Source: Propionicimonas paludicola
Lineage (GTDB): Bacteria > Actinomycetota > Actinomycetes > Propionibacteriales > Propionibacteriaceae
NCBI RefSeq assembly: GCF_002563675.1
Contig: NZ_PDJC01000001.1
Coordinates: 1,612,001-1,676,000, forward strand
DNA: 64,000 nt
Reading direction: 5' to 3'
The notes below the pieces were generated by a model. The model worked only from the letters and a program-made list of their open reading frames with translations, did not search any database and was not told the origin of the DNA. Position numbers and translations under genes: made by a program. Position 1 is the stretch's first letter; every line of letters starts with the position of its first letter. Positions 1 through 64,000 of this stretch are shown piece after piece.

Positions 1-2
1 AT

Positions 3-80
3 GTTGCGCAGATTGTGCTCGCGCGCTCCACGCACGATCAGCCGATCATTCACGCCGAGCATGTTAAGCCGAGCCTCTGA
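3..80 (+). CDS. C-terminal fragment of an unidentified protein (runs off the left edge)
   Basis: The third forward frame is open from the window edge to a TGA at 78-80 and encodes about 25 residues ending EHVKPSL. Codon use (GC-rich third positions) looks like real coding sequence, and the frame stops 62 bases before the next gene. The ending faintly resembles the tail of a sugar-responsive transcriptional regulator, but this is too short to name. The rest of the gene lies outside the window. Confidence 0.35.
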   Translation, partial: VAQIVLARSTHDQPIIHAEHVKPSL

Positions 81-142
81 CAGTTACCACCGGGGATGAG
101 CAGGCTGGCCGCCGGCCGCCAACGGCCATAGGGTGAACTGCC

Positions 143-850
143 ATGAGCAGCTGTACCGATCAACCGCCCGCGGAAGTGCATCGCTGGCTCGCCGACGCCA
201 CCCAGCGGCTGCTCGGACACACCATTGGGATCAGCGAAACCGAGTGGCACCAGCCGACCGCACTGCCGGGCTGGACGCGCGCCCATCTGGCCACCCATCT
301 GGCCCGCAATGCGGACTATCTGACCAATGCGCTCAGCGCAGTGGAGTCGGGTGAGCCTCAGCCGGGGCGTCCCACAGCCGCCGACGAGCGGCGGGTGCTC
401 GAGGAGGGTGCGGACCGCTCGGGCTTGGAGCTGCAGATAGACCTGGACACCAGCGCCGGGGCGCTGCAGCGAGCCATCGACGCGGTTGCCGACTGGAGCA
501 CCGGCACGATCGCCCTGCACGGCCAGATCTGCCCATTGGATCGGTTGCCGCTGGCTCGGCTGAACGAGCTGGAGATGCATCACTACGACCTGGATCCGCA
601 CCGCGACCTCACCGCCGTGGACAGCGAGGAGGCCGGCTGGCTGCTGCGCTGGGTGATCGAGCGCCGGCAGCAGCACCCCCTGCCGTCGGTTCGACTTGTC
701 GGAGAAGGCGTGGAGTGGGAACTCGGCACCGGTGAACCGCGTCTCGAGGTCCGCGGCACCGACATCGAGCTGTGGCTCTGGCTGTCCGGACGGGGCCGCA
801 CCGACCACGTCGAAGGCACTGACGACCTCGTGCTGCCCCTGCTCAGCTGA
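143..850 (+). CDS. Maleylpyruvate isomerase family mycothiol-dependent enzyme
   Basis: 235 residues of the DinB-like four-helix family that includes mycothiol-dependent maleylpyruvate isomerase. Characterised members isomerise maleylpyruvate to fumarylpyruvate in gentisate breakdown, using mycothiol and a zinc ion. The N-terminal domain shows GWTRAHLATHLARNAD (His48, His52) and NELEMHHYDL (Glu144, His146/147), which match the His/Glu/His metal triad of the family; the C-terminal part (about 165-235) resembles the MDMPI C domain. An AGGGTG ribosome site precedes the ATG. The stop lies one base from the stop of the convergent terC gene. No gentisate pathway genes are nearby, so the actual substrate is unknown; many such paralogues act on other mycothiol conjugates or have no known reaction. 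Confidence 0.85.
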   Translation: MSSCTDQPPAEVHRWLADATQRLLGHTIGISETEWHQPTALPGWTRAHLATHLARNADYLTNALSAVESGEPQPGRPTAADERRVLEEGADRSGLELQIDLDTSAGALQRAIDAVADWSTGTIALHGQICPLDRLPLARLNELEMHHYDLDPHRDLTAVDSEEAGWLLRWVIERRQQHPLPSVRLVGEGVEWELGTGEPRLEVRGTDIELWLWLSGRGRTDHVEGTDDLVLPLLS

Positions 851-851
851 G

Positions 852-1829
852 CTACTCGGCCTGCTGCCGAGCGTCCCGGCCGGACTTGATCAGGCTGGCC
901 ACGGTGGTGACCGCCAGCGTCGCGATGATCACCGTGAGCGAGGCCCAGATCGGGATCTCGGCGCTGAAGCCCCAGCGCTCGTCCAGGTGGTACTCGTGCA
1001 GGGCGTGCAGCACCAGCTTCACCCCGATGAACGCCAGCACCACCGACAGGCCCACCGACAGGTAGACCAGCCGCTGCAGGAGGCCGCCGATCAGGAAGTA
1101 GAGCTGCCGCAGGCCCATCAGGGCGAACACATTGGCCGTGAAGACCAGGTAGGCCTCCTGGGTGAGCCCGTAGATGGCCGGAATCGAGTCGAGAGCGAAC
1201 AGCAGATCGGTGCTGCCGAGGGCGACCACCACGAAGAGCATCGGAGTGATCAGCCGCTTGCCGGCCTCGCGGACGGTCAGCTTGGTGCCCCGGAAGCCGT
1301 CGGTGGAGGGGAACGCCCGGCGCACCCAACGCATCATGGCGTTCTCGGTGACCTCGTCGTCTTCGTCGTGTTGCCGATAGTCGAGGTAGAGCTTGATGGC
1401 GGTGTAGATCAGGAAGGCGCCGAACACGAAGAACACCCAGCTGAACCGCTCAATGGCCGCGGCGCCGAGGGCGATGAAGATGCCACGGAAGATCAGTGCC
1501 AGCACGATGCCGACCATCAGGGCGTACTGCTGGAGTTCACGCGGCACCCGCAGGTTGGCCATGATCAGCACGAAGATGAACAGGTTGTCCACGCTGAGGC
1601 TGTACTCGGTCAGCCAGCCGGCGAAGAACTCCCCGGCGAACCGCGGCCCACTGAAGTACCAGACCCCCAGGCCGAAGGCCACGGCGAGCGCAGAGAACAC
1701 GCCGATGGCGATCCCCGCTTCCTTCATCGATGGCTCGTGCGGACGGCGCCCGATCACCACCACGTCGGCGATCAACACCGCCGCCATCACCACGATCGTG
1801 ATCAGCCACGCCTCGGGGCTCACATGCAT
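852..1829 (-). CDS. TerC family integral membrane protein
   Basis: 325 residues with about nine hydrophobic segments. The family signature is clear: SLSVDNLFIF near residue 80 and GSTDLLFALDSIPAI near residue 205 carry the conserved acidic residues expected to bind a metal in the membrane. TerC/Alx proteins are linked to tellurite resistance and to manganese export, including metal loading of secreted proteins. A GGGAG ribosome site precedes the ATG. The gene lies 85 bases downstream of uvrB on the same strand, so it may be read through from uvrB. I looked for a manganese-sensing yybP-ykoY riboswitch in that gap and saw none. Metal specificity cannot be told from sequence. Confidence 0.92.
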   Translation of the reverse strand: MHVSPEAWLITIVVMAAVLIADVVVIGRRPHEPSMKEAGIAIGVFSALAVAFGLGVWYFSGPRFAGEFFAGWLTEYSLSVDNLFIFVLIMANLRVPRELQQYALMVGIVLALIFRGIFIALGAAAIERFSWVFFVFGAFLIYTAIKLYLDYRQHDEDDEVTENAMMRWVRRAFPSTDGFRGTKLTVREAGKRLITPMLFVVVALGSTDLLFALDSIPAIYGLTQEAYLVFTANVFALMGLRQLYFLIGGLLQRLVYLSVGLSVVLAFIGVKLVLHALHEYHLDERWGFSAEIPIWASLTVIIATLAVTTVASLIKSGRDARQQAE

Positions 1830-1914
1830 TCCGGCGTCTCCCAGCTAGTGCAAGCCGGACGGCCCGCACTGCACCCAACTATCCCGTGTCCCGCGGGATC
1901 TGGGCAAAAGCGCC

Positions 1915-3996
<2,082 letters not shown>

Positions 3997-4002
3997 AGAC
4001 TG

Positions 4003-4008
4003 AGCATA
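4003..4008 (-). promoter_or_regulatory. -10 box of a probable leaderless uvrB promoter
   Basis: TATGCT on the minus strand fits the actinobacterial TAnnnT -10 pattern and is followed by exactly six bases before the uvrB GTG at 3996. That spacing puts the transcription start on the start codon. No good -35 hexamer is visible. It falls in the 46-base gap behind coaE, so uvrB need not depend on the upstream genes. Confidence 0.5.
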
Positions 4009-4042
4009 GGACGCCCCACCGACAGTTCCTCGTGGAGGCGAA

Positions 4043-4666
4043 TCAGCCCCGCTCGGCCAGCCGGGGCAGCACCTGCGCGGCCCAGAACCGGTCCACGGCG
4101 TCCCGCAACTCGGCCGGGTGGCCGGTGTTGTCGATCACCGCGTCAGCTGCGGCCAAGCGCTGCGTGCGGTCGGCCTGGGCGGCCAACCGGGCCTCGGCTT
4201 CGGCCTCGCTCAGCCCGTCACGCGCCATCAGCCGTTGCACCTGCAGCTGCGCGGGGACGTCCACCACCACCACCAGATCGAAGGTGTCCGCCTGGCCAGT
4301 CTCGACCAGCAAGGGGATCATCTGGACCACCACCGACCCGTCCGGCGCGGACGCCAGCAGCTCCGCAGCCCGGGCGCGAACCGCCGGGTGAATGATCTGC
4401 TCCAGGTCGCGCCGCGCATCCGGGTCGGCGAACACCACCCGCCCCAGGGCGGGCCGGTCGAGCGAGCCGTCCGCGGCCAGAACGCCGGCACCGAAGCGAG
4501 CCGCCACCGCGGCCAGCCCCGGGGTTCCCGGGGCCACCACCTCGCGGGCCAGCAGGTCGGCGTCGATCAACAGTGCGCCGTGCTCGACAAGGCGCTGCGC
4601 CACCGTCGACTTCCCCGAGGCGATTCCGCCGGTGAGCCCCAGATGCAGCACCCGCCGCCCGCTCAT
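4043..4666 (-). CDS. coaE: Dephospho-CoA kinase
   Basis: 207 residues. CoaE catalyses the last step of coenzyme A synthesis, phosphorylation of the 3'-hydroxyl of dephospho-CoA. The P-loop GGIASGKS lies at residues 13-20, followed by the [13 protein letters not shown] substrate-binding segment and a C-terminal helix rich in Ala/Arg. I chose the ATG at 4666 because GGGAG sits seven bases upstream; a GTG two codons earlier is also possible. It is the single-domain form; some actinobacterial CoaE proteins carry an extra C-terminal UPF0157 domain, absent here. It follows rpsA beyond a strong terminator. Confidence 0.97.
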
Positions 4667-4711
4667 CGCCACGCTCCCGCCAACCGCATGGCGCCCAGCA
4701 TGCCAGGAAAG

Positions 4712-4750
4712 CAGAAGGTCCGGCGCCCCATCGGGGCACCGGACCTTCTG
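4712..4750 (-). terminator. Strong hairpin terminator behind rpsA
   Basis: A 12-bp perfect stem (CAGAAGGTCCGG with CCGGACCTTCTG), one mismatch and five further G-C pairs closed by a three-base loop, starting 12 bases after the rpsA stop. On the minus strand it is followed by CTTTCCTGG, a weak T-run typical of high-GC actinobacterial terminators. It separates rpsA from coaE. Confidence 0.85.
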
Positions 4751-4762
4751 TCTGGCTATGAC

Positions 4763-6217
4763 TCAGCGACCGCCGGTCAGCTTCTCGCGCAGGGCCTGCA
4801 GGGCCTCGTCCGAAGCCAGCGAGCCCTCAACGGTCTCGTCAGCAGCACCAGCGGAGTACGCCGCGGTGTTGGCCTCGGCGATCGTGGCCTGCACATCGGC
4901 AGCCTCGGCCTCCTCGACCTGCTTCTTGTGAGCTTCCCAACGAGCCTGAGCCTCGGCGTACTGCTGCTCCCACGCCCGCTGCTGTGCCTCGTAGCCGGGC
5001 TTCCACTCCTGGGTCTCCGGATCGAAGCCCTCGGGGTAGATGTAGTTGCCCTGCTCGTCGTAGGAGGCGGACATGCCGTACAGCGCCGGATCGAAATCGT
5101 CGGCTGCGATGTCCACACCCTCGTTGGCCTGCTTGAGGCTGAGGCTGATCCGACGACGCTCCAGGTCGATGTCGATGATCTTGACCATGACGTCGTCGTT
5201 CACAGTGACGACCTGCTCGGGGATCTCGACGTGACGCTCGGCCAGCTCGGACACGTGGACCAGGCCCTCGATGCCCTCCTCGACCCGAACGAACGCACCG
5301 AACGGCACCAGCTTGGTGACCTTGCCGGGGACGATCTGGCCGATCTGGTGTGTCCGGGCGAAGGTCTGCCACGGATCTTCCTGGGTCGCCTTCAGCGACA
5401 GCGAGACGCGCTCGCGGTCCATGTCGACGTCCAGCACCTCGACGGTGACCTCGTCGCCGACCTCGACAACCTCGGACGGGTGGTCGATGTGCTTCCAGGA
5501 CAGCTCGGAGACGTGCACCAGGCCGTCCACGCCGCCCAGATCGACGAAGGCGCCGAAGTTGACGATCGAGGAGACGACACCCTTGCGGATCTGGCCCTTG
5601 GTGAGCTGGTTGAGGAAGGTGTGACGCACCTCGGACTGGGTCTGCTCGAGCCACGCACGGCGGGACAGGACCACGTTGTTGCGGTTCTTGTCCAGCTCGA
5701 TGATCTTGGCCTCGAGCTCCATGCCGACGTACGGCTGCAGGTCGCGCACCCGGCGCATCTCCACCAGCGAAGCGGGCAGGAAGCCACGCAGGCCGATGTC
5801 GATGATCAGGCCGCCCTTGACCACCTCGATGACGCGGCCGGTGACCACACCGTCCTCTTCCTTGACCTTCTCGATCGTGCCCCAGGCGCGCTCGTACTGA
5901 GCCCGCTTCTTGGACAGGATGAGCCGGCCTTCCTTGTCCTCCTTGGTCTGAACCAGGGCCTCGATCACATCGCCCACGGAGACCACGTCGAACGGGTCCA
6001 CATCGTGCTTGATGGAGAGTTCCTTGGAGGGGATGACGCCTTCGGTCTTGTAGCCGATGTCGAGGAGAACCTCGTCCCGGTCGACCTTGACGACGGTCCC
6101 GGTGACGATGTCACCGTCATTGAAGTACTTGATGGTCGCGTCGACCGCTGCGAGGAATGCCTCGGGCGAACCGAGGTCGTCAACTGCGACGATGGCTGCC
6201 TCGTGAGTTGAGGTCAT
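4763..6217 (-). CDS. rpsA: 30S ribosomal protein S1
   Basis: 484 residues with four S1 (OB-fold) RNA-binding repeats at roughly residues 35-105, 125-190, 205-275 and 290-360, followed by an acidic, Gln/Glu-rich tail with several Tyr residues. S1 brings mRNA to the 30S subunit; the four-repeat form is normal in actinobacteria. The tail residues DPALYGMSASYDEQGNYIYP and WKPGYEAQQRAWEQQYAEAQ are characteristic of actinobacterial S1. I chose the ATG at 6217 (protein begins MTSTHEAAIV) because GGAG lies just upstream and family members start here; the frame is open further upstream but without a ribosome site. It has its own promoter and terminator. Confidence 0.97.
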   Translation of the reverse strand: MTSTHEAAIVAVDDLGSPEAFLAAVDATIKYFNDGDIVTGTVVKVDRDEVLLDIGYKTEGVIPSKELSIKHDVDPFDVVSVGDVIEALVQTKEDKEGRLILSKKRAQYERAWGTIEKVKEEDGVVTGRVIEVVKGGLIIDIGLRGFLPASLVEMRRVRDLQPYVGMELEAKIIELDKNRNNVVLSRRAWLEQTQSEVRHTFLNQLTKGQIRKGVVSSIVNFGAFVDLGGVDGLVHVSELSWKHIDHPSEVVEVGDEVTVEVLDVDMDRERVSLSLKATQEDPWQTFARTHQIGQIVPGKVTKLVPFGAFVRVEEGIEGLVHVSELAERHVEIPEQVVTVNDDVMVKIIDIDLERRRISLSLKQANEGVDIAADDFDPALYGMSASYDEQGNYIYPEGFDPETQEWKPGYEAQQRAWEQQYAEAQARWEAHKKQVEEAEAADVQATIAEANTAAYSAGAADETVEGSLASDEALQALREKLTGGR

Positions 6218-6360
6218 GTAGTAGGGCTCCGATGGTTTGTGATACAGGTTGTGGACGCACCGAACCACCTGCCCCGCACGGGTTTGGCCACAGGGGCCTG
6301 GATTCCGCACAAAAGCGTGCCTGACCCGTATGAGGTCATGCCAGTCGCAGTGCAGCCGAT

Positions 6361-6390
6361 AGCCTAGCTATCAAGCCGAGGGGGGGTCAA
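6361..6390 (-). promoter_or_regulatory. rpsA promoter (TTGACC-18-TAGGCT)
   Basis: On the minus strand a -35 TTGACC (6385-6390) and a -10 TAGGCT (6361-6366) are separated by 18 bases, close to the actinobacterial housekeeping sigma consensus. The transcription start would fall near 6354, giving a leader of about 137 nt before rpsA. The -10 box is embedded in a perfect inverted repeat, GATAGC-CTA-GCTATC (6358-6372). Confidence 0.7.
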
Positions 6391-6419
6391 TCCGGCCTGC
6401 GTGTACTAGCGTCTTTGAC

Positions 6420-6425
6420 TAGGCT
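6420..6425 (+). promoter_or_regulatory. Possible -10 box for the 6457 gene
   Basis: TAGGCT on the plus strand, 31 bases before the ATG at 6457 and followed by an excellent TAGGAGGA ribosome site (6439-6446). No convincing -35 hexamer is present at 17-18 bases upstream. Same -10 sequence as the divergent rpsA promoter. Confidence 0.4.
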
Positions 6426-6456
6426 GGCAGTAAGCACCTAGGAGGACCAGGAAACC

Positions 6457-7026
6457 ATGAGCGGCACCGCCGAGATCCACGACGCAACCTTGACCCCGTC
6501 GAAGCTTGAGCTTCTGGCCGGCTGGCTGCCGCAGCAGTCCTGGTTCACGGGCCCTGCCGACGACCTGGAGCGAGTCGCGTCCTACCGCTTCGTCGACCCG
6601 GACGGCGAGGTCGGCATCGAGACCATCCTGGTCCGCTCCGCCGGAGTCACCTACCAGGTTCCGCTCACCTACCGCGGCGAGCCGCTGGCCGACGCCGAGG
6701 ACTCGCTGATCGGCACCATGGAGCACTCCGCGCTGGGCACCCGCTACACCTACGACGCCGTGGGCGACCCGGTCTACGTGGTCGAGTTGCTCCGGGTGAT
6801 CCACGAGGGCGACAACGAGGCTGAGCTGTCCCGCGGCGAGAAGTCGATGACCGTGCTGGGCTCGGGGATCGTCCCGGTCTCCAATGCCGCCACCGAGTCG
6901 GTCCGGGTGGTGCGAGTGCTGGACGGCGCGCACGTCCCCGGCAACCGGACGCCGCTGGGCACGCTGACCGGTAGCTGGACCGACGGTGACGCCACCGTGG
7001 AGCAGGTTCTGGCCGTGCTGCGCTGA
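6457..7026 (+). CDS. Maltokinase N-terminal cap-like domain protein
   Basis: 189 residues. The sequence resembles the stand-alone N-terminal cap domain of actinobacterial maltokinases (the CG0192 family), seen in the SWLPQQSWF-like opening LAGWLPQQSWFTG near residue 20, the ETILVR strand near 57 and a YVVELLRVI strand near 105. In maltokinase this cap precedes the kinase fold that makes maltose-1-phosphate; here no kinase domain follows, so catalysis is not expected. A strong AGGAGGA site lies 10 bases before the ATG. It is divergent from rpsA and convergent with polA; neighbours give no functional clue. Homologues are sometimes mislabelled as glucan-branching proteins. Confidence 0.65.
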   Translation: MSGTAEIHDATLTPSKLELLAGWLPQQSWFTGPADDLERVASYRFVDPDGEVGIETILVRSAGVTYQVPLTYRGEPLADAEDSLIGTMEHSALGTRYTYDAVGDPVYVVELLRVIHEGDNEAELSRGEKSMTVLGSGIVPVSNAATESVRVVRVLDGAHVPGNRTPLGTLTGSWTDGDATVEQVLAVLR

Positions 7027-7149
7027 GCGCAGGCCCCATTCCGTCGAGAGCTCGCCGCTCCCCTCTACGTGCTCGCTGCCATGCGGGCCGCGAGGGTGGC
7101 GGCGGGCTCTCGTGCGTTGGAGCGCCGTCCGCGCGGACGAGCGCTGCGC

Positions 7150-9834
7150 TCAGTGTGCGGCGTCGTGCCAGGAACCGCCGGTGCCGACCGACACCGCCAG
7201 CGGGACCGTCATCTCGACGGCGTGCCCCATCTTGTCCCGGACCAGTTCGGTGAGCTCTTCGAGTTCGCCGTCGGCGACCTCGAAGACCAGTTCGTCGTGC
7301 ACCTGGAGCAGCATCCGGCTGCGCAGTGACCGGCGGGCCAGAGCGGTCTCGACATCGAGCATGGCCACCTTGATGATGTCGGCGGCCGAGCCCTGGATCG
7401 GCGCATTCAGCGCGGCCCGCTCGGCCATCTCGCGGCGCTGCCGGTTGGACGAGTTCAGGTCGGGCAGGTAGCGGCGCCGGCCCAGCACGGTCTGGGTGTA
7501 GCCGGTCTTGCGCGCCTCGGCCACGATCCCAGCCAGGTAGTCGCGGACGTGACCGAACCGCTCGAAGTACTCCTCCATCAGCCCGCGAGCCTCGGACACC
7601 TCGATCTTCAGCTGCTGGCTCAGCCCGAACGCACTCAGCCCATAGGCCAAGCCGTAGTTCATGGCTTTGATCTTGGCCCGCTGGGCACCGCTGACCTGAT
7701 CCGGGGCCACCGAGAAGACCCGGGAGGCCATGATCGTGTGGAAGTCCTGGCCGGAGGAGAAGGCCTCGATCAGCCCGGCGTCCTCGGAGGCGTCGGCCAT
7801 GATCCGCATCTCGATCTGCGAGTAGTCCGCGGTGAGCAGAGTCTGATAGCCGTCCCCGACCACGAAAGCCTCCCGGATCCGCCGGCCATCCTCGGTGCGG
7901 ATCGGGATGTTCTGCAGGTTCGGGTCGGTGGACGACAACCGTCCGGTGGCCGCGATGGTCTGGACGTAGGTGGTGTGGATCCGTCCGTCGTCGGCCACCG
8001 ACTTCAGCAACCCCTCGACGGTCTGGCGAAGCCGGATCTGGTCGCGGTGTCGCAGCAGATGGGCCAGGAACGGGTGTTCGGTGGTCGCGTAGAGGTACTC
8101 CAGCGACTCGGCATCGGTGGTGTAGCCGGTCTGGGTGCGCCGGGTCTTCGGCATCCCCAGTTCGTCGAACAGCGCCACCTGAAGCTGCTTGGGCGAGCCG
8201 AGATTGATCGGATGCCCGAGCGCCTCGAAGGCCGCACTCTCGGCCTGGCTCACGGCGGTGTCGAAGTCGGTACGCAGCCGCTCCAGCCGATCCAGGTCGA
8301 CGGCGACGCCGACCCGCTCCATCACGGCCAGGGTCCTGGTCAGCGGCAACTCGACGTCCTGCAACAAGGTGGTGCCGCCCTGGTCGGCCAGCTGCGCCTC
8401 CAGCTCCTGAGCCAGGTCGATCACCGAACGGGCCCGCACCATGGCATCGGTGGAGGTGCTGTCGTCGAAGTCGAAGGCGGCCTGGGAGTCGTCGGCCGCC
8501 GCGTTGCCGGAGAGCTCCCGGTGCAGGTAGCGCGCCGCCAGATCGGCCAGGTCGTAGACCCGCTGATCCGGACGCAGCAGATAGGCGGCCAGCTGGGTGT
8601 CGCTGACCAGCCCGGCCAGCTCCCAGCCACGCGACCACAACGCCAGTAACGGCCCCTTGGCGTAGTGGACAGCCTTGGGCAGGCTCGGGTCGGACAGCCA
8701 GGCGGCCAGCGCGGCGTCGTCGTCCGGGGAGAGCTCGGTGACCTCGATGAAGGCGGCGTTGCCGTCGGCGGCGGCCAGCGCGATCCCGGTCAGGTCGCCG
8801 GCCCCGGCTCGCCACTGACCGGCGAAGTCGAGCCCGACCACCCCGGAGCGGGCGTGCGCGTCCAGCCAGGCCCGGACGCTGCCCGGCGCCAGGGTCTCGC
8901 CACTCACCTCGAAGCCGCCGGCGGTCTCGGCCTCGCTGTTGGGCAGGTTCTCCAGCAGCCGGTCCCGCAGCACCCTGAACTCCAGGCCGTCGAACAGCGA
9001 GTGGACGGCCTCGCGGTCCCAGTCGCGGCGAGCCAACTCGTCCACGCCGACGCCGAGCTCGAGGTTGCCGACCAGGGCGTTCAGTTCGCGGTTGCGGGTG
9101 ACGTCGGACAGGTGCTCGCGCAGCGACTCCCCGGCCTTGCCCGGCACCGAGTCGACCTGGCGCAACAGGTTCTCCAAGCCGTCGTAGGCGGTCAGCCATT
9201 TGGCTGCGGTCTTCGGACCCACCCCGGGCACCCCGGGCAGGTTGTCGCTGGTCTCCCCCACCAGCGCGGCCAGCTCCGGGTAGCGGGCCGGCGGCACCAG
9301 GTACTTCTCGACGACCGCGTCCGGGGTGAGCCGGGCCAGGTCGGAGACGCCCTTGCGCGGGTAGAGCACGGTCACCGAGTCGTTCACCAGCTGCAGGGTG
9401 TCCCGATCGCCGGTGCAGATCAGCACCCGCAGTCCGGACGCCGGCGCCTGGGTGGCCAGGGTGGCAATGATGTCGTCGGCCTCGAAGCCGGGCTTCTCGA
9501 TGTGGACGATCCGCAGCGCGTCCAGCACTTCCTTGATCAGGTCGACCTGGCCGGCGAACTCGGCCGGCGACGCCGCGCGATTGGCCTTGTAGTCGACGTA
9601 GCGCTCGCTGCGGAAGGTCTTCCGGGAGACGTCGAAGGCGACCGCCACGTGGGTGGGCTGCTCGTCGCGCAGCACGTTGAGCAGCATTGAGGTGAAGCCA
9701 TAGACGGCATTGGTCGGCTGCCCGGTGGTGGTCGCGAAGTTCTCCACCGGAAGGGCGAAGAAGGCCCGATAGGCCACCGAATGCCCATCGATCAGCAGCA
9801 GGGTCGGTTGGCTAGCTCCAGCTGGGGTCGTCAC
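7150..9834 (-). CDS. polA: DNA polymerase I
   Basis: 894 residues, three domains. The N-terminal 5'-3' exonuclease (about 1-295) shows LLIDGHSVAYRAFF, FEADDIIATLA and SDNLPGVPGVGPKTAAKWL. The middle domain (about 310-480) is a degenerate 3'-5' exonuclease: the first motif reads GLDFAG, lacking the catalytic Asp-x-Glu, so proofreading is probably lost, as in other actinobacterial PolA. The polymerase domain carries motif A ADYSQIEMRI, motif B RAKIKAMNYGLAYG and motif C VHDELVFEV. The enzyme fills gaps in excision repair and removes RNA primers. The start is GTG with no ribosome site; TAGAGT (9843-9848) ends eight bases upstream, so the message may be leaderless. Confidence 0.98.
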   Translation of the reverse strand: MTTPAGASQPTLLLIDGHSVAYRAFFALPVENFATTTGQPTNAVYGFTSMLLNVLRDEQPTHVAVAFDVSRKTFRSERYVDYKANRAASPAEFAGQVDLIKEVLDALRIVHIEKPGFEADDIIATLATQAPASGLRVLICTGDRDTLQLVNDSVTVLYPRKGVSDLARLTPDAVVEKYLVPPARYPELAALVGETSDNLPGVPGVGPKTAAKWLTAYDGLENLLRQVDSVPGKAGESLREHLSDVTRNRELNALVGNLELGVGVDELARRDWDREAVHSLFDGLEFRVLRDRLLENLPNSEAETAGGFEVSGETLAPGSVRAWLDAHARSGVVGLDFAGQWRAGAGDLTGIALAAADGNAAFIEVTELSPDDDAALAAWLSDPSLPKAVHYAKGPLLALWSRGWELAGLVSDTQLAAYLLRPDQRVYDLADLAARYLHRELSGNAAADDSQAAFDFDDSTSTDAMVRARSVIDLAQELEAQLADQGGTTLLQDVELPLTRTLAVMERVGVAVDLDRLERLRTDFDTAVSQAESAAFEALGHPINLGSPKQLQVALFDELGMPKTRRTQTGYTTDAESLEYLYATTEHPFLAHLLRHRDQIRLRQTVEGLLKSVADDGRIHTTYVQTIAATGRLSSTDPNLQNIPIRTEDGRRIREAFVVGDGYQTLLTADYSQIEMRIMADASEDAGLIEAFSSGQDFHTIMASRVFSVAPDQVSGAQRAKIKAMNYGLAYGLSAFGLSQQLKIEVSEARGLMEEYFERFGHVRDYLAGIVAEARKTGYTQTVLGRRRYLPDLNSSNRQRREMAERAALNAPIQGSAADIIKVAMLDVETALARRSLRSRMLLQVHDELVFEVADGELEELTELVRDKMGHAVEMTVPLAVSVGTGGSWHDAAH

Positions 9835-9895
9835 AAACCGGAACTCTAGCCGTCGCCTCCCCCACCGCCACCTCGGCCTGTGTCAGGGTTTCCCC

Positions 9896-10300
9896 ATGGA
9901 CCCTGCACAGATCGCTCAGCTGCCACTGGGCCCACTGGCCGAGCGGATGGGGCTGGAGCTGCTGCATCTGGAGCCAGCCCGGGCCGAGGGCCGCTGCCCG
10001 GTGGCCGGCAACACCCAGCCCTTCGGACTGTGGCACGGCGGCGCGTCCTGCGTGCTGGCCGAGACCCTCGCCTCAGTGGCCGCCATCGCCGAAGTCGGGC
10101 CGGACGGACGGGCCGCCGGAGTCGAGCTCAACGCCACCCATCTGGCCGCGGCCCGGGACGGCTGGGTGCATGGCACGGCCGAGGCCATCCGAATCGGACG
10201 CACTCTGGCCACCTATCAGGTGGAACTCCGCGACGACGCCGGCACCTTGGTGTGTGTGGCCCGGGTGACGGTCTCCCTGCAGCGAGCAGCTACTTCTTGA
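9896..10300 (+). CDS. PaaI-family hotdog thioesterase
   Basis: 134 residues of the hotdog fold. The motif GLWHGGASCVLAETLASVA near residue 43 matches the HGG.....E active-site helix of PaaI/YbgC/EntH-like acyl-CoA thioesterases, and GVELNATHLAAARDGWV near residue 80 is the usual second strand. The enzyme should hydrolyse an acyl- or aryl-CoA thioester, perhaps a 1,4-dihydroxy-2-naphthoyl-CoA-type or phenylacetyl-CoA-type substrate; the substrate is not determined. An AGGG site lies eight bases before the ATG. The same gene sits between pyk and polA in many actinobacteria. Its stop codon falls inside one copy of an 18-bp tandem duplication, so its last residues (ATS) may be recent. Confidence 0.85.
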   Translation: MDPAQIAQLPLGPLAERMGLELLHLEPARAEGRCPVAGNTQPFGLWHGGASCVLAETLASVAAIAEVGPDGRAAGVELNATHLAAARDGWVHGTAEAIRIGRTLATYQVELRDDAGTLVCVARVTVSLQRAATS

Positions 10301-10323
10301 GCGGAAGCTACTTCTTGAGCGGC
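10288..10323. repeat. 18-bp tandem duplication over two convergent stop codons
   Basis: Two adjacent copies of AGCTACTTCTTGAGCGG plus one variable base (A in 10288-10305, C in 10306-10323), 17 of 18 identical. The right copy encodes the PLKK-stop tail of the minus-strand response regulator; the left copy supplies the TGA that ends the plus-strand thioesterase. Confidence 0.9.
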
Positions 10324-10943
10324 TTGGGCTTGCCACCACTCTTGGAGTGATCGATCACGCCCTCGGCGACCTCGCGCATCGACTTGCGCAGATCCATGGC
10401 GGTCTTCTGGATCCAGCGGAAGGCTTCGGCCTCGGACAGGCCCAGCCCCTCCTGGAGCAGGCCCTTGGCCTGGTCGACGGCCTTGCGGGAAGCGAACCGC
10501 TCCTCCAGATCGGCCACCTCGGCCTCGACCGCGCGGATCTCGGCGAACCGGCCGATCGCGATCTCGATGGCCGGCACCACGTCGGAGGCATCGAAGGGCT
10601 TGACCACATAGGCCATGGCACCGGCGTCCCGGGCGCGCTCGACCAGCTCACGCTGGCTGAACGCGGTCAGCATCACCACCGGAGCGATCCGCTCCTCCGC
10701 GATCGCCGCGGCCGCCGTGATGCCGTCCATCTTGGGCATCTTCACGTCCATCACGACCAGATCGGGCTCCAGCGAGCGGGCCAATGCGAGAGCTTCCTCG
10801 CCGTCGCCGGCTTCGGCGATCACCTGGTAGCCCTCCGCAGTGAGCAGCTCGACCAAGTCGAGGCGGATCAGGGCCTCGTCCTCGGCCACCAGAACGCGCA
10901 GGGGGTTCTCTGCCGAGGGGTTCACATCGCTTGTGGTCGCCAT
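10308..10943 (-). CDS. pdtaR: ANTAR-domain response regulator, PdtaR-like
   Basis: 211 residues. A receiver domain (about 14-130) has the acidic pocket Glu21-Asp22, the phosphoacceptor Asp66 in VVMDVKMPKMDG and the conserved Lys in YVVKPFDAS. The C-terminal ANTAR domain (about 145-200) with AVDQAKGLLQEGLGLSEAEA binds RNA stem-loops and acts by antitermination. In Mycobacterium, PdtaR is paired with the histidine kinase PdtaS and controls ethanolamine/propanediol and metal responses. I chose the ATG at 10943 with TAGGAAAG upstream; an upstream open frame runs through the tRNA gene and is not real. No kinase gene is adjacent, as is usual for this regulator. Confidence 0.93.
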   Translation of the reverse strand: MATTSDVNPSAENPLRVLVAEDEALIRLDLVELLTAEGYQVIAEAGDGEEALALARSLEPDLVVMDVKMPKMDGITAAAAIAEERIAPVVMLTAFSQRELVERARDAGAMAYVVKPFDASDVVPAIEIAIGRFAEIRAVEAEVADLEERFASRKAVDQAKGLLQEGLGLSEAEAFRWIQKTAMDLRKSMREVAEGVIDHSKSGGKPKPLKK

Positions 10944-11038
10944 CTTCACTTTCCTACCGATCAGCCTTGCTGTGCTGGGTTGAGGGTACCGCGCGGCAAA
11001 CAGCCACTGCCAAGTTGTGGCAGAATCTGTGCCTACCT

Positions 11039-11121
11039 GCCGGGGTGGCGGAATGGTATACGCGGACGGCTCAAACCCGTCTGCCCGCAAGGGCGTAGGG
11101 GTTCGACTCCCCTTCCCGGTA
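11039..11121 (+). tRNA. tRNA-Leu (anticodon CAA)
   Basis: An 83-nt class II tRNA. The 7-bp acceptor stem is GCCGGGG (11039-11045) with TCCCGGT (11114-11120), including terminal G-T pairs; discriminator A at 11121; no CCA encoded. The anticodon stem GACGG/CCGTC encloses loop CTCAAAC with anticodon CAA at 11072-11074, reading TTG. The long variable arm CCCGCAAGGG and the T-arm AGGGG-TTCGACT-CCCCT are intact. Confidence 0.95.
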
Positions 11122-11224
11122 CTCGACTCGATATGGCTCTGGTTAGGGGCGGAACCGCTCCGGTGGTCTCCGGACGCCAAGACCCTGCAACTCCCGTGCA
11201 ACCCAGGCCCGGCCGAGACCCCCT

Positions 11225-11264
11225 CAGAGCCCCCTCCGGACGCCCGCTCGCGAGGCTCTGTTTT
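11225..11264 (+). terminator. Possible terminator behind tRNA-Leu
   Basis: CAGAGCC (11225-11231) pairs perfectly with GGCTCTG (11254-11260), followed at once by TTTT. The 22-base loop could fold further. It lies about 100 bases behind the tRNA gene and before the DUF4145 gene, so it may end the tRNA transcript. Confidence 0.5.
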
Positions 11265-11365
11265 GGGGTTCCCGTGGCGCGGCAAGGTTGGTTCAAGGGT
11301 TGCCGGCGTTGCGTCGCCTTCGGGGTTCGGCCACGAGTGTCGGAGCCACCTGCGATGCTGTCGCT

Positions 11366-12001
11366 GTGAGCGGAGTGTTCAGCAACATCAAGCGTATCGA
11401 CCACGACTACACGAAAACCAACGACGTCGCCTGGGACACAGGCCATTGCCCTGACTGTGGAGGTACGCAGATGGGTGTCGTCGCCTTCCTTCCGGAGAGT
11501 GAGCTCTATTGGCTGCGATGTGTCGGCTGTGGTCGCGGTTTCGTCCGAGAGTGGGGGGTGACCCTCCCTGGTGCTCAGCCGTTTGATGTTCCTAAAGGAC
11601 TACCAAACACTGAAGCGGCCGTGTGGGCTGAGATTCGGTCGTGCCTCGCTGCCGGTGCTTTCACAGCGTCAGCCATGATGTGTCGGAAGCTCTTGTTCCA
11701 CGTGGCGGTTGCTACCGGCCTCCCGGCCAAGGACAAGAGCAACAGAGCTCCGACCTATGCCCAGTGCGTCAATCACCTTGAGGCCGAAGGCGTCATCACT
11801 AAGCGGATGCGAACCTGGGTGGACCGGATCAAAGACATCGGGAATGACGCGAATCACGAGATAACGCCCGTCACAGAGAAGCAAGCTCTCGATGTGGCCG
11901 GGTTCACACATCAGCTCTTGAGGCTGAGCTACGAGATGGACGAGCTCGTGAAGCCGGACGACGCTGAAGATGAGGGACAAGGCGAGATCCTGACGATCTG
12001 A
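11366..12001 (+). CDS. Zinc-ribbon DUF4145 domain protein (HEPN-like)
   Basis: 211 residues from the GTG at 11366 (protein starts VSGVFSNIKRID); the open frame extends 26 codons upstream without support, and no clear ribosome site is visible, so the start is uncertain. Residues about 27-60 hold a zinc ribbon, HCPDCGG and CVGCGRGF. Residues about 85-195 form the helical DUF4145 domain with the typical GNDANHE motif near 160. DUF4145 is placed in the HEPN superfamily, whose members are often RNases in toxin, restriction or antiphage loci; here no partner gene is adjacent. The gene directly follows tRNA-Leu, uses visibly more A/T than its neighbours and has no counterpart in the conserved pyk-polA block, which suggests horizontal acquisition. 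Function unknown. Confidence 0.7.
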   Translation: MSGVFSNIKRIDHDYTKTNDVAWDTGHCPDCGGTQMGVVAFLPESELYWLRCVGCGRGFVREWGVTLPGAQPFDVPKGLPNTEAAVWAEIRSCLAAGAFTASAMMCRKLLFHVAVATGLPAKDKSNRAPTYAQCVNHLEAEGVITKRMRTWVDRIKDIGNDANHEITPVTEKQALDVAGFTHQLLRLSYEMDELVKPDDAEDEGQGEILTI

Positions 12002-12018
12002 CGCTGGGCGTGCAGAAG

Positions 12019-12048
12019 CCGCCCCGTCCCCAGCTCTCGCCGGGGCGG
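12019..12048 (+). terminator. GC-rich hairpin between convergent genes
   Basis: CCGCCCCG (12019-12026) pairs with CGGGGCGG (12041-12048), an 8-bp perfect stem 17 bases after the DUF4145 stop. There is no T-run, so this is either a weak terminator or a structural hairpin. Confidence 0.4.
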
Positions 12049-12104
12049 GACAGCCTCGTCGAACCGCCTACCGCAGCCCGAGCGCTCGCGCCTGACGCAG
12101 CGGC

Positions 12105-13826
12105 TCAACCGCAACTGCTGGTCGGAGTGAGGCCGGTGAAGCGCGCAGAGCTCCAGGTCAGCAGGTCGGTGACCGCCGGCGAGGCGGGCGCGACCAGGCC
12201 GCGGTGATCCCGCTCGTGGTAGACCCGATAATCGATCCGGGTTCCGCTGCGACACTGCGCGGCGACGTAGCCGTCCTGGACGTCAGTTGGGACCAACTGG
12301 TCCCGTCCGCCCTGCCCCAGCAGCACGGGGACCGGGATCCGCCCGTCGGGACGGTTCTCGGCCAGCCGAGTCGCCAACGCCCCCGCAGTGGGTGACTGCG
12401 CCCAGCTCAGCCCGGAGCCCAACCAGGGCAGCAAGGGGCCGGGCTGACCCTGACAGCGGGCCGCGGTCTCGCTCACCCGCGCCCGGGCCGTCGGCAGCAG
12501 GTAGTCGTTGCCGTCGATCTCCGGGTAGACGGCCGCGTAGCTGCTGATCAGACGGGCGGCCACGGCCTCTCGCTCCGCTCCGCGATCCGGACTGGCCAGT
12601 ACCCCGGACAGATCGGTCAGCGGAGCCAGCGCCGCCAGCCCCGTCAACGTGACTTCCGGCGCGTAGTCGTCCCGGATCAGGCCGGCCCACAGCGCCGCAT
12701 GCCCGCCCTCCCCGAAACCCCACAGCACGGCCTCACCGAACCGGACGCCGTTGAGCTGCCGTGCGGCCCGCAGCGCGTCCAGCACCGCCCTGCCCTCCGG
12801 CTGGCCGAGGAGGTAGCTGGGGGCGCCCTCGACGCCCAGGCCCGGCAGATCCGGCGCCAGCAGCGCGTAGCCGGCTCCGGTGACCTGGTCGAGGAAGGAC
12901 ATGCCACCGGAGGCGAGTCCCCGCACCGACGGCGCGCAGGACGGCGAAAGCCCGGTGCCGTCGTGCAGCCAGACGACCAATGGCAACTGCTCGGTCACCC
13001 GATCGGCCGGTAGGTAGATCGCCGCACTGGCTACGATCGGACTGCCCTGAGCCGTGGTGGTCAGGTAGAGCAGCCGAGCGGCCACCACCCCGGGGGTCGT
13101 CGCTCCGGCGTAGCTGTCGGCGCGCAGCAGCTTGCCCGGGGCATGCTGCCCACCGACCATGGCCGGGCTGTAGAACGGGCCCGGCGCGACGCGACCGCCG
13201 TCCAGGCCGGCCCCAGCCAGGGCCAGCGCCAAGCCGAGCAGGAGCGCCAGCCCTCGCCCGACCAGTCGATTTCGGTTGGCCGCCACGGTTGGCCGATCGG
13301 CCGCCCAGGCGTCCACCATGATGCCGAGGCCGGCGATCAGCAGGTACAGCCCCAAAACAACCGCCGCCGGCAGCAGCGTCCGATCCACCCAGACCACGGC
13401 AAGGCTGCCCAGCCCGATGGAAGCGCCGCCGACCAGCAGCGATGCCCAGAAGCCGGCTGTCGACGGGCTGTTCAGCAGCCTGGGCCAGTGCGGGTTGCTG
13501 AGCAGCGCGGCCGACCACAACTCGGCGCCGCCGGCCAGGATCAGGAGCACTCCAGTCACCGCGCCGACCAGCGAGAGGTTCACCGGCTGCCACAGTCCGA
13601 TCAGAGCGCTGCCCACGGCGAAGCAGATCGCCAGGGTCAGCTTGGCCGGGCGCTCCCGGCTGAGTTGGACCAGTTCCACCAGGGCGGCGACCGCCAGCCC
13701 CAGGCTCACACACAGGGCCATCAGCTCGGGCGCGGCAAACGGGCGGACGGCAAGGAAGGCCCCGACGACGACCGCCGGAATGCCGGCCGCCGTCCGAACA
13801 GCCCTGCTCACCCGGGGATCGGCCAC
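12105..13826 (-). CDS. Membrane protein with lipase-like alpha/beta-hydrolase domain lacking the nucleophile
   Basis: 573 residues. The first 200 residues contain six or seven hydrophobic segments. Residues about 225-570 are an alpha/beta hydrolase resembling actinobacterial secretory lipases: oxyanion region PLVVWLHDGTG, a nucleophile elbow, an Asp in GQGGRDQLVP and a His in YHERDHRGLV. The elbow reads WGFGEGGHAALWAG where active relatives have G-x-S-x-G-G-H; the codon is GGG, so the serine is replaced by glycine. Hydrolysis by the normal mechanism is therefore unlikely. The hydrolase part would lie outside the membrane. The GTG start has TAGAGT ending six bases upstream and no ribosome site, suggesting a leaderless message. 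It is encoded just after pyk on the same strand. Confidence 0.75.
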   Translation of the reverse strand: MADPRVSRAVRTAAGIPAVVVGAFLAVRPFAAPELMALCVSLGLAVAALVELVQLSRERPAKLTLAICFAVGSALIGLWQPVNLSLVGAVTGVLLILAGGAELWSAALLSNPHWPRLLNSPSTAGFWASLLVGGASIGLGSLAVVWVDRTLLPAAVVLGLYLLIAGLGIMVDAWAADRPTVAANRNRLVGRGLALLLGLALALAGAGLDGGRVAPGPFYSPAMVGGQHAPGKLLRADSYAGATTPGVVAARLLYLTTTAQGSPIVASAAIYLPADRVTEQLPLVVWLHDGTGLSPSCAPSVRGLASGGMSFLDQVTGAGYALLAPDLPGLGVEGAPSYLLGQPEGRAVLDALRAARQLNGVRFGEAVLWGFGEGGHAALWAGLIRDDYAPEVTLTGLAALAPLTDLSGVLASPDRGAEREAVAARLISSYAAVYPEIDGNDYLLPTARARVSETAARCQGQPGPLLPWLGSGLSWAQSPTAGALATRLAENRPDGRIPVPVLLGQGGRDQLVPTDVQDGYVAAQCRSGTRIDYRVYHERDHRGLVAPASPAVTDLLTWSSARFTGLTPTSSCG

Positions 13827-13882
13827 GCCCAGACTCTAGCGGCCGACCCTCCGGGCGCTCGGCTACCCGTGGTCGGAGTGGG

Positions 13883-15289
13883 TCAGTCCATCTCGTAGAT
13901 GCGCAGCGCGTTCGTCTTGTGCATGTGGCGGCCCGGGTTGCCGCTCACCACGACCACCCGATCGCCGGTGGCCATGAAGCCGGTTGCGGCCAGCGCATCC
14001 TGCACCGACTTCACCATGGCGTCGGTGTTGGTGTACTCCGGAGTGACGTAGGACTGAACGCCCCAGCACAGAGTCAACTCCTGGGCGGTCTTCGGCAGCG
14101 GGGTGAAGGCCATGATCGGCACCTCGGAGCGCAGCCGGGCCAGCCGGTGCGGAGTGTCGCCGGAGATGGTGAATGCGGCCAGGTACTTGGCCCCCACTCG
14201 CTCTGCCACCTCGATGGCCGCCTTGGCAATCACCCCGGAGACGGTGTGCGGATCCCAGGCCAGGCCACGGATCTTGTCCAGTCCCTCGGACTCGGTCCGG
14301 CTGATGATCCGGGACATCACCTCGACGGCCTGAATGGCGTACTCCCCCACGGCGGTCTCACCGGAGAGCATCACCGCGTCCGCGCCGTCCAGGATCGCGT
14401 TGGCCACGTCAGAGGCCTCGGCGCGGGTCGGGCGATGCGAGGTGATCATCGATTCCAGCATCTGGGTGGCCACGATCACCGGCTTGGCCCAGGTCCGGGC
14501 CGCGTCAATGATCCGCTTCTGCACGCCCGGGACGTCCTCCAGCGGCAGTTCGACGCCCAGGTCACCACGGGCCACCATGAAGGCGTCGAAGGTGTCGATG
14601 ATCGAGTCGAGGTTGTCGATCGCCTGCGGCTTCTCCAGCTTGGCGATCACCGGCACATGCCGGTCCTCCTCGTCCATCACCTGATGGACCGGGACGATGT
14701 CGGCGGCATTGCGGACGAAGGACAGCGCCACCATGTCGACGCCGTGGCGCAAAGCCCAGCGCAGGTCCCGCTCGTCCTTCTCGCTCAACGCGGGGACGCT
14801 GACCGGCACGCCGGGCAGGTTGATCCCCTTGTGATCGGACACTCGGCCGCCGACGATCACCTCGGTGATCACGTCGGTCTCGGTGACCTCGACCGCCCGC
14901 AGCTCAATGGCTCCATCGTTGATCAGGATCTGGTCGCCGGGGGTGACGTCGGCGGTCAGCGTGTTCAGGGTGGTCCCGGCCCGCTCGGCGGTGCCCAGGA
15001 CGTCTTCGGTGGTGATCACGAAGCGATCACCAGCGTTCAGGAAGGCCTCCCCGTCGACGAAGTTGCCCAGACGGATCTTGGGGCCCTGCAGGTCGGCCAG
15101 GATGCCGACCGGTCGGCCCGCGACTCGGGCCGCATCGCGGATCCACCGGACCCGCTCGGCATGCAGGAGGTGATCGCCGTGGCTCATATTGAGCCTCGCG
15201 ACGTTCATTCCCGCGTTCACCAGGTTGACGATTGCCTCGGCCGAATCAGTCGCCGGACCGATCGTGCACACTATCTTCGCTCTACGCAC
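13883..15289 (-). CDS. pyk: Pyruvate kinase
   Basis: 468 residues, usual length. The enzyme converts phosphoenolpyruvate and ADP to pyruvate and ATP in the last step of glycolysis. The N-terminus RRAKIVCTIGPATDS, the ARLNMSHG substrate loop, the catalytic Lys in VIAKLEKPQAIDNL and the metal-binding signature MVARGDLGVELP are all present, followed by the regulatory C domain. The start is the GTG at 15289 (VRRAKIV), matching family starts; the frame is open for 74 more codons upstream but without homology. The ribosome site is weak. It follows rluD on the same strand after 41 bases. Location beside pdtaR/polA is conserved in actinobacteria. Confidence 0.96.
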   Translation of the reverse strand: MRRAKIVCTIGPATDSAEAIVNLVNAGMNVARLNMSHGDHLLHAERVRWIRDAARVAGRPVGILADLQGPKIRLGNFVDGEAFLNAGDRFVITTEDVLGTAERAGTTLNTLTADVTPGDQILINDGAIELRAVEVTETDVITEVIVGGRVSDHKGINLPGVPVSVPALSEKDERDLRWALRHGVDMVALSFVRNAADIVPVHQVMDEEDRHVPVIAKLEKPQAIDNLDSIIDTFDAFMVARGDLGVELPLEDVPGVQKRIIDAARTWAKPVIVATQMLESMITSHRPTRAEASDVANAILDGADAVMLSGETAVGEYAIQAVEVMSRIISRTESEGLDKIRGLAWDPHTVSGVIAKAAIEVAERVGAKYLAAFTISGDTPHRLARLRSEVPIMAFTPLPKTAQELTLCWGVQSYVTPEYTNTDAMVKSVQDALAATGFMATGDRVVVVSGNPGRHMHKTNALRIYEMD

Positions 15290-15330
15290 GTTGCCCAACC
15301 CTAGCCGCCTCGTGTTACAACCTGCGCAGG

Positions 15331-16245
15331 TCAGTGCCGGACCAACTCCAGTGCCGTGGCTAAATCGTCGGGGTAAGGCGAATTGAAGGTCACCAGTTCG
15401 CCGCTGCGGGGATGCGTGAAGGACAGCTGAACGGCGTGCAGCCACTGCCGCTGAAGCCCTAGTCGGGCCGCCAGAACCGGATCTCCGCCATAGGTCGGAT
15501 CGCCCACGCAAGGGTGCTTGATCGCCTGCATGTGCACCCGGATCTGGTGAGTTCGTCCGGTCTCCAGGTGAATTTCCAGCAAAGATACGGAGCGGAACGC
15601 CTCCAGAAGCTGGTAATGGGTCACGCTGGCCCGTCCGCCGGCGATCACGGCCATCTTGTAGTCCGCGCCCGGATGGCGTCCGATCGGGGCCTCGATGGTG
15701 CCCTCCAGCGGATCCGGATGGCCCTGCACCAGGGTGTGATAGGTCTTGGCGACCTCCCGGCTGCGGAAGGCCTGCTTCAAGACCGTGTAGGCAGACTCAC
15801 TCTTGGCCACCACCATCAGACCCGAGGTGCCCACGTCGAGGCGCTGGACGATCCCCTGCCGCTCGGGTGCTCCCGAGGTGGAGATCCGGAAGCCGGCTGC
15901 GGCCAGGTGCTCCACCACGGACGGACCGTCCCAGCCCAGGCTGGGGTGGGCCGCGACTCCGGCCGGCTTGTCGACCACCACGATGTCGGCGTCGTCGTAG
16001 ACGATCCCGATTCCGGCGACCTCGACCGGCACCACCTGGACGGTGGGGGCGGTGGTCACCGCCACCTCGAGCAGATCACCGCCACGGACCCGATGAGACT
16101 TGGCCACGGTCTCGGAGTTCACCAGGACTCCGCCGGCTTCCAGCAGATCGGAGATCCGGCTGCGGGATAATCCGCTCATCCGAGCGGCAGCCTGGTCGAC
16201 GCGCTCGCCGTCCAGGCCGTCGGGAACCAGCCAGACGCTATTCAT
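15331..16245 (-). CDS. RluA-family pseudouridine synthase (RluD-like)
   Basis: 304 residues. An N-terminal S4 RNA-binding domain (about 1-65; [29 protein letters not shown]) precedes the RluA catalytic domain with the signature [15 protein letters not shown], whose Asp is the catalytic nucleophile, and the [12 protein letters not shown] motif. The closest Escherichia enzyme, RluD, makes pseudouridines in helix 69 of 23S rRNA, but the RluA family also includes other rRNA and tRNA enzymes, so the target is inferred. The ATG at 16245 lies inside the end of lspA (ATGAATAG overlap), which supports coupled translation and this start over an upstream one. lspA-rluD is a common actinobacterial pair. 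Confidence 0.93.
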
Positions 16246-16777
16246 CCGTCGGGCCGGCATCGGCGCCGGCCTCGGGTGCAGCATCGGCGAATGGGACGCC
16301 GTCGAAGCCGACCTTGGTGATCAAGGTCAGCCAGATCACCACCACCGCAGCCGCGGTGATGCACATGTCGGCGACGTTGAACACGGCGAAGTAGGGCAGC
16401 TGGATGAAGTCGATGACATGGCCCTGGAACGGGCCCGGGTCACGGAAGAGCCGATCGGCCAGGTTGCCGCTGATCCCGGCGACCAGCAGACCCATGGCCG
16501 CGGTCCAGCCCGGATGGCGCACCTTCGGCACGAACCAGGCCAGCACCCCGATCAGGGCCGCGATGGCAATGATGGCCAGCCCGATGGTGAATCCCTCGCC
16601 CATGCTGAAGGCGGCTCCAGAATTGCGCAGCAACTGGAGGGTGACCAACCCGCCGAGCAGGGGAATCGGATGGGCAGGATCCAGCACCACCAGCATCACC
16701 GCCTTGGTGACCTGATCGACGACCAGCCCCAGAGCCCCGATCCCGAGAACCCACGACCACACCGCGACCGGCGACAT
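16238..16777 (-). CDS. lspA: Lipoprotein signal peptidase (signal peptidase II)
   Basis: 179 residues with four transmembrane helices. LspA cuts the signal peptide of prolipoproteins at the lipid-modified cysteine. The conserved family motifs are present: DQVTKA near the N-terminus, NSGAAFSMG, and the two catalytic aspartates in GNLADRLFR and FNVADMC. The chosen ATG at 16777 begins just before the first helix and follows GAGAAGA; the frame extends upstream into the DksA-like gene but without a ribosome site. The C-terminal tail (about 35 residues, Ala/Glu/Asp-rich) goes beyond the fourth helix and is not conserved. Confidence 0.95.
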
Positions 16778-16797
16778 GCCGGTCTTCTCACTGCTGG

Positions 16798-17235
16798 TTA
16801 TCTGCGTTCCTCCCGCTGCTTGCAGGCCACACACATCGTGGCCCGCGGGAAGACCTGAAGGCGGTCCTTCCCGATCGGCTGCCCGCAGGACTCGCAGGAG
16901 CCGTAGTTGCCGGCCTCGAACATCCGGTAGGCCTGCTGCGCCTGATCGAGCATGTCGCGGGCGTTCTGGGCCAGCGACATCTCTTGATCGCGCTCGAAGT
17001 TCGAGGAGCCGACATCGGCCGGATCACGTCCGGCACCGTCGGTGCCCTCCTCGAAAAGATCGGCCAAACCCGCCTCGGCCACCTCGATCGCCCGCTCCAT
17101 CCGAGCGATGTCGGCAAGCAACTCCTGGCGGATCTCTTCGACCTCGTCCTCGGTCCAGGGATCCTCGCCCTCAGCGATCGGGAACGAGGCGGCCTTGGCC
17201 CGAACGGTGGGCTTCACACGGTTAGCCGACGGCAT
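16798..17235 (-). CDS. TraR/DksA-family zinc finger protein
   Basis: 145 residues. The N-terminal half is acidic and predicted coiled coil; the C-terminal half has the DksA-type C4 zinc finger, CESCGQPIG followed after 17 residues by CVACKQ, with all four cysteines intact. DksA binds the RNA polymerase secondary channel and, with ppGpp, tunes rRNA promoters; in actinobacteria such proteins are shorter and their role is poorly known (some relatives answer to CarD/RbpA-like control). GGAGGTG lies directly upstream of the ATG. It sits between divIVA and lspA at the end of the division cluster, a position seen in many actinobacteria. Confidence 0.88.
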   Translation of the reverse strand: MPSANRVKPTVRAKAASFPIAEGEDPWTEDEVEEIRQELLADIARMERAIEVAEAGLADLFEEGTDGAGRDPADVGSSNFERDQEMSLAQNARDMLDQAQQAYRMFEAGNYGSCESCGQPIGKDRLQVFPRATMCVACKQREERR

Positions 17236-17287
17236 GGACTCGCACCTCCTGCTGTTGTCTGAGCAGGGAGAGTACCACCCGTTTCGG

Positions 17288-18358
17288 TCAGTTGCTCTCG
17301 TTGAGCAGGGCGTCCAGGCGCGGCGTGGCGGAACCCGGTCCGGGCTCGGTCAGGATCTCGGGCACATCGCCGGGCTGCAAGGTCACCTCGTTGAGCGAAC
17401 GGAGCTGGCTCTGCAGGTGGTTGGCCAGCGTGCTGCGGTAGCTCTGCTCGAACGAACGCAGGCGATCGACCTTGCCACGCAGCGAATCCCGCTCGGCCTC
17501 CAACGCGCTGAACAGCTCGGTGCGCAGGGCGTCCGCCTCGCCGGTCACCTGATCGGCTTTGGCCTGTGCGTCAGAGGTGAGCTTCTCGGCGTTCACACGG
17601 GCTTCGGACTCGATCCGGTCGGCGCGAGTGCGCGCATCGGTGAGGGCCTCGTGCGCCTTGCGGTTCGCGCTGTCGATGACGGTCTCCGCTTCGGCGCGGG
17701 CGCTGCTGACGATCCGATCGGCGTCCACCTGGGACTCACCGACCAGCCGCTCGGCCTGCTCGGTCGCCATCTGCAGCAACCGGGTGACCGCCGGCGAGGC
17801 TTCGGCGGAGTTGGTGACGATGATGTTCTCGACCTTGCCGCTCGGGCCGTCCACCACCGGAGCTGCAGCAGCCGCAGCAGCGGCCTGCTTGGCCTCAGCG
17901 AGCTCAGCACGCAGCGACTCGATCTCTGCCTTGGCCTGGGCCGCAGCGGCGGCCTGAGCGGCCTGTGCGGCCGCCTGAGCGTCCGCGCCGGACTTCGAGG
18001 CAGCGGCCTTGGTGTTTGCCAGCAGCCCCTGCGCCTCGGCGAGTTCGGCCTTGGCCTTCTCGGCGGCGGCCTGTGCTTCGGCCAGCTGGCCGCGCACGGT
18101 CTCAAGTTCCCGCTGACGAGCTGACAGCTCAGAGCGCAGCTTGTCGGCCTCGGCGTTGTCGCCCGGGACGAAGATGCTGGACGGTTCGGAGCTGGACAGC
18201 GCCTCGAGCTGCTTCTTCAGGCTGCCGTTCTCTTCAGTGAGCTGGGAGAGAGTCGCCTCTACCTTGTCGACGAAGTTGTCGACGTCGACGGGCTCGTAGC
18301 CGTTTCGTCGAGCCAGGTGGAAGCGGGTCTGGCGGACCTGCTCGAGGGTCAGGGTCAT
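17288..18358 (-). CDS. divIVA: DivIVA-domain polar growth protein (Wag31-like)
   Basis: 356 residues. The first 60 residues are the DivIVA membrane-curvature domain (TLEQVRQTRFHLARRNGYEPVDVDNFVDKV), followed by a serine-rich linker and long Ala/Glu-rich coiled coils (about 70-310) with a Pro/Gly tail. DivIVA/Wag31 marks the cell poles and septum and organises cell-wall growth in actinobacteria. This form is longer than Mycobacterium Wag31 (about 260 residues), mainly by the Ala-rich coil (about 90-155). A promoter TTGGAT-18-TAGCCT lies upstream. The usual yggT gene between sepF and divIVA is missing here. Confidence 0.95.
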   Translation of the reverse strand: MTLTLEQVRQTRFHLARRNGYEPVDVDNFVDKVEATLSQLTEENGSLKKQLEALSSSEPSSIFVPGDNAEADKLRSELSARQRELETVRGQLAEAQAAAEKAKAELAEAQGLLANTKAAASKSGADAQAAAQAAQAAAAAQAKAEIESLRAELAEAKQAAAAAAAAPVVDGPSGKVENIIVTNSAEASPAVTRLLQMATEQAERLVGESQVDADRIVSSARAEAETVIDSANRKAHEALTDARTRADRIESEARVNAEKLTSDAQAKADQVTGEADALRTELFSALEAERDSLRGKVDRLRSFEQSYRSTLANHLQSQLRSLNEVTLQPGDVPEILTEPGPGSATPRLDALLNESN

Positions 18359-18414
18359 TGCTCACCTCACGTGTCGGTAACGGGACAAGCTTCAGCAATC
18401 CCGATAGTGCTCTC

Positions 18415-18444
18415 AGGCTAGTGTCACAGCTTGGCTGAATCCAA
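18415..18444 (-). promoter_or_regulatory. divIVA promoter (TTGGAT-18-TAGCCT)
   Basis: On the minus strand, -35 TTGGAT (18439-18444) and -10 TAGCCT (18415-18420) are 18 bases apart, in the 176-base gap between sepF and divIVA. The predicted start is near 18408, about 50 nt before the divIVA ATG. Confidence 0.6.
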
Positions 18445-18534
18445 GAATCGATGGGATTGCACGCTCACGGCCGTAAACCGAAGGTCAAGAGTCCACCCGG
18501 CGGAACCGGTCGAGCCGGCTATCCGCTGGTCGGC

Positions 18535-19014
18535 TCAGGACTGGTTGAAGAAACCGCCGGCCAGGCGTTCCTTGTCCTCGGCCGCCACGGTCACATTGTG
18601 CGGCGAGAGCAGGAAGACCTTGCTGGTGATCCGCTCGATGCTGCCTCGCAGGCCGAAGATCAGCCCCGCAGAGAAGTCGACCAAACGCTTGGCGTCGGAC
18701 TCCTCCATCTCGGACAGGTTCATGATCACCGGGATGCCGTCGCGGAAGTTCTCGCCGATGGTGCGAGCCTCGTTGTAGGTCCGCGGATGCACGGTGATGA
18801 TCCGGTTGATGTCGGCGACCCTGGGCGCAGCTTCCTTCACCGGACGCCGGGAGCCGAGCTCGGTCACGCTCGCGGTAGCCGCCGGCCGCGTCTCCAGGTC
18901 CGTGCCGGTCGGGACGGCCTCGGTGGCCTCGTCCTGCTCAGCCTCGACCTCTGGGTAGTCGGTGTCGGACACCAGGCCCAGCCAAACGGCTGCCTTCTTC
19001 AAGCGATCCGCCAT
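18535..19014 (-). CDS. sepF: Cell division protein SepF
   Basis: 159 residues. SepF is the membrane tether of the FtsZ ring in actinobacteria, which lack FtsA. The N-terminal helix MADRLKKAAVWLGLV is amphipathic and would bind the membrane; a variable acidic linker (about 18-65) follows; the C-terminal globular domain (about 70-155) shows the conserved ITVHPRTYNEAR, VIMNLSEM, RLVDFSAGL and FLLSPHNV segments. It lies between pgeF and divIVA, close to ftsZ, as expected. The gene yggS, which normally stands between pgeF and sepF, is absent. Confidence 0.96.
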   Translation of the reverse strand: MADRLKKAAVWLGLVSDTDYPEVEAEQDEATEAVPTGTDLETRPAATASVTELGSRRPVKEAAPRVADINRIITVHPRTYNEARTIGENFRDGIPVIMNLSEMEESDAKRLVDFSAGLIFGLRGSIERITSKVFLLSPHNVTVAAEDKERLAGGFFNQS

Positions 19015-19095
19015 CTTTCAGCCCTCCAAAGCCCGATTCAGTTCGACTTTAGCCGCCGCGACCGGCTTCCTCGGGGAGGCCCACCGGCGACACGC

Positions 19096-19809
19096 CTAGA
19101 GGCTGGGCCGCCAGATCACCGCCGCCTGCCGGCCCGCGTCGGCGCCGTCACGCCGGTAGGAGTGCAGCTCGGGGGTGGTTCTGGTGCACGGATCCACTCG
19201 GGTCACCGTGACCCCGAGGGCGACCAGCTGGGCCTGTGCGGCAGCACCCAGGTCCAAACTCGGGGTGTCCCAACTGGTCCGGGCGCGGGCCTGCGGCAGC
19301 GCCACACAGAACTCCGCCTGCAGTGCGGCCGGCACCTCGTAGCACTGCCCACAGATGTGCGGGCCGATCCAGGCCGACAGCTGCGTCGCCCCCAGGCCGA
19401 TCAGTGCGTCCACCGTGGCCGGAAGGACGCCGCCGGCCAGGCCGACCCGGCCGGCGTGAGCGGCTCCGATCAGCCCCCGCTGCAGGTCGGCGAACAACAC
19501 CGGAAGACAGTCGGCGGCGCGCACCGCAAGTCCGATCCCGGGTGCGGCGCTGACCAGGGCGTCCGCCTCGGTCCGAGCCAGTGCCTGGGCGTCCGTACTC
19601 GGATCGACCTCGAGCACCCGCGCGCTGTGCACCTGGTAGGCGTTCAGGACCGGGACGCCGATCTCGGCCTCCACCAGGCCCCAATCCGGCGAGCGCCACC
19701 CGGGGTAGCCGCTCAGCCCCAGGTCGAGGCGGGAACCGTCCGGCGCGACGCCGTCACAGAAAGCGACCCCGACGCCGTCGGCGCCGGGGTCAACTCGATA
19801 GCTGAACAA
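19096..19809 (-). CDS. pgeF: YfiH/PgeF-family laccase-domain protein
   Basis: 237 residues of the DUF152 family. Zinc/copper site residues are present: QVHSARV near residue 60, RAADCLPV near 100 and HAGRVGLAGG near 117, plus the GPHICGQCYEV segment near 150. In Escherichia the homologue PgeF removes UDP-MurNAc-L-Ser, a faulty peptidoglycan precursor; related proteins are reported as purine nucleoside phosphorylases and as polyphenol oxidases. Its seat directly behind ftsZ (six bases between stop and start) in the wall cluster favours the precursor-editing role, but this is inferred from context. Confidence 0.9.
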   Translation of the reverse strand: MFSYRVDPGADGVGVAFCDGVAPDGSRLDLGLSGYPGWRSPDWGLVEAEIGVPVLNAYQVHSARVLEVDPSTDAQALARTEADALVSAAPGIGLAVRAADCLPVLFADLQRGLIGAAHAGRVGLAGGVLPATVDALIGLGATQLSAWIGPHICGQCYEVPAALQAEFCVALPQARARTSWDTPSLDLGAAAQAQLVALGVTVTRVDPCTRTTPELHSYRRDGADAGRQAAVIWRPSL

Positions 19810-19815
19810 GAGTCC

Positions 19816-20964
19816 CTACTTCAGGAAGTCCGGGACGTCCAGGTCGTCGTTACCGATGTAGCCGGGCACGACCGGGGTGACCGGAGTGATCGGAACCACC
19901 GGCTCGACCGGTTCGGTCGGAGCCGGCTCCTCGACGACGGCCACGGGCTCGGGGCGCACCGGGGCCGGTTGCGGACGACGCTGCGGTTCCGGTCGCGGAG
20001 CCCGCTTGGGCGGCTGCCCGCCATCGAAGCCGGCGGCGATCACGGTCACCTTCACCTCGTCGCCGAGTGCATCGTCGATCACCGTGCCGAAGATGATGTT
20101 GGCGTCCTCGTGGGCGGCCGCCTCGATCAGGTTCGCCGCAGCCGAGACCTCGAACAGGCCCAGGTCCGAGCCACCGGCGATCGACAGCAGCACGCCGTGC
20201 GCACCCTCGATGCTGGCCTCCAGCAGCGGAGAGGACACCGCCATCTCGGCGGCTACCCGGGCTCGATCCTCACCGCGCGCCGAGCCGATGCCCATCAACG
20301 CCGAGCCGGCGTTCGACATGACCGCCTTCACATCGGCGAAGTCCAGGTTGATCAGGCCGGGCGTAGTGATCAGGTCGGTGATGCCGGACACGCCCTGCAT
20401 CAGCACCTGATCGGCCTGCCGGAAGGCGTCCAGGATCGCCACCTGATGGTCGGTCATCTCCAGCAACTTGTCGTTGGGGATGACGATCAGGGTGTCGACC
20501 TCTTCGCGCAGCGTCGAGATGCCGTCCTCGGCCTGGGACGAGCGGCGCCGCCCCTCGAAGCTGAACGGACGAGTGACCACGCCGATGGTCAGCGCACCCA
20601 GCGAACGAGCGATCCGAGCCACCACGGGCGCGCCACCGGTACCGGTGCCACCACCCTCACCGGCGGTCACGAAGACCATGTCGGCGCCCTTGAGCACCTC
20701 TTCGATCTCGTCGGAGTGATCCTCGGCGGCCTGCCGGCCCTTGGACGGATCGGCGCCAGCGCCAAGTCCACGGGTCAGATCACGACCGATGTCGAGCTTG
20801 ACGTCAGCGTCACTCATCAACAAAGCCTGGGCGTCGGTGTTCACGGCAATGAACTCGACCCCACGCAATCCCGACTCGATCATTCGGTTGACGGCATTAA
20901 CGCCACCACCACCGACGCCGACCACCTTGATGATGGCCAGATAGTTCTGGGATGCAGTTCCCAC
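19816..20964 (-). CDS. ftsZ: Cell division protein FtsZ
   Basis: 382 residues from the GTG at 20964 (protein starts [13 protein letters not shown]), which matches family starts and has GAGGG 10-13 bases upstream; the frame is open for 23 more codons upstream. The GTPase domain shows [16 protein letters not shown], the tubulin signature [12 protein letters not shown] and the NLDFADVK synergy loop. A Pro/Glu-rich linker (about 300-370) leads to the conserved C-terminal peptide [10 protein letters not shown] that binds SepF and FtsW. It is preceded by its own promoter in a 181-base gap behind ftsQ. Confidence 0.98.
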
Positions 20965-21054
20965 GTCACCCACCCTCACTGGAGCAACTGCTGCCTTATA
21001 CGGGCTCGACGAAGCCATGGCGGGGAAGGGCAACGTGCTTCGGCGTGCGGACCC

Positions 21055-21085
21055 AGGCTAGGAGACCCCTTTTCGCACTGTCCAA
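21055..21085 (-). promoter_or_regulatory. Probable ftsZ promoter (TTGGAC-19-TAGCCT)
   Basis: On the minus strand a -35-like TTGGAC (21080-21085) and a -10 TAGCCT (21055-21060) are 19 bases apart, about 84 nt upstream of the ftsZ start. Both hexamers closely resemble the divIVA promoter. Separate ftsZ promoters in the ftsQ-ftsZ gap are well known in actinobacteria. Confidence 0.55.
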
Positions 21086-21145
21086 GAATGACCTGGGCCT
21101 CGGCGAGTCCCTCAAGTGCCGCTTCAGGGTTGAGGCGGGCCAAGA

Positions 21146-21859
21146 TCAGCGGCGCGCCGGGAAGGCAGGCGCCGAGACGTCGAAGATGTCGCCGCCCAGC
21201 GGCAACAACCGGGCCAGCACTTGAGACTTCAGGCTCGACTCGTCCGCACTCCCCCAGATCACCTTGGCGCCGTCGCGCATCCGCAGCACGATGCCGTCCC
21301 GGCTCGGAGCCTCGAGCCGATTGACCTGCGCGCGCTGCTGGTCGCTCAGCGCCGAGAAGACCGCTCCCACGTCGGCGAGCACGCCTTGATTGCTGGGATC
21401 GGCCACCACGCGCACCAGGCCGGACGGTTGGTCCGGCACCGCCTGGAAGACCACCCCGGACTCGTCCGCGATCAGGTAGCCGGCCCCGGCCGGGATGGAC
21501 AGGTGTGCCGTGCGCTCGGTGATCGCCAGGGTCAAGCGGTCCGGCCAGTCCCGACTCACCGTGACCCGGGCCACCGCCGGCAAGCCGGCCACCCGATCGG
21601 CAATGGCGTCGACGTCGAGCCGGGCCATCGGCGTCCCGGGGACGACCTGAGCCGCGGCGACCACATCGGTCTTGCTGAGCAGCTTGTTGCCGGTCACGGT
21701 GATCTCGCGGGCCGCGAACACCGGGGAGAACCAGACCAGGTAGGCCACGGCCGCCAGGGCCAGCGCCGCCACCGCGATGCCGCCGATCCGCAGCCAGCGG
21801 TGCTGCCGCTCCTGGCGGCGCCGCAGGTCCAGCCGGGTGGTGGCGTCGCTCAGGCTCAC
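21146..21859 (-). CDS. ftsQ: Cell division protein FtsQ
   Basis: 237 residues. A cytoplasmic Arg-rich N-terminus, one transmembrane helix (about 25-45; GGIAVAALALAAVAYLVWF) and an extracytoplasmic POTRA domain beginning FAAREITVTGNKLLSKTDVV are followed by the FtsQ beta domain. FtsQ links FtsL/FtsB-type proteins to the septal synthase. The GTG start overlaps the murC stop by GTGA, so the two are translationally coupled. Confidence 0.95.
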   Translation of the reverse strand: MSLSDATTRLDLRRRQERQHRWLRIGGIAVAALALAAVAYLVWFSPVFAAREITVTGNKLLSKTDVVAAAQVVPGTPMARLDVDAIADRVAGLPAVARVTVSRDWPDRLTLAITERTAHLSIPAGAGYLIADESGVVFQAVPDQPSGLVRVVADPSNQGVLADVGAVFSALSDQQRAQVNRLEAPSRDGIVLRMRDGAKVIWGSADESSLKSQVLARLLPLGGDIFDVSAPAFPARR

Positions 21860-23265
21860 TGCGGACCTCTCGCCAGTGCGGCGGCCAGCTGCGGACCGAC
21901 GCTGGTGACGTCGCCGGCACCGATGGTCACCACCAGGTCGCCGGGCGCGACCAGGCCGGCCAGCACGGCAGCAGCCTGGTCGATCTGCTCGACGTAGTGG
22001 ACCCGGCTCGGATCGGAAACTGCCTGGGCGACCAGCTCGCCGGTCACCCCGGGGATCGGATCCTCGCGCGCCGGGTAGATGCCGCAGACCACCACGACAT
22101 CGGCGAGTCCGAGCGACTGGCCGAACTCGGTAGCGAAGTCCCTGGTCCGGGAGAAGAGATGCGGCTGGAAGCAGGCCACTACCCGTCCGCTGCCGGCCAG
22201 CTCGCGGGCTGCGGTCAAGGTGGCCGCCACCTCGGTCGGGTGGTGGGCGTAGTCATCGAAGATTCGGACGCCGCCCCGCTCGGCCACCGGCTGGAAGCGT
22301 CGATTGGTGCCGCCGAAGCGAGCCGCCGCGGCGCGCAGCAGCGGACCGGACACCCCGAGGCTGATCCCGACCGCATAGGCCGCGGCTGCGTTGAGCAGGT
22401 TGTAGCGTCCCGGGACGGCCAACTCCAGCGGCCCGGACTCGTCCGGGCCGGTCAGCATCGCGGTGGCGCCGCGCGGGCCGTGGCCGATCCCGGTCAGCCG
22501 GACGTCGGCCCCGGCCGACGCGCCGAAGGTCAGCACCCGCTTCCCGGCGGCCCGGACGACCTCAGTGAGCGCGACCGCCCCCGGATCGTCGGCGCTGATC
22601 ACCACGGTGGTCACCGTCTCAGCCGTGGCCAGCCGGACGAAGCCGTCGGCATAGGCCTCGGCAGTCCCCCAGTTGTCCAGATGGTCAGCCTCGATGTTGG
22701 TGATCACCACCAGCTGCGCCGGGTACTGCAGGAATGAGCCGTCGCTCTCGTCGGCCTCGATCACGAAGCTCTCACCCGAGCCGAGCCGATGGCTGCGCCC
22801 GGTGTCGCGGAGCGGCGAGCCGACCACATAACCCGGATCGGCGCCGACTTCAGTGAGCAGCGTGGCGATCATGGCCGAGGTGGTGGTCTTGCCGTGAGTG
22901 CCGCTGACCGCGACTCCGACCCGGCCGAGCATCAGCGCCGCCAGGGCCGCGCTGCGATGCCACACGCGCAGGCCACGGCGACGGGCTTCAGCCAGCTCGG
23001 GGTTGGTCTCGCGGACCGCGGACGAGACCACGACCGTCTCTGCGGCACCCAGCTGGGCGGGGTCATGGCCGACATAGGTGGTCACTCCGGCATCGGCCAG
23101 CGCCCGCAGGGTGGCCGAGTCGTGCTGGTCGCTGCCACTGACCGCCACCCCGAGGTCGGCGTACAACGCGGCGATGCCACTCATGCCCGCTCCACCGACG
23201 GCGATGAAGTGCACCCGTCCCAACTCAGGGACGGGCAACAGCGGAACCGGCTGGATCAAAGGCAT
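21856..23265 (-). CDS. murC: UDP-N-acetylmuramate--L-alanine ligase
   Basis: 469 residues. MurC adds L-Ala to UDP-MurNAc, the first step of the stem peptide. The N-terminal Rossmann part shows HFIAVGGAGMSGIA, the ATP-binding loop is VSGTHGKTTTSAM, and IEADESDGSF and NIEADHLDNW follow as in all MurC. I chose the ATG at 23265 (MPLIQPVPLL), which lies four bases after the murG stop; the frame is open 17 codons further upstream inside murG. In this cluster the order murG-murC-ftsQ is standard. Confidence 0.97.
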   Translation of the reverse strand: MPLIQPVPLLPVPELGRVHFIAVGGAGMSGIAALYADLGVAVSGSDQHDSATLRALADAGVTTYVGHDPAQLGAAETVVVSSAVRETNPELAEARRRGLRVWHRSAALAALMLGRVGVAVSGTHGKTTTSAMIATLLTEVGADPGYVVGSPLRDTGRSHRLGSGESFVIEADESDGSFLQYPAQLVVITNIEADHLDNWGTAEAYADGFVRLATAETVTTVVISADDPGAVALTEVVRAAGKRVLTFGASAGADVRLTGIGHGPRGATAMLTGPDESGPLELAVPGRYNLLNAAAAYAVGISLGVSGPLLRAAAARFGGTNRRFQPVAERGGVRIFDDYAHHPTEVAATLTAARELAGSGRVVACFQPHLFSRTRDFATEFGQSLGLADVVVVCGIYPAREDPIPGVTGELVAQAVSDPSRVHYVEQIDQAAAVLAGLVAPGDLVVTIGAGDVTSVGPQLAAALARGPQ

Positions 23266-23269
23266 GGCT

Positions 23270-24373
23270 TCAGTTTGGTCGACCGGCCACTCGAAGCACC
23301 AACCGGGCCAGCGCATCGGCCGCTCCGGACGGTGCCAGCTCGCTGCAGGTGGCCGACATAGCGGCCAGGCGCTGTGGATCGGCGAACAACTCGGTGACCA
23401 GGGCGGTCAGCCCGACTGCGGTCAGCTCGGCGTCGGGGACCAGGAGGCCGGCCTCCGCCTGGATCAGGAAGTCGGCGTTGCGGGCCTGCTCGCCGTTGCC
23501 GTGCGGCAGCGGGACGAAGATGGTCGGCAACCCGATCATCGCGGTCTCCATCACAGTGCCGGCCCCGGAGCGTCCGACCATCAGATCGGCGGCGGCGTAG
23601 GCCTGGCCCATCTCGTCCACGTAGCCGACCGGACGGTAGCCGGCCCCGGTGTCCGGGTCGACCACGGCCACGGTCTCCTCGGTCAGGTTGGCCGGTCCGA
23701 GCACGTGCAGGATGCTGATCCCCGCGGCCAGCAGCGCCGTCCGGGCGCCGATCACGGCCTGGTTCAGGCTGCGGGCGCCCTGCGAGCCGCCGGATACCAG
23801 CAGCACCGGCCCGTCCGCCGGCAGTCCGAACTGGGCGCACGCCGCCGACCGTCCAGCAGCCCGGTCCAGCCCGGCGATGGCGGCCCGCACCGGCAGGCCG
23901 ACCTGCTGGGCGTGCGGCAATGCGGTGTTCGGGAAGGTGGTGGCCACCCACGGCGTGAACCGTGCGGCGACTCGATTGGCCAGGCCCGGCACGGCATTGC
24001 CCTCGTGCAGGATGATCGGCAGCTTGGCCCGCCAGGCGGCCAGGTAGACCGGCAGCGAGACATAGCCGCCGAAGCCGACCACGACCTCGGCCTGGTGCCG
24101 ACGCAGGATGGCGCCCGCCTCGGCGACGGCGCGGCCCAATCGGCCCGGCACCGAGAACAGCGCCGGGGTGATCCGGCGTGGCAGCGGAACCGGCGGAATC
24201 AACGCCAGTTCGAGTCCTGCCGCCGGGATGACCCGCGACTCCAGGCCCTTCGGGGTGCCGATGCAGAGCAGGTCGACGTCACTGAGTTCGCGCAGCCGCT
24301 CCGCGGTCGCGATCAGCGGCGAGGTGTGCCCGGCCGTGCCTCCGCCGGCCAGGATGATGGGCAGTCCACTCAC
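23270..24373 (-). CDS. murG: UDP-N-acetylglucosamine--lipid pyrophosphoryl-undecaprenol transferase (MurG)
   Basis: 367 residues. MurG adds GlcNAc to lipid I, forming lipid II on the inner face of the membrane. The glycine-rich loop LAGGGTAGHTSPLIA at the N-terminus, GFGGYVSLPVYLAA near residue 98, the SGGSQGARSLNQ loop and the donor-binding HGNGEQARNADFL are present. The GTG at 24373 overlaps the ftsW stop by GTGA; the same frame is open far upstream across ftsW, but that part has no homology. Confidence 0.97.
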   Translation of the reverse strand: MSGLPIILAGGGTAGHTSPLIATAERLRELSDVDLLCIGTPKGLESRVIPAAGLELALIPPVPLPRRITPALFSVPGRLGRAVAEAGAILRRHQAEVVVGFGGYVSLPVYLAAWRAKLPIILHEGNAVPGLANRVAARFTPWVATTFPNTALPHAQQVGLPVRAAIAGLDRAAGRSAACAQFGLPADGPVLLVSGGSQGARSLNQAVIGARTALLAAGISILHVLGPANLTEETVAVVDPDTGAGYRPVGYVDEMGQAYAAADLMVGRSGAGTVMETAMIGLPTIFVPLPHGNGEQARNADFLIQAEAGLLVPDAELTAVGLTALVTELFADPQRLAAMSATCSELAPSGAADALARLVLRVAGRPN

Positions 24374-25641
24374 GACTTGGCACCGACCGCCGTAGTCACC
24401 AGGGTCTTGCGGCGGCTGGCCCGATGCCGCTCGGAGTAGGCCCGCGCAGCCGGCTCTTGGCGGGCGCAGGCCAGCAGGACGCCCAGAGCCATCAGGTTGG
24501 CCATCAACGCCGAGCCACCGTAGGACAGCAACGGGAGCGGGACGCCGAGCACCGGCATCATCCGGAACACCACGGCGATGTTGACCAGGGCCTGGATCAT
24601 GAACCAGCTGGTGATCCCGGCAGCGGTGTAGCGGCAGAACTTCAGGTCCGAGCGCATCGCGATCCGGAAACCGGCATAGCCGAGGATCAGCAGCAGGGCC
24701 AGGACGCTCAGCGTCCCGACCAGTCCGAGTTCCTCGCCGATCACGGCCAGGATGTAGTCGGTGTGCGACTCGACAAGGCCGCCCCACTTCTGACGGCTCT
24801 CGCCCAGCCCGAGCCCCCACCAACCGCCGGACGCCAACGCGAACTGGGCGCGGATCGGCTGGTGGTTGATCCCCAGCGGGTCGAGATTGGGGTTGAAGAA
24901 GCCCAAGATGCGCGACATCCGGTACTGGGCGGTCAGGATCAGCACGACCACGGCCGCCGCGACGCCGCCGATGATCGAGACCAGCACCTTCCATGACGCC
25001 CCGACGTACCAGAGCACGGACAGCATGATCGCGCCCAGGATCATCCCGGTGCCCAGGTCGGACTGCAGCACGACCAGGCCGATCATCACCAACGAGGCCG
25101 GCAGGAATGGGATCAGCAGGTGTCGGACGTCGCCGAGCAGCTTCTCCTTGCGGGCGAAGATGTCGGCACCCCACATCACGATGGCCAGCTTGGCGACCTC
25201 GGACGGCTGGATGTTGAACCACGAGAAGCCGAGGTTCACCCAGTTGGTGTTGCCGTTGTTGGAGTAGCCCAGCGGGGAGAAGGTGAGCACCTGCAGGATC
25301 ATGGCGGCGGCCATCAGCACCCAGCCGAGCACCTTCAGCTGGGTCGGCTGCAACCGGGCGAAGACATAGGCCATCGCACCGCCGACCAGCAGGAAGACGG
25401 CCTGCCGCTTCACGAAGTAGTACGAGTCACCGTCCCAGCGCACGTAGGCGTACACGCTGGAGGCGGAAAGCACCATCATCATGCCCAGCACCAGCAGTAG
25501 CACTGCCGGAACGAGCACCAAGTAGAAGCTGGCCTGTGGATGGGCCAGCCAGTCGACCACGAGACTCCGTCGGCGGCCCTTGGCGGGTTGGGCCGACTCG
25601 GTTCCGTGGCGATCCTCAAAGGGGGAAGACAGGATCGCCAC
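24370..25641 (-). CDS. ftsW: FtsW, septal SEDS-family peptidoglycan glycosyltransferase
   Basis: 423 residues, about ten transmembrane helices. FtsW polymerises lipid II at the septum together with its partner FtsI. The SEDS signature near YNVQPSEVAKL-type sequence is seen as WFNIQPSEVAKLAIVMW, along with QSDLGTGMI near residue 205 and LPLLSYGGSALMANL near the C-terminus. The GTG start follows a strong AGGAGGT that overlaps the murD stop. The C-terminal 40 residues are basic and cytoplasmic. Confidence 0.96.
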   Translation of the reverse strand: MAILSSPFEDRHGTESAQPAKGRRRSLVVDWLAHPQASFYLVLVPAVLLLVLGMMMVLSASSVYAYVRWDGDSYYFVKRQAVFLLVGGAMAYVFARLQPTQLKVLGWVLMAAAMILQVLTFSPLGYSNNGNTNWVNLGFSWFNIQPSEVAKLAIVMWGADIFARKEKLLGDVRHLLIPFLPASLVMIGLVVLQSDLGTGMILGAIMLSVLWYVGASWKVLVSIIGGVAAAVVVLILTAQYRMSRILGFFNPNLDPLGINHQPIRAQFALASGGWWGLGLGESRQKWGGLVESHTDYILAVIGEELGLVGTLSVLALLLILGYAGFRIAMRSDLKFCRYTAAGITSWFMIQALVNIAVVFRMMPVLGVPLPLLSYGGSALMANLMALGVLLACARQEPAARAYSERHRASRRKTLVTTAVGAKS

Positions 25642-25651
25642 CGGTTACCTC

Positions 25652-27127
25652 CTATCCGCTGAGTCCGGCCACCGCTTCTGCGAAGGCCGCGCCGCGTTCG
25701 GCGTAGTCGGTGTACATGTCTCTACTGGCGCAGCCGGGGGCGAGCAACACCACGTCACCGGGATTGGCCCGGGACGCCGCCCACTCCACCGCCTGCTTCA
25801 TCGCACCATGATCGCTGTTATCGAGCACCATCAGCGGCACCTGAGGTGCGTGTCGGGCGACTGCGTCGGCAATCACGGCGCGGTCGATGCCGAACACCAC
25901 CACCGCGCGCAGCTTGTCGGCCACCTGGGTGACCAGCTCGTCGAAGGTGGTTCCCTTGGCCTGTCCCCCGGCGATCCACACCACCGAGTCGAACGCGGCC
26001 AGCGAGGCGGCGGCCGCATGCGGGTTGGTGGCCTTCGAGTCGTCGACATAGCGGACGCCGTTGCGCTCGGCCACGGTCTGGATCCGATGGTCGCCCAGCC
26101 GGAGCCGCTTGAGGCCCTCGGCGACCGCCTGCGGCGGCACTCCGAAGGAGCGGGCCAGGGCGGCTGCGGCCAGCGCGTTGGCCACGTTATGCGGGGCGTA
26201 GGGCTGGACGTCGGACACCTTGGCGATTTCGATGGCCGAATCCCAGCGCTGGCTGATGAAGGCGCGGTCGACCAGCACCTCGTCCACCACGCCCAGCATC
26301 GAGACCGCCGGAATGCCCAGGGTGAAGCCGATGGCCCGAGCACCCTCCTGAACCTCGGCCTCCTCGACCAGGTGCTCGGTGACCGGGTCGGCCACGTTGT
26401 AGACGCAGGCGTGCTGGACACGCTCGAAGATCCGGGCCTTGTCGGCTGTGTAGGCGGTCATCGAGTCGGTGACCCCGTCCGGCCAGCCGGCCCGGTCGGC
26501 GTACCACTCCAGATGATCCGGCGCCACGTTCAGCACGGCGGCCGAATGCAGCGCCAGGCTGTTGGTCCAGTGCAGCTGGAAGCTGGACAGCTCCACGGCG
26601 AGCACGTCGTAGTTGACGTCGTCCAGGACGGCCTCGACGATCGGGCGTCCGACGTTTCCGACCGCGGACGTCTTCAGCCCGGCCGCGGTCAGCATCGACT
26701 CCAGCATCCCGACCGTGGTGGTCTTGCCGTTGGTGCCGGTGACCGCCAGCCACGGCACCTGCCGATCGGGCAGGCTCATCCGCCAGGCCAGCTCCACCTC
26801 GCCCCAGATCGGGATCCCCCGCAGCGCGGCCTGGGCCAGCAGCGGAGCCGACGGTCGCCAGCCCGGCGAGGTGACCACCAGGTCGGCGTCGGCCGGCAGC
26901 TGGGCGGTCGAGCCCGGCCCGAGCCGGACGTCGGCGTCCAGGAACTCCAGGAGCTTGGCCTTCTCGGCATTCTCGCTGCTCAGTGAGTCATCCAGGACGA
27001 TGACTTTGGCGCCGAGCTCGATCAGGCCGTCCGCAGCAGCGAAACCGGACGTACCCAGCCCGGCCACCACGACCGTGGCCTGCGACCACGGCGAGAGCCG
27101 ATCCGCAGTAGCCAACCAGGACTTCAC
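25652..27127 (-). CDS. murD: UDP-N-acetylmuramoyl-L-alanine--D-glutamate ligase
   Basis: 491 residues. MurD adds D-Glu to UDP-MurNAc-L-Ala. It shows [17 protein letters not shown] at the N-terminus, the ATP loop [14 protein letters not shown], the [10 protein letters not shown] segment and the C-terminal [15 protein letters not shown] and [21 protein letters not shown]-type ending. The start is the GTG at 27127 ([11 protein letters not shown]), overlapping the mraY stop by GTGA. Confidence 0.97.
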
Positions 27128-28188
27128 GGCTGCCCCACCACCCACTCGGCGTAGAACACACCGAGGCCGGTAGCCACGCACATGCCGCAGATGATCCAGA
27201 ACCGGACGGTGATCGTCACTTCCTGCCAGCCCAGCAGCTCGAAGTGATGCTGTAGCGGGGCCATCTTGAACAACCGCTTCCCTCCGGAGATCTTGAACCA
27301 GCCGACCTGCAGCACCACCGAAGCGGTGATGATCACGAACAGGCCGGCCACGATCACCATCAGCAGCTCGGTCCGGGTCATCACCGACAGTGCCGCGAAA
27401 GCGCCGCCGATCGCCAACGAGCCGGTGTCACCCATGAAGATCTTGGCCGGGCTGGCGTTCCACCACAGGAAGCCGAAACAGGCCCCGGCCAGGGCGATCG
27501 AGACCACGGCCAGGTCGTAGGGGTCGCGCACCACGTAGCACTGCGGGCCGCCGACACCACAGGACTGGCTGTACTGCCAGATGTTCACGATCGCGTAGGC
27601 GGCGAAGACCATGGCGCCGGCACCGGTGGCCAGCCCGTCCAGGCCATCGGTGAGGTTGGCGGCATTCGACCAGGCGGCCACCAGGAAGACGATCCAGACC
27701 ACGGCCAACGGCAGCGGCAACCAGATCCAGGGCAGGTCACGCAGGAAGGAGACGAACTGGCTGGCCGGGGACACACCGCGGGTGCTCGGCATCGACAGGG
27801 CCGCAATGGCGAAGGCGATGGCCGCTGCGGTCTGCAGGGTCAGTTTCACCCAGGCATGCAGACCCAGCGATCGAGCTTTGCTGATCTTGATCCAGTCGTC
27901 GGCCAGGCCGACCAGACCCAGGGCGACCACCAGGCCGAGCACCAGCAGACCCGAGGCGGTCGGCGGGGTCCAGGTGACCAGGTGGGCCAGGATGTAGGCG
28001 AGCACGACCGAGATGATGATTACGGTGCCGCCCATGGTAGGCGTGCCGCGCTTGGTGTGGTGGCTGGTCGGGCCGTCATCACGGATGAACTGGCCGTAGC
28101 CGCGCCGCACCAGGAAGCGAATCGCGTAGCGGGTGCCCAACAGGGTGCCGATCAGACCGATCGCCCCGGCGAGCAGGATGCTCCTCAT
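27124..28188 (-). CDS. mraY: Phospho-N-acetylmuramoyl-pentapeptide transferase
   Basis: 354 residues with ten transmembrane helices. MraY transfers phospho-MurNAc-pentapeptide to undecaprenyl phosphate, making lipid I. Conserved cytoplasmic loops are present: KRGTPTMGG near residue 46, the aspartate-rich LADDWIKI near 115, [12 protein letters not shown] near 195 and [12 protein letters not shown] plus [10 protein letters not shown] toward the C-terminus. The ATG overlaps the murF stop (ATGA). Confidence 0.98.
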
Positions 28189-29606
28189 TCCCTAACCTCC
28201 AGCGTCGACCGGCCCTCGGCGAGGGCCTGTGCCACCGTCTCCAGCGCCAAGCCACGTGATGCCTTGACCAGTACCGCATCATCAGGACGCAGCCAGTCCG
28301 CTGCAGTCGCGAGCGCTGCCGTCCGATCGGGCGCCATGCTAACCCCGACACCCCCGACACGCGCGCCAGCGGCCAGATCCTCGGCGTGGTCGCCGATCAC
28401 GATCAGGTGGTCTATGCCCAGTTCGGCGGCCAGTGCGCCGACCCGTCGGTGGCACTCGGCGGCCGTGTCGCCCAGCTCGAGCATGTCACCGAGGATCGCC
28501 AGTAGCCGACCGGCCGGACGGCGGAGCCCAGCCAACGAATGGAGCGCGGCCGCCATCGAGTCCGGGTTGGCGTTGTAGGCATCGTTCACCACCAGCACCC
28601 GGTCCGGGCGCTGAGTGAGTTCCATTCGCCAGCGGGACCGAGCCTCGGCTCGGCTGAGCGCGTCCGCCACCTCGGCGAGGTCGATCCCGGCCAGCAGGCC
28701 GACGGCTGCGGCGGCCAGAGCATTCTCCACCTGGTGGGCGCCACTCACCTGGAGGCTGACCCGGGCCACACCTTCGGCCAGTCCGGCGGCGTGCAGGTCG
28801 AAGCCGGCCCGAGACAGTTCGTCCAGCTCGACGGAATCGGCCCAGACCCGAAGCTCACCAGGGCCGTCCGCGGCTCCGAAGCTGGCCAGCCGCGCCGCCG
28901 TCCGTCCGGCCATGGCCGCGACCAGCGGGTCGGCGGCGTTCAACACCGCCCAGCCGTCGGCCAGCAATGCCTTCACCAACTCGCCCTTGGCTTGGGCGAT
29001 CACGGCCTGCGAGCCGAACTCGCCCAGGTGCGCCTGGCCCACATTGAGGACAACGCCGATCCGCGGCGGCACCACCTGGCACAGCCAGCGGATGTGGCCC
29101 AGCCCCCGGGCACCGAACTCGCTGACCAGGTATCGGGTACCGGTGTCGACCCGGGTCGCGGTCAGCGGCACCCCGATCTCATTGTTCTGGGAGCCGACCG
29201 GTGCCACAGTCTCGCCGGCCACGGCCAGCACCTGGGCGATCAGGTCCTTGGTACTGGTCTTCCCGGACGAGCCGGTGACGGCCACGCTGACCAGGCCACC
29301 GGCGATCGCCTCGTCCACCAGGCCGCGAGCCAACCGGGCCAGCCCTTCGGCCGGATCGGCGACCAGCAGCTGCGGAACCGGAAGGTCCAGTTCGCGTCCG
29401 ACCAGGACGGCGGCTGCCCCGCCGGCCACCGCAGCAGCCGCGAAGTCGTGTCCGTCCACCCGCTCTCCGGGCAGGGCCACGAAGACACTGCCCGGCCGGG
29501 CCAGTCGGGAATCAATCACGACCGTCGGACCGACCGTCACAGTCGGGTCGCCGATCAGTCGGGCGTCGACCAGCGCAGCCAGCTGCGCAGTGGTCATCTC
29601 ATGCAT
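28185..29606 (-). CDS. murF: UDP-N-acetylmuramoyl-tripeptide--D-alanyl-D-alanine ligase
   Basis: 473 residues. MurF adds D-Ala-D-Ala to the tripeptide precursor. It has the N-terminal MurF substrate domain with VVIDSRLARPGSVFVALPG, the ATP loop VTGSSGKTSTKDLI, the NVGQAHLGEFGS segment and the VNDAYNANPDSM loop. I chose the ATG at 29606: GGAGAA lies just upstream, and it overlaps the murE stop by eight bases. A second in-frame ATG three codons later is also possible. Confidence 0.97.
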   Translation of the reverse strand: MHEMTTAQLAALVDARLIGDPTVTVGPTVVIDSRLARPGSVFVALPGERVDGHDFAAAAVAGGAAAVLVGRELDLPVPQLLVADPAEGLARLARGLVDEAIAGGLVSVAVTGSSGKTSTKDLIAQVLAVAGETVAPVGSQNNEIGVPLTATRVDTGTRYLVSEFGARGLGHIRWLCQVVPPRIGVVLNVGQAHLGEFGSQAVIAQAKGELVKALLADGWAVLNAADPLVAAMAGRTAARLASFGAADGPGELRVWADSVELDELSRAGFDLHAAGLAEGVARVSLQVSGAHQVENALAAAAVGLLAGIDLAEVADALSRAEARSRWRMELTQRPDRVLVVNDAYNANPDSMAAALHSLAGLRRPAGRLLAILGDMLELGDTAAECHRRVGALAAELGIDHLIVIGDHAEDLAAGARVGGVGVSMAPDRTAALATAADWLRPDDAVLVKASRGLALETVAQALAEGRSTLEVRE

Positions 29607-31125
29607 CAGGTTCTCCCATAACGGCCCGCCACTCGCGGCCGACCACAGCCACATCGTCGAAAGCGATCGTCTCGTGGGCCAGTTGCTGACCGCTTTCGTG
29701 CCCCTTACCCAGAATCGCGATCCAGTCGTCTGAACCGGCCAACCGCAGTGCGGTGCGAATGGCGTGGGTCCGGTCACCACCGTCGATCACCTCGGCCCCG
29801 CTCTCCGCGGCCGCGGCTCGGGCTCCGGCCAGCACCGCGGCCCGGATCGCTGCCGGGTCCTCGCTGCGCGGGTTGTCGTCGGTGACGATCACCACCTGGG
29901 CTCCGGTAGCCGCCGCCACTCCCATCGGGCCGCGCTTGGCCTGGTCACGATCGCCGCCACAGCCGAGCACGGCGATCCGTCTCCCCTGCGGGATCCCGTT
30001 CAGGGCGGCGGTCACCGACTCCGGAGTGTGTGCGAAGTCCACGATCACGCCGGGGGCGCCGGGGCCGAGGTCGACCCGCTGCATCCGTCCGGGCACTGCG
30101 GCCTCTCCGAAAGCCGACAGTGCCACCGAGAGGTCGAGTCCGGCCACGTCCAGCATCGCGGCTGCCGTGGTGGCGTTGCGCAGGTTGAACTCGCCGAGCA
30201 GACCCAGCCGGAAGCCGACCTGGCCGGTCGGGGTGGCCAGCCGGACCAGCCGGCTACCGTCCGGCTGGAGCTCGGACGAAGCCACGTAGTAGTCGGCCCG
30301 GTCGTCCGCGCCGGTGGTCAGCAGCGGCATCTGGCCGCCGGCCCGGATCTCGTCGGCCAGGCGGCGACCGTACTCATCGTCGATGCAGACCACGGCGGCC
30401 GCGGCCCGGCCGTTGCGGAACAGCTCGGCCTTGGCCTGGAAGTAGCTCTCCTGGTCGAGGTGGAAGTCCAGATGGTCGCGGCCCAGGTTGGTGAAGCCGG
30501 CCACGCCGAACCGGAGCTGATCGACCCGATGCAGGGCCAGCGCGTGCGAGGAGACCTCCATGGCCACGGCGTCCGCGCCGCGCTCGACCAGGTAGGCCAG
30601 CAGCGCCTGCAGATCGGACGACTCCGGCGTGGTCACCGTGGTTCGGCCCGAGGCCAGCTGCTGCTCCCCCAACCGGAAGCCGATGGTGCCGATGGTGCCG
30701 ACCTGATGGCCGGCCGCGGCCAGACCGGCCGCCAGCAGGAAGCTGGTGCTGGTCTTGCCCGTGGTGCCGGTCACCCCGAACAGCGCCAGCCGGTCGCCCG
30801 GACGTCCATAGACCTCGGCGGCCACCCGGGCCAGTTCGGCCCGCGGATCAGCCACCACGACCACCGGGAGCGCACTGCCGGCGGCCCACTCGGCTCCGGC
30901 GGCATCGGTGAGCAGCGCCACCGCTCCGGCCTCGGCCGCAGTCGCCGCGAAGCGTGCCCCATGCGTCTGTGCGCCGGGCAGGCCGACATAGAGGTCGCCG
31001 GGGAGCACACTGCGGGAGTCGATACTGACCCCGCTGACGCTCAGGTCAGGGGCCGAGGGAAACAAGCCACTCAGCTGAACCGGACGGTTCCGGCTCGGCC
31101 GCAATGGTGCCGAAGTGCTGCTCAT
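29599..31125 (-). CDS. murE: UDP-N-acetylmuramoyl-L-alanyl-D-glutamate--diaminopimelate ligase
   Basis: 508 residues. MurE adds the third stem-peptide residue. The ATP loop is GVTGTTGKTSTSFLL, NLGRDHLDFH follows, and the amino-acid-binding motif DNPRSEDP near residue 410 is the form that selects a diaminopimelate rather than lysine. Whether the organism uses meso- or LL-diaminopimelate cannot be read from the motif; LL is common in Propionibacteriaceae. A stop-to-start gap of 25 bases separates ftsI from murE. Confidence 0.96.
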   Translation of the reverse strand: MSSTSAPLRPSRNRPVQLSGLFPSAPDLSVSGVSIDSRSVLPGDLYVGLPGAQTHGARFAATAAEAGAVALLTDAAGAEWAAGSALPVVVVADPRAELARVAAEVYGRPGDRLALFGVTGTTGKTSTSFLLAAGLAAAGHQVGTIGTIGFRLGEQQLASGRTTVTTPESSDLQALLAYLVERGADAVAMEVSSHALALHRVDQLRFGVAGFTNLGRDHLDFHLDQESYFQAKAELFRNGRAAAAVVCIDDEYGRRLADEIRAGGQMPLLTTGADDRADYYVASSELQPDGSRLVRLATPTGQVGFRLGLLGEFNLRNATTAAAMLDVAGLDLSVALSAFGEAAVPGRMQRVDLGPGAPGVIVDFAHTPESVTAALNGIPQGRRIAVLGCGGDRDQAKRGPMGVAAATGAQVVIVTDDNPRSEDPAAIRAAVLAGARAAAAESGAEVIDGGDRTHAIRTALRLAGSDDWIAILGKGHESGQQLAHETIAFDDVAVVGREWRAVMGEPDA

Positions 31126-31150
31126 CGAGGGCTACCCTAGCCAAACCTGG

Positions 31151-33022
31151 TCAGGGCTCGATCGGCAGCTTCGGAACCTTGCCGGTCGATTGCGGGACTC
31201 CATAGCGAGCCAGGGCGAGCGCCATGATGTCGCGGTAGGCAGGTCCGGCCACCGACTGGCCCGAGGAACCACGGCGCGGATGATCGATCACGACGTACGC
31301 CACGATCTGCGGATCCTCGACCGGCCCGACCCCGATGGTCGAGGTGACCAGGCCGGTGGACTTCCCGGTCTTCGGGTCGAGCTTCTGCGAGGTTCCGGTC
31401 TTGGCGCCGGTCCGGTAGCCGGGGATGTCGAAGGTGTGCGCCCTGGTGTGCTGCACCATGGCCTCCATCATCGACACCACCTCGGCCGAAGTCTGCTCCG
31501 AGACGACGCGGCGCGGCTCTCCGGTCAGCAGGTTCTCCGAGGTGCCGTCGGCCAGAGCGCGGGACTTGAGCAGGCGCGGCGGGTTGTAGACCCCACCGTT
31601 GGCGATGCCGGCCACGGCAGCTGCCTGCTGGATCAGCGTCACCGAGACCGCGCTACCACCGAAGGCCAGACCGTCACGGCTGTAGTCAGGCATGTCGGCC
31701 GGCGGCAGGACGCCCTTCGACTCACCGGGCAGGCCGATCCCGGTCTTCTGGCCGAGGCCGAAGCTCACGTAGTAGTCGTGCAACGCCTGCTTGGTGGACT
31801 TGCGAGCCAGCTCGATGGTCCCCACATTGGACGACTTGGCCAGCACGCCACGCGCCAGCAGGGTCAACGTGCCGTGATCCCAGGCGTCACTGACGTACTT
31901 GTCGCCGGACTTGATCTTCCCGGGGACCTTCACGACATCGTCCGCACGGACCAAACCCTGATCCAGCAGCGCGGCGAAGGTGAGCGCCTTCTGCACCGAT
32001 CCCGGGGTGTACGGCGTGGTCACGGCCCGGTTCTGCAAGTCCTTGGCATCGGCGTCACCGGGGGTGTTCGCATCGAAAGTCGGGTAGTTGGCCAGGGCCA
32101 GCACTTCGCCGGTCTTGACGTTCATCACGATCGCCATCCCGGAGTTGGCATCGGTCTTGCGGACCCGGTCGCCGAGGATCTGCTGGACTTCCCACTGCAG
32201 CCCGGCGTCGATGGTCAGCTGGTAGTCCAGCCCGTTCACGGCAGGCTGCAGCACGTTGGTGCCCAGCGGGATCTTCCCGTTCGGCGAGTTCTCGTAGATC
32301 TCCTTGCCGTCCTTGCCGGCCAGTTGGGAGTTCAGCACCAGTTCCAGGCCGCCACCACCGTCGCCGGCTTCATTGACGAAGCCCAGGACGTTCGCGGCCA
32401 GAGTCTTGTTCGGGTAGCGCCGGGTCGGGTGGCTCTCCTTGAACAGTCCCAGCAGCCCGGCGTCCGATACCGCCTGATTGAGTTCGCGGAAAACCGCAGC
32501 CGGCACCTGCTTGACCAGGATCTGGTAGCGGCTCCCAGCCTTGGTGAGCTTCGGCAGATAGCCGTCCACCGAGCCGCCCAGCCGGGTAGCCAGCAACTGG
32601 GCGAGCTGTTGCGGCGCCGCCGCGGCGACCTGACGGTCCTTGTCGGTCATCTGATCGGGGCTGAGCTTGCCGTTGGTCATGATCGCCAACGGATCGGCGA
32701 TCACCCACACCGTGTCCTCGGTGAAGGCCAGCACCTCGCCATTGCGGTCGGTCAGTTCGCCACGGAACGCCGGAAGGTCGCGGGTCACCGTGATCTGGCT
32801 GGCCGCCTCGGCCGCGACGGTGTCGGCATCGATGGCCTGCACCTGGACGGCGCGGCCGGCCGCCATCGAGAAGATCACAGCGATCCCGATCAACAGCGCC
32901 CGCAGCCGGGTCACCGAGCTGACCACAGGCCGCTTGCGGGTGGTCGGACGCTTGGCCGGCTTGGCCTGCTTGGCGGGCCGAGCCTCCCGAGCCAGGAAGA
33001 ACCGATCAAGAGGCCGCGACAT
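31151..33022 (-). CDS. ftsI: Septal class B penicillin-binding protein (FtsI/PBP3)
   Basis: 623 residues. A basic cytoplasmic N-terminus and one transmembrane helix (about 38-60) precede a PBP dimerisation domain (about 75-230) and a transpeptidase domain (about 270-610). The active-site triad is complete: SxxK in PGSVQKAL near residue 318, SxN in SSNVGTIEL near 385 and KTG in GAKTGTSQK near 545. FtsI cross-links septal peptidoglycan with FtsW. No PASTA repeats are present. The ATG overlaps the ftsL stop as TGATG. Confidence 0.97.
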   Translation of the reverse strand: MSRPLDRFFLAREARPAKQAKPAKRPTTRKRPVVSSVTRLRALLIGIAVIFSMAAGRAVQVQAIDADTVAAEAASQITVTRDLPAFRGELTDRNGEVLAFTEDTVWVIADPLAIMTNGKLSPDQMTDKDRQVAAAAPQQLAQLLATRLGGSVDGYLPKLTKAGSRYQILVKQVPAAVFRELNQAVSDAGLLGLFKESHPTRRYPNKTLAANVLGFVNEAGDGGGGLELVLNSQLAGKDGKEIYENSPNGKIPLGTNVLQPAVNGLDYQLTIDAGLQWEVQQILGDRVRKTDANSGMAIVMNVKTGEVLALANYPTFDANTPGDADAKDLQNRAVTTPYTPGSVQKALTFAALLDQGLVRADDVVKVPGKIKSGDKYVSDAWDHGTLTLLARGVLAKSSNVGTIELARKSTKQALHDYYVSFGLGQKTGIGLPGESKGVLPPADMPDYSRDGLAFGGSAVSVTLIQQAAAVAGIANGGVYNPPRLLKSRALADGTSENLLTGEPRRVVSEQTSAEVVSMMEAMVQHTRAHTFDIPGYRTGAKTGTSQKLDPKTGKSTGLVTSTIGVGPVEDPQIVAYVVIDHPRRGSSGQSVAGPAYRDIMALALARYGVPQSTGKVPKLPIEP

Positions 33023-33627
33023 CAGCCACGCCCCGTGGTGTCTGCCTGGGGGGCTCCGCCGGTCTGACCTCCGGCCGCGGCCTGGGCGTCCGCTTCGGCC
33101 TGGGCCTGCGCCTGAGCCGCCTTCGCGTCCGCCTTCGCCTTACGCGCGGCTTCTGCCTTCGCCTTGCGGTCCGCCTCGGCCTTGTCCATGGCCGCGACCT
33201 GCGCGGCGACCTGCTCATCGGTCAGGTAACGGATCGAGGGAACCTCGATGCCACTGACCGCCGACGCCTTGCCGATCACGTCCCCGTCATCGAGTCGCAA
33301 GTTGGCCGAGACCGGGTTGGGACGCATTCCCAACGACTGCGCAGCCACGGCCAGGCTCTGCACCGAGCGCTTGTCGGCAACGGCCGCCTGCAGCCCGGAG
33401 ACCTTCGTAGCCAGTACGGCTGCCTGGTGCTGCCGGTCCTGCACCACGAACGCCTGGCTCTGCAGGGCCGTGGTCAACACCAGAATGCCGACCATGCCGA
33501 GAGCGAGTAGTCCCGCGACCACGGCGACGAACGGGATCGTGGCCAGACTGGAGGCCGACTGCGGGACCGGGCGCAGCCTCGGTCGGCGGCGTTCCGGAGT
33601 CGGACGAGGGGCGAGTTGGGCGGTCAT
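33022..33627 (-). CDS. ftsL: FtsL-like division protein with a long Ala/Lys tail
   Basis: 201 residues. A Pro/Arg-rich cytoplasmic segment, one transmembrane helix (about 27-52) and a short coiled coil with QAAVLATKVSGLQAAVADKR match FtsL in size and position between rsmH and ftsI. FtsL with FtsQ and an FtsB-type partner activates FtsWI. The unusual part is the C-terminal 60-65 residues, a highly charged, repetitive Ala/Lys/Glu/Gln stretch (KAEADRKAKAEAARKAKADA) that would lie outside the membrane. Sequence conservation is low in this family, so the name rests on topology and context. Both ends overlap neighbours (ATGA and TGATG). Confidence 0.85.
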   Translation of the reverse strand: MTAQLAPRPTPERRRPRLRPVPQSASSLATIPFVAVVAGLLALGMVGILVLTTALQSQAFVVQDRQHQAAVLATKVSGLQAAVADKRSVQSLAVAAQSLGMRPNPVSANLRLDDGDVIGKASAVSGIEVPSIRYLTDEQVAAQVAAMDKAEADRKAKAEAARKAKADAKAAQAQAQAEADAQAAAGGQTGGAPQADTTGRG

Positions 33628-34589
33628 CGGGCCTCCTCCTGCTTTCTGGCTAGGGCGCGCAGCCGGACCGGCTTGGCACGCGAGTTGAGTGCGATCTCGG
33701 CGTCCGAGGCTTGTTCGGCGCCGCGAGTGAGCAGAGTGAAGTTCGCGGCATAGCCGACCGGGACGGACGGGACGCCGACCGGCACCCGATCCGAGCTCGC
33801 TTGGGCGAAGACCCGCTTGACCAGTCGGTCCTCGCCGGAGTGATAGGCCAGCACGACCAGGCGGCCACCGGGGGCAAGGGCGTCCAGGGCGGCCGGGAGC
33901 ACCTTGGCCAACGAGTCGAGCTCGGCATTGACCGCGATCCGCAGTGCCTGGAAGGTCCGCTTGGCCGGGTGTCCCCCGGTCTGTCGGGCCGCCATTGGGA
34001 TGGCATCGGTGACCACCCGCACCAGGTCCGCCGAGCTGTGCAGTGGACGGGCCGCGACGATCCGGTCGGCGATCCGCCGGGCGAACCGCTCATCGGCGTA
34101 GTCACGCAGGATGCGGGCGATCTGGTCGGCCGACCAGGTGTTGACGATGACCTCGGCGGTGAGCTCTTGCTCCTGGTTCATCCGCATGTCCAGTGGCGCG
34201 TCGGTCGCATAGGCGAAGCCGCGGCTGGTGTCGTCGATCTGCAGCGATGACAGACCTAGATCCAGCAGGATCGCCTGGACTTTCGGACGTCCGGCCGCAG
34301 CCAGGACGTCCGGCAGTTCGTGGTAGATCGCCTGGTGAAGCTCGACCCGCGAGCCGAAACCGGCCAGCCGGGCGCCGGCCAGGGCCAGCGCATGCCGATC
34401 CCGGTCGATCCCGATGCAGCTCGCCTGGGGCGCCGCCTCCAGCATGGCGGCCGCATGGCCGCCCAAGCCCAGGGTGCCGTCCACGTACACCGAGCCGGGC
34501 TCGGCCAGGGCCGGGACCAACAACTCGACGACACGCTCCAACAGCACCGGATGGTGCTGAGGGGCGACGCTGCCGCCGGCTTCGCTCAT
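33624..34589 (-). CDS. rsmH: 16S rRNA (cytosine(1402)-N4)-methyltransferase
   Basis: 321 residues. RsmH (formerly MraW) methylates N4 of C1402 in 16S rRNA, fine-tuning the ribosomal P site. The SAM-binding segment VDGTLGLGGHAAAMLEA, the conserved HQAIYHELPDVL and ILLDLGLSSLQID, the PLDMRMNQ segment and the C-terminal AYHSGEDRLVKRVF are present. It lies 35 bases behind a large hairpin in the mraZ-rsmH interval and is coupled to ftsL through an ATGA overlap. Confidence 0.97.
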   Translation of the reverse strand: MSEAGGSVAPQHHPVLLERVVELLVPALAEPGSVYVDGTLGLGGHAAAMLEAAPQASCIGIDRDRHALALAGARLAGFGSRVELHQAIYHELPDVLAAAGRPKVQAILLDLGLSSLQIDDTSRGFAYATDAPLDMRMNQEQELTAEVIVNTWSADQIARILRDYADERFARRIADRIVAARPLHSSADLVRVVTDAIPMAARQTGGHPAKRTFQALRIAVNAELDSLAKVLPAALDALAPGGRLVVLAYHSGEDRLVKRVFAQASSDRVPVGVPSVPVGYAANFTLLTRGAEQASDAEIALNSRAKPVRLRALARKQEEAR

Positions 34590-34622
34590 CTCGACCCTGC
34601 CTGTCCGCTCTGCCTGGTTGCT

Positions 34623-34723
34623 GGTTCGTGCGTCGTGGTTTCAATCCGCGGTCTCCGCTCCTGGCACCGGGGAAGGTGCGCCAGGAGGGTCTGCACGCGG
34701 ATTGAAGCCGCCACGCGCGAACC
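34623..34723 (-). ncRNA. Extended RNA hairpin in the mraZ-rsmH interval (candidate mraW RNA motif)
   Basis: A roughly 101-nt imperfect inverted repeat fills the space between mraZ and rsmH. Outermost GGTTCG (34623-34628) pairs with CGAACC (34718-34723); CGTGG (34634-34638) pairs with CCACG (34711-34715); the central arm TTCAATCCGCG (34640-34650) pairs perfectly with 34696-34706; and an inner stem CTCCTGG plus CACC (34658-34668) pairs with GGTG and CCAGGAG (34675-34678, 34681-34687) around a six-base loop. An RNA motif named mraW is known from actinobacterial leaders of this gene; identity with it is inferred from position and is not verified. Confidence 0.65.
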
Positions 34724-34735
34724 GTCCTTCGGTGG

Positions 34736-35164
34736 TCAGCCCACCGAGGGGGTTCCCTCATCCAAGGCCGCGAAGGCCTCCTCCTGAGTCGCCGAGTACT
34801 CCGCCCAGGTCGCCGCATCCCACACTTCGAGGCGGTTGAAGGCCCCGATCACGACGATCTCCTTGGTCAGGCCCGCGTAGGCCCGGAGCGGCAGCGGGAC
34901 GGTCACCCGGCCCTGGCTGTCCGGCAACTCGTCCGAGGCACCCGAGGCCACCATCCGCTGGTAGTCGCGCACTCCTCGAACAGTGGAAGGTCCGGTCGCC
35001 GCATTCGCCACCTCGGCCAGGAACGCCTCGGTCGGCCATACGGCCAGACAGCGATCCTGCGCACGGGTGATGACCAGGCCGGATGCCAGCTGCTCGCGGA
35101 ACTTCGCAGGCAGAAAGAACCGTCCCTTGTCGTCGAGTTTGGGGGTGTAGGTGCCCAGAAACAT
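34736..35164 (-). CDS. mraZ: MraZ transcriptional regulator
   Basis: 142 residues with two SpoVT/AbrB-like repeats: MFLGTYTPKLDDKGRFFLPAKFRE at the N-terminus (shown here only as its first and key residues, Asp11-Lys13-Gly14-Arg15) and DSQGRVTVPLPLRAYAGL in the second half. MraZ forms rings and represses the dcw operon by binding GTGGG-type repeats before its own gene. The ATG at 35164 is preceded by GGGGAGTGGG; upstream open frame is not homologous. Four regularly spaced boxes of the expected kind lie at 35189-35224. Confidence 0.97.
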   Translation of the reverse strand: MFLGTYTPKLDDKGRFFLPAKFREQLASGLVITRAQDRCLAVWPTEAFLAEVANAATGPSTVRGVRDYQRMVASGASDELPDSQGRVTVPLPLRAYAGLTKEIVVIGAFNRLEVWDAATWAEYSATQEEAFAALDEGTPSVG

Positions 35165-35188
35165 GGTGCCCACTCCCCTTTCCCTTTC

Positions 35189-35224
35189 CTCCACTTGGCC
35201 CCACAGTACTCCACTTTCCCCCAC
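35189..35224 (-). promoter_or_regulatory. MraZ operator: four GTGGRG boxes at 10-bp intervals
   Basis: On the minus strand GTGGGG, GTGGAG, GTGGGG and GTGGAG occur at exactly 10-bp spacing (forward-strand CCAC begins at 35191, 35201, 35211 and 35221), 27-60 bases before the mraZ ATG. Known MraZ boxes are TGGG/GTGG repeats of this period, so this is the probable autoregulatory site. The alternation A/G in position five is regular. Confidence 0.8.
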
Positions 35225-35280
35225 CGAGGTCGCTTTTTGATGAGTAAATCCACACGCCCCCACAACCACCGATCGCCGGT

Positions 35281-35286
35281 TAGGCT
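35281..35286 (+). promoter_or_regulatory. Possible -10 box for the moxR operon
   Basis: TAGGCT on the plus strand, 35 bases before the moxR GTG and in the 157-base divergent gap with mraZ. No clear -35 hexamer. The sequence matches the -10 box of rpsA. Confidence 0.4.
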
Positions 35287-35321
35287 GGGCACGGTCCGGC
35301 ACCAAAGACGACAGGGGCGAA

Positions 35322-36287
<966 letters not shown>

Positions 36288-36288
36288 G

Positions 36289-37482
36289 ATGAAGGTCGGC
36301 AACCCGCTCACCGTGCGTGGCTGGGGCTTGCTCATCGGCGGCATCGCTTGGACGGTGGTGGCACTCAGCCTGGGACAACGACCGCTGGCCTGGCCGGGAG
36401 TCTTCCTGGCCACCGCTCCCCTGCTCAGCTGGCTGCTCCTGCTGCCGGCCTCGATCAGCTGCCGGGTGAGTCGTCAGGTCAGCTCGCTACGGGTCAGCGT
36501 CGGCGAGACCGCGCAGGTCGAGCTGCTCCCGGCTCCCCGCGCGCTGAGCTTCGGCGGGGTGTTCCGACTCCGGGACCGGTTGGCGCCGGCCCTGGGCGAA
36601 GCCCGGTGGTACATCATCCCGGCCGGGGTCGGCCGCTGGCGTCGCCGGCTGACCTATCGGGTCACCCCGGCCTGGCGGGGTCGGCATCAGATCGGTCCGA
36701 CCGAGCAGAGCCTGGGCGACGGTCTAGGTCTGGCCCGTGCGCTGCGCAGCGCCGACAACTCGGTCGAGTTGGTCGCCCGGCCTCGAGTAGAGGTACTGCC
36801 GAGCCTGCGTCCGGCCACCGGCCAGGGCTCGCTCAGCGACCCGCTGATCCGGCAGAGCGGGCTCAGCGGCGCCGACGACGTGCTGATCCGCGAGTATGAG
36901 ACCGGCGACGACGTCCGCCGGATCCACTGGCGCTCGACTGCGCACTTCGGCGAGCTGATGGTGCGTCGTGAGGAACGGTCCTGGGATCCGCGGGCCAGCG
37001 TGCTGGTGGACAACCGCAGCCACGGCTACGCACGGCGCAACCCCGACCTTCGGCTGGAATGGGCGATCTCGTCCGCGGCATCGATCACCTTGCAGCTGGC
37101 CAGGGACGGCTTCGCGGCCAGCCTGATCGACGTGGACGGACTGAGCCTGTCCGGCGGTGAGCCCGAACTGATCCTCGAACACCTCACCGATCTTGAAGCC
37201 AGCAGCACGCGCAGCCTGTCCACCGCCCTGTCTGCCGCGGGTGCGGAGGGGGCCAGCCAGCTGCTGGTGGCCATCCTCGGCCGGGTGGACGGCAGCGACG
37301 AAGCCGAGCTCGCCGCCGCTCTGGGCCACGGCCGGGTCGGCTGGGCGATCCTGGTCGGTGGAACCGGATCCGACCAGGCCACCGTCGACCGGCTCTCCCA
37401 GGCCGGCTGGCATGCCGTGATCGCCGACCCGTCCACTTCGGTAGCGCCGGCGTGGCAGGCATTCGGAGGGTGGAGCCGATGA
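36289..37482 (+). CDS. DUF58 domain protein
   Basis: 397 residues. Two N-terminal hydrophobic segments (about 8-50) precede an extracytoplasmic-type beta-rich part and the DUF58 core near residues 190-290, with DDVRRIHWRSTAHFGELMVRR-like sequence (key residues Arg-x-Ile-x-Trp-x-x-Ser/Thr). DUF58 is distantly related to von Willebrand A domains and is nearly always encoded beside moxR. The ATG at 36289 follows the moxR stop by one base. Its role is unknown; partner binding to the MoxR ATPase is the usual inference. Confidence 0.88.
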   Translation: MKVGNPLTVRGWGLLIGGIAWTVVALSLGQRPLAWPGVFLATAPLLSWLLLLPASISCRVSRQVSSLRVSVGETAQVELLPAPRALSFGGVFRLRDRLAPALGEARWYIIPAGVGRWRRRLTYRVTPAWRGRHQIGPTEQSLGDGLGLARALRSADNSVELVARPRVEVLPSLRPATGQGSLSDPLIRQSGLSGADDVLIREYETGDDVRRIHWRSTAHFGELMVRREERSWDPRASVLVDNRSHGYARRNPDLRLEWAISSAASITLQLARDGFAASLIDVDGLSLSGGEPELILEHLTDLEASSTRSLSTALSAAGAEGASQLLVAILGRVDGSDEAELAAALGHGRVGWAILVGGTGSDQATVDRLSQAGWHAVIADPSTSVAPAWQAFGGWSR

Positions 37483-39590
37483 CTCCGGCCGACCGCACCA
37501 CCCTCGCCTGCGCGGTGGCCGCCCTCACGGCCGGCTTCCCGCTGGTCGTGCTGACCAGCGACCGCACCTACCTGGTGCTCGCTGCATTGCTGATCGGAGC
37601 CAGCGCAGCCGTGGGGATCGGCGTGCGACACCTGGGCGCGCCGAGCTGGGCGGCCCGCCTGCTCCAGCTGAGCGCCCTCATCCTGATCCCGATCGTCGTG
37701 CCGGCCAGCCAGAACCCGGTGCGACTGATCACCAAGACGGTGATCCACATCCAGGCGTCGGTGGCTCCGATGGCGTATGAGGTGGGCTTCGCCGCACTCA
37801 GTGGGGTGCTGCTGTGGTTGGTGTTCGTGATCCTGGAGGCGATCGGCGAGGCGGTCCGAAGCTCGGTGCTCGGCTTGGCCCTGCTGCTGCCCAGCTTCAT
37901 CGCGGACGTGGTGATCGCACCGGATCTCACCGGCTTCTGGCACTTCGCGGTACCGGCGTTCGGCTATGCGATCCTGCTGGCCACCAGCACCCGGAACCGT
38001 GCCGGGCAGGAGAGTCCGGGCGCCTCAGTGACCGGTCTGCGCCGAGGAATCCTGAGCATCGCGGCACTGACCACGGTGCTGGCCCTGGTCGCGGCCATGG
38101 TGGTCACCGGACGGCTTCCGGCAGCCAAGCAGAGTTGGGGCCAGGGCATCAACGGCGGCGTCCAGCTGGTCGACCCGAGCCTCGACCTGATCCGCAACAT
38201 CAACGCGGTCACCGACCGGCCGGTGCTGAGCTACCGCAGCGATGACGGCAAGGGCAGCTATCTGCGACTGGCCGCACTCAGCGGCTTCACCGACAGCGGC
38301 TTCGGCCTGGTGCCGACTGAACTCTTCCCGGGGCCGATGGCGTCCGGCCGCCCGCCCGGGGAGCAGCGCTGGGTGAAGCTGGACGTCACGGTCGGCGACT
38401 TCACCAGCCAGTGGCTGCCGGTGCCGTGGGTGCCGACCAGCTACAGCGCCACCGGCGACTGGCGCTACGACCGGACGACGCTCGCCGTTGCTGCGGTCGG
38501 CGACACCCAGGCCACTGCTACCCGCGGGTTGCACTACACAGCGACCGGCTGGCAGATGCTCGACCTGGACAAGGAACTGGCTAGCGCTCAGGCCGGCGAT
38601 CCGGGCGACCGGGGACTCACCCTGGAACTACCCGAGGGGATCTCAGCGGAGGTGACCGGCCTGGTCGACAACCTGACCAGCGGCCTGCGCAGCTCCGGAG
38701 CCAAGGCCTTGGCGCTCCGGGACTTCCTGCGCTCGGGAGAGTTCACCTACTCCACGCAGATGGCGCCCGGGACGACCATCGGCACTCTCAACGACTTCCT
38801 GATCGGCAGCCGAGTCGGCTACTGCGAGCAGTTCGCCGGCGGGCTGGCCACGATGGCCCGGATCGCCGGCATCCCCTCGCGAGTTGTGGTCGGCTTCCTG
38901 CCCGGACGCAAGAGCGGCGACGTCTGGCAGGTCGGGGTGCGCAACATGCACGCCTGGACCGAGCTGTACTTCGATGACCTGGGCTGGGTGGCCCTGGACG
39001 CAACCCCGCCCGGCGCGGTCGAGGGTGGCCCGACGGCGACCTCCAGTGCGGAACCGACAGTCTCCCCCACGTCGACAGCGCCGCGAACCAGCGAGGCGCC
39101 GGTGCCCCGTCCCAGCCAATCCGCTCGGCCCACCACACCGGCCCCGGAGCAGCGAGCGCCGATCTGGCCGATCGTCGGCTGGATCGCCGCCGCCATTCTG
39201 CTGCTGGCACTGCCTCGGTTGGTCCGGCTCGGACTCAGCCTGCTTCGCCTGCATCGCACCGAGGCAGGTCCGGCCGCAGAGGGCGCCTGGTCGGAGGCGA
39301 CCGCACGCCTGGCCGATGCCGGGATTCGGCTTGAGCGAGGTTCGCCGCGACTGCAGGCGAAGCAGGCGGCCGAACACCTGGACGAGTCCGCGGCCACCGC
39401 GCTGTTCCAGCTGGCAGTGGCCGTGGAGCGCGCTCGGTTCGACCGGCAACCGGCCTCGCCCGAGGGGCTGATGCCGCTGCTGCAGACGCTGAGTGCGGGA
39501 CTGGCCGGACGACGCCGCACTCTGCTTGCGCAGTGGTGGCCGAAGTCGCTACGACCGAGATTGGGTAGCCGCAGGGGAGACCCGAGCTAG
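37479..39590 (+). CDS. TgpA-like membrane transglutaminase (DUF3488/DUF4129)
   Basis: 703 residues. About six N-terminal helices (DUF3488-like, 1-215), a large extracytoplasmic part, the transglutaminase-like core with catalytic Cys in VGYCEQFAGGLATMARIAG near residue 447, His in NMHAWTELYF near 490 and Asp in VALDATPPG near 508, a Ser/Thr/Pro linker (about 515-565), one further helix (about 570-590) and a C-terminal cytoplasmic DUF4129-like domain. The Cys-His-Asp triad is complete, so it may be an active protease or transglutaminase; TgpA of Pseudomonas is essential, but the substrate is unknown. The ATGA overlap with DUF58 shows one operon. Confidence 0.9.
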   Translation: MTPADRTTLACAVAALTAGFPLVVLTSDRTYLVLAALLIGASAAVGIGVRHLGAPSWAARLLQLSALILIPIVVPASQNPVRLITKTVIHIQASVAPMAYEVGFAALSGVLLWLVFVILEAIGEAVRSSVLGLALLLPSFIADVVIAPDLTGFWHFAVPAFGYAILLATSTRNRAGQESPGASVTGLRRGILSIAALTTVLALVAAMVVTGRLPAAKQSWGQGINGGVQLVDPSLDLIRNINAVTDRPVLSYRSDDGKGSYLRLAALSGFTDSGFGLVPTELFPGPMASGRPPGEQRWVKLDVTVGDFTSQWLPVPWVPTSYSATGDWRYDRTTLAVAAVGDTQATATRGLHYTATGWQMLDLDKELASAQAGDPGDRGLTLELPEGISAEVTGLVDNLTSGLRSSGAKALALRDFLRSGEFTYSTQMAPGTTIGTLNDFLIGSRVGYCEQFAGGLATMARIAGIPSRVVVGFLPGRKSGDVWQVGVRNMHAWTELYFDDLGWVALDATPPGAVEGGPTATSSAEPTVSPTSTAPRTSEAPVPRPSQSARPTTPAPEQRAPIWPIVGWIAAAILLLALPRLVRLGLSLLRLHRTEAGPAAEGAWSEATARLADAGIRLERGSPRLQAKQAAEHLDESAATALFQLAVAVERARFDRQPASPEGLMPLLQTLSAGLAGRRRTLLAQWWPKSLRPRLGSRRGDPS

Positions 39591-39603
39591 CCGATCGGCG
39601 AGG

Positions 39604-39951
39604 TTAGTTGCCGTCGCCGGAAGGGCGATGATGACGCTCATCGCTGCGATCGCCGGACTGGCGGTGATCGGTGGTCCCCGCAGCGGCGTCGGCCTGCTCG
39701 AAACCACGCAGTGCCAGCACCGCAGCTCCCAGCATGACCACGAACCCGAGGACGCTGATCAGCCAGTGCAGTTCCATCCCGCCGACCAGCGCGGCCAGTC
39801 CGAGGAAGAACAGCAGCGCGGCGAGCACCGTCTGGCGGCGTGCCCAGCGATGTCCGCTGCCCCGAAGCGCATTGGCGAATTTCGGATCGTCGGCGGCCAG
39901 GTCAGCCTCCAACTGGGCGAGTCGCCTCCGCTCCTCTTCAGTGAGGGCCAT
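39604..39951 (-). CDS. DUF3040 small membrane protein
   Basis: 115 residues. The N-terminus ALTEEERRRLAQLEADLAADDPKF-type sequence (begins MALTEEERR) and two adjacent hydrophobic helices (about 42-60 and 63-85) are diagnostic of DUF3040, an actinobacterial family of unknown function. A His/Arg/Asp-rich tail follows. I chose the ATG at 39951, preceded by an excellent GGAGGAGGTG. In many actinobacteria this gene sits close to dinB or to the dcw cluster; here it is 22 bases from the dinB stop on the same strand. Confidence 0.85.
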   Translation of the reverse strand: MALTEEERRRLAQLEADLAADDPKFANALRGSGHRWARRQTVLAALLFFLGLAALVGGMELHWLISVLGFVVMLGAAVLALRGFEQADAAAGTTDHRQSGDRSDERHHRPSGDGN

Positions 39952-39973
39952 GGTCACCTCCTCCGGTGTTACT

Positions 39974-41248
39974 TCAGCGCCAGTCTAGGCTGCGATCAGG
40001 TATTTCGGAACCGACGACCCCATCGCGCCTGGTAAGCACTGCTCGCTGAACCTTTCCACGGCCGAAACGCTCGATCAATCGGTCGCCGGCCCGGTCGAGG
40101 TCAGCCCAGCCATGGTCCGGCTCGTCCAGGCGTGGCTGGACCGCCACCCGGGAGCGGTCGCTGAGTTCAGTGACTCGCAGCCCGACCCGGCGCACACCGA
40201 GGCGTCCGCCGCGCAGCCGGGTGCAGACCTGGCGCGCGGCGAGATAGAGCTCCTGACTCACGTCAGTGGGCATCGCCAGCGTGGCCGAGGCTGAGCCACT
40301 GGTGAAATCCGCGTAGCGCAGTCCGACCGTGATCCGACGGCCGAGAACATCGGCGGCACGCATCCGAGAGGCCACCTTGGTGACGACCCGCAACAGCACG
40401 GCGTGCAGTTCGTCCACGCTGGCCAGATCCCGGTACCCGGTGATCTGGCAGCCCACTCCCCTGGTCCCCGGCTGATGAAACTCGGCCGACCAGCTCTGCC
40501 CCCAGGCCAGCGCCCGCAGGCTCAGGCCGGCATGAGGCCCGAAGGCCCGGCGTAGGTCGACCGCGGAGAGTTGGGCCAAGTCACCGATGGTGACCACGCC
40601 CAAGCGATGCAACTTGGTGGCGGCCGACTCGCCTACCCCAACCAGCGCTTCCACCGGCAGCGGATGCAGGAAGCCGATCACCTCGTCGGCGTCCACCTCG
40701 CGCAGTCCGTCCGGCTTGGCGGCGTTGGCCGCCATCTTCGCGACCAGGCGGTTCGGTCCGATTCCCACCGAGCAGGTGAGTTTCAGCTCATCGAAGATGA
40801 TCGCCCTGATCCGGGCGCCGACCTCAGCCGGAGGTACGGCCCGCGGCCCACTCGGCAGCTCGAGATAGGCCTCGTCGATGGAGGCCATCTGCACCTTGGC
40901 CGAAAAGGTCTGAAGGATCTCTCGTACTTCCGAGGAGGCCTCGGTGTAGCTGCCGAAATCGCCAGGGACGCCCACGCCCTGCGGGCACAGCCGTCGAGCC
41001 GCCACCACCGACATTCCACCGCGTACCCCGAAGGCGCGGGCTCGGTAGTTGGCCGAGAGCACCACGCCCCGCTCGGCCCCACCCACCCACATCGGCACTT
41101 CGGCGAGTTCGGGACGATCGCGCTGCGCGACGGCCGCATAGAACGCGTCCATGTCCACATGAAGAATCGGAGCTGTCGGTTGCTCGTCGGCGGTCATCGT
41201 GAGCCGAGGCGCCGCCCGGGGCGGCGTGGCCCCATCGTCATCACTCAC
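39974..41248 (-). CDS. dinB: DNA polymerase IV (Y-family)
   Basis: 424 residues from the GTG at 41248 (VSDDDGATPP), chosen because AGGGG lies nine bases upstream; the ATG at 41197 (MTADEQ) is a plausible alternative lacking a good ribosome site. DinB carries out translesion synthesis. Catalytic motifs are present: HVDMDAFYAAV near residue 30, the steric-gate neighbourhood and SIDEAYLEL near residue 125, helix-hairpin-helix around VEALVGVGESAATKL, and the little-finger domain. No C-terminal beta-clamp peptide is obvious; the tail is SEIPDRSLDWR. A LexA-like box lies 160-175 bases upstream of the start. Confidence 0.93.
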   Translation of the reverse strand: MSDDDGATPPRAAPRLTMTADEQPTAPILHVDMDAFYAAVAQRDRPELAEVPMWVGGAERGVVLSANYRARAFGVRGGMSVVAARRLCPQGVGVPGDFGSYTEASSEVREILQTFSAKVQMASIDEAYLELPSGPRAVPPAEVGARIRAIIFDELKLTCSVGIGPNRLVAKMAANAAKPDGLREVDADEVIGFLHPLPVEALVGVGESAATKLHRLGVVTIGDLAQLSAVDLRRAFGPHAGLSLRALAWGQSWSAEFHQPGTRGVGCQITGYRDLASVDELHAVLLRVVTKVASRMRAADVLGRRITVGLRYADFTSGSASATLAMPTDVSQELYLAARQVCTRLRGGRLGVRRVGLRVTELSDRSRVAVQPRLDEPDHGWADLDRAGDRLIERFGRGKVQRAVLTRRDGVVGSEIPDRSLDWR

Positions 41249-41408
41249 CACGAGTCGCCCCTGCCGGTTCCCCACGAAGACTGTCCCGGCTGAGCGGGCC
41301 GATGACCCCGGCGCGGGCGCTGGGTCGAGGAGCGCCCGCACCGGAGATCGGACGGGCCCGAGGGCCCGCCACGAGCCTTCCCCAGCTCGGCCGATCGATT
41401 CGATGTAT

Positions 41409-41424
41409 TCGAACATCTTTTCGA
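41409..41424. promoter_or_regulatory. LexA (SOS)-like box upstream of dinB
   Basis: TCGAAC-ATCT-TTTCGA matches the actinobacterial SOS box TCGAAC-N4-GTTCGA in 11 of 12 positions. It lies about 160 bases upstream of the chosen dinB start (212 from the ATG at 41197), so dinB would have a long leader if controlled from here. Confidence 0.6.
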
Positions 41425-41546
41425 TTCAAGGACATCATAGGCGGCCCCTCCGACAGTTCGTCAAGTGGGGCGTCCGGGCGCGCGGTCGGGATCACACCAC
41501 GGCCGAAGTCGCGATACCGAGCAACGTGGCGGCTGCCGTCCTGTGC

Positions 41547-42392
41547 TCAGCCCAGGACGGTGATCTCCACCTCGACAAACAGGTCGGAGGACTCGGTGCC
41601 GGAGTAGACGCCCTTCAGCGGGGGGACGTCGAAGTAGTCACGGCCCACCCCGACTTCCACATGGAAGTCGCCGGGAGCGACGTCGTTGGTCGGATCCAGG
41701 CCGACCCAGGCGCCGTCCCAGTACTGCAGCCAGGCGTGCGACTCCCCCACCCGCACCTCGCCGACCACCGGGGTGGCGGAGGGCATCACATAGCCCGAGA
41801 CATAGCGCGCCGGAATTCCGGCACTGCGCAGGGCTCCCAGCCCGAGGTGAACCAGGTCCTGACAGACGCCGGCCTGGATCTCCCAGACATCGGCCGCTCG
41901 GGTGTTCACCTGGGTGGAGCCGGGCACATAGGCGACCCGCTCGCGGATCCGGCCGATGATCGCGGCCACCGCCTCGGCCGGACGCGCGCAGTCTCGGGCC
42001 GCCTCGGTGGCGATCCGGCGCAGCTCGGCTCCAGGATCGACATGCTCGCTGATCGCCAGCATCTCGATGTGCTTGTCGATGAACGAGTCCTCGGCCAGCT
42101 CGGCCCACTCGACTCCGGGACCGACGGCCAGCCGGTCGCCCACTTCCACGGTGCTGACCGCGACGACGTCCAGGCGCTGATGCGGCTCGGCCACTTCGAA
42201 GGCGGTCACCGAGGTGCCCCAGTAGTCAGTGAAGGTGTGCGTCCAGGCGACCGGGTTGATGTCCAGCCGGGTGGCCTGGACGAACTGCTCCCGGGTCGCC
42301 CGAGGAGTCATCCGGGCCTCGTTGTGCGAGGCGCTGACCAGTCCGGTGTAGCGGTAGCCCGTGCGATGCACCACTCGCAGCTGTCGACCCAT
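41547..42392 (-). CDS. Transglutaminase family protein (COG1305)
   Basis: 281 residues, soluble. An N-terminal bacterial transglutaminase-associated beta domain (about 1-85; VVHRTGYRYTGLVSASHNEARMTP) is followed by a catalytic core with Cys in QAGVCQDLVHLGLGALRSAG near 178, His in GESHAWLQYW near 218 and Asp in VGLDPTNDV near 233. The triad is complete, so it could cleave or form amide bonds. It is the last gene of an operon with an alpha-E protein (ATGA overlap) and an ATP-grasp protein; together these have been predicted by comparative genomics to make and process an unknown peptide or amide. Confidence 0.9.
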   Translation of the reverse strand: MGRQLRVVHRTGYRYTGLVSASHNEARMTPRATREQFVQATRLDINPVAWTHTFTDYWGTSVTAFEVAEPHQRLDVVAVSTVEVGDRLAVGPGVEWAELAEDSFIDKHIEMLAISEHVDPGAELRRIATEAARDCARPAEAVAAIIGRIRERVAYVPGSTQVNTRAADVWEIQAGVCQDLVHLGLGALRSAGIPARYVSGYVMPSATPVVGEVRVGESHAWLQYWDGAWVGLDPTNDVAPGDFHVEVGVGRDYFDVPPLKGVYSGTESSDLFVEVEITVLG

Positions 42393-43318
42393 CAGTTGCC
42401 TCCGCTCCAGCTCGCCGCGGCCGAGCTGCTGAAGTACCGCTCGGTGATCGCTTCGCTGGCCTGGTTGCAGGTGCGCTGCAACTCGGTCATCCGGGCCGGC
42501 AGATCCTCCAGGATTCGGCCTGGCGCCCGGTACTCCAGCGCCGATCGCGCGGTCCCCAGCAGCCGGGTGGACTCGTCCTCGTAGCCGGCTCGTCGGCCGC
42601 TGGCCAGGTTCAGCTCGGCCAGGGCCGCCTCGGCCGCGGCCAGGCTGTGTACGACTGAGCGCGGGAACAGCCGATCCAGCAGGACGAACTCGGCCGCATC
42701 GGTGTCGGTGGTCACGCCGCCGTACGACCGGACGAAGGCGTGATGGGCACCGCAGCCGCGCAGCACGTTGTTCCAGGAGCTCTGGGTGCCCGCCGTGATG
42801 TGCGCGGTGGAGATCAGCCGGGCGGTCATGTCCACCCGCTCGATGCTGCGGCCCAGGGCCAGGAACAGCCAGCCCTCATCGTGGCTCATTGTCTGGTCGG
42901 CGGTGCCGGAGATGACCGCACAGCGCTCCCGGACGTGCCGGAACGCCGAAGCCGGACGCATCCGCTGCAGCCGACCACCCTTCACCGAGTTCCAGGTGGT
43001 ATTGATGGCCTCCCACATCTCGATCGAGACCGTCTCCCGGGCCCGCCGGGCGGCCTCCCGGGCTCCGCCCAGGGCCGCGGCGATCGAGCAGGGCGAGGTG
43101 GGGTCATAGCTGAGCAGCCGGAGCACCTCGGTGGTGTCGGCGGCCTCCAGCGACGGCGCCCCCATCACGGCCAGCAGGGTCAGCGCGGCATCGTCCTGGT
43201 CGACCGAGGGGTCGTCCAGCAGCAGCTGGAGGTGCACCTCGACGATCCGGCAGGTGTCCTCGGCCCGCTCCAGGTAGCGGCCGATCCAGAACAGCGACTC
43301 GGCGATCCGGCTCAGCAC
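42392..43318 (-). CDS. Alpha-E domain protein
   Basis: 308 residues, mostly helical. The start VLSRIAESLFWIGRYLERAED is the hallmark of the alpha-E (COG2307) family, named for its conserved Glu residues; a second conserved stretch is RSIERVDMTARLIS near residue 155. No enzymatic role is known. The GTG start overlaps the ATP-grasp stop (GTGCTGA) and follows GGAGGTGG, and the stop overlaps the next start by ATGA, so the three genes are tightly coupled. Confidence 0.9.
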   Translation of the reverse strand: MLSRIAESLFWIGRYLERAEDTCRIVEVHLQLLLDDPSVDQDDAALTLLAVMGAPSLEAADTTEVLRLLSYDPTSPCSIAAALGGAREAARRARETVSIEMWEAINTTWNSVKGGRLQRMRPASAFRHVRERCAVISGTADQTMSHDEGWLFLALGRSIERVDMTARLISTAHITAGTQSSWNNVLRGCGAHHAFVRSYGGVTTDTDAAEFVLLDRLFPRSVVHSLAAAEAALAELNLASGRRAGYEDESTRLLGTARSALEYRAPGRILEDLPARMTELQRTCNQASEAITERYFSSSAAASWSGGN

Positions 43319-44883
43319 GATCCACCTCCGACCCGGGTCTGCTGCTGTTGCTGGGCCTGCTGATGAGCCACCTTCTCCTCGCCGAGGTCCACCAGCGGCA
43401 CCGAGGCCACCACGTCCCGGCCGCGCCGGCGGCGGCGCTTACCCCGGACGGCATCGCGGGCCAGCACCCAGGTGTCCTTCGAGCCGCCACCCTGGCTGGA
43501 GTTCACGATCAGCTCACCCTCGGGCAGGGCCACCCGGGTCAGTCCACCGGGCAGCACGTAGACGTCACTGCCGGAGTTCACCGCGAAGGGGCGCAGATCG
43601 ACGTGCCGGGGCGCCATCTGGCCGTCGATCATGGTCGGCACCGTGGACAGCTGGACGACGGGTTGGGCGATCCAGCCGCGGGGATCCTTCAGGATCCGGG
43701 CGCGCAGCGCGTCCAGCTGCTTGACGGTGGCTTTCGGCCCGATCACGATGCCCTTGCCGCCGGAGCCGTCCACCGGCTTGAGGACCAGCTCGGCCAGCCG
43801 ATCGAGCACCTCCTCGCGGTGCGCGGGATCCTCCAGCCGCCAGGTGTCGACACTGGCCAGCAGCGGTTCCTCACCCAGGTAGTAGCGGATCAGATCCGGC
43901 ACATAGGTGTAGACGAGCTTGTCATCGGCCACTCCGTTACCGATGGCATTGGCGATGGTGACGTTGCCGGCCCGGGCCGCGGTGAGCAGCCCGGCGCAGC
44001 CGAGCACCGAGTCGGAGCGGAACTGGGCCGGATCGAGGAACTCGTCGTCGACCCGGCGGTAGATCACGTGCACCGGGCGCAGCCCGTGGGTGGTCCGGAT
44101 CGAGACCCGTCCGCTGTGACAGACCAGGTCACGGCCTTCGACCAGCTCGACGCCCATCATCCGGGCCAGCAGGGCGTGCTCGAAGTAGGCGGAGTTGAAC
44201 ACCCCGGGGGTGAGCACCACCACGGTCGGGTCGGGTACGCCGGACGGTGCCGCGGCCCGCAGCGCGGCCAGCAGCTGCAGTGGATAGCCCTCCACCGGAC
44301 GGATCCGGTGCCGGCTGGTCACCTCCGGGAGCGCGGAGAACATGGCCCGGCGGTTGGTCATCACATACGACACCCCGGACGGCACTCGGACGTTGTCCTC
44401 CAGGACCCGGAACCGGCCGACCTCGTCGCGGATCAGGTCGATCCCGGCCACATGGCAGCGGACGCCATTGGCCGGATGCAGCCCGGCGACCACCCGGTGG
44501 TAGTGCGGCGAGGTGACCACAACCCGGCGGGGAATCACCCCGTCGCGGAAGGCTCGCCCTTCGCCGTAGACGTCGGCCAGAAAGGCCTCCAGTGCTCGGA
44601 CCCGCTGGGCGACTCCGTCCTCGACCTCGGCCCACTCGCTGGACAGCAGCACCCGGGGCACGATGTCCAGCGGAAACGGACGCTCCTCGCCGCCGATGTC
44701 GAAGGTGACCCCCTGATCGAGGTAGGTCGACTTCAGGTACTCCGCGCGAGCGCGGACCTCTTCGCCATCGAGCTTGCCGAGTTGCCGCAGCACCGACCCA
44801 TAGGCGACCCGTACGCCCTCGGCACCCACCACCTCATCGAAGGCTTTCGGCGTGCCGGCGTAGTCACGAAACAGCAGACTCAC
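43312..44883 (-). CDS. Circularly permuted type 2 ATP-grasp protein
   Basis: 523 residues. The family's fixed features are visible: FDIGGEERPFPLDIVPRVL near residue 60, the DNVRVPSGVSYVMTNR segment near 163, VYRRVDDEF-type sequence as HVIYRRVDDEFLDP near 273, LVLKPVDGSGGKGIVIGP near 388 and VNSSQGGGSKDTWVLA near 460. ATP-grasp enzymes join a carboxylate to an amine through an acyl phosphate. The C-terminus is basic and then Gln-rich. The start is GTG with no ribosome site; TAGCCT (44891-44896) ends seven bases upstream, so the operon transcript is probably leaderless. Substrate unknown. Confidence 0.9.
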   Translation of the reverse strand: MSLLFRDYAGTPKAFDEVVGAEGVRVAYGSVLRQLGKLDGEEVRARAEYLKSTYLDQGVTFDIGGEERPFPLDIVPRVLLSSEWAEVEDGVAQRVRALEAFLADVYGEGRAFRDGVIPRRVVVTSPHYHRVVAGLHPANGVRCHVAGIDLIRDEVGRFRVLEDNVRVPSGVSYVMTNRRAMFSALPEVTSRHRIRPVEGYPLQLLAALRAAAPSGVPDPTVVVLTPGVFNSAYFEHALLARMMGVELVEGRDLVCHSGRVSIRTTHGLRPVHVIYRRVDDEFLDPAQFRSDSVLGCAGLLTAARAGNVTIANAIGNGVADDKLVYTYVPDLIRYYLGEEPLLASVDTWRLEDPAHREEVLDRLAELVLKPVDGSGGKGIVIGPKATVKQLDALRARILKDPRGWIAQPVVQLSTVPTMIDGQMAPRHVDLRPFAVNSGSDVYVLPGGLTRVALPEGELIVNSSQGGGSKDTWVLARDAVRGKRRRRRGRDVVASVPLVDLGEEKVAHQQAQQQQQTRVGGGSC

Positions 44884-44890
44884 GTCTCGA

Positions 44891-44896
44891 AGGCTA
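44891..44896 (-). promoter_or_regulatory. -10 box of a probable leaderless promoter for the ATP-grasp operon
   Basis: TAGCCT on the minus strand ends seven bases before the GTG at 44883, placing the transcription start at or next to the start codon. A short inverted repeat AAGGC/GCCTT overlaps it. No strong -35 box is seen. Confidence 0.45.
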
Positions 44897-44963
44897 AAAC
44901 CGCCTTGTTTCGAGCGGGTGTCGATTGTGAGTCGTTACTCCGCACACCACGGTGGGGCCAGGA

Positions 44964-46712
44964 CTAGCGCTCTTCGCGGCGCGGGCGAGCCTTGCGGGGC
45001 TTGCTGCCCGGCCCACCGGCCGGACGGCTGCTCACCCGGCCGAGTTCGATCAGCTTCCCGGAGATCCGGGTCTCGGCCAGCGCCTGCCAGGCCTCCGGCG
45101 GCAACTTGGCGGGCAACTCGACCAGCGAGTGGTCGATCCGGATATCGATGTGACCGAAGTCGGAGCGCTGCAGGCCGCCCTCATTGGCCAGCGCGCCGAC
45201 GATCTGCCGCGGCTGCACCCGATGCCGGCGACCCACTGCGATCCGATAGGTGGCCAGTTCGACCTGGTTGCGCGGACGCCGTTCGCGCGGCGAATCATCG
45301 TCCCGCTCGAACCGCTGGCCGCGGGTCGGACGCTCACCGCGCTCGCCCCGCTCGCTGCGGACATACGGCTCCGGCTTGGACTCCTCCAGCAGCAGCGGCA
45401 CATCGCCCTGCATGACGATGGCCAGCGCCGCGGCCACGTCCACCTCGGGCACGTCGTGCTCGCGGACGTAGTGGGCCACGATGTCGCGGAAGGTGTCCAC
45501 CGAGTCCGACTCCAGCGCCGCGGTGATGGCCGAGTCGAACTTGGTGAGCCGGGTGCTGTTCACGTCGTCGATGGAGGGCAGCGGCATCTGGGTGACCGAC
45601 TGCCGGGTGGCCTTCTCGATCTGGTTCAACAGATAGAACTGCTTGGGCGTGACGAAGGAGATGGCGTCGCCGGTGCGTCCGGCGCGGCCGGTCCGGCCGA
45701 TCCGGTGCACGTACGACTCGGTGTCGGTGGGCAGGTCGTAGTTGACCACATGGCTGATCCGGTCCACGTCCAGGCCGCGGGCGGCCACGTCGGTGGCCAC
45801 CAGGATGTCCAGCTTGCCGGACTTCAGCTGGTTGATGATCCGCTCGCGCTGGGCCTGAGCCACATCGCCGTTGAGCGCGGTGGCTGCGAAGCCCCGGGCC
45901 CGCAGCCGCTCGGCCAGCTGCTCGGTGTCCTGCTTGGTGCGGGCGAAGATGATCATGGCCTCGAAGTTCTCCACCTCGAGGATGCGAGTCAGCGCGTCCA
46001 GCTTCTGGGCCGGAGCGACCCGCAGATAGCGCTGGGTGGTGGTGGCCACCGTGGTGGTCTTGCTCTTGATGTTGATCTCGATCGGATCGACCAGGTAGCG
46101 CTTGGTGATCTTGCGAATCGGGGCCGGCATGGTGGCCGAGAACAGCGCGACCTGCTTGCCCTCCGGAGTGCCGGCCAGGATGGTCTCGACGTCCTCGGCG
46201 AAGCCCATGTTGAGCATCTCGTCGGCCTCGTCGAGGACCAGGAAGCGCAGCTGGCTGAGATCCAGGGTGCCCTTCTCCAGGTGATCCATGATCCGGCCCG
46301 GGGTGCCGACGACCACCTGGACGCCGCGGCGCAACGCGCTCAGCTGGACGCCATAGGCCTGGCCACCGTAGACCGGCAGCAGGTGCAGGTTCGGCAGGTG
46401 CGATCCGTAGCTGGCGAAGGCCTCACAGACCTGCAGCGCAAGTTCGCGGGTCGGGCACAGCACCAGCGCCTCGGGGGCCTTCTGGCTGTAGTCGAGCTGG
46501 GAAAGGATGGGCAGCGCGAAGGCAGCGGTCTTGCCGGTGCCGGTCTGCGCTCGGCCCAGGACATGGCGTCCTTCGAGCAGCGGCGGAATGGTCGCCGCCT
46601 GGATCGCCGTGGGCAACTCGTACCCAAGATCCTTCACCGCCTTCAGCACTCGCTCGTCGAGTCCGAGGTCGCTGAATCGGGGCAAAGGGAGGTCAACTTC
46701 TTGTTGCGTCAC
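44964..46712 (-). CDS. DEAD-box ATP-dependent RNA helicase (DeaD/CshA type)
   Basis: 582 residues. All DEAD-box motifs are present: Q motif in YELPTAIQAATIPPLL, AQTGTGKTAAFALP, PTRELALQV, TPGRIMDH, VLDEADEML, SATMP, ARGLDVDRISHVVNYD and HRIGRTGRAGRTG. After the helicase core (about 1-370) come a linker, a charged Arg/Glu/Gly-rich segment (about 445-480) and a DbpA-type RNA-binding domain (about 485-555). The C-terminus is basic. Such helicases unwind RNA in ribosome assembly and mRNA decay, often in the cold. It stands 46 bases downstream of the RDD gene. Confidence 0.95.
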   Translation of the reverse strand: MTQQEVDLPLPRFSDLGLDERVLKAVKDLGYELPTAIQAATIPPLLEGRHVLGRAQTGTGKTAAFALPILSQLDYSQKAPEALVLCPTRELALQVCEAFASYGSHLPNLHLLPVYGGQAYGVQLSALRRGVQVVVGTPGRIMDHLEKGTLDLSQLRFLVLDEADEMLNMGFAEDVETILAGTPEGKQVALFSATMPAPIRKITKRYLVDPIEINIKSKTTTVATTTQRYLRVAPAQKLDALTRILEVENFEAMIIFARTKQDTEQLAERLRARGFAATALNGDVAQAQRERIINQLKSGKLDILVATDVAARGLDVDRISHVVNYDLPTDTESYVHRIGRTGRAGRTGDAISFVTPKQFYLLNQIEKATRQSVTQMPLPSIDDVNSTRLTKFDSAITAALESDSVDTFRDIVAHYVREHDVPEVDVAAALAIVMQGDVPLLLEESKPEPYVRSERGERGERPTRGQRFERDDDSPRERRPRNQVELATYRIAVGRRHRVQPRQIVGALANEGGLQRSDFGHIDIRIDHSLVELPAKLPPEAWQALAETRISGKLIELGRVSSRPAGGPGSKPRKARPRREER

Positions 46713-46758
46713 CTGCGAAGTGTAGTGACCGGTCCGCTCAGGGCGCTAACCCGCGTAC

Positions 46759-47277
46759 TCAGGCGTACCGTCGACCCGGTGCCGTGCGGATCACCACAGC
46801 TCCGGCCAGCTGATCGTAGACGGGCCGGCCGTCGCCGAGCAGGACCCCGGCCAGATAGCTCGCCGCCACCACCGCGGCCGCCCCGACACCCACCCACGCC
46901 GGCCAGCCACCGCCGTCGTAGGCGGCCAGTGCAGCCAGGTAGGCCAACGGCACCGGCAGGCCGAGCTTGAACAGGTTGCGGACGATCGCCCGACCCAGAC
47001 CGAGGTGGCCGGAGTCCGAGTCGCGACGCAGCCGCAGCCCACACGCCAGCTTGCCCGGGGTCGCTTCCAGCGGGCTGGCTTCGAAGCAGGCCAGGATCAG
47101 GGTGCCGGCCACCGCCACCAATGCGGCCTGCACCAGATGCGTGGCCAGGTTGCTCAGCGCAGGCTGGCGTCCGACCTGGAAGCCGGTGAAGATCAGGAGC
47201 AGCAGCCCACCGAACACGGCCACCACGCCGAGGTCGATCAGTCCGGCCACGAGGCGACGTCCCGACCAACTGCTCAC
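46759..47277 (-). CDS. RDD family membrane protein
   Basis: 172 residues with three to four hydrophobic helices. The RDD hallmark is seen in GRRLVAGLIDLGVVAVFGG at the N-terminus and in ATPGKLACGLRL near residue 75, followed by LGRAIVRNLFKL. RDD proteins are of unknown function; some act in ion transport. The gene runs in the same direction as panE and deaD but with clear gaps on both sides (72 and 46 bases). Confidence 0.88.
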   Translation of the reverse strand: MSSWSGRRLVAGLIDLGVVAVFGGLLLLIFTGFQVGRQPALSNLATHLVQAALVAVAGTLILACFEASPLEATPGKLACGLRLRRDSDSGHLGLGRAIVRNLFKLGLPVPLAYLAALAAYDGGGWPAWVGVGAAAVVAASYLAGVLLGDGRPVYDQLAGAVVIRTAPGRRYA

Positions 47278-47349
47278 CCGCCCAGGCTAGCGGGACCGAA
47301 TGCCGAGCGGGCATCCGGGCGGGCCAGGCCTGCGGCAGAGGTTGAGAGT

Positions 47350-48264
47350 TCAGCGCCTAGCCAGGACCGCCTCGCGGGCCTTGAGAAGGCCAAAGAGCAC
47401 GGTGTTCACCGGCACCGGCACGCCGGTCCGCTCCCCCAGAGCCATCATCGTCCCCGCGAAGCTGTCCACTTCGGTGGGGCGTCCAGCCAGGGCGTCCTGG
47501 GCCATCGAGGTGAAGTTGTCCGGGCCGAGTCCAGCCAGCACCTCCAGCCAGCGGTCCAGATCCGCCTCGCCCAGGCCGATGCCCAGGGCATTGGCCACCG
47601 CGATCACCTCGCGCTGGGCGGCGATCATCACGGCCCGGGCCTCCCCCTCCACCTGGAACACCCGGTACGGAGCGCCGATAATGGCCGACACCTGGTTCAC
47701 CCCGACATTGATCAGGTACTTCCACCACAGCTCACGAACCATGTCGGACGGCACCTGGTAGGCGACGCCGGCCCGGTCGAAGATCGCCGCCACCGCGGCC
47801 ACCTGGTCGGCGCGGGGGCCGGGGTTGGCCGGTTCACCGAAGACAATCCGGCCCAGCGACGAGTAGTGCACCTCACGGTCGTCCCGGACGGCGTCGATGC
47901 CGACGCTCAGCGCCAGGAGGACGGTGGCCTGCGGGAATGCCGCGGCCAGTACCTCTTCGCTGTCGATGCCGTTGAGCAGGCTGAGGATCACTGTGCCCGG
48001 CCCGACCTGCGGCGTGAGGAGCTCGATGGCCTCCTCCAGTGCGCCGCGCTTGACCGCGACCAGCACCAGATCCGCCGGCGCCTCGGCCGAGGTCACCATC
48101 GCGAAGGCGACAGGTTGGCCGTTCACCACGGTGGGTCGACTGCCGTAGCGAGCGATCCGGGCCGGGTCGGCCAGCACTTCGAGATCGATCCCGGCCTGTC
48201 GCAACACGCTGCCGTAGCCGGCCCCGACCGCGCCAAGGCCGACCAGGACGACCCGGGGACTCAT
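47350..48264 (-). CDS. 2-dehydropantoate 2-reductase family protein
   Basis: 304 residues. The N-terminal NADP-binding fold has VVLVGLGAVGAGYGSVL; the C-terminal helical domain carries the conserved Lys/Asn of ApbA/PanE in WWKYLINVGVNQVSAI. PanE reduces ketopantoate to pantoate in coenzyme A synthesis, but several paralogues have other substrates, so the name is at family level. The ATG overlaps the map stop by ATGA, so it is translated with the secY-adk-map operon, an unusual context. Confidence 0.85.
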   Translation of the reverse strand: MSPRVVLVGLGAVGAGYGSVLRQAGIDLEVLADPARIARYGSRPTVVNGQPVAFAMVTSAEAPADLVLVAVKRGALEEAIELLTPQVGPGTVILSLLNGIDSEEVLAAAFPQATVLLALSVGIDAVRDDREVHYSSLGRIVFGEPANPGPRADQVAAVAAIFDRAGVAYQVPSDMVRELWWKYLINVGVNQVSAIIGAPYRVFQVEGEARAVMIAAQREVIAVANALGIGLGEADLDRWLEVLAGLGPDNFTSMAQDALAGRPTEVDSFAGTMMALGERTGVPVPVNTVLFGLLKAREAVLARR

Positions 48265-49109
48265 CAGTCCGCCAGCGGGCCGAACTTCGCGCCGCGAGCG
48301 GTGAGCTCGGCTTCGCCGCCATCGGCAGCGGTGAGCACCCACAGACCACGGCTGGTGAGCGCGACGGTGTGTTCCCAGTGAGCAGCAACCGAGCCGTCCC
48401 GGGTGACGACCGTCCACTCGTCGTCGAGCACTGCGGTGTTCGGCGAACCCAGGGTGATCATCGGCTCGACGGCCAGGCACATGCCCTTGACCAGCTGTTC
48501 GCCGCGACCGGCCCGACCCAGGTTCGGGACGTCCGGCGGCTGATGCATGGCCGAGCCGATCCCATGTCCGGTGTACTCGCCGACGATTCCGTACTTCGTC
48601 CGGGCACTGCGCACCGAGCGCTCGACGGCCGCGCTGATGTCGCCGATCCGTCCACCGATCCGTGCCGCGGCGATCCCGGACCACATGGCGTTCCTGGTCG
48701 CCTCGCTGAGGGCAGCTCGCTCAGGGCTGAGCTCACCCACCCCGAAGGTGATGGCCGAGTCGCCGTGCCAACCGTCGATGGACAAGCCGAAATCGACGCT
48801 GACCAGGTCGCCGTCGACCAACGGACGCTCCGCCGGGATGCCGTGGACGATCACGTTGTTCACCGAGATGCAGGTGACCGCAGGGTATGGCGGCAGCCCG
48901 TAGCCGCCGCCATACCCGAGGAAGGATGACACTGCCCCGCCGTCGGCGATCATTGCCGCGGCCAGGCGATCCAGTTCGATCGGGCTGACTCCGGGACGGG
49001 CCGCTTCGCGGACCGCCGCCAGAATCTGCGCGACCAGGAGACCAGAGGCCCGCATCTTGCGGAGCTGGTCGTCGTTCTTCAGTTCGATGACCGGCCGGCG
49101 CCGGCTCAT
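48264..49109 (-). CDS. map: Methionine aminopeptidase, type I
   Basis: 281 residues. Map removes the initiator methionine from new proteins. The five metal ligands are present: Asp106 and Asp117 (VDFGLSIDGWHGDSA), His182 (GHGIG), Glu215 (AVEPMI) and Glu246 (WEHTV); His89 (VIVHGIP) is the conserved active-site residue. The N-terminus lacks the SH3-binding zinc-finger extension of some actinobacterial paralogues. It follows adk by two bases. In most bacteria infA comes next; here a panE-like gene does. Confidence 0.96.
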   Translation of the reverse strand: MSRRRPVIELKNDDQLRKMRASGLLVAQILAAVREAARPGVSPIELDRLAAAMIADGGAVSSFLGYGGGYGLPPYPAVTCISVNNVIVHGIPAERPLVDGDLVSVDFGLSIDGWHGDSAITFGVGELSPERAALSEATRNAMWSGIAAARIGGRIGDISAAVERSVRSARTKYGIVGEYTGHGIGSAMHQPPDVPNLGRAGRGEQLVKGMCLAVEPMITLGSPNTAVLDDEWTVVTRDGSVAAHWEHTVALTSRGLWVLTAADGGEAELTARGAKFGPLAD

Positions 49110-49111
49110 GA

Positions 49112-49684
49112 TCAGGCCAGCTTCTCGTCGAGCGCTGCGGTGATCCGCTGAGCGACCTCGTCGATGGAGCCGATGCCGTCCACCTCGACCAGCAGACCGC
49201 GGTCGCGGTAGGTGGCCAGCAGCGGGTCGGTGGCTTCGGTGTAGATGACCATCCGGTTGCGGATGGTGTCGGCGTTGTCGTCCGCGCGGCCCTCGAGCTC
49301 GGCCCGCTTCAGCAGCCGGGCCACCAGCACGTCGGTGTCGGCGACCAGCGAGATCACCGCATCGATGGTCTGACCGCTCTTGGCCAGAGCCTCGTCGAGC
49401 GCGACGACCTGGCCGGAGGTGCGCGGGTAGCCGTCGAGCAGCCAGCCGGCGGCAGCGTCGGCTTCGACCAGACGATCGGCAACGATCGCGTTGGTGATCT
49501 CGTCGGGCACATAGCCGCCGTCGGCCATGATCCGGGAGACTTCCAGGCCCAGCGGGGTCTGGTTCTTCACGTTGGCACGGAAGATGTCTCCGGTTGAAAT
49601 AGCGGGAATGCCGTAGTGAGCGGCAATGCCGACAGCCTGGGTGCCCTTACCGACGCCGGGGGGGCCCATGATGAGCAGTCTCAT
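49112..49684 (-). CDS. adk: Adenylate kinase
   Basis: 190 residues. Adk interconverts ATP, ADP and AMP. The P-loop [11 protein letters not shown] is at residues 7-17, the NMP-binding loop ISTGDIFR near 30 and [11 protein letters not shown] near 83. The LID is short (about 10 residues, no zinc cysteines), as in other actinobacterial Adk. The ATG overlaps the secY stop by ATGA. Confidence 0.97.
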
Positions 49685-51015
49685 CTGAGGAATCCTTCAT
49701 AGTTTCGTTGCTGCAACTGGCTCTGGATCTGCTTCACAGTGTCCAGGCCCACTCCGACGATGATCAGAATCGAGGTACCGCCGAAGGGGAACTTGTTGTG
49801 GGTGCCGAGCAGGATGAACGCGATCGCCGGGATCAACGCGATGATCCCCAGGTACATCGAGCCGGGCGCGGTGAGCCGGGACAGCACGTGGGCCAAGTAG
49901 CGCTCGGTCGGACGTCCGGCGCGGACGCCCGGGATGAAGCCGCCGTACTTCTTCATGTTGTCGCTGACCTCGACCGGATCGAAGGTGATCGACACGTAGA
50001 AGTAGGCGAAGAAGATGATCAGCAGGAAGAACACCGTCTCGTACACCCAGCTGCCGGTGGTCAGGTAGGTGGAGATCCAGTTCGACACCGGGTTGCCGGC
50101 CTGGAACTGGGCGTACAGCACCGGCAGGTAGAGCATCGAGGAGGCGAAGATCACCGGGATGACGCCGGCCTGGTTCACCTTGATCGGGATGTAGGTGGTG
50201 GTGCCACCCATCAGCTTGCGTCCGACCATCCGCTTGGCGTACTGGACCGGGATCCGGCGCTGCGCCTGCTCCATGTAGACCACGGCCGCCATCACCGCCA
50301 GGCCGATGGCGAGCACCAGAGCGAAGATCAGCCAGCCCTGCGCATTCGGCATGTTGTCGTTGCCGGGCATCGTGCCCCGGGACAGCGCGATGGCCCACAG
50401 CGAGGCCGGGAACTGCGCGGCGATCTGGGTGAAGATCATCACCGACATGCCGTTACCGACGCCACGGTCGGTGATCAGTTCGCCCAGCCACATGATCACG
50501 CCGGTTCCGGCGGTCATGGTCAGGATCATGGTGATGATCGGGAACAGGCCCTTGCTGTAGACCAGCTGCTCATTGCAGCCCGGGAACAGCTGCCCGTTCA
50601 CCGCCAGGGTCACGAACGCGGTCGAGTTCAGCACCGCCAGCACGATGGTCAGGTAGCGGGTGTACTGGGTGATCTTCGCGGTCCCGGAGGCGCCCTCCTT
50701 CTTGAGGGCCTCCAGCCGCGGAATGACCACCGTCAGCAGCTGCAAGATGATGCTCGCGGTGATGTAGGGCATGATCCCCAGCGCGAAGATCGCCAGCTGG
50801 AGCAGCGCACCACCGGAGAACAGCTGAATCATCGAGTACAGGCCGGCAGAGTCACCGCTGCTTGCCTGGATCCGACAGGTGTTCACCGCCTGGATGTTGA
50901 CGTTCGGAGCCGGGATCACCGAGCCCAGACGGAAGATCGCCAGAATCATCAGCGTGAACAGGATCTTCCTGCGCAGGTCAGGTGTCCGTAGCGCATTCGC
51001 GAATGCGGAAAGCAT
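49681..51015 (-). CDS. secY: Protein translocase subunit SecY
   Basis: 444 residues with ten transmembrane helices. SecY forms the channel of the general secretion pathway. The start [21 protein letters not shown] is typical; the plug region, the [17 protein letters not shown] basic loop ([13 protein letters not shown]) and the C5 loop GIRPGRPTE-type seen here as [12 protein letters not shown] are present. I chose the ATG at 51015; AAGGAG lies 13 bases upstream, a rather long spacing. A terminator-like hairpin separates it from rplO, so it probably has its own promoter; TAGAGT (51106-51111) is one candidate -10. Confidence 0.97.
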
Positions 51016-51155
51016 GTTACCGACCCAACTCCTTATCGTCTTCGGCGGCGCTGCCTGTCGGCAGCTCCACATGGGGCAGCGGACTAGGTCCGGCCAACCC
51101 GGGAAACTCTATCAAGGCCGACGCGATTTCTCGCATCGCGGTCCGACTACGCACA

Positions 51156-51181
51156 AGGGCTCCGGACGATGCCGGAGCCCT
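51156..51181 (-). terminator. Hairpin between rplO and secY
   Basis: A perfect 10-bp stem, AGGGCTCCGG (51156-51165) with CCGGAGCCCT (51172-51181), and a six-base loop, 20 bases after the rplO stop. The T-run is weak (TTGTG). It could end or attenuate the ribosomal transcript before secY. Confidence 0.65.
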
Positions 51182-51200
51182 CATGCATGAATCGTGCGAT

Positions 51201-51641
51201 CTACAGCTCGGTGACGCTTCCGCCAGCGGCCTCGATCTTGCTCTTCGCAGAGCCGGAGAACGCGTGCGCGCTCACCTGAACCGCAACCGAGATCTCGCCA
51301 TTGCCGAGCACCTTGACCAGCTCACCGTCGCGGACGGCACCCTTGGCCACCAGGTCGGCCGGGGAAACCTGGCCACCCTCGGGGAACAAGGACGCGATGC
51401 GCGCCACGTTGACGACCTGGTACTCCACCCGGAACGGGTTCTTGAAGCCACGCAGCTTGGGCAGCCGCATGTGCAGCGGCATCTGCCCACCCTCGAAGTT
51501 CTCCGGGGTGTTCTTGCGTGCGCCGGTGCCCTTGGTACCGCGGCCGGCGGTCTTGCCCTTGGAGCCCTCGCCTCGACCCACGCGGGTCTTGGCGGTGTGG
51601 GCGCCCGGGGCCGGACGCAGGTGATGAACCTTTAGTGCCAT
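51201..51641 (-). CDS. rplO: 50S ribosomal protein L15
   Basis: 146 residues. The Gly/Arg/Lys-rich N-terminus ([23 protein letters not shown]) and C-terminal globular part ([20 protein letters not shown]) are typical of L15, which joins 23S rRNA late in assembly. The ATG at 51641 is one base before the end of the rpmD coding region. Last ribosomal gene of the spc block here. Confidence 0.97.
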
Positions 51642-51642
51642 G

Positions 51643-51825
51643 TCACTCGACCTCCTCAAGGACGACCAGGTGCGGAATGGCGGCGGCCATCCCCCGAATC
51701 TCGGGACGGTCCTCCTTCACCACCACGTCGCCGATGCGCTTCAACCCGAGGCTACGTAGGGTGTCGCGCTGGTTCTGCTTTCCACTGATCCCAGAACGAA
51801 TCTGGGTGACCTTCAGGCGTGCCAT
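51643..51825 (-). CDS. rpmD: 50S ribosomal protein L30
   Basis: 60 residues, too short to stand out by length but matching L30 throughout: [24 protein letters not shown] (key motif Gly-x-Gln-x-x-Thr-x-x-x-Leu-Gly-Leu). Its ATG overlaps the rpsE stop as ATGA. Confidence 0.96.
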
Positions 51826-52445
51826 CAGTGAACTCCCTCCGCCCGAGCCCGCAGGATCGCGGCCGGGGTCACGTCGGCAACCGGGAGGCCGCGACGCTTG
51901 GCCACTGCCTCCGGCTCTTCGAGGCTCTGCAGCGCGGCCACCGTGGCATGCACCACGTTGATCGCGTTGTCCGAGCCCAGCGACTTGGCCAGCACGTCGT
52001 GCACACCGGCGCACTCCAGGACGGCGCGAGCCGAGCCACCGGCGATGACGCCGGTACCCGGGGAGGCCGGACGCAGCATGACCACGCCAGCCGCCTTCTC
52101 ACCCTGGACCGGGTGCGGAATCGTGCCCTGGATCCGCGGCACGCGGAAGAAGCTCTTCTTGGCCTCCTCGACACCCTTGGCGATTGCCGCGGGCACCTCC
52201 TTGGCCTTTCCGTAGCCGACGCCGACCATGCCGTCGCCATCGCCCACCACGACCAGTGCGGTGAAGCTGAACCGACGACCGCCCTTGACGACCTTCGCCA
52301 CCCGGTTGATAGCGACTACGCGCTCCAGGTACTGGCTCTTCTCCTTCTCGGCAGCCGCATCCCGACCTCGACGGTCATCGCGGCCGCGACGCTGCTCACC
52401 ACCGCCGGCGGCGCCGGCACCGCGGCGCTGCTGGGTTGTATTCAT
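51825..52445 (-). CDS. rpsE: 30S ribosomal protein S5
   Basis: 206 residues. The S5 core ([20 protein letters not shown], then [15 protein letters not shown]) is complete; an Arg/Gly-rich N-terminal extension of about 35 residues is typical of actinobacteria. S5 shapes the decoding site and mRNA entry. Confidence 0.97.
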
Positions 52446-52468
52446 CGCTTGTTACCCTTCCGCTTCCG

Positions 52469-52846
52469 TCAGAATCCGAGGCCGGCCTCGCGGGCGCTGT
52501 CAGCCAGCGCTGCGATCCGTCCGTGGTACTTGTTGCCGGCTCGGTCGAAGACGACATCCGCGACACCCGCCTGCTTGGCCCGCTCGGCGAGCAGCTTGCC
52601 GACCGCCTTCGCCTTGGCCGACTTGTCGCCGGCCTCGGAGCGCAGCTCCAAGGAGGACGCGCTGGCCAAGGTGACGCCGACAGTGTCGTCGATGACCTGG
52701 GCGGCAATGTGACGGCTGGACCGGAACACCACCAAGCGCGGACGATCGGGGGTACCGGCAACCTTCTTGCGACCACGAGCCTGGCGACGCAGTCGCGCGG
52801 CAGCGCGATCGGCCATGCCCTTGTGCACCGAAAGTGAACTGGCCAT
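52469..52846 (-). CDS. rplR: 50S ribosomal protein L18
   Basis: 125 residues from the ATG at 52846, overlapping the rplF stop (TGATG); a GTG one codon earlier is possible. [20 protein letters not shown] and the C-terminal [20 protein letters not shown] are the L18 hallmarks; L18 binds 5S rRNA. Confidence 0.96.
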
Positions 52847-53388
52847 CACTTACCAGCCTTTCCAACCTTGCGGCGAATCCGCTCGCCGGCGTAGCGCACG
52901 CCCTTGCCCTTGTACGGCTCAGGCTTGCGGATCTTGCGAATGTTGGCGGCGACTTCGCCGACCGCCTGCTTGTCGATCCCGTAGACGGTGAACTTGGTGT
53001 TCGCCTCCACCGAGAAAGTGATGCCCTCGGGCGCCTTCACGATGACCGGGTGCGAGAAGCCGAGCGCGAACTCGAGTTCCTGCGGGCTCTTCAAGGTGAC
53101 GCGGTAACCCACGCCGACGATCTCGAGCTTCTTCTCGTAACCGTCGGTGACGCCGGTGACCATGTTCGCCACCAGGGTGCGGGTGAGTCCGTGCAGCGAG
53201 CGACTGGTGCGCTCGTCGTTCGGGCGGGTCACCTCGAGCTGACCCTCATCGTTGCGAGAGACCTTGATCGGCTCGGCGACGACGTGGGCCAGGGTGCCCT
53301 TGGGGCCCTTCACCGACACGGTCTGGCCGTCCAGAGTGACGTCCACTCCGGCGGGAATGGCAATCGGAAGCCTTCCAATGCGTGACAT
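52846..53388 (-). CDS. rplF: 50S ribosomal protein L6
   Basis: 180 residues, two L6 repeats. [17 protein letters not shown] opens the protein and [19 protein letters not shown] closes it, both invariant features. GGAGGAG precedes the ATG. Confidence 0.97.
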
Positions 53389-53403
53389 ATCAGCTCCTCC
53401 TGC

Positions 53404-53811
53404 TCACCAGACGTAGGCGAGGACTTCGCCGCCCACGCTACGAGAGTTGGCCTCTTTGTCGGTCAGCAAACCTTGGGAGGTAGAAATGATCGCGATACCG
53501 AGGCCACCGAGGACCTTGGGCAGTGCGGTCGACTTGGCGTACACGCGCAGGCCCGGCTTGGAGATGCGACGCACCCCGGCGATCGAGCGCTCACGGTTAG
53601 CGCCGTACTTGAGGGTAACCTTCAGGGTCTTGCCGACCTCGCCCTCAGCGGGATCGATGACCTCGAAGTCAGCGATGTAGCCCTGGGCCTTCAGGATTTC
53701 GGCAATGCCAACCTTGATCTTGCTGTGCGGCATGCTGGTCGAGTCGTGGTACGCCTGGTTGGCGTTCCGCACCCGAGTCAGCATGTCCGCAATGGGATCG
53801 GTCATGGTCAT
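53404..53811 (-). CDS. rpsH: 30S ribosomal protein S8
   Basis: 135 residues. [17 protein letters not shown] at the start and [20 protein letters not shown] at the end identify S8, which binds 16S helix 21 and in some bacteria represses the spc operon mRNA. An in-frame ATG two codons later is an alternative start. Confidence 0.97.
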
Positions 53812-53891
53812 GACTTGTGATGCCTCTTTCTCACCATGGTTTCCGGGCTACGCCCGGACCTTCGGCGGGTTGTGGTTGTCCTGGTATCGAT

Positions 53892-54077
53892 TCACCAGGA
53901 GGACTTGATGACGCCGGGCAGCTCACCTGCGTGAGCCATCTCCCGGACGCAGATCCGGCACAGGCCGAACTTGCGGTACACGGCCTTCGGCCGGCCGCAC
54001 TTGTTGCAGCGGGTGTAGGCGCGAACGGCGAACTTCGGCTTGCGGGCCTGCTTCACCTTCAGAGCGGTCTTTGCCAT
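53892..54077 (-). CDS. rpsZ: 30S ribosomal protein S14, zinc-binding type (type Z)
   Basis: 61 residues. Two Cys pairs, RCNKCGRP and GLCRICVRE, form the zinc site of the short, zinc-containing S14 form. The rest ([17 protein letters not shown]) is invariant. Many actinobacteria also carry a zinc-free S14 elsewhere; none is in this window. Confidence 0.97.
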
Positions 54078-54088
54078 GGCTGATCAGC

Positions 54089-54718
54089 TCACTTCTTCTT
54101 CTTGCCCGAGAAAGCCGGGCCCTTCTTCTTCGCGACCTTGGCGACTTCGTCCGCCGCGGCCTTGAACGGGAAGCCGAGAGCCTTGAGCAGCGCCCGAGCC
54201 TCTTCGTCGTTCTCCGCTGTGGTGACGAAGGTGATGTCCATCCCCCGCAGCTTGTCGATCCGGTCCTGATCAATCTCGTGGAACATGACCTGCTCGGTCA
54301 GACCGAAGGTGTAGTTCCCCTTGCCGTCGAACTGACGAGCCGACAGACCGCGGAAGTCGCGGATCCGGGGCAGCGCCAAGGTGATCAGCCGGTCGGTGAA
54401 CTCCCACATCCGATCGCCACGCAGGGTGACGTGGCAGCCGATCGGCATGCCCTCACGCAGCTTGAACTGAGCGATGGACTTGCGGGCCTTGGTGACCACC
54501 GGCTTCTGGCCGGTGATCGCCGTGAGGTCGCGCACCGCGGCATCGATCACCTTGGAGTCGCGAGCAGCCTCGCCGACGCCCATGTTCACCACGATCTTGG
54601 TCAGACCGGGGATCTGCATGACGTTCTCGTACTTGAACTCAGCCAGCAGCGCCGGGGCGATCTCGGAGCGGTACTTCTCCTTGAGCCTGGGCGCAGTCTT
54701 GGTCGCAGTGGCGGCCAT
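54089..54718 (-). CDS. rplE: 50S ribosomal protein L5
   Basis: 209 residues. [39 protein letters not shown] and [21 protein letters not shown]-type sequence mark L5, which binds 5S rRNA and contacts P-site tRNA. A Lys-rich tail ([13 protein letters not shown]) extends past the usual end. Stop and start of rplX overlap by one base. Confidence 0.97.
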
Positions 54719-55101
54719 CAGATTTCCTTCCCGGTCTTGCGCGCGATCCGGACGCTGCGAGTAGCGGTGTACTCGGTCCCGTCGGGACGACGCTTGGTGA
54801 CCTCTTGCCGCTCGTAGCCGACCCGAGTCACCTCGTCCTTGCCGTCCACCTTCACGACCAGCTGCACGTTGGAGGCGTCGATCGGTGCCTCGGTGGTGAT
54901 GATCCCGGCGGCGTTGTTCTGCCGGGTCTGCTGGTTCGGGGTGGCTGCCTTGTGCTTCTTGACCAGGTTCACGCCCTGGACGATCACACGTCCGTCACCG
55001 GGGAAGACCGCGATGATCTCGCCGACACGACCCTTGTCCTTGCCGGCGATGACCTTGACTCGGTCACCCTTCTTCACATGGAGCGAATTCGCCATGCTCA
55101 C
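54718..55101 (-). CDS. rplX: 50S ribosomal protein L24
   Basis: 127 residues from a GTG at 55101 that overlaps the rplN stop (GTGA); the ATG two codons later (55095) is an equal alternative, with GGAGG 10 bases upstream. The KOW motif [20 protein letters not shown] near the N-terminus identifies L24, an early assembly protein. Confidence 0.96.
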
Positions 55102-55466
55102 AACACCTCCGGCGCGAGCGAGATGATTCGCATGTACTTCTTCTCGCGCAGCTCACGGCCGACCGGGCCGAAGATGCGGGTGCCGCGAGGCTCCCCGTCG
55201 TTCTTCAGGATGACGGCGGCGTTCTCATCGAACTTGATGTAGGAGCCGTCGGGACGACGGGTCTCCTTCACGGTACGGACGACAACGGCCTTGACCACTT
55301 CGCCCTTCTTCACGTTGCCGCCGGGGATGGCGTCCTTGACGGTGGCCACGATCTTGTCGCCGAGACCGGCGTAGCGACGCTTGGAGCCGCCCAGCACGCG
55401 GATGCAAAGCAGTTCCTTCGCACCGGTGTTGTCGGCGACCTTGAGTCGCGTCTCCTGCTGGATCAT
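55098..55466 (-). CDS. rplN: 50S ribosomal protein L14
   Basis: 122 residues, exact family length. [19 protein letters not shown] and GVIVRTKK-type core, here [15 protein letters not shown], are diagnostic. AGGAGAG lies upstream of the ATG at 55466. First gene of the spc part of the block. Confidence 0.97.
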
Positions 55467-55482
55467 CTGCAATCTCTCCTGG

Positions 55483-55761
55483 TCACTTGGCCTTTTCGAG
55501 GATCTCGATCACGCGCCACCGCTTGGTGGCAGAAAGCGGACGAGTCTCCATCACCCGAACGCGGTCACCCACGCCGGCCTCATTGGCCTCATCGTGGGCC
55601 TTGAGCCGCTCAGACTTGGTCATGACCTTGCCGTACAGCGGGTGCTTGATCCGCTGCTCGACGGCCACCACGACGGTCTTGTCCATCTTGTCGGAGACGA
55701 CCAGGCCCTCTCGGACCTTACGTGCCCCGCGGGCTTCGTTCTGCTCGCTCATCTGACTCAC
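55483..55761 (-). CDS. rpsQ: 30S ribosomal protein S17
   Basis: 92 residues. [20 protein letters not shown] and [18 protein letters not shown] are the S17 OB-fold hallmarks. GTG at 55761 overlaps the rpmC stop (GTGA); an ATG at 55752 is an alternative start. Confidence 0.96.
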
Positions 55762-55988
55762 TTGTCCTCATCCGGATCGGGCACGATGCCGAGGTTGCGC
55801 TCCTGCAGCACGGTGTAGATCCGCGCGATGTCCTTGCGGGCCTCGCGCAACCGGCCGTGGGTTTCGAGCTGACCGGTGGCAGCGGCGAACCGCAGCCCGA
55901 ACAACTCTTCCTTCAACTCCAGCACCTTGGCGTTGAGCTCATCGCGGCTCAGTCCGCGAAGCTCAGTGGCCGTGACAGTCTTGGCCAT
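55758..55988 (-). CDS. rpmC: 50S ribosomal protein L29
   Basis: 76 residues, two long helices. [20 protein letters not shown] and [20 protein letters not shown] match L29, which sits at the peptide exit site with L23. ATG overlaps the rplP stop by one base. Confidence 0.96.
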
Positions 55989-56407
55989 CAGATGTCACCT
56001 ACTTCCCGCTTGATGAAGCGAGCCTTGAACGGCAGCTTGTGAATGGCCAGCCGCATGGCTTCGCGGGCCACCGGCTCGTCCACACCGGAGAGCTCGAAGA
56101 GCACCCGGCCCGGCTTGATGTTGGCGATCCACCACTCGGGTGAACCCTTACCGGAACCCATCCGGGACTCCGCAGGGTGCTTGGTCATCGGGCGATCCGG
56201 GTAGACGTTGATCCAGACCTTGCCGCCACGCTTGATGTGGCGGGTCATGGCGATACGAGCACTCTCGATCTGACGGTTGGTCAGGTACGACGACTCCAGA
56301 GCCTGGATGCCGTAGTCACCGAAAGCGAGCTTGGTGCCACCCTTGGCCGCGCCACTCCGGTTCGGGTGGTGCTGCTTACGGTGCTTGACTCGACGGGGAA
56401 TCAACAT
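55988..56407 (-). CDS. rplP: 50S ribosomal protein L16
   Basis: 139 residues. [14 protein letters not shown] at the start, [16 protein letters not shown] and [20 protein letters not shown] follow the L16 consensus. L16 lies near the A-site tRNA elbow. Begins two bases after the rpsC stop. Confidence 0.97.
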
Positions 56408-56409
56408 GG

Positions 56410-57228
56410 TCAGGCTCCTGCGGTCTCTACGGCCTCGGGCGCAGTGACGCCCTCAGCGACGGCTTCGGCGCGACGGCGTCCGCCGCGCTCGGGACGATCC
56501 CCACGGCCGGCACCGGCGCCATCGCGACGGGGGCCACGGGCCGGACGGCGCTGGCCGCCGGCTGCGGCGCGCGCTGCCTTCTGAGCGGCACGCTCGGCGC
56601 GGTTGCCCGACACGTCGCCCTTGTAGATCCAGACCTTCACGCCGATCCGGCCGAAGGTGGTGCGAGCCTCGTAGAACCCGTAGTCGATGTCCGCCCGGAG
56701 GGTGTGCAGCGGCACGCGACCCTCGCGGTAGAACTCCGAACGGCTCATTTCGGCGCCACCAAGACGGCCGGAGCACTGGATCCGGATGCCGAGGGCACCG
56801 GCGCGCATGGCGCTCTGCTGAGCCTTGCGCATCGCGCGGCGGAAGGCCACGCGGGCGCCGAGCTGCTCGGCAATGCCCTGGGCAACGAGCTGCGCATCGG
56901 TCTCGGGGTTCTTCACCTCGAGGATGTTCAGCTGCACCTGCTTGCTGGTGAGCTTCTCGAGCTCGGCGCGCACCCGCTCCGCCTCGGCGCCGTTACGGCC
57001 GATGACGATGCCCGGGCGTGCCGCGTACAGGAAGATGGTCACCCGCTCGCTGCGACGCTCGATCTCGACGCTGGAGATGCCGGCGCGCTCGAGGTTCTTA
57101 GCCAGGAAGCGACGGATCTTGACGTCCTCAGAGACCAGATCCGAGTAGCTCTTGTCGGCGTACCAACGGGTCTTGTGGTCAGTGGTGATCCCGAGGCGGA
57201 AGCCGTGGGGGTTGATCTTTTGGCCCAT
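56410..57228 (-). CDS. rpsC: 30S ribosomal protein S3
   Basis: 272 residues. [14 protein letters not shown], the KH domain with [15 protein letters not shown] near residue 80 and the [14 protein letters not shown] segment identify S3 at the mRNA entry tunnel. The C-terminal 50 residues (about 220-272) are Arg/Gly/Ala-rich, as in other actinobacterial S3. Confidence 0.97.
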
Positions 57229-57230
57229 GC

Positions 57231-57629
57231 TCAGGCTCCCTTCACGGTCTTGGGCTCGACAACAACGGTGATGTGGCTGGCCCGCTTGAGAATCCGGCTG
57301 GCCGAACCCTTCGCCCGCGGCCGGATTCGACGCAGGGTCATCCCCTCGTCGACAAAGGCCTGGGAGACGAAAAGCTCCTCAGCGCGGAGACCTGCAGTGG
57401 TCTCAGCATTGGCAGTGGCACTGGCCACCACCTTGTACACGGGCTCGGAGGCCGCCTGCGGCGCGAACTTGAGCGTGTTCAGGGCGTCAGTGACGTCCAT
57501 CCCTCGCACCAGATCAACGACGCGACGAACCTTCAGCGGGCTCATCCGGACGTGACGCGCGATCGCGTACGAGCCAGGACGATCCCCGAGCAGGGCTGCG
57601 CGACGGGTGGGTCGCTCCTTATTGCTCAC
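57231..57629 (-). CDS. rplV: 50S ribosomal protein L22
   Basis: 132 residues from the GTG at 57629 ([10 protein letters not shown]), nine bases after GAGGAA; a TTG three codons earlier lacks spacing for a ribosome site. [20 protein letters not shown] and [20 protein letters not shown] are the L22 signatures. The beta-hairpin lines the exit tunnel. Confidence 0.96.
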
Positions 57630-57655
57630 TTGAATCAATTCCTCTTCTCGCCCAC

Positions 57656-57937
57656 TCAGCGGCGGCGCGACTTCTTGTCTTCCTTGATGTGCCCGCGGTA
57701 GGTGCGGGTGGGGGCGAACTCGCCCAGCTTGTGGCCGATCATCGAGTCGGTCACGAACACCGGCACATGCTTGCGGCCGTCATGCACCGCAATGGTGTGC
57801 CCGATCATGTCCGGGGTGATCATGGAGCGACGCGACCAGGTCTTGATGACCTGCTTGGTGCCCGCCGCGTTCTGGGTGTCGACCTTCTTGACCAGATGGT
57901 CGTCGACGAACGGGCCCTTCTTCAGGCTGCGTGGCAT
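57656..57937 (-). CDS. rpsS: 30S ribosomal protein S19
   Basis: 93 residues. [19 protein letters not shown] and [15 protein letters not shown] are invariant S19 segments. S19 lies in the head of the 30S subunit. Confidence 0.97.
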
Positions 57938-57958
57938 TGTGTTACCTCACCTGTCCTA

Positions 57959-58795
<837 letters not shown>

Positions 58796-58817
58796 GAGTT
58801 CGTTTTCCTATCTCGGC

Positions 58818-59126
58818 TCAGGCCAGCGGCCCGGAGAAGATATCGATGCGCTGACCGTCAGCGACGCTCACAATGGCGCGCTTGGTGTCAGGACGCTTGC
58901 CCCAGCCCGACTTGGTGCGACGGCGCTTGCCCTCGCGGTTGCTGGTGTTGACGCCGGTGACCTTGACCCCGAACACGGACTCGACCGCGATCTTGATCTC
59001 GGTCTTGTTGGCGTCCGGAGAGACCAGGAAGGTGTACTTGTTCTCGTCCAGCAGGCCGTAGCTCTTCTCGCTGACCACGGGGGCCAACAGGATGTCGCGG
59101 TGGTCGCGGATCTTCAGGTCGCTCAC
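58818..59126 (-). CDS. rplW: 50S ribosomal protein L23
   Basis: 102 residues. [20 protein letters not shown] and [19 protein letters not shown] match L23, the exit-site docking protein for trigger factor and SRP. ATG overlaps the rplD stop (ATGA). Confidence 0.97.
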
Positions 59127-59791
59127 TTCGCGTCCTCCTCGGTCTCGATGGTCAGGCTGACCTCGCCCTTCACCGGACCGGCCACGAAGGCGGCCAGCGC
59201 AGCGGAGGTGAACACGACGTCGTCGCTGATCAGAACGTCGTAGGCGTTCAGCTGGTCGACGGCCAGGGCGTGCACCGAGGCGACGTTGCGCAGGCTCAGC
59301 CAGGCGACGTCCTCGTCACGATCCAGGACCACCAGCAGCTTGCTGCCGCCGAGGCTGGCCAGCGCCTGCAGCGCGGCCTTGGTGGACGGCTGCTCGCCGG
59401 TCACCACGGAATCGACAACGTGGATGCGGCCGTCGCGAGCCCGATCCGAGAGCGCCCCGCGCAGAGCGGCAGCAATCATCTTCTTCGGGGTGCGCTGGGC
59501 GTAGCTGCGCGGCTGCGGGCCGTGCACGACGCCACCGCCGGTCCACTGCGGAGCCCGGCGCGAACCCTGACGGGCGCGACCGGTGCCCTTCTGACGCCAC
59601 GGCTTGGCGCCACCGCCGGCGACATCGCCGCGGGTCTTGGTGGCGTGGGTGCCCTGACGAGCAGCGGCCTGCTGAGCCACCACAACCTGGTGGATCAGCG
59701 GCACATTGGTCTGAACGTCGAACAGGTCAGCCGGAAGCTCGGCCTTGCTCGACTTGGTGCCCAGCACCGGAACGGTACGGGTCTCGCTCAT
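59123..59791 (-). CDS. rplD: 50S ribosomal protein L4
   Basis: 222 residues. The exit-tunnel loop region [20 protein letters not shown] followed by [20 protein letters not shown] is invariant L4. In some bacteria L4 represses its own operon; no such leader structure is recognised here. ATGA overlap with rplC. Confidence 0.97.
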
Positions 59792-60444
59792 GCCTGAGCT
59801 CCCTTCTTGGCCGCGGTGCGCACCACGATCAGGGCGCCCTTGGGTCCGGGCACCGAGCCCTTGACCAGGATCAGCCCGCGCTCGGCGTCGACGGCGTGGA
59901 TGGACAAGTTCTGCACGGTGACCTTCTCGACACCCATCCGGCCGGCCATCCGGGTGCCCTTGAAGACGTGACCCGGGGTGGCGCAGGCGCCGATGGAGCC
60001 CGGCGAGCGGTGCTTGCGGTGCACACCGTGGGTAGCCCGCAGACCGGCGAAGCCGTGCCGCTTCATGACACCCGCGGTGCCCTTGCCCTTGGTGACGCCG
60101 GTGACGTCCACGATCTCGGCCGCCTCGAACAGCTCGGCGGTGAGCTCCTGACCCAAGGTGTAGGTGCTGGCGTCACCGGTGCGCAGCTCCACGAGGTGCT
60201 TGCGCGGGGTGACCCCTGCCTTCTCGAAGTGCCCGGCAGCGGGCTTGGTGACGGCCTTGGCCTTGACCGCACCGAAACCGAGCTGAACGGCGGAGTAGCC
60301 ATCAACATCGGGAGTGCGGACCTGGGTCACCACACAGGGACCGGCCTGAATGACGGTCACCGGGACGACCTTGTTGTTCTCGTCCCAGACCTGGGTCATG
60401 CCGAGCTTGGTGCCCAGCAGCCCCTTCACGTTTCGTTCGCTCAT
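59788..60444 (-). CDS. rplC: 50S ribosomal protein L3
   Basis: 218 residues from the ATG at 60444 ([19 protein letters not shown]). The central loop [20 protein letters not shown] and [14 protein letters not shown] identify L3. The ATG lies 11 bases after the rpsJ stop. Confidence 0.97.
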
Positions 60445-60455
60445 GACGCCTGACC

Positions 60456-60767
60456 TCACGGGAGCTTGATCTCGATGTCGACACCGGCCGGAAGATCGAG
60501 TCGCATCAGCGAGTCCACCGTCTTCGGCGTCGGGTCGAGGATGTCGATCAGCCGCTTGTGGGTGCGCATCTCAAAATGCTCGCGGCTGTCCTTGTACTTG
60601 TGGGGAGAACGGATCACGCAGAACACGTTCTTCTCGGTCGGCAGGGGCACAGGGCCTGCCACCTTGGCGCCGGTACGGGTCACAGTGTCGACGATCTTCT
60701 TCGCCGACGAGTCAATGACCTCGTGGTCGTAAGCCCGGAGTCGGATCCGGATCTTCTGTCCCGCCAC
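60456..60767 (-). CDS. rpsJ: 30S ribosomal protein S10
   Basis: 103 residues. [20 protein letters not shown] and [20 protein letters not shown] are diagnostic of S10, which also acts as NusE in antitermination. It is the promoter-proximal gene of the S10 block here; tuf and fusA, its usual upstream neighbours, are not present. Confidence 0.98.
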
Positions 60768-61027
60768 TGGTTCGTCCTTCTTCTAGGCTGTCTCGTCCGG
60801 CTGCATCTACCGAGCGAGTATGTTCCTCCGACCCCCGGGGTCGGGCGTGTCGGACCAGTTCTGGGCCGCACATGACCGTTTTTGATTGGTCGTGGTAGGG
60901 CCCGGCACCCGCGCGCCAGACTTGCCGAAAGGCCGCCACAGCGGGCGTCCTTGTCGGAGCAACCTGTCGATTCTTTCATGCTGGGCGGCGTCCTGCCAAA
61001 TCCCGTGGGACGGGCACTATTGGCCGG
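60768..61027. other. Divergent intergenic region between rpsJ and the EamA gene
   Basis: 260 bases without a gene. On the minus strand TTGGCA and, 18 bases later, AAGAAT (61002-60973 region) could be a promoter far upstream of rpsJ, giving a leader of about 200 nt. A perfect palindrome CCGACCCC-C-GGGGTCGG lies at 60828-60844, 61 bases before rpsJ. I recognise no known S10 leader motif. Confidence 0.35.
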
Positions 61028-62002
61028 GTGAGCTTCTCAAACCCGCCATCGCCCGCCGACCACCACCATAGCCGGATCGGAGCCGGAATCACCCTGGGTT
61101 TGGCCGCTTCTTTGGCCTTCGCAACCTCGGGCACCTTCGTCCGTCCACTGCTGGAGGCCGGCTGGACTCCGGGCGCGGCGGTGTTCTGGCGGGTGCTGGT
61201 CGCGTCGGTCCTGTTGGCACCGTTCGGGCTGTGGGCTATGCGCGGCCATTGGGGAGAACTGCGCGCTGAGTGGTTCCGGGTGCTCGCCTTCGGACTGCTG
61301 GCCGTCGCCATGGCGCAAGGCATGTACTTCTCCGCGGTCTCCCGGATGAGCGTCAGTGTGGCGCTGCTGCTGGAGTACATGGCCCCGGTGGCGCTGGTGC
61401 TGCTGGCCTGGGTGCGCACCCGCAAGGCGCCGTCCGGGCTGATTCTGGCCGGAAGCGCGGCCAGTGTGGTCGGACTCTTCTGCGTCCTCGACCTCACCGG
61501 AGCCCGGCTGGACGGCCTGGGCGTGCTGTTCGCCATGGGGGCCATGGTCGGCGCAGCTGCGTACTTCGCGATCGGTTCCGGCGACTCGAAGCTCCCGGCG
61601 CTGGCACTGCCGGCGTTCGGCCTGCCGATCGGGGCGGTGGCGCTCGGCCTGCTGATCGCGGTCGGAGCACTCCCCTACTCCGCGCCGCTGGTGGACGTCA
61701 CCCTGCTCGGCCATCAGGTGCCGTGGTGGGTGCCGCTGTCGGTGGTGATCGTGGTGGCCACTGCCGCCGCCTATGCGCTCGGCCTGGCCGGACTCCCGCT
61801 GATGGGTGAGCGGTTGTCCAGCTTCGTCAGCCTGTCGGAAGTGCTGTTCGCCACCGCGGTGGCCGCACTGATACTCGGCGAGATCCCCAGTCCGATGCAG
61901 CTCCTCGGCGGGGTCGGGATCATTGCCGGAGTCGTGCTGATCCGGTTGGACGGGATGAGCACGGCGCCGGCGCCGGCCGAGGAACTCGTCGCGCTCGACT
62001 GA
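61028..62002 (+). CDS. EamA/DMT-superfamily transporter
   Basis: 324 residues with ten transmembrane helices in two EamA repeats (about 18-150 and 160-305). GVSAALATSGTFVRPLLEAG-type sequence near the start, here SLAFATSGTFVRPLLEAGWT, and VFATAVAALILGEIPSPMQ near the end match the RhaT/EamA family of metabolite exporters. Substrate unknown. The start is GTG without a clear ribosome site. It is divergent from the S10 block and convergent with the isomerase. Confidence 0.9.
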   Translation: MSFSNPPSPADHHHSRIGAGITLGLAASLAFATSGTFVRPLLEAGWTPGAAVFWRVLVASVLLAPFGLWAMRGHWGELRAEWFRVLAFGLLAVAMAQGMYFSAVSRMSVSVALLLEYMAPVALVLLAWVRTRKAPSGLILAGSAASVVGLFCVLDLTGARLDGLGVLFAMGAMVGAAAYFAIGSGDSKLPALALPAFGLPIGAVALGLLIAVGALPYSAPLVDVTLLGHQVPWWVPLSVVIVVATAAAYALGLAGLPLMGERLSSFVSLSEVLFATAVAALILGEIPSPMQLLGGVGIIAGVVLIRLDGMSTAPAPAEELVALD

Positions 62003-62042
62003 GCGGCTGGGGCGCGCACCGCCGGAGCCCGGCGCAACCTGA

Positions 62043-62067
62043 CTGTGACCCGAGCGCCGGGCCACAG
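62043..62067 (+). terminator. Possible terminator behind the EamA gene
   Basis: CTGTG-A-CCCG (62043-62052) pairs with CGGG-C-CACAG (62058-62067) around a five-base loop, 40 bases after the EamA stop. One mismatch and a weak T content (GTCGTTCCTC) follow. The rest of the 62003-62203 gap is GC-rich with no gene seen. Confidence 0.35.
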
Positions 62068-62203
62068 GTCGTTCCTCTGTGACCCGGCACAGCCAGCGGC
62101 CTCAGGGCTCAGGAGGCCCCGATCAGCGCACGTGCATGGCAGCCGGTCGCGGGCCCGCAGGGCGCACCCCGTCGGGCCGACGCCACGGGCAGGCGTCGAG
62201 CGG

Positions 62204-63610
<1,407 letters not shown>

Positions 63611-63763
63611 CAGCGTGAATCCCTTCTGGTTGAGCTGTCGCTGAACGACGCGCAGATGGCCAGGAAGCCACGCCTCGAGAAGGCCCGCGTCCATGCGGGC
63701 TGCGAGGAGTCGGCATCCTCAACGCCGGCCATCGTTGGCGACGTATGAGGGCAGCCTACCCCT

Positions 63764-63786
63764 ATTAGTTGTGGCGGACAACAAAT
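63764..63786. promoter_or_regulatory. Palindromic operator upstream of the isomerase
   Basis: Half-sites ATTAGTTGT (63764-63772) and ACAACAAAT (63778-63786) are inverted repeats with 8 of 9 positions matching, separated by GGCGG. The AT-rich half-sites stand out from the GC-rich surroundings and resemble operators of ROK-type sugar repressors. It lies between the upstream short-chain dehydrogenase terminator and the isomerase leader. Confidence 0.6.
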
Positions 63787-63788
63787 TG

Positions 63789-63808
63789 CCTCGGCATCAT
63801 GGCCGAGG
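63789..63808 (-). terminator. Hairpin terminator behind the short-chain dehydrogenase
   Basis: CCTCGGC (63789-63795) pairs perfectly with GCCGAGG (63802-63808) around a six-base loop, 15 bases after the stop of the partial gene, followed on the minus strand by CAATTTGTTG. Confidence 0.6.
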
Positions 63809-63823
63809 TTCAGCGTCCGATGG

Positions 63824-64000
63824 TCAGCGCGGCATCCTGCGCCACAGGGACCGCGGAACGACGGCGGCCACGGCGAACATGGCCTTCAGCTGCCAGGGGA
63901 TCCACAACTCCACACCGCGGCCGCGTTCGATCCGCCGCACCACGGCATCGGCCACCTGGTCGGGGGTGGACGAGAACGGGGCCGGCTCCATGCCCTGGGT
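63824..64000 (-). CDS. C-terminal part of a short-chain dehydrogenase (SDR) family protein
   Basis: The last 58 residues of a minus-strand gene that continues past the right edge. The segment GMEPAPFSSTPDQVADAVV followed by RGVELWIPWQLKAMFAVAAV and a basic end is typical of membrane-associated actinobacterial SDR proteins, including those annotated near decaprenylphosphoryl-ribose 2-epimerase. The nucleotide-binding and catalytic parts are outside the window, so substrate and subfamily are not assigned. Confidence 0.65.
   Translation of the reverse strand, partial: TQGMEPAPFSSTPDQVADAVVRRIERGRGVELWIPWQLKAMFAVAAVVPRSLWRRMPR

Follow-up and report, generated by a model that had tools for sequence, protein, structure and literature searches.

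The mraW RNA between mraZ and rsmH of Propionicimonas paludicola and its relatives: a conserved CUUCCCC loop as a candidate RNA operator of the division operon

The hairpin encoded on the minus strand between mraZ and rsmH in the window (the whole stretch of 64,000 nt of Propionicimonas paludicola DNA that was analysed, in whose numbering positions are given) is the Rfam mraW RNA, RF01746, and it is a real RNA structure. The window copy is an ordinary member of the mraW RNA family, with no departure from RF01746; it is the family-level evidence, and not this copy, that narrows an old open question and makes the function of the mraW RNA testable. The element is found across the actinobacterial class ahead of genes for division and the cell wall and, in the loci examined, its CUUCCCC loop is invariant outside Streptomyces, on a stem that varies with compensation. 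We propose, with a confidence somewhat short of an even chance, that the hairpin is a cis RNA operator of the division and cell-wall operon, bound by a putative protein and acting at a distance. The features of the locus are as follows.

34736..35164, minus strand: mraZ, the upstream gene; open reading frame, start placed by our choice at the ATG of MFLGTY; Pfam MraZ, E 1.1e-34
33624..34589, minus strand: rsmH (mraW), the downstream gene; open reading frame, Pfam PF01795, E 2.4e-99
33022..33627, minus strand: ftsL; open reading frame, NCBIfam FtsL_Actino, 57.3 bits (cut-off 55)
31151..33022, minus strand: ftsI-type transpeptidase gene; open reading frame, Pfam Transpeptidase, E 3.5e-65
34616..34726, minus strand: full match to the mraW RNA model RF01746; cmscan 56.7 bits (gathering 50)
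34623..34723, minus strand: the hairpin itself; fold z -5.1, 0/200 shuffles as good
34640..34706, minus strand: 11-bp middle stem and its interior, arms 34706-34696 and 34650-34640; fold and outer-stem covariation in 88 loci
34655..34689, minus strand: apical hairpin, a bulged stem of 12 pairs capped by a 10-nt loop; fold, custom model R1 (41.7 bits) and covariation
34669..34675, minus strand: loop motif CUUCCCC; Rfam alignment and fold, motif in 89/89 de-duplicated loci selected by the covariance model (CM)
34639, minus strand: conserved A opposite C 34707, a C-A mismatch of the outer stem; position pair in 88 loci
35189..35224, minus strand: four GTGGRG repeats, one every 10 bp, ahead of mraZ; read from the sequence

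The four genes lie on the minus strand in the order mraZ, rsmH, ftsL, ftsI, and the mraZ-rsmH gap of the window measures 146 nt. Folding of the minus strand gave stems of 6, 4 (+1+2), 11 and 12 pairs, the last of them bulged, with the 10-nt loop ACCUUCCCCG; the minimum free energy of the hairpin (34723-34623) is -65.6 kcal/mol, against a mean of -46.4 kcal/mol for 200 shuffles (z -5.1). A preliminary description of this DNA had correctly located the hairpin at 34623..34723 in the mraZ-rsmH interval, ending 33 bases before rsmH (34589). The four nested stems that it gave, of 6, 5, 11 and 7+4 bp, come close to the computed ones, the 6- and 11-bp stems standing as described and the other two being replaced by 4 (+1+2) and 12 pairs. 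Its naming of the actinobacterial mraW RNA was borne out by the covariance-model scan, in which the minus strand scored 56.7 bits, with a cut-off of 50, compared to 31.3 bits for the plus strand; this was the only RF01746 match reported in the 3.26-Mb genome. The window copy has the same place, CUUCCCC loop and consensus as RF01746. Specifically, the score is not below the gathering threshold, the flanking genes are mraZ and rsmH (Pfam MraZ and Methyltransf_5), and the nested stems that carry the loop covary. When the plus strand was folded, a second short hairpin beside the mraW RNA, at 34724-34751, covered the stop codon of mraZ.

Compensatory changes in the stems, to which the preliminary description had pointed as the mark of a conserved structure in relatives, were found in both parts of the hairpin. 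In the outer stem, 16 of 17 pairs show pairing-keeping changes on both sides across 88 de-duplicated loci (alignment A1, which holds 88 of 89 loci, the tandem locus L105 being omitted); 0/500 shuffles were as covarying as the observed alignment, and slid controls were far lower. In the apical stem, 7 of 8 pairs change on both sides and 0/500 shuffles match the observed covariation in 35 sequences, these being the rows, out of 47, with the best pairing in a single register, which biases this control towards structure; the 47 rows came from 52 chosen, five with poor pairing having been omitted. An alignment-free control, in which the arms of each locus were paired with those of other loci, gave a comparable picture: a locus's own arms outpaired foreign ones in 105 of 110 apical cases, pre-filtered to a stem of -7 kcal/mol or better except for 11 added unfiltered, and in 88 of 89 outer cases, selected by the Rfam model. 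The apical set of 110 consists of 103 sites, minus four that were mis-picked, plus 11 others, and five were dropped in the later alignment. On the sense strand, G-U pairs outnumber A-C pairs by 111 to 30, or by 63 to 30 when one column pair supplying 48 is removed; since this is the pattern expected of the strand that folds, we take the mRNA as the folded molecule. At the conserved A of the outer stem, the position pair reads C-A in 49 loci, U-A in 33 and C-G in 0 of 88, and the mismatch is therefore conserved too.

The Rfam model matches 137 of the 196 genomes of the order and 255 of the 394 genomes of the class. These counts are underestimates, because a CUUCCCC hairpin lies in the mraZ-rsmH gap in 24 of 24 MraZ-bearing loci from class genomes without an Rfam match, a non-random draw from 139 such genomes with the MraZ place among the matches listed; an Rfam scan of these 24 loci at E 0.01 returned no match. 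Loci with weak Rfam matches carry the hairpin as well (7/7). The 120 loci selected by the covariance model contain rsmH in 120 cases, mraZ (by tblastn) in 119 and CUUCCCC in 120; having been chosen by the Rfam model, they are a less fair test of the loop than the 24 loci without a match. The sole CM-selected locus without mraZ, L078, pointed to the MraZ-less genomes described below. As to a trans regulon of the inner hairpin, this candidate was rejected: of 57 genomes from the family to which P. paludicola belongs, G123 alone has another exact match to the inner-hairpin pattern, and the exact matches compared (e.g. in G092, G039, G168, G123, G104 and G001) fall inside the Rfam match.

The loop, and in some lineages the whole hairpin, has been multiplied. 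Of 89 loci, 13 have a second CUUCCC within 53 nt on the 3' side of the loop, in 11 cases 20-24 nt after the loop start; shuffles gave 0.6 on average (largest 4), and the 5' side gave 2. Among 81 genomes from the family that includes G474, 11 carry two complete hairpins in tandem, 36-41 nt apart; these 11 are distributed over the genera g174 (4/4), g191 (3/3), g100 (2/4) and g183 (2/4). Recurring CUUCCC motifs and doubled hairpins are thus as expected of a binding module. Two stem-borne CUUCCCC copies per mraZ-rsmH gap were also seen in L105, L166, L176 and L195, the last three lying outside the family of G474.

The MraZ protein is unnecessary for keeping the mraW element. In family f22, six genera besides genus g47 lack MraZ and ten have it, two weak MraZ matches (G701 and G723, of g206 and g195) being set aside as false. 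Hairpin and loop were present in the rsmH leaders of 28/28 genomes from MraZ-bearing genera and of 22/22 genomes examined from the six MraZ-less genera other than g47; the leaders of G707 (no RsmH match), G647 (Ns) and G280 (no anchor) were omitted. A control of rsmH output relative to mraZ, as the preliminary description proposed, would be an mraZ-linked role, and these 22 leaders oppose it. The large genus g47 has no credible MraZ either, weak single-stretch matches in 4 of 41 genomes being treated as false, and we take it as Streptomyces because the best 80 named relatives of the RsmH of G427, a g47 genome, comprise 79 Streptomyces and one Kitasatospora aureofaciens. Here the outer stem together with CUUCCCC is kept in at most 13 of 45 leaders, the outer stem only in 20 and neither signature in 12, and for the 80 named leaders the same classes hold at most 27, 33 and 20; the 13/45 and 27/80 are upper figures, as a retained CUUCCCC can be a second copy (L137, L149, L291). 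A dependence on MraZ, as the loop loss in Streptomyces might imply, was rejected, the six other MraZ-less genera keeping the loop in 22/22 cases. Since Streptomyces often drops the loop and keeps the outer stem (20/45; 33/80), the latter may have a role independent of the loop. In addition, RsmH identities place MraZ-bearing genera both nearer to G427 and farther from it than MraZ-less ones, which suggests that mraZ was lost more than once.

A further placement came from R1, a 38-position model of the apical hairpin, which matched G766, a genome from a different class within the phylum, at 39.5 bits. In this genome (L351/L353), where the genes were checked, mraZ and rsmH abut. The interval between ftsL and ftsI holds a hairpin of the form GGUCCCC...CUUCCCC...GGGGACC, and the 3' end of ftsL contains another strong CUUCCCC hairpin:

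L353 4759-4796 and about 4880-4915, minus strand: two CUUCCCC hairpins at the ftsL-ftsI junction; fold and motif

The two strong hairpins of L353 compare with a mean of 0.003 in 300 dinucleotide shuffles of the 8-kb stretch. In 247 loci the sequence extends 300 nt or more past rsmH; L353 alone has hairpins of such strength there, and six weaker matches, of -14 to -20 kcal/mol, occurred elsewhere in this set. An Rfam scan of this out-of-class locus, L353, gave no match, and the ftsL-ftsI placement is that of one genome. The phylum-wide R1 search was limited to 17 scored candidates per genome and overlooked known copies, and its 11/396 matches are uninformative on absence. The other out-of-class R1 match, G952, was rejected: it shows no match to rsmH or mraZ in 2.3 kb and looks like coding sequence.

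The distance from the loop to the conserved N-terminus of RsmH ranges from 77 to 407 nt, with a median of 139 nt, in 116 MraZ-bearing loci; this spread, together with the out-of-class hairpins located after rsmH, argues against a simple blocking of the rsmH start. No terminator-like site was found in the window region 34400-35400. According to the operator reading, the CUUCCCC loop on its G-C stem would be the binding site of a putative RNA-binding protein, and binding would alter the expression of downstream genes from a long transcript, through an effect on elongation of transcription or on processing of the mRNA and not through occlusion of the rsmH start. This reading is suggested by the loop being invariant outside Streptomyces, by its being a repeatable module tied to one operon in the genomes searched, and by the variable distance (77-407 nt), with no terminator-like site in the window region and no overall above-chance pairing with the mraZ or rsmH starts. 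MraZ-less genera that keep the element, Streptomyces with and without the loop, tandem copies and the case ahead of ftsI are natural experiments that point to a loop-binding factor. A wider version is more doubtful, namely that the mraW RNA is an operon-level operator, a portable single or tandem CUUCCCC module read by a putative conserved actinobacterial RNA-binding protein; control would then extend over transcription or processing of the whole operon, from a site in either the mraZ-rsmH or the ftsL-ftsI interval, and would be relaxed, among the genera seen here, in Streptomyces alone. Division is dispensable for growth in Streptomyces.

Against the operator reading count the frequent loss of the loop in Streptomyces, the single genome on which the ftsL-ftsI placement depends, and the position of rsmH, which follows the hairpin everywhere but in L353. 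This last point also fits autogenous control, whereby RsmH, an RNA-binding enzyme, would bind the hairpin and repress its own operon. The operon would then be regulated by the product of the adjacent gene, an arrangement seen in many ribosomal-protein leaders, and rsmH does adjoin the hairpin in 120/120 CM-selected loci and in the MraZ-less leaders examined. We nevertheless hold autogenous control to be distinctly unlikely: the hairpins of L353, one genome, come after rsmH and before ftsI, so that the element is not always upstream, the distance to the start codon is very variable, and none of 65 conserved RsmH columns was changed in 25 loop-less Streptomyces sequences, a weak test for residues tracking loop loss. 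A nuclease site, at which RNase III or another enzyme would cut the duplex, separate mraZ from the rsmH-fts mRNA and set their stabilities, appears unlikely, although less so than the autogenous circuit. In C. glutamicum the mraZ mRNA is reported to be cleaved by RNase III (Maeda 2016) and the accessible text of PMC3890552 places a primary 5' end of mraW inside the motif, while for M. tuberculosis the corresponding passages of PMC3526491 describe a candidate RNA, assigned by the authors to the 5' UTR of Rv2165c, with bands at 60 and 30 nt. Together, as far as these passages go, such data are compatible with processing. On the other hand, Maeda 2016, by its title, locates the cut within the coding region of mraZ, the 5' ends from C. 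glutamicum derive, in the passages cited, from a library enriched for primary ends, and RNase III alone would leave the unchanging loop and its duplication unexplained. The available part of PMC5784534 puts the mraW transcription start site of C. diphtheriae downstream of the motif, which is likewise compatible with processing. Because these corynebacterial 5' ends fall inside or just after the motif, part of the rsmH mRNA would lack an intact hairpin, and this also counts against an operator.

A metabolite sensor, an anti-RBS stem and a MraZ target are probably all poorer fits than a protein operator acting at a distance. A riboswitch, for example a sensor of peptidoglycan precursors, would suit a highly conserved cis element ahead of cell-wall genes; yet the element is one hairpin whose conserved loop is short, the window region shows nothing resembling a terminator, and the relation to the start codon is not fixed (77-407 nt in the 116 loci), all of which makes a riboswitch very unlikely. 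It is still less credible that the C-rich loop is an antisense element pairing with the G-rich ribosome-binding site of mraZ or rsmH. The leaders are indeed G-rich, and in 69 of 88 loci the loop is predicted to pair more strongly with the mraZ leader than with that of rsmH. Of the 165 rsmH leaders, 24 contain a strict heptamer (GGGGAAG, GGGGAGG or GGGGGAG); 40 shuffled sets average 13.9 such leaders and never exceed 22. Both pairings were nonetheless rejected, as pairing was better than the mean of a leader's own shuffles in only 45 of 88 loci for mraZ and in 66 of 165 for rsmH (mean z -0.01; a few mis-picked CUUCCCC sites, e.g. L074, are included in this set), and the loop persists where mraZ is absent. 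Equally improbable, and largely refuted, is a service to MraZ, with the element bound by this protein or controlling the mraZ mRNA only: mraZ stands beside it in 119/120 loci and Streptomyces, without MraZ, often loses the loop, but loop and stem are kept in all 22 genomes examined from the six other MraZ-less genera.

The mraW RNA was described in 2010 (Weinberg 2010, PMC2864571), and a 2017 paper on fungal RNAs calls its function unknown in the passage concerned (PMC5640933). Our literature search, covering titles, abstract openings and text passages and leaving subscription papers largely outside, brought up no mechanism for it. Relative to RF01746 as it appears in the accessible text of PMC2864571, the tandem hairpins, the second CUUCCC, the MraZ-less leaders and the ftsL-ftsI placement are additions made here. 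The family-level points that we count as new are the loop in loci missed by Rfam, its multiplication, the independence from MraZ, the placement between ftsL and ftsI and the null result for pairing. As regards known systems, ribosomal-protein leaders and phage boxB/nut sites are protein-operator hairpins. The mraW RNA resembles autogenous ribosomal-protein leaders and boxB/nut sites in being a small cis hairpin, repeatable and with a conserved loop, a likeness of form. With 6C RNA, an actinobacterial RNA with a C-rich loop, and with other such RNAs of this phylum it shares a C-rich loop on a G-C stem; unlike the 6C-type RNAs, it was not seen as a trans RNA, and its pairing with G-rich start regions is overall no better than that of shuffles.

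Finally, the region upstream of mraZ bears on the history of the locus. The GTGGRG repeats of the window include two overlapping exact pattern matches at 35191-35224, where 0.03 would be expected with one mismatch allowed, and we take them to be probable MraZ boxes. Judging from the sequence, they are a probable MraZ operator over mraZ's own promoter. A TANNNT-like -10 element (TACTGT) upstream of mraZ is overlapped by the four repeats (35189-35224, minus strand). In Streptomyces, TAAAGTGNCGCG, accompanied by GTG repeats at 10-bp spacing, occurs within 420 nt upstream of the RsmH match in 72 of the 80 named leaders (L271-L350), and likely represents a former mraZ promoter that retains traces of MraZ boxes; given such an upstream relic, the Streptomyces hairpin would lie in the 5' UTR of rsmH. 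The same relic was also noted upstream of the rsmH leader in L131-L160. Divergent from mraZ in the window is a gene for a MoxR-type AAA ATPase (Pfam AAA_3), at 35322-36287 on the plus strand.
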